Positions 1-9,965 of a DNA stretch of 9,965 nucleotides are shown here, one piece after another; within the stretch, counting starts at the first letter, position 1, and each line of letters opens with the position of its first letter. Made by a program: the position numbers and the translations under genes. The notes under the pieces are model-generated. The model was not told the DNA's origin and did no database searches. It saw only the letters and a list, made by a program, of their open reading frames with translations. This stretch comes from Deltaproteobacteria bacterium RBG_13_61_14 (GTDB lineage Bacteria; RBG-13-61-14): positions 52,918 to 62,882 of the forward strand of contig MGQK01000060.1 in the NCBI GenBank assembly GCA_001797815.1. Reading direction: 5' to 3'.

Positions 1-2161
1 TCGCCGCTGGCCCGTCCTGCGGATTCACTTTCCGCTCGATCCGTTTCGCATTCACATCAATCGGGCAGGTTCGGCCCGATTCCAGGAGCGCAATCGGGTG
101 GCAGTTATAACCCTCGGTCGGCTCCTGGATCACCCGGAAATAATAGGCCACCGTGCGGCCCAAAGGCTCGCGGGAAAATTCCGGGTCGCTCCAGCTCCAG
201 TCCACCTGCTCGGCATGAAACTCTTCCACCTGGTAAGGGTCATGGATCAACCCCGCCGGGTTTTCCGGCGACCATTCCAGGTTCTCCATCTCCGCCTCGG
301 ACCGGGTCAGCGGCTGCAAAATTTTAATCACCTCGATCCGGGCGATGGGCACCCGCTGATCCAGCGGGCGGTAGCATTGGCTGGAACAGACCTGCTCAAA
401 CCGCCGGCGGCTCAGATGCTCGCGGAGCAAAGGCTCATCCTCGTAGGGGCAGGTCGGGTCCTCGGCTAGCGCGCCCCGCGCTTTCAGGTAAAACACCGGG
501 CTTTCGCCGGAAGCCGCCTCGCCGCCCATCGCCAAAACGCTGTGCCCCCGGTTTGCAACCGGGGATTCAACCGGCGATTCCACCACCGCCCTGGCCCAGA
601 CCTCGATCCGGGCGCCGCTCGTGCCATAGGTGTGCCGGGCCTTGATGTTGGCAAAAAGGTCCTCCCGGGTGCGGCGGGGAGCCAGCACCGCGGCCAGGCC
701 CCCGGGATTAAAAAAGTTCCACAGCCGCTCTCCGCCAAAGGGATAGCTGGCCCAGGTCGCCCAAACCGGCGGCAGCTCCAGGTTGTTGGACCGATCCTCC
801 TTTACCGCTCCCGGAGTGCCCGAGTGGGTATCCGTGCTGGCCACGAACCCGAACCGGTAATATAACGGCGTCTCCCGGCTGTCGAATACCGCGGTGGCCA
901 GCGCCGCTTGCACCGAGCCGGTGTTCACGTAGTTCATGGCCGGCTGGTAACAGTCCCGGCACTGGCCGCACACGCCCCAATCGAGCGCCTTGGCCTCGCC
1001 CGGGCTCCACCGGTATTTCGCCTTGACTTTGCTCAGCTCCCCGGGACCGAGTTTTTTCGGAAACGGCTTGCCCTCCTGCCGCGCCAACTGGATCTGCTCC
1101 AGGCACCACTCCGAGTCCGGCTCCTGGCAGCGCTCGGCCACGATCTCGCCCGCGCGCCAGCAGCAAGGAAGGTAGGAGGCGTTCGGCGGCTGGCAGACCT
1201 TTTCGCACTCGGGCAGCTCACCTCCCTCTTTGGGCTTGGGCGCCCAGAAGCTGGACGCCTGCTTCAAGCCCTTGCCGGTGCAAAACTCAGCCGAGACCTC
1301 CTTCCCCTCGTGGTAAAAACGGTAATCCGGCGGGAAATAGGAATACTCCTCCGAGTTGCCGTGCTTGGAATAGACCTCAATGGCCACTTGCAGCTCCGGG
1401 TCGTTCATCGGCAGTTGCAGTTTCCAGTCGGTGTAGAACTGGCCCCAGGCATTGCCGTGCGGGATCACCACCACCTGGCAGCCGGTGCCGGCCTCGGTGC
1501 ATTCGCTTCGGAGCATGGCAAAGAGCCGGTCCGGAGTTTTCGCCACGCGGGGGTTGTGCAAGCCCTTGTAGATGCCGACGGGGCTTGGGGATTGAATGCC
1601 GTTCCCGGCTGCGATCGGGCCTTTGGCCAGGCGGGCCGGGTCGTCGGAGAGGAAGACGGCGTTCTTGTGGTTGAAAGGCGAGCGCTGGGTCCACTCGAAC
1701 CCGGCAAAGGCGATGATGACCGGATCGCCGCCGGCGTCGGGGTTGGCCTCGGCCAAATCGTTCATGGCCTCCACGCTGCGCAGCGTCTCGGACCAGGCCC
1801 GGGTGTCGGTCATCATCTCCGCATGGTCGGTGATCGCGTAGAAATCGAGCTTGCCGCAATAGAGCGCGTAAAGCCCGGCCTCTTCCGGGTAACGGCCGAT
1901 GCCGGTGCCGTAAGCAAAAGCGTCCAGGGAAAAGCCGGTGTGCACGTGCAGGTCGCCCCAGAAGATAGGCTCCAGCGGCTCTTCCCAGACCTCCAGGCCG
2001 CGAGCCGGCAGGGAGATCAACAACGCCAATAAACAAACAAGCGGTGTCAAGGCGCCAGGTGTCAGGGCCTGCCCGCCGTAGCTTTCGCGAAGCTGGGCTT
2101 GCCCGCCGTAGCGTTCGCGGAGGCGGGTGTCAGGTTTCAGAGAAGAAAAGATCTTTTTCAT
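1..2161 (-). CDS. Exported DUF3604 (PHP-like metallohydrolase) protein, 3' end outside window
   Basis: The minus frame is open from ATG 2161 to the window edge (720 codons, no stop), so the C-terminus is missing, probably only a short tail. Seen: a hydrophobic stretch near residues 40-53 (LVCLLALLISLPARG), then GDLHVHTGFSLDA at about 69-81, YAITDHAE at 108-115, GFEWTQRSPFNHKN, VVVIPHGNAWGQF, STDTHSGTPGAV with His at about 446, and TYGTSGARIEVWA at about 510. This His/Asp pattern is characteristic of DUF3604, a family related to PHP-type metal-dependent hydrolases; its substrate is not established. A Cys-rich segment (about 317-411, including CEKVC, CCWRAGE and CGQCRDC) suggests disulfides and an extracytoplasmic location. 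ATG 2161 (MKKIFSSL) is preceded by GGGGTG with 9-nt spacing; in-frame ATG 2194 has a better ribosome site. The N-region carries a translated DNA repeat. Family call is firm; the exact start and the reaction are not. Confidence 0.9.
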   Translation of the reverse strand, partial: MKKIFSSLKPDTRLRERYGGQAQLRESYGGQALTPGALTPLVCLLALLISLPARGLEVWEEPLEPIFWGDLHVHTGFSLDAFAYGTGIGRYPEEAGLYALYCGKLDFYAITDHAEMMTDTRAWSETLRSVEAMNDLAEANPDAGGDPVIIAFAGFEWTQRSPFNHKNAVFLSDDPARLAKGPIAAGNGIQSPSPVGIYKGLHNPRVAKTPDRLFAMLRSECTEAGTGCQVVVIPHGNAWGQFYTDWKLQLPMNDPELQVAIEVYSKHGNSEEYSYFPPDYRFYHEGKEVSAEFCTGKGLKQASSFWAPKPKEGGELPECEKVCQPPNASYLPCCWRAGEIVAERCQEPDSEWCLEQIQLARQEGKPFPKKLGPGELSKVKAKYRWSPGEAKALDWGVCGQCRDCYQPAMNYVNTGSVQAALATAVFDSRETPLYYRFGFVASTDTHSGTPGAVKEDRSNNLELPPVWATWASYPFGGERLWNFFNPGGLAAVLAPRRTREDLFANIKARHTYGTSGARIEVWARAVVESPVESPVANRGHSVLAMGGEAASGESPVFYLKARGALAEDPTCPYEDEPLLREHLSRRRFEQVCSSQCYRPLDQRVPIARIEVIKILQPLTRSEAEMENLEWSPENPAGLIHDPYQVEEFHAEQVDWSWSDPEFSREPLGRTVAYYFRVIQEPTEGYNCHPIALLESGRTCPIDVNAKRIERKVNPQDGPAA
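2071..2130. repeat. Two tandem 30-bp palindromic repeat units inside the DUF3604 N-terminus
   Basis: Units 2071-2100 and 2101-2130 both begin GCCCGCCGTAGC and contain TTCGCG followed by an inverted GC arm (AAGCTGGGC or GAGGCGGG). Unit 2 is a near-perfect hairpin (CCCGCC to GGCGGG). The pair is flanked by AGGTGTCAGG (2057-2066) and GGGTGTCAGG (2125-2134). Because the unit is 30 bp it stays in frame and is translated as LRERYGGQA then LRESYGGQA. It looks like a dispersed REP-type element rather than protein-selected sequence. Confidence 0.75.
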
Positions 2162-2191
2162 GACAAGCTTCACCCCGCAATTCCGGCAGAG

Positions 2192-2206
2192 CATATTTCT
2201 TTCCTC
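2192..2206 (-). promoter_or_regulatory. Alternative start ATG 2194 with strong ribosome binding site
   Basis: Read on the minus strand, GAGGAA (2206-2201) lies 6 nt before ATG 2194-2192, which is in frame with the DUF3604 gene and would add 11 residues (MLCRNCGVKLV) ahead of MKKIFSSL. The spacing is better than for ATG 2161. The added residues contain CRNC, like the first half of a zinc ribbon, which is odd in front of an export signal. Either start may be used; the signal-like MKKIF favours 2161, the Shine-Dalgarno favours 2194. Confidence 0.4.
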
Positions 2207-2289
2207 AATTGGGGTCTTCGGCCAGGCTGGTCTAGTGCGATGGGGAGAGCCAGGGAAAACCCTGCTTGCTCGTGTGAGAACATGGCAGA

Positions 2290-2318
2290 ATCTTAGCTGA
2301 AATTGAAGGTTAGCTCAA
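2290..2318 (-). promoter_or_regulatory. Candidate sigma70-type promoter for the DUF3604 gene
   Basis: On the minus strand TTGAGC (2318-2313) and TAAGAT (2295-2290) are separated by 17 bp, in a locally AT-richer stretch. Transcription would start near 2283, giving a leader of roughly 90-120 nt before either start codon. Sequence match only. Confidence 0.45.
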
Positions 2319-2470
2319 GAACTCCCCAATCCGGTTCAAGAAAATTCCCCTGATTCGGATTGGGCTTGCATTTCTGAATTAGGGAAAAATCGCCGAGCAG
2401 GGTTTTTATTGATGATCGCAAAGGACATTGACGGGAAAGACCTCTTCCCCGGTGTGCGGCTTAGCCTCCT

Positions 2471-2523
2471 GACCCCTCTCCCTGACCCTCTCCCCTACGG
2501 GGGAGAGGGAAGGGTGAGGGGGA
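2471..2523. repeat. Long hairpin repeat, CCCTCTCCCC/GGGGAGAGGG type
   Basis: A perfect 10-bp stem pairs 2486-2495 with 2500-2509 around a TACG tetraloop. An imperfect outer stem (CCCCTCTCCCT against AGGGTGAGGGG) extends it to about 50 bases. Similar CTCTCCCC hairpins are common as dispersed intergenic repeats in many GC-rich bacterial genomes. It lies downstream of the repeat-protein gene but is not followed by a T tract on either strand, so a terminator role is unproven. Confidence 0.7.
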
Positions 2524-2562
2524 TGTTTCCTGTCAACTAATTACGCGAGCTTCAATAGATGG

Positions 2563-2627
2563 TAGGGGCAGGGCTTGCCCTGCCCATCTTCACGATTTGA
2601 TTGGCCGCGGCCAGCCGCGCCCCTGCC
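2563..2627. repeat. Compound hairpin repeat, GGGCAGGGC/GCCCTGCCC type
   Basis: GGGCAGGGC (2566-2574) and GCCCTGCCC (2577-2585) form a perfect 9-bp arm pair. It is followed by the 10-bp palindrome GGCCGCGGCC (2603-2612) and then GCCCCTGCC (2619-2627), which can pair back to the left GGGGCAGG. This two-hairpin layout resembles known dispersed intergenic repeats in environmental genomes. It ends about 50 bases past the stop codon of the minus-strand repeat-protein gene and may protect or end its mRNA. Confidence 0.65.
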
Positions 2628-2678
2628 TTTTTTCTACCAATTTTGTTTGGGCAACAGGCCCTTTAGATCTGACCCCTG

Positions 2679-4148
2679 CTACGGGCAGACGCCGGCGATC
2701 CGGGCAAAGTAGATCTCATCGTTCACTTCCCGGTAATCCGTCCAGCTCACCCCGAACTCGGACCCGGTCCAGGCCAGGTAGGGACTATAGCCATAACTCG
2801 GGTCGCTGGTCACCTGGAAATTAGACCCAAGCTTGGAGCCGGAAGAGGAGATCCAGGCAAAGTAAATATTTTCGTAACCGCTCAAGTAATCATAATCAGT
2901 CCAGCTCACCCCGAACTCGGACCCGGTCCAGGCCAGGGAGGGAGAATAGCTGGAACCCGCGTCGCTGGTCACCCGGAGGTCGGCTCCGAGCTTGGACCCG
3001 GAAGAAGAGAGGCGGGCAAAGTAGATCTCTTCGTTCCCGTCCTGGTTATCATACCAACTCACCCCGAACTCAGACCCGGTCCAGGCCAGGGAGGGACGAT
3101 AGCTACCATTCGCGTCGCTGGTCACCCGGAGGTCGGCCCCGAGCTTGGAGCCGGAAGAGGAGACCCGGGCAAAGTAGATCTCGTAGTTCCCGTCCCGGCC
3201 ATCCTGCCAGCTCACCCCGAATTCGGACCCGGTCCAGGCCAGGGAGGGAATATAGCTGTAACTCGCGTCGCTGGTCACCCGGAGGTCGGACCCGAGCTTG
3301 TCGCCGGAAGAGGAGAGCCGAGCAAAGTAGATCTCTTCGTTCCCGTCCCGGTTATCAGTCCAGCTCACCCCGAACTCGGTCCCGGTCCAGGAAAGGGAGG
3401 GAGAATAGCTACTACTCGCGGCGCTGGTCACCCGGAGGTCGGACCCGAGCTTGGCCCCGGAAGAGGAGATCCGGGCAAAGTAGATCTCGGTGTTCCCGTC
3501 CCGGTAATCCGTCCAGCTCGCCCCGAACTCGGTCCCGGTCCAGGCCAGGGAGGGATCATAGGCATTACTCGCGGCGCTGGTCACCTGGAGGTCGGACCCG
3601 AGCTTCTGGCAGGAAGGAGGACCAACCGAAGCGTTGCCATCATCGCAATCATTGTTTTTCAGATAGCCGTCCTGGTCAAAATCATTGGACTGCATGAAAG
3701 CCGTGAGCCATCGCGTGTCAACCCGGTCGGCTTTTTCAGCTTTTTCAGCTTTCAAGGCAAATGCCACGCTGGTGATCCGGGCGCGGGGCGTCATCTCCGG
3801 GTCGCTGTTCACCTGGACTCCCATCCAGACCTCGGCATGGTTCTGGAACACCCCGGCCAGGGTGGTTTCGGTGCCGGGCAGAATCCCGCCCGAGCCGATC
3901 AAGACGTTGTAAATGCCTTTTATAACCGGCACCCCCGGCTGGGTGACAGTGAGCAAAGGGGTGCCGCTCAATTCCGTGGGGTAGAAGGCGAAAGTCAGGT
4001 CCACGGTCACGCTGTCCAGCGGAATGCCGGCGGCATTGGTCAGCCGGCCCTGGTAGGCGATGAGCTCTGGCACGGACTGGCCGAGGGCGAGAAGCGAGAT
4101 CAGGATCAGGATGCCCGAGAGGATGAGAGAACGGCGCGCGGCTTTCAT
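2679..4148 (-). CDS. Secreted protein with MopE-type metal-binding motif and six beta-propeller-like repeats
   Basis: 489 aa. The start at 4148 is chosen because AAGGAGGAG lies just upstream and the N-terminus (MKAARRSLILSGILILISLL) is a clear signal peptide; the frame is open further upstream but without such support. Residues about 27-133 hold a domain often found in exported proteins (ELIAYQGRLTNAAGIPLDS near its start, ARITSVAFALKAE near its end), followed by a short AEKAEKAD stretch. Residues 156-175 read DFDQDGYLKNNDCDDGNASV, a DxDxDG plus DCDD motif as in MopE-type putative metal-binding proteins. Residues 182-489 are six repeats of 51, 51, 51, 51, 53 and 51 aa with the core AWTGSEFGVSW.D.RDG.EIYFAR, likely beta-propeller blades. 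The protein ends directly after repeat six, with no membrane anchor or sorting tail. Role unknown; surface binding or adhesion is inference. Confidence 0.88.
   Translation of the reverse strand: MKAARRSLILSGILILISLLALGQSVPELIAYQGRLTNAAGIPLDSVTVDLTFAFYPTELSGTPLLTVTQPGVPVIKGIYNVLIGSGGILPGTETTLAGVFQNHAEVWMGVQVNSDPEMTPRARITSVAFALKAEKAEKADRVDTRWLTAFMQSNDFDQDGYLKNNDCDDGNASVGPPSCQKLGSDLQVTSAASNAYDPSLAWTGTEFGASWTDYRDGNTEIYFARISSSGAKLGSDLRVTSAASSSYSPSLSWTGTEFGVSWTDNRDGNEEIYFARLSSSGDKLGSDLRVTSDASYSYIPSLAWTGSEFGVSWQDGRDGNYEIYFARVSSSGSKLGADLRVTSDANGSYRPSLAWTGSEFGVSWYDNQDGNEEIYFARLSSSGSKLGADLRVTSDAGSSYSPSLAWTGSEFGVSWTDYDYLSGYENIYFAWISSSGSKLGSNFQVTSDPSYGYSPYLAWTGSEFGVSWTDYREVNDEIYFARIAGVCP
2682..3605 (-). 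repeat. Six tandem coding repeats, 153-bp period
   Basis: The unit is 153 bp (51 codons), with one 159-bp unit (the fifth in the protein, 3-nt multiples preserved). Landmarks such as GAGCTTGG recur at 2988 and 3141, and the block reading CTCACCCCGAA on the plus strand appears in nearly every unit. Conservation extends to synonymous positions over stretches of about 25-30 bases, suggesting recent duplication or gene conversion. Variation concentrates in the YSPS-preceding positions and the residues around RDGN. Confidence 0.9.
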
Positions 4149-4203
4149 TGGCTCCTCCTTCGCTTGAATCCAAGATTTCAAGGGCCTCGAGAGAAACAAG
4201 GAA

Positions 4204-4231
4204 ACTCTACCAGACTCCTTAACCAAGTCAA
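4204..4231 (-). promoter_or_regulatory. Promoter of the repeat-protein gene
   Basis: On the minus strand TTGACT (4231-4226) and TAGAGT (4209-4204) are spaced 16 bp apart, placing the start of transcription about 50 bases before ATG 4148. The -10 sits in TGGTAGAGT, which also forms the -10 region in front of the acyl-CoA dehydrogenase gene. This supports the ATG at 4148 and argues that the gene is transcribed apart from hbd. Confidence 0.6.
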
Positions 4232-4261
4232 GCCAATGAAACATGGAACGATGAATCCGAT

Positions 4262-4284
4262 CCGCGACTGAAGCGCGGTCGCGG
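4262..4284. repeat. Short inverted repeat CCGCGAC/GTCGCGG
   Basis: CCGCGAC (4262-4268) and GTCGCGG (4278-4284) form a 7-bp stem with a 9-base loop in the gap between hbd and the repeat-protein gene. It has no T tract and resembles the other GC-rich palindromes of this window. Confidence 0.5.
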
Positions 4285-4316
4285 CTGCATTTTAATATGA
4301 CTTTTTCCTGATGTAG

Positions 4317-4354
4317 CCCACCCTTGTCCACAAGGGTGGGTTCCCCTGACACCC
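4317..4354. repeat. Hairpin repeat beside GGGTGTCAGG, just past hbd
   Basis: CCCACCCTTGT (4317-4327) and ACAAGGGTGGG (4330-4340) are perfect 11-bp arms around CC. They are followed by CCTGACACCC (4345-4354), the reverse complement of the GGGTGTCAGG found beside the 2071-2130 repeat. The element starts 4 bases after the hbd stop codon, so it could stabilise or end the hbd transcript, although no run of T follows on the minus strand. Confidence 0.7.
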
Positions 4355-4357
4355 TTG

Positions 4358-5212
4358 TCACCTTTTATATTCATACACCCCCCTCCCGGTCTTGCGGCCC
4401 AACCTGCCGGCGCGGACCAGCTTGACCAGCAAGGGCGCCGGCCGGTATTTGTCCCCCAGTTGGCGGTGCAGGCTCTCCACGCAGGCCAGCACCACGTCCA
4501 GGCCCGAGGCGTCCGAGGCGGCCAGCGGTCCCAGCGGGAAGCCCAGGCCCTTGACGCAGGACTTATCAATGTCCTCCGCGCTCGCCACCCCCTCTTCCAG
4601 CGCAAAAAAGGCCTCGTTCAAGAGCGGGATGTAGAGCCGGTTGATGACAAAGCCCGGAGCATCGTTCACCGTGACCGTGTCCTTGCCCGCGGCTTTCAGG
4701 AGCGCTTTCAGCCGGTCGTGAGCGGCGTCCGAGGTAGCAAGACCCCTGGTCACTTCCACCAAGGGAGTCAACGCCGCCGGGATCAGGAAGTGGGCGCCGA
4801 TACAGCGGTCGGGCGACTGCGCGGCGCCGGCGATCTCGGTGATGGAGAGGGTCGAGGTGTTGCTGGCTAAAATCGTCTCCGGCCGGGCCACTCGGTCCAT
4901 TTGCACAAACAGCTCGCGCTTGACCCCGATGTCCTCAAACACCGCTTCCACCACCAGGTCGGCCTCGCCGACCGCGGCCTCCAGCTCGAACACCGCCTGC
5001 AGGTTCGCGAGCGTCTGGTCCCGCAGCTCCGCGGCCAGCTTGCCCTTGCTCACCTGCTGCTCTAAAAAGTCCCGGACCTTCTTGCGGCCCTGCTCCAGGC
5101 GGTCGTGGTCCTGGTCAAACACATAAGTGGTGAAACCCGCCCGGGCAAAGACGATCCCGATCTGGCTGCCCATGGTGCCCAGGCCGATAACCGCTATAGT
5201 TTCTTTTGCCAT
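4358..5212 (-). CDS. hbd: 3-hydroxybutyryl-CoA dehydrogenase (3-hydroxyacyl-CoA dehydrogenase family)
   Basis: 284 aa, the usual length for stand-alone Hbd/PaaH-type enzymes. It interconverts 3-hydroxyacyl-CoA and 3-oxoacyl-CoA using NAD(P), in beta-oxidation or butyrate-type metabolism in the cytoplasm. Seen: the Rossmann glycine motif GLGTMG at 10-15 with VFDQD at 31-35 ending the second strand; LVVEAVFED at 86-94; [13 protein letters not shown] at 116-128; His141 and Glu153 at the 12-residue spacing of the catalytic dyad; [10 protein letters not shown] with Asn191, 50 residues after the His as in characterised homologues; and the C-terminal dimerisation domain, with [13 protein letters not shown] at the end. 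Oddity: the usual HFFNP around the catalytic His is HFLIP, and the following residues (AALTP) also differ. ATG 5212 is preceded by AGGAGGGCG. Whether it acts on C4 or other chain lengths cannot be read from sequence. Confidence 0.93.
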
Positions 5213-5248
5213 GCTCGCCCTCCTGGGTTGAAACGGTGATCCGGTTCT

Positions 5249-5288
5249 AGCTTAGCAGTTGATGCTTGCCGCGACAAGAAATTTTGTC
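5249..5288 (-). promoter_or_regulatory. Candidate hbd promoter with overlapping inverted repeat
   Basis: On the minus strand TTGTCG (5277-5272) and TAAGCT (5254-5249) are 17 bp apart, about 40 bases upstream of the hbd start. The -35 overlaps an inverted repeat GACAA-N6-TTGTC (5273-5288) that could bind a regulator. The palindrome differs from the one before the acyl-CoA dehydrogenase gene, so the two genes do not visibly share an operator. Confidence 0.45.
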
Positions 5289-5306
5289 CGCACCCCAAGA
5301 TATGAT
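5278..5306 (+). promoter_or_regulatory. Weak candidate promoter for the TMTC-like gene
   Basis: TATGAT (5301-5306) is a good -10 hexamer, with a poor -35 (GAAATT, 5278-5283) 17 bp upstream. It lies 31 bases before ATG 5338, in the divergent gap shared with hbd. Only the -10 is convincing. Confidence 0.3.
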
Positions 5307-5337
5307 AGGTTAGAGCCACGAGGTTGTTCATCCGCCC

Positions 5338-6702
5338 ATGCGCCCCGCTCAGGTGATGGCCGGGTTCGCCGGCGCGGGCTTTCTCCTCTACCTGCTCTAC
5401 CTGCCCGCGCTGAGCAGCCCCTTTCTCTACGACGACAACGCCACCATCTTGTATAACGCCCAGATTCAATCCGACTCGGTCCTGGAGGTGCTCTCCGAAG
5501 ACCCGTTCCGGGCTCTTCCCAACCTCACCTTTGCCGCCCAATATCACCTGCACTTCAACCCGGCCCTGAATAAGCCCCGGGCCCGGCCCTTTCACCTCGG
5601 GAACCTCTTTTTGCATTGGCTCAACGGGCTCGCCCTTTACGCGGTGCTCATCCGGCTGCGGCCCCGCTCCGGCGCCTTTGCCCTGGCCGCGGCCATGCTC
5701 TTCCTCGGACACCCGCTGCTGACCGAGGCGGTCAACTTTATCACCGCCCGCTTCGCCCTGATGGCCACCCTCGGCTACCTCCTGGCCGTGCGCTTCTATC
5801 TCCAGGCCGAAGAGCGACCCGGCCGCATGGTCCTCTTCTGGATCTGCTTTGCCGGCGCGCTCCTCTGCAAGGAAATCGCGGCCACCCTGCCCGCCACCCT
5901 CTGGATCCTCAACCGCCTCCGCCGCCGGCCGCAAAGACACCTGCTCCCCATCGCGATCGCTTTCCTCGCCTTTCTGGGCCTGCGCCTGAGCTGGACCATT
6001 ATCCTCGCCGCCCAGCCGGGCCAGGCCCTTGACCCGCTCCACTATTTCCTGATCCAAAACCGCGTGCTCTGGCTCTACCTCCAGAAATTCCTCTGGCCCA
6101 TCCACCTCAGCTTTGACTACCACCTCCCCTACCCTACCTGGTCCCTGGTCCTGTTCCTGCTCGCCAACCTCGCCGGCGCGGCCCTCTGCCTTTTTTACCT
6201 CCGCCGCGGCTCGGCCCCGGCCGGCGGGATCCTGATCTGGCTCATCCTCTTCCTCCCCACCTCCTCCGTCATCCCCCTCGCCGACCTGGCCAAGGAATAC
6301 CACGCCTATCTCCCGGCCGCGGCCGGCATCCCCCTCCTGGCCGCCGGCTTCTTCGCCGACACCCGCCGGCCGGCCTGGCGCAAAGCAGCCTTTGCCCTGG
6401 TCATGGTTTTTATGCTGGCCCTGACCTTCCACCGCAACTTGACCTGGCAGAGCGAAGCAAAGCTGTGGCGGGACGCGGTCACCCACGCCCCGGAGAAGCC
6501 CCGCGCGGTTTACAACTACGCCCAGACGCTGCGCCGGCAGCTCAAGCTCGAAAAGGCCCTGTTCTTTTACCGCCGCGCCCTTGAGCTGGACCCGACCGAC
6601 CTGCGCACCCTCCGGAACCTCGATCTGGTCGAACAAGCCTTGCACAGCCCGGACCTCGAACGCTGGAAAGAAGAACTGAAGCGGCGCCAGGCCCAAGAAT
6701 AA
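5338..6702 (+). CDS. TMTC-like multi-pass membrane protein with C-terminal TPR (GT-C glycosyltransferase-like)
   Basis: 454 aa. Seen: a first membrane segment at about 8-25; FLYDDNATILYN at 29-40, an acidic DD in the first external loop; NLTFAAQYHLHF; PFHLGNLFLHWLNGLALY at 84-101; ARFALMATLGYLLA at 137-150; LLCKEIAATLPATLWIL at 175-191; further segments at about 202-224, 268-288, 296-311, 322-340 and 349-364; LAKEYHAYLPAAAG at 317-330; and a C-terminal helical region (AVYNYAQTL, then LEKALFFYRRALELDPTD) that is one TPR unit. This order (YDD, FHL.N..LH, R...L, KE...LP, E..AYLP, TPR) matches the TMTC/DUF1736-related membrane proteins, several of which are GT-C O-mannosyltransferases using lipid-linked sugar. 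The bacterial substrate is unknown. The protein has a single TPR, few for this group. The ribosome site before ATG 5338 is weak (CGAGG, about 13 bases upstream). Confidence 0.8.
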   Translation: MRPAQVMAGFAGAGFLLYLLYLPALSSPFLYDDNATILYNAQIQSDSVLEVLSEDPFRALPNLTFAAQYHLHFNPALNKPRARPFHLGNLFLHWLNGLALYAVLIRLRPRSGAFALAAAMLFLGHPLLTEAVNFITARFALMATLGYLLAVRFYLQAEERPGRMVLFWICFAGALLCKEIAATLPATLWILNRLRRRPQRHLLPIAIAFLAFLGLRLSWTIILAAQPGQALDPLHYFLIQNRVLWLYLQKFLWPIHLSFDYHLPYPTWSLVLFLLANLAGAALCLFYLRRGSAPAGGILIWLILFLPTSSVIPLADLAKEYHAYLPAAAGIPLLAAGFFADTRRPAWRKAAFALVMVFMLALTFHRNLTWQSEAKLWRDAVTHAPEKPRAVYNYAQTLRRQLKLEKALFFYRRALELDPTDLRTLRNLDLVEQALHSPDLERWKEELKRRQAQE

Positions 6703-6738
6703 GCCGGCCTTCGCGCCTCACCGCTCTGGCACCCCAGG

Positions 6739-6792
6739 CCGGGTCCGCGCTCGGACCCGGACCATGGTCTTGGCCGGTCCTTTCATTTTTTT
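6739..6792 (+). terminator. Possible terminator after the TMTC-like gene
   Basis: A perfect 9-bp hairpin, CCGGGTCCG (6739-6747) with CGGACCCGG (6752-6760) around CGCT, starts 36 bases past the stop codon. A second, weaker arm pair GGACC/GGTCC (6759-6763 and 6776-6780) is followed by TTTCATTTTTTTC. The T-rich run does not directly follow the strong stem, so termination is plausible rather than clear. Confidence 0.4.
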
Positions 6793-6793
6793 C

Positions 6794-6823
6794 TTGCTTT
6801 TTTTGAGGGGGGTGTGGTAGAGT
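6794..6823 (+). promoter_or_regulatory. Candidate promoter of the acyl-CoA dehydrogenase gene
   Basis: TTGCTT (6794-6799) and TAGAGT (6818-6823) are separated by 18 bp. The -10 lies in TGGTAGAGT, the same 9-mer as in the promoter at 4204-4231. Transcription would begin around 6830, just before the palindrome at 6836-6857, leaving a leader of about 90 nt. Confidence 0.5.
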
Positions 6824-6835
6824 GAGTTTGGGGTC

Positions 6836-6857
6836 ACTGAATGAACGTTCATTCAGT
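6836..6857. promoter_or_regulatory. Perfect 22-bp palindrome, probable TetR-family (FadR-type) operator
   Basis: The 22 bases are a perfect palindrome centred between 6846 and 6847; the 18-bp core is TGAATGAACGTTCATTCA. It overlaps or directly follows the predicted transcription start of the acyl-CoA dehydrogenase gene, where a bound repressor would block transcription. From memory, the TetR-family regulator FadR of Bacillus uses TGAATGA-N4-TCATTCA sites released by long-chain acyl-CoA; this core matches both half-sites at the same spacing. The regulator gene itself is not in the window. Identity of the binding protein is inference. Confidence 0.75.
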
Positions 6858-6920
6858 CGCTTCCGCGGTCGGGTTTTTCAGGCATCCAGAACAAAAAATT
6901 CAGATAAAAAGGAGGTCGTC

Positions 6921-8783
6921 ATGCCAGGCGTATTGTTGGATGATCGGGATGTTCAATTCGTGCTCTGGGAACACCTGGGGGCCGAAAAGTTGTTCGAACA
7001 TCCGAGTTACAAGGAGTTCTCCAAGGACGACTGGACCATGATCTTGGGGGAAGCCCGCAAGTTCGCGGAGCAGGTGATTTTGCCGCTGAACGCGGAGGGC
7101 GACCACGAGGGGGTGCACCTCAAGGACGGGAAGGTCCAGGTGCCCAAGTGTTACCGGCCGGCCTACGACGCCTTCTGTGAGGCCGGCTGGGGCGCTCTTT
7201 CCAGCCCGCCGGAATATGGCGGCCAGGGCCTGCCCAACATCCTGGGCATCGCGGTGAGCGAATATTGCGTCTCGGCCTGCATCGCCTTCAGCATGTATAC
7301 CGGCCTGACCCGCGCCGCCGCGGACCTGATCCACACCTACGGCACCGACCCGCAGAAGCAAAAATATCTGCCCAACATGATCGCGGGCAAATGGGGCGGC
7401 ACCATGTGCCTGACCGAGGCCGGGGCCGGCAGCGCGGTGGGCGACCTCAAGAGCACGGCCAAGAAGCGGCCCGACGGCACCTTTAGCATCTCGGGCAGCA
7501 AGATCTTCATCTCCTCCGGCGACCACGACCTGGTCGAGAACAACATCCACCTGGTCCTGGCCCGGGCCGAAGGCTCGCCCCCCGGGATCAAGGGCATCTC
7601 CCTCTTCATCGTGCCCAAATACCGGATCAAGCCCGACGGCTCGCTCGGTGAGTTCAACAACGTCGAGTGCCCCAAGGTGGAAGAGAAGATGGGCATCCAC
7701 GGCTCGGCCACCTGCGAGCTGCTCTTCGGCGACAAGGGCGAATGCATCGGCGAGCTCATCTTCGAGCTGAACAAGGGCATCGTGGCCATGTTCCAGATGA
7801 TGAACGAGGCCCGGATCGGCACCGGGCTCCAGGGCCAGGGCTGCGCGGCCGCGGCCTACCAGCTCGCGCTCAAGTATGCCAAGGAGCGGGTGCAGGGGGT
7901 GGCCATCGAGAACATGCGGGACGTGAACGCGCCCCGGGTGGAGATCATCAAGCACCCGGACGTGCGCCGCATGCTCCTGTCCATGAAGGCCATGACCGAA
8001 GGCATGCGCGCCCTCATCTACCGCGGCGTCTTCTGCAACACCCTGGCCGAGCTCGCCTCCGACCCCAAGGAAAAGGAAAAGTGGGAGGATCTGCTGGCGC
8101 TGCTCACTCCGGTGATCAAGGCCTACTGCTCGGACCAGGGCTTTCTGGTCACCCGCGAGGCCATGCAGGTCCTGGGCGGCTACGGCTACTGCACCGAATA
8201 CAAGGTCGAGCAGCATATGCGCGACGCCAAGATCAGCTCCATCTACGAGGGCACCAACGGCATCCAGGCCCTCGACCTGATCGGCCGCAAAGTCCTCGAC
8301 GTCAAAAAACAGATGCGGCCTTACAACGAATTCATCACCCTGGTCAAGGACACCATGGCCAAGGCCAAGGGCAAGGACGGTCTCGACCCCTGGCTCGATA
8401 AAGTCATCGCCGCCACCGACTCGCTCGACAGCGCCACCAAGCACCTGATGACCCTCGGTCTCAAGGGCGACCAGTCCGCCCCGGTGCTGGCCGCCACCCC
8501 TTACCTCACCGCCTTCGGCCACCTCTGCCTGGGCTGGCTCCTGGGCGAGCAGCTCATCCTCGCCACCCAAAAGCTCAACGCCCTCTTTCAGGAAAAGGGC
8601 GCCAAGGACGACGCGGCCAAGAAAAAGGTGGTCGAGTCCTTGAACGAGGCCGCCTTTTACCTGGGCAAGATCCACTCCGCCAAGTTCTTTATTGACTCGG
8701 TTCTGCCCGAGGTGGACGCCATCGGCGCTTACATCAAAACTAACAACCGCGATCCCATCCTCATCCCGGAAAACGCTTTCTGA
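6921..8783 (+). CDS. Acyl-CoA dehydrogenase, long DmdC-like type
   Basis: 620 aa, longer than the roughly 380 aa of classical acyl-CoA dehydrogenases and typical of the DmdC/FadE5-like group with an extra C-terminal domain. It is an FAD enzyme introducing the 2,3 double bond into acyl-CoA. Seen: an N-terminal helical domain with WGALSSPPEYGGQGLP at about 90-105; MCLTEAGAGSAVGDL at 162-176 and ISGSKIFISSGDHD at 190-203, the flavin and substrate loops; VEEKMGIHGSATCEL at 253-267; MMNEARIGTG at 293-302; QVLGGYGYCTEY at 416-427; and ISSIYEGTNGIQALDLIGRK at 438-457 with Glu443 at the catalytic base position. The region from about 460 is the extra C-terminal domain. Start ATG 6921 is chosen for AAAAAGGAGG six bases upstream; the open frame reaches back across the operator and is not credible as coding. 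The substrate is uncertain: fatty acyl-CoA or 3-methylthiopropanoyl-CoA. Confidence 0.95.
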   Translation: MPGVLLDDRDVQFVLWEHLGAEKLFEHPSYKEFSKDDWTMILGEARKFAEQVILPLNAEGDHEGVHLKDGKVQVPKCYRPAYDAFCEAGWGALSSPPEYGGQGLPNILGIAVSEYCVSACIAFSMYTGLTRAAADLIHTYGTDPQKQKYLPNMIAGKWGGTMCLTEAGAGSAVGDLKSTAKKRPDGTFSISGSKIFISSGDHDLVENNIHLVLARAEGSPPGIKGISLFIVPKYRIKPDGSLGEFNNVECPKVEEKMGIHGSATCELLFGDKGECIGELIFELNKGIVAMFQMMNEARIGTGLQGQGCAAAAYQLALKYAKERVQGVAIENMRDVNAPRVEIIKHPDVRRMLLSMKAMTEGMRALIYRGVFCNTLAELASDPKEKEKWEDLLALLTPVIKAYCSDQGFLVTREAMQVLGGYGYCTEYKVEQHMRDAKISSIYEGTNGIQALDLIGRKVLDVKKQMRPYNEFITLVKDTMAKAKGKDGLDPWLDKVIAATDSLDSATKHLMTLGLKGDQSAPVLAATPYLTAFGHLCLGWLLGEQLILATQKLNALFQEKGAKDDAAKKKVVESLNEAAFYLGKIHSAKFFIDSVLPEVDAIGAYIKTNNRDPILIPENAF

Positions 8784-8808
8784 TCCGATCGCGATCCGCA
8801 GAACCCAG

Positions 8809-8840
8809 GGGGCCTGCCGCAAGGCGGGCCTCTTTTTTTT
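8809..8840 (+). terminator. Intrinsic terminator of the acyl-CoA dehydrogenase gene
   Basis: GGGGCCTGCC (8809-8818) pairs with GGCGGGCCTC (8823-8832) as a 10-bp stem with two G-T wobbles and a GCAA tetraloop, followed at once by eight T (8833-8840). It begins 25 bases after the stop codon, so the dehydrogenase appears to be a single-gene unit. Confidence 0.92.
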
Positions 8841-9189
8841 CAGCAGGCAGTATCCAGGAGCAATGGTGTCAGGACGGTGGAACAGACATTCCGCCTTCGC
8901 GGAGGACGAAGCGCTCGCGCCGCGCCGTCGCCAAAGCGCTTTTGCGCGTCGGAGACTGCGCGAAGCCAGCTCCGGCGGGCATAGGCAGGTCGGCGGAGTC
9001 TCTCTTGTCTGTTAACCTATAAAATCTTCTATGCAAAAATGCAAAGTTTAAAGCTCTGGCCCCCAAATCCCACAATATTGCATGAGCAAGCCCGCGGAGC
9101 GCTCGGTCAAGCCGGAGCGAAGCCAAGCGCGATCAAGCCCGCGCACTCCCTACCGGAATTAGCCGGAGATTTAGGCCGGGCAGGAATTC
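8841..9189. other. Intergenic stretch without a credible gene
   Basis: Between the terminator and the next promoter lie GGTGTCAGG (8865-8873), the inverted-repeat element at 8881-9013, an AT-rich patch around 9011-9060 unlike the surrounding composition, and a GC-rich part with the direct repeat CAAGCCCGCG at 9087-9096 and 9134-9143. Short open frames here lack ribosome sites or recognisable protein character. Confidence 0.5.
8881..9013. repeat. 133-bp element with inverted ends AACAGACA/TGTCTGTT
   Basis: AACAGACA (8881-8888) is matched by TGTCTGTT (9006-9013). Just inside, TCCGCC (8890-8895) pairs with GGCGGA (8992-8997), leaving a one-base bulge on one side and eight on the other. The interior has nested GC palindromes (CCGCCTTCGCGGAGG at the left; AAAGCGCTTTTGCGC in the middle). 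GGTGTCAGG lies 8 bases outside the left end. It resembles a small non-autonomous repeat or an extended cruciform; no target duplication is obvious. Confidence 0.5.
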
Positions 9190-9217
9190 TTGACGGGATA
9201 GCCGGTTATGCTATGCT
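9190..9217 (+). promoter_or_regulatory. Strong sigma70-type promoter of the PDZ membrane protein gene
   Basis: TTGACG (9190-9195) and TATGCT (9212-9217) are 16 bp apart, the best consensus match in the window. A 10-bp palindrome GAACCGGTTC (9223-9232) covers the likely transcription start and could be an operator. Confidence 0.6.
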
Positions 9218-9405
9218 GGCCCGAACCGGTTCCGCCTTCCCGGCGCCGGAAAACAAAGGCAAGGTGGATATGATTGAGATAAGAGGGGGTATGCCGGTGA
9301 GTCCCTCAGGCCGAAGGCAAGATCGGAGAGAGCGCCGGGCCGGATTTAGACCATCCTCTACTGAGACAACTGAGCCATAGCAGTCGAAGAGGAAAGAGAA
9401 TTCCA
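9218..9405 (+). other. Long leader with a possible 36-codon upstream ORF
   Basis: About 180 nt separate the promoter from the TTG start of the PDZ gene. It contains ATG 9270 preceded by AAGGTGG, opening a 36-residue Arg-rich frame (MIEIRGGMPVSPSGRRQD at its start) ending at TAG 9378-9380, 25 bases before the PDZ start. It could be a leader peptide or chance. GC-rich segments around 9310-9345 may fold, but I recognise no riboswitch class. Confidence 0.25.
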
Positions 9406-9965
9406 TTGGGAGAGAAAGTAATCATCAGCAATCGGGGCCGGAATCTGGTCATTGCCCTCCTGGTCCTGGTCTATCTGGCTATCGCTTCTTTCAATCTTTG
9501 GACCACCCGCATCTGGGCCAACCGTCCCTTTCCCGGCTTCCTGGCGCTCAAGAATAATTTGATCGGGGTCCTCTTCCTGCCGGAATGGGAGGGCTTTAAA
9601 AAGGGGATCCGGTTCGGGGATATCATCGTGGCGGTCAACGGCCAAGCCCTGACCTCCCAGGATGACTTGCATCAGTTGATTGCCGCCAAAACACCAGGCA
9701 CCCCGGTAACCTACACCGTCCTCCGCAAAGATAAGACCTTCGACCTGACCCTTCCGGTGCAGGTCTTTACCCGACAGAACTATTACCTGTTTTTCTACGG
9801 GTTCATGTTCATCAGCTTGATCTTCATGGTCATGGGCCTGGTCGTATTTTACCTCAAGCCCAACCTGCCCACGAGCTGGGCCTACCTGGCCTGCTCGGTG
9901 GTTCCAGCCCTGATCCTGTCCTCCAGCCCGGAATTTGTGACCAATCATGCCTTGCCCACCCTTAG
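9406..9965 (+). CDS. Membrane protein with PDZ domain, N-terminal part (cut by window end)
   Basis: 186 codons are visible. The frame is open back to TGA 9298-9300 but has no ATG or GTG in that stretch; TTG 9406 follows the purine-rich GAGGAAAGAG and starts MGEKVIISNRGRN, giving a positive N-terminus ahead of membrane segment 1 (about 14-31). Then come TRIWANRPFPGFLALKNN (34-51) and a PDZ domain at about 50-120, with FKKGIRFGDIIVAVNGQAL (64-82) and TYTVLRKDKTFDLTLPVQ (102-119). Two more membrane segments follow at about 127-149 and 157-175. An extracytoplasmic PDZ between the first helix and a multi-helix membrane block is a layout seen at the N-terminus of bacterial signalling proteins (histidine kinases, SpoIIE-type phosphatases, cyclases). 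The output domain would lie beyond 9965, so the function is open. Confidence 0.8.
   Translation, partial: MGEKVIISNRGRNLVIALLVLVYLAIASFNLWTTRIWANRPFPGFLALKNNLIGVLFLPEWEGFKKGIRFGDIIVAVNGQALTSQDDLHQLIAAKTPGTPVTYTVLRKDKTFDLTLPVQVFTRQNYYLFFYGFMFISLIFMVMGLVVFYLKPNLPTSWAYLACSVVPALILSSSPEFVTNHALPTL

Follow-up and report, generated by a model that had tools for sequence, protein, structure and literature searches.

The window, that is, the whole 9,965-nt stretch of DNA analysed here, contains on its plus strand a gene (6921-8783) for an acyl-CoA dehydrogenase of 620 aa, in which Pfam identified the domains Acyl-CoA_dh_N, Acyl-CoA_dh_M, Acyl-CoA_dh_1 and the long C-terminal domain PF12806. A well-matching ribosome-binding site (RBS, AGGAGG) is located ahead of this gene at 6910-6915 on the same strand. 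The minus strand carries a gene for a DUF3604 protein (2-2194), which is truncated at the border of the window, an open frame for a 560-aa protein with internal repeat segments and no Pfam match (2679-4361), and a 3-hydroxyacyl-CoA dehydrogenase gene (4358-5212), the end of which is overlapped by the 560-aa frame by 4 nt. At 6836-6857, 63 nt upstream of the acyl-CoA dehydrogenase start codon, lies ACTGAATGAACGTTCATTCAGT, which is a perfect 22-bp palindrome, as the sequence-only reading had claimed, with two 100% complementary arms of 11 nt and no spacer (0 nt) between them; its core is TGAATGA-ACGT-TCATTCA (6838-6855). We annotated it, with no strand assigned, as a predicted FadR operator and the acyl-CoA dehydrogenase gene as the predicted regulated gene, based on half-sites that are invariant in orthologous promoters and common to 53 exact sites at FadR loci. 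No further TGAATGA-N4-TCATTCA was detected in the window with up to three mismatches allowed.

A probable promoter, assigned tentatively by our own reading, precedes the palindrome on the plus strand (6794-6823) and consists of a -35-like TTGCTT (6794-6799), an 18-nt spacer and an extended -10 element TGG-TAGAGT (6815-6823); similar TTGC...TGCTAAAA elements are present in both related genomes (G001 and G002). The reading suggests that transcription of the dehydrogenase gene starts near 6830, in which case the palindrome would span roughly +7 to +28. The earlier statement that the palindrome sits at the predicted transcription start was roughly right in this respect, although a strict sigma-70 consensus scan returned no promoter. 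Since the likely -10 element ends 12-14 nt ahead of the operator, a bound repressor would cover the first transcribed bases.

The whole genome (4.74 Mb, 132 contigs) was scanned both with the pattern, allowing up to three mismatches, and with a 22-position sequence model derived from 26 sites of many genomes. TGAATGA-N4-TCATTCA matched exactly at two places, which share the identical 18-mer TGAATGAACGTTCATTCA; the reversed-pattern control gave 0 exact matches in the same genome, and about 0.02 matches would be expected by chance for 14 fixed bases (our own arithmetic). The sequence model again retrieved only the same two sites from this genome, which is 95% complete, so that assembly gaps in the estimated ~5% missing could conceal a site. 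The sole other exact copy (C92:36363-36380) has the same 18 letters, including the central tetramer, and is situated after a TTGACA-17 nt-TAAAAA promoter, at the 5' end of a TetR-family gene (G000:C92:36396-37007, with GTG at C92:36396 as the most likely start) that is followed by etfB and etfA. Two checks proposed with the sequence-only reading, a search for other motif copies near lipid genes and a search for a TetR gene bearing the same site, both led to this lipid-oxidation locus, the TetR-etfB-etfA operon.

Judged by its sequence and modelled fold, the TetR-family protein encoded on C92 is an orthologue of FadR, and is the FadR-like TetR protein anticipated elsewhere in the genome, whose activity as a repressor is assumed by analogy. 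In a sequence comparison with the PDB it matched FadR of B. subtilis best (122 bits, 2.5e-34), followed by the B. halodurans FadR (121 bits), and the TetR ranked after these reached 60 bits. B. subtilis FadR also shares, without any difference, the segment VADGTIYLYFKNK of its DNA-binding domain. A fold search with its AlphaFold2 model (pLDDT 90.8) returned Bacillus FadR at all of ranks 1-13, with query-normalised TM scores of 0.80-0.85, and 3whc, the FadR-stearoyl-CoA complex, is among the fold matches. Pfam assigned the protein to TetR_C_4 'YsiA-like' (PF08359; 84.7 bits, cut-off 21), YsiA being an older name for FadR, and to TetR_N (57.7 bits, cut-off 24). The NCBIfam FadR equivalog NF053878 scored 190.4 bits, just under its curated cut-off of 200, and the next family 67. 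In a phylogenetic tree, several inner forks of which are poorly resolved, the Bacillus FadRs nest within the orthologue group of the C92 protein (support 94/87), and the genome's 14 other TetRs branch separately from it.

These 14 proteins bear on a different reading of the palindrome, namely that it is the operator of another of the 15 TetR regulators of the genome and that FadR is uninvolved. TetR operators have similar half-sites, and an apparent MerR-TetR fusion on C56 has a degenerate upstream site, TGAATGAAGCATCGTTCT. We regard this reading as improbable, since the only other exact copy, which has the same four central bases, is found right at the FadR gene, the exact motif is confined to genomes with a FadR orthologue among the 60 surveyed, and all of the other 14 TetRs fall outside the FadR group in the tree. 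The C56 protein (L006:5480-6418, equal to C56:20479-21417 of this genome) comprises 312 aa, beginning with a MerR DNA-binding domain and ending with a TetR domain, the latter half being FadR-like (82.7 bits); its gene adjoins an FMN oxidoreductase gene on the opposite strand, with TGAATGAAGCATCGTTCT lying between the two.

Orthologues of the dehydrogenase (64% identity each) were found in G001 and G002, the two other genomes of the phylum that were compared, which belong to the same order, and each of these genes is preceded, at a distance of 92-103 nt, by an exact TGAATGA-N4-TCATTCA. When the three promoters were aligned, both heptamers proved invariant in surroundings that are mostly not conserved. 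Less closely related dehydrogenase orthologues, in G045 (C84) and G037 (C64), likewise have exact sites upstream, and a further dehydrogenase promoter of G037 (C157) contains the site with a single mismatch; presence of the palindrome in the orthologous promoters of relatives, the third check proposed beforehand, extends accordingly from G001 and G002 to more distant genomes. Conservation also refutes a chance origin of the palindrome. Among 200 shuffles of the window, 27 contain a pattern match at up to three mismatches, but the palindrome agrees exactly over 18 bp with the copy at fadR, and neither half-site varies in G001 or G002, which leaves this explanation hardly any credibility. In G001, the FadR protein (L113:1450-1800), which is the closest orthologue (63%), has no operator before its own gene and the site at the dehydrogenase gene is kept, so that autoregulation seems to have been lost there. 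G001 and G002 each have one more exact site (L065:635-652 and L072:1501-1518), which follows an AMIN-domain gene and precedes spoVG by about 315 nt; no tRNA was found at these two sites, and the spoVG-upstream site is absent from the genome studied here.

The pairing of regulator and motif was followed across bacteria. A FadR orthologue at 37% identity or more is encoded in 15 of 60 genomes, and the exact motif was found in 11 of the 60, every one of which belongs to these 15 (hypergeometric p ~4e-9 by our own arithmetic, the related genomes not being fully independent); the reversed motif was found in none of the 60. Of 80 named orthologue loci, 74 had enough upstream sequence for a search over 250 nt, which revealed an exact motif in 51 and a single mismatch in 8 (59/74 at 0-1 mismatch); of 1,214 control windows taken from these loci, none matched at 0-1 mismatch. 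FadR loci totalling 561 kb contain 53 exact sites, at least 51 of which are at the TetR gene, and etfB is also present in 33 of the 44 full-length loci. According to their titles, the locus records span Deltaproteobacteria/Desulfobacteraceae, Myxococcota, KSB1, Calditrichota, Dadabacteria and Zymogenaceae. At the 53 exact sites, promoter-like hexamers reached a mean of 9.4 of 12, compared with 7.8 in shuffled sequence, and in most cases 0-8 nt separate the end of the -10 element from the operator, so that a bound dimer would cover the transcription start.

These data also weigh on the reading of the palindrome as an RNA hairpin, for instance a structure in the leader or a terminator of the upstream gene, which ends at 6702. 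The transcript of a perfect inverted repeat can fold on itself, and the repeat here is probably inside the transcribed leader. The palindrome is nevertheless A+T-rich, lacks a spacer and is not followed by a T-run, the motif copies elsewhere lie mainly at or just past the -10 element with fixed half-sites and four free central bases, and the distribution of the motif tracks that of the TetR protein; a hairpin is consequently very improbable. In other genomes, motif-bearing promoters precede genes for thiolase, 3-hydroxyacyl-CoA dehydrogenase (FadB-like), EtfB, long-chain acyl-CoA dehydrogenases (ACADs) and an AMP-forming, acetyl-CoA-synthetase-like acyl-CoA ligase. One genome, G026, has an exact FadR site (L067:1501-1518, at G026:C41:25387) 90 nt upstream of a gene for a molybdenum enzyme that is close to ethylbenzene dehydrogenase (2ivf, 2.4e-129), and FadR control of anaerobic hydrocarbon hydroxylation is possible in this organism.

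We therefore interpret the palindrome, with high confidence, as the operator of the FadR (YsiA)-type TetR repressor encoded on C92, which would control the dehydrogenase gene and its own fadR-etfB-etfA operon and would be released by acyl-CoA. By analogy with Bacillus FadR, a FadR dimer would bind the TGAATGA/TCATTCA half-sites just downstream of the dehydrogenase promoter and block transcription, and would likewise block the fadR promoter, which would also drive etfB-etfA. Accumulating long-chain acyl-CoA would bind FadR and cause it to leave the DNA, upon which the dehydrogenase and its ETF would be produced together. Blocking of RNA polymerase is the most likely mode of repression, since the operators would lie at the transcription start or the first transcribed bases.

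The expectation that the regulon could be mapped from this single motif held for two promoters, those of the dehydrogenase and FadR-ETF, but a broad beta-oxidation regulon did not emerge, the genome yielding 61 near matches at up to three mismatches vs 55 with the reversed-pattern control. Neither the pattern scan nor the 26-site model produced a convincing target in this genome beyond the two exact sites, and no site was found at most of its other beta-oxidation genes, including the other ACAD genes, or at the 3-hydroxyacyl-CoA dehydrogenase gene of the window. Several sites with two to three mismatches were inspected individually. Those on C122 and C39 were rejected because they fall within a reading frame or at its margin, and that on C99 as a TGAC-type palindrome resembling the sites of other TetRs; those on C56 and C24 were not accepted either, the near-match list being hardly richer than the reversed control. 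A regulon made up of the dehydrogenase and FadR-ETF makes sense, since acyl-CoA dehydrogenases pass their electrons to ETF. Several beta-oxidation operons under the motif are typical of Bacillus-type FadR systems, but such regulons differ in size, and their extent is no defining trait of the regulator.

The switch is almost certainly one already known from Bacillus, encountered here in an uncultured, deltaproteobacterium-like lineage. On balance, we slightly favour the view that regulator and operator have been conserved as a pair, almost to the letter, in several phyla (those in the record titles listed above and Bacillota) and that the regulon has shrunk here to the first oxidation step, i.e. 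one acyl-CoA dehydrogenase and its electron carrier. The proposed control would provide a beta-oxidation gene with a regulator and a trigger in a lineage known so far here only from metagenome-type genomes. More widely, a simple 18-bp motif flags candidate FadR regulons in numerous uncultured bacteria with TetR genes that would fall short of being named FadR specifically. What stands out most is how slightly the operator differs between phyla, and this near-perfect conservation makes FadR a useful case of a regulator and site that stay matched while the targets change.

The FadR that controls fatty-acid degradation in E. coli is of the GntR type and thus a member of a different protein family. 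The closest counterpart of the present system is that of Bacillus, the operator of which we read from actual sequence records. In a B. subtilis record with fadR, an enoyl-CoA hydratase gene, etfA, trxA and uvrC, TGAATGAATAGTCATTCA is located immediately upstream of fadR, which bears out the half-sites TGAATGA/TCATTCA and the spacing that the sequence-only reading had given for Bacillus; a TetR-etfB-etfA locus of Paenibacillus has TGAATGAGGATTCATTCA at the equivalent place before the TetR gene. The B. subtilis record NZ_CP035408.1 (L197), which is labelled as a plasmid, carries the chromosomal-looking genes fadR, etfA, trxA and uvrC and is probably a chromosome fragment. According to a review, B. 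subtilis FadR represses five fad operons, including lcfA-fadR-fadB-etfB-etfA, is inhibited by C14-C20 acyl-CoAs and is released from DNA by long-chain acyl-CoA (PMC4525379). The C92 protein and B. subtilis FadR (YsiA) belong to the same TetR subfamily and share the fold, with ~37% identity in the fold alignment and an identical VADGTIYLYFKNK; the two systems also have in common the operator half-sites and their spacing, the fadR-etfB-etfA linkage and a site at the regulator's own gene. They differ in the host, which is Gram-negative-type and uncultured here, in the PF12806-type dehydrogenase of the present genome, and in extent, the motif finding two promoters here compared with five operons in B. 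subtilis.

Among the other TetR-type regulators, FadR2 of the deltaproteobacterial sulphate reducer Desulfococcus multivorans is likewise a TetR-type FadR encoded beside etf genes, its neighbours being etfAB and fadF, and was detected specifically in cells grown on myristate (C14); unlike in the present system, no operator is reported for FadR2 in the passages of that study consulted here (PMC5109826). FadR of Thermus thermophilus is also a TetR-family regulator of fatty-acid degradation, but its operator is TTRNACYNRGTNYAA and it is only a remote match to the C92 protein (36.6 bits) (PMC5597230). PsrA and FadP of Proteobacteria, which again are TetR-family proteins controlling fatty-acid degradation (PMC5343134), represent other lineages, and the NCBIfam PsrA family scores only 26.9 bits on the C92 protein.
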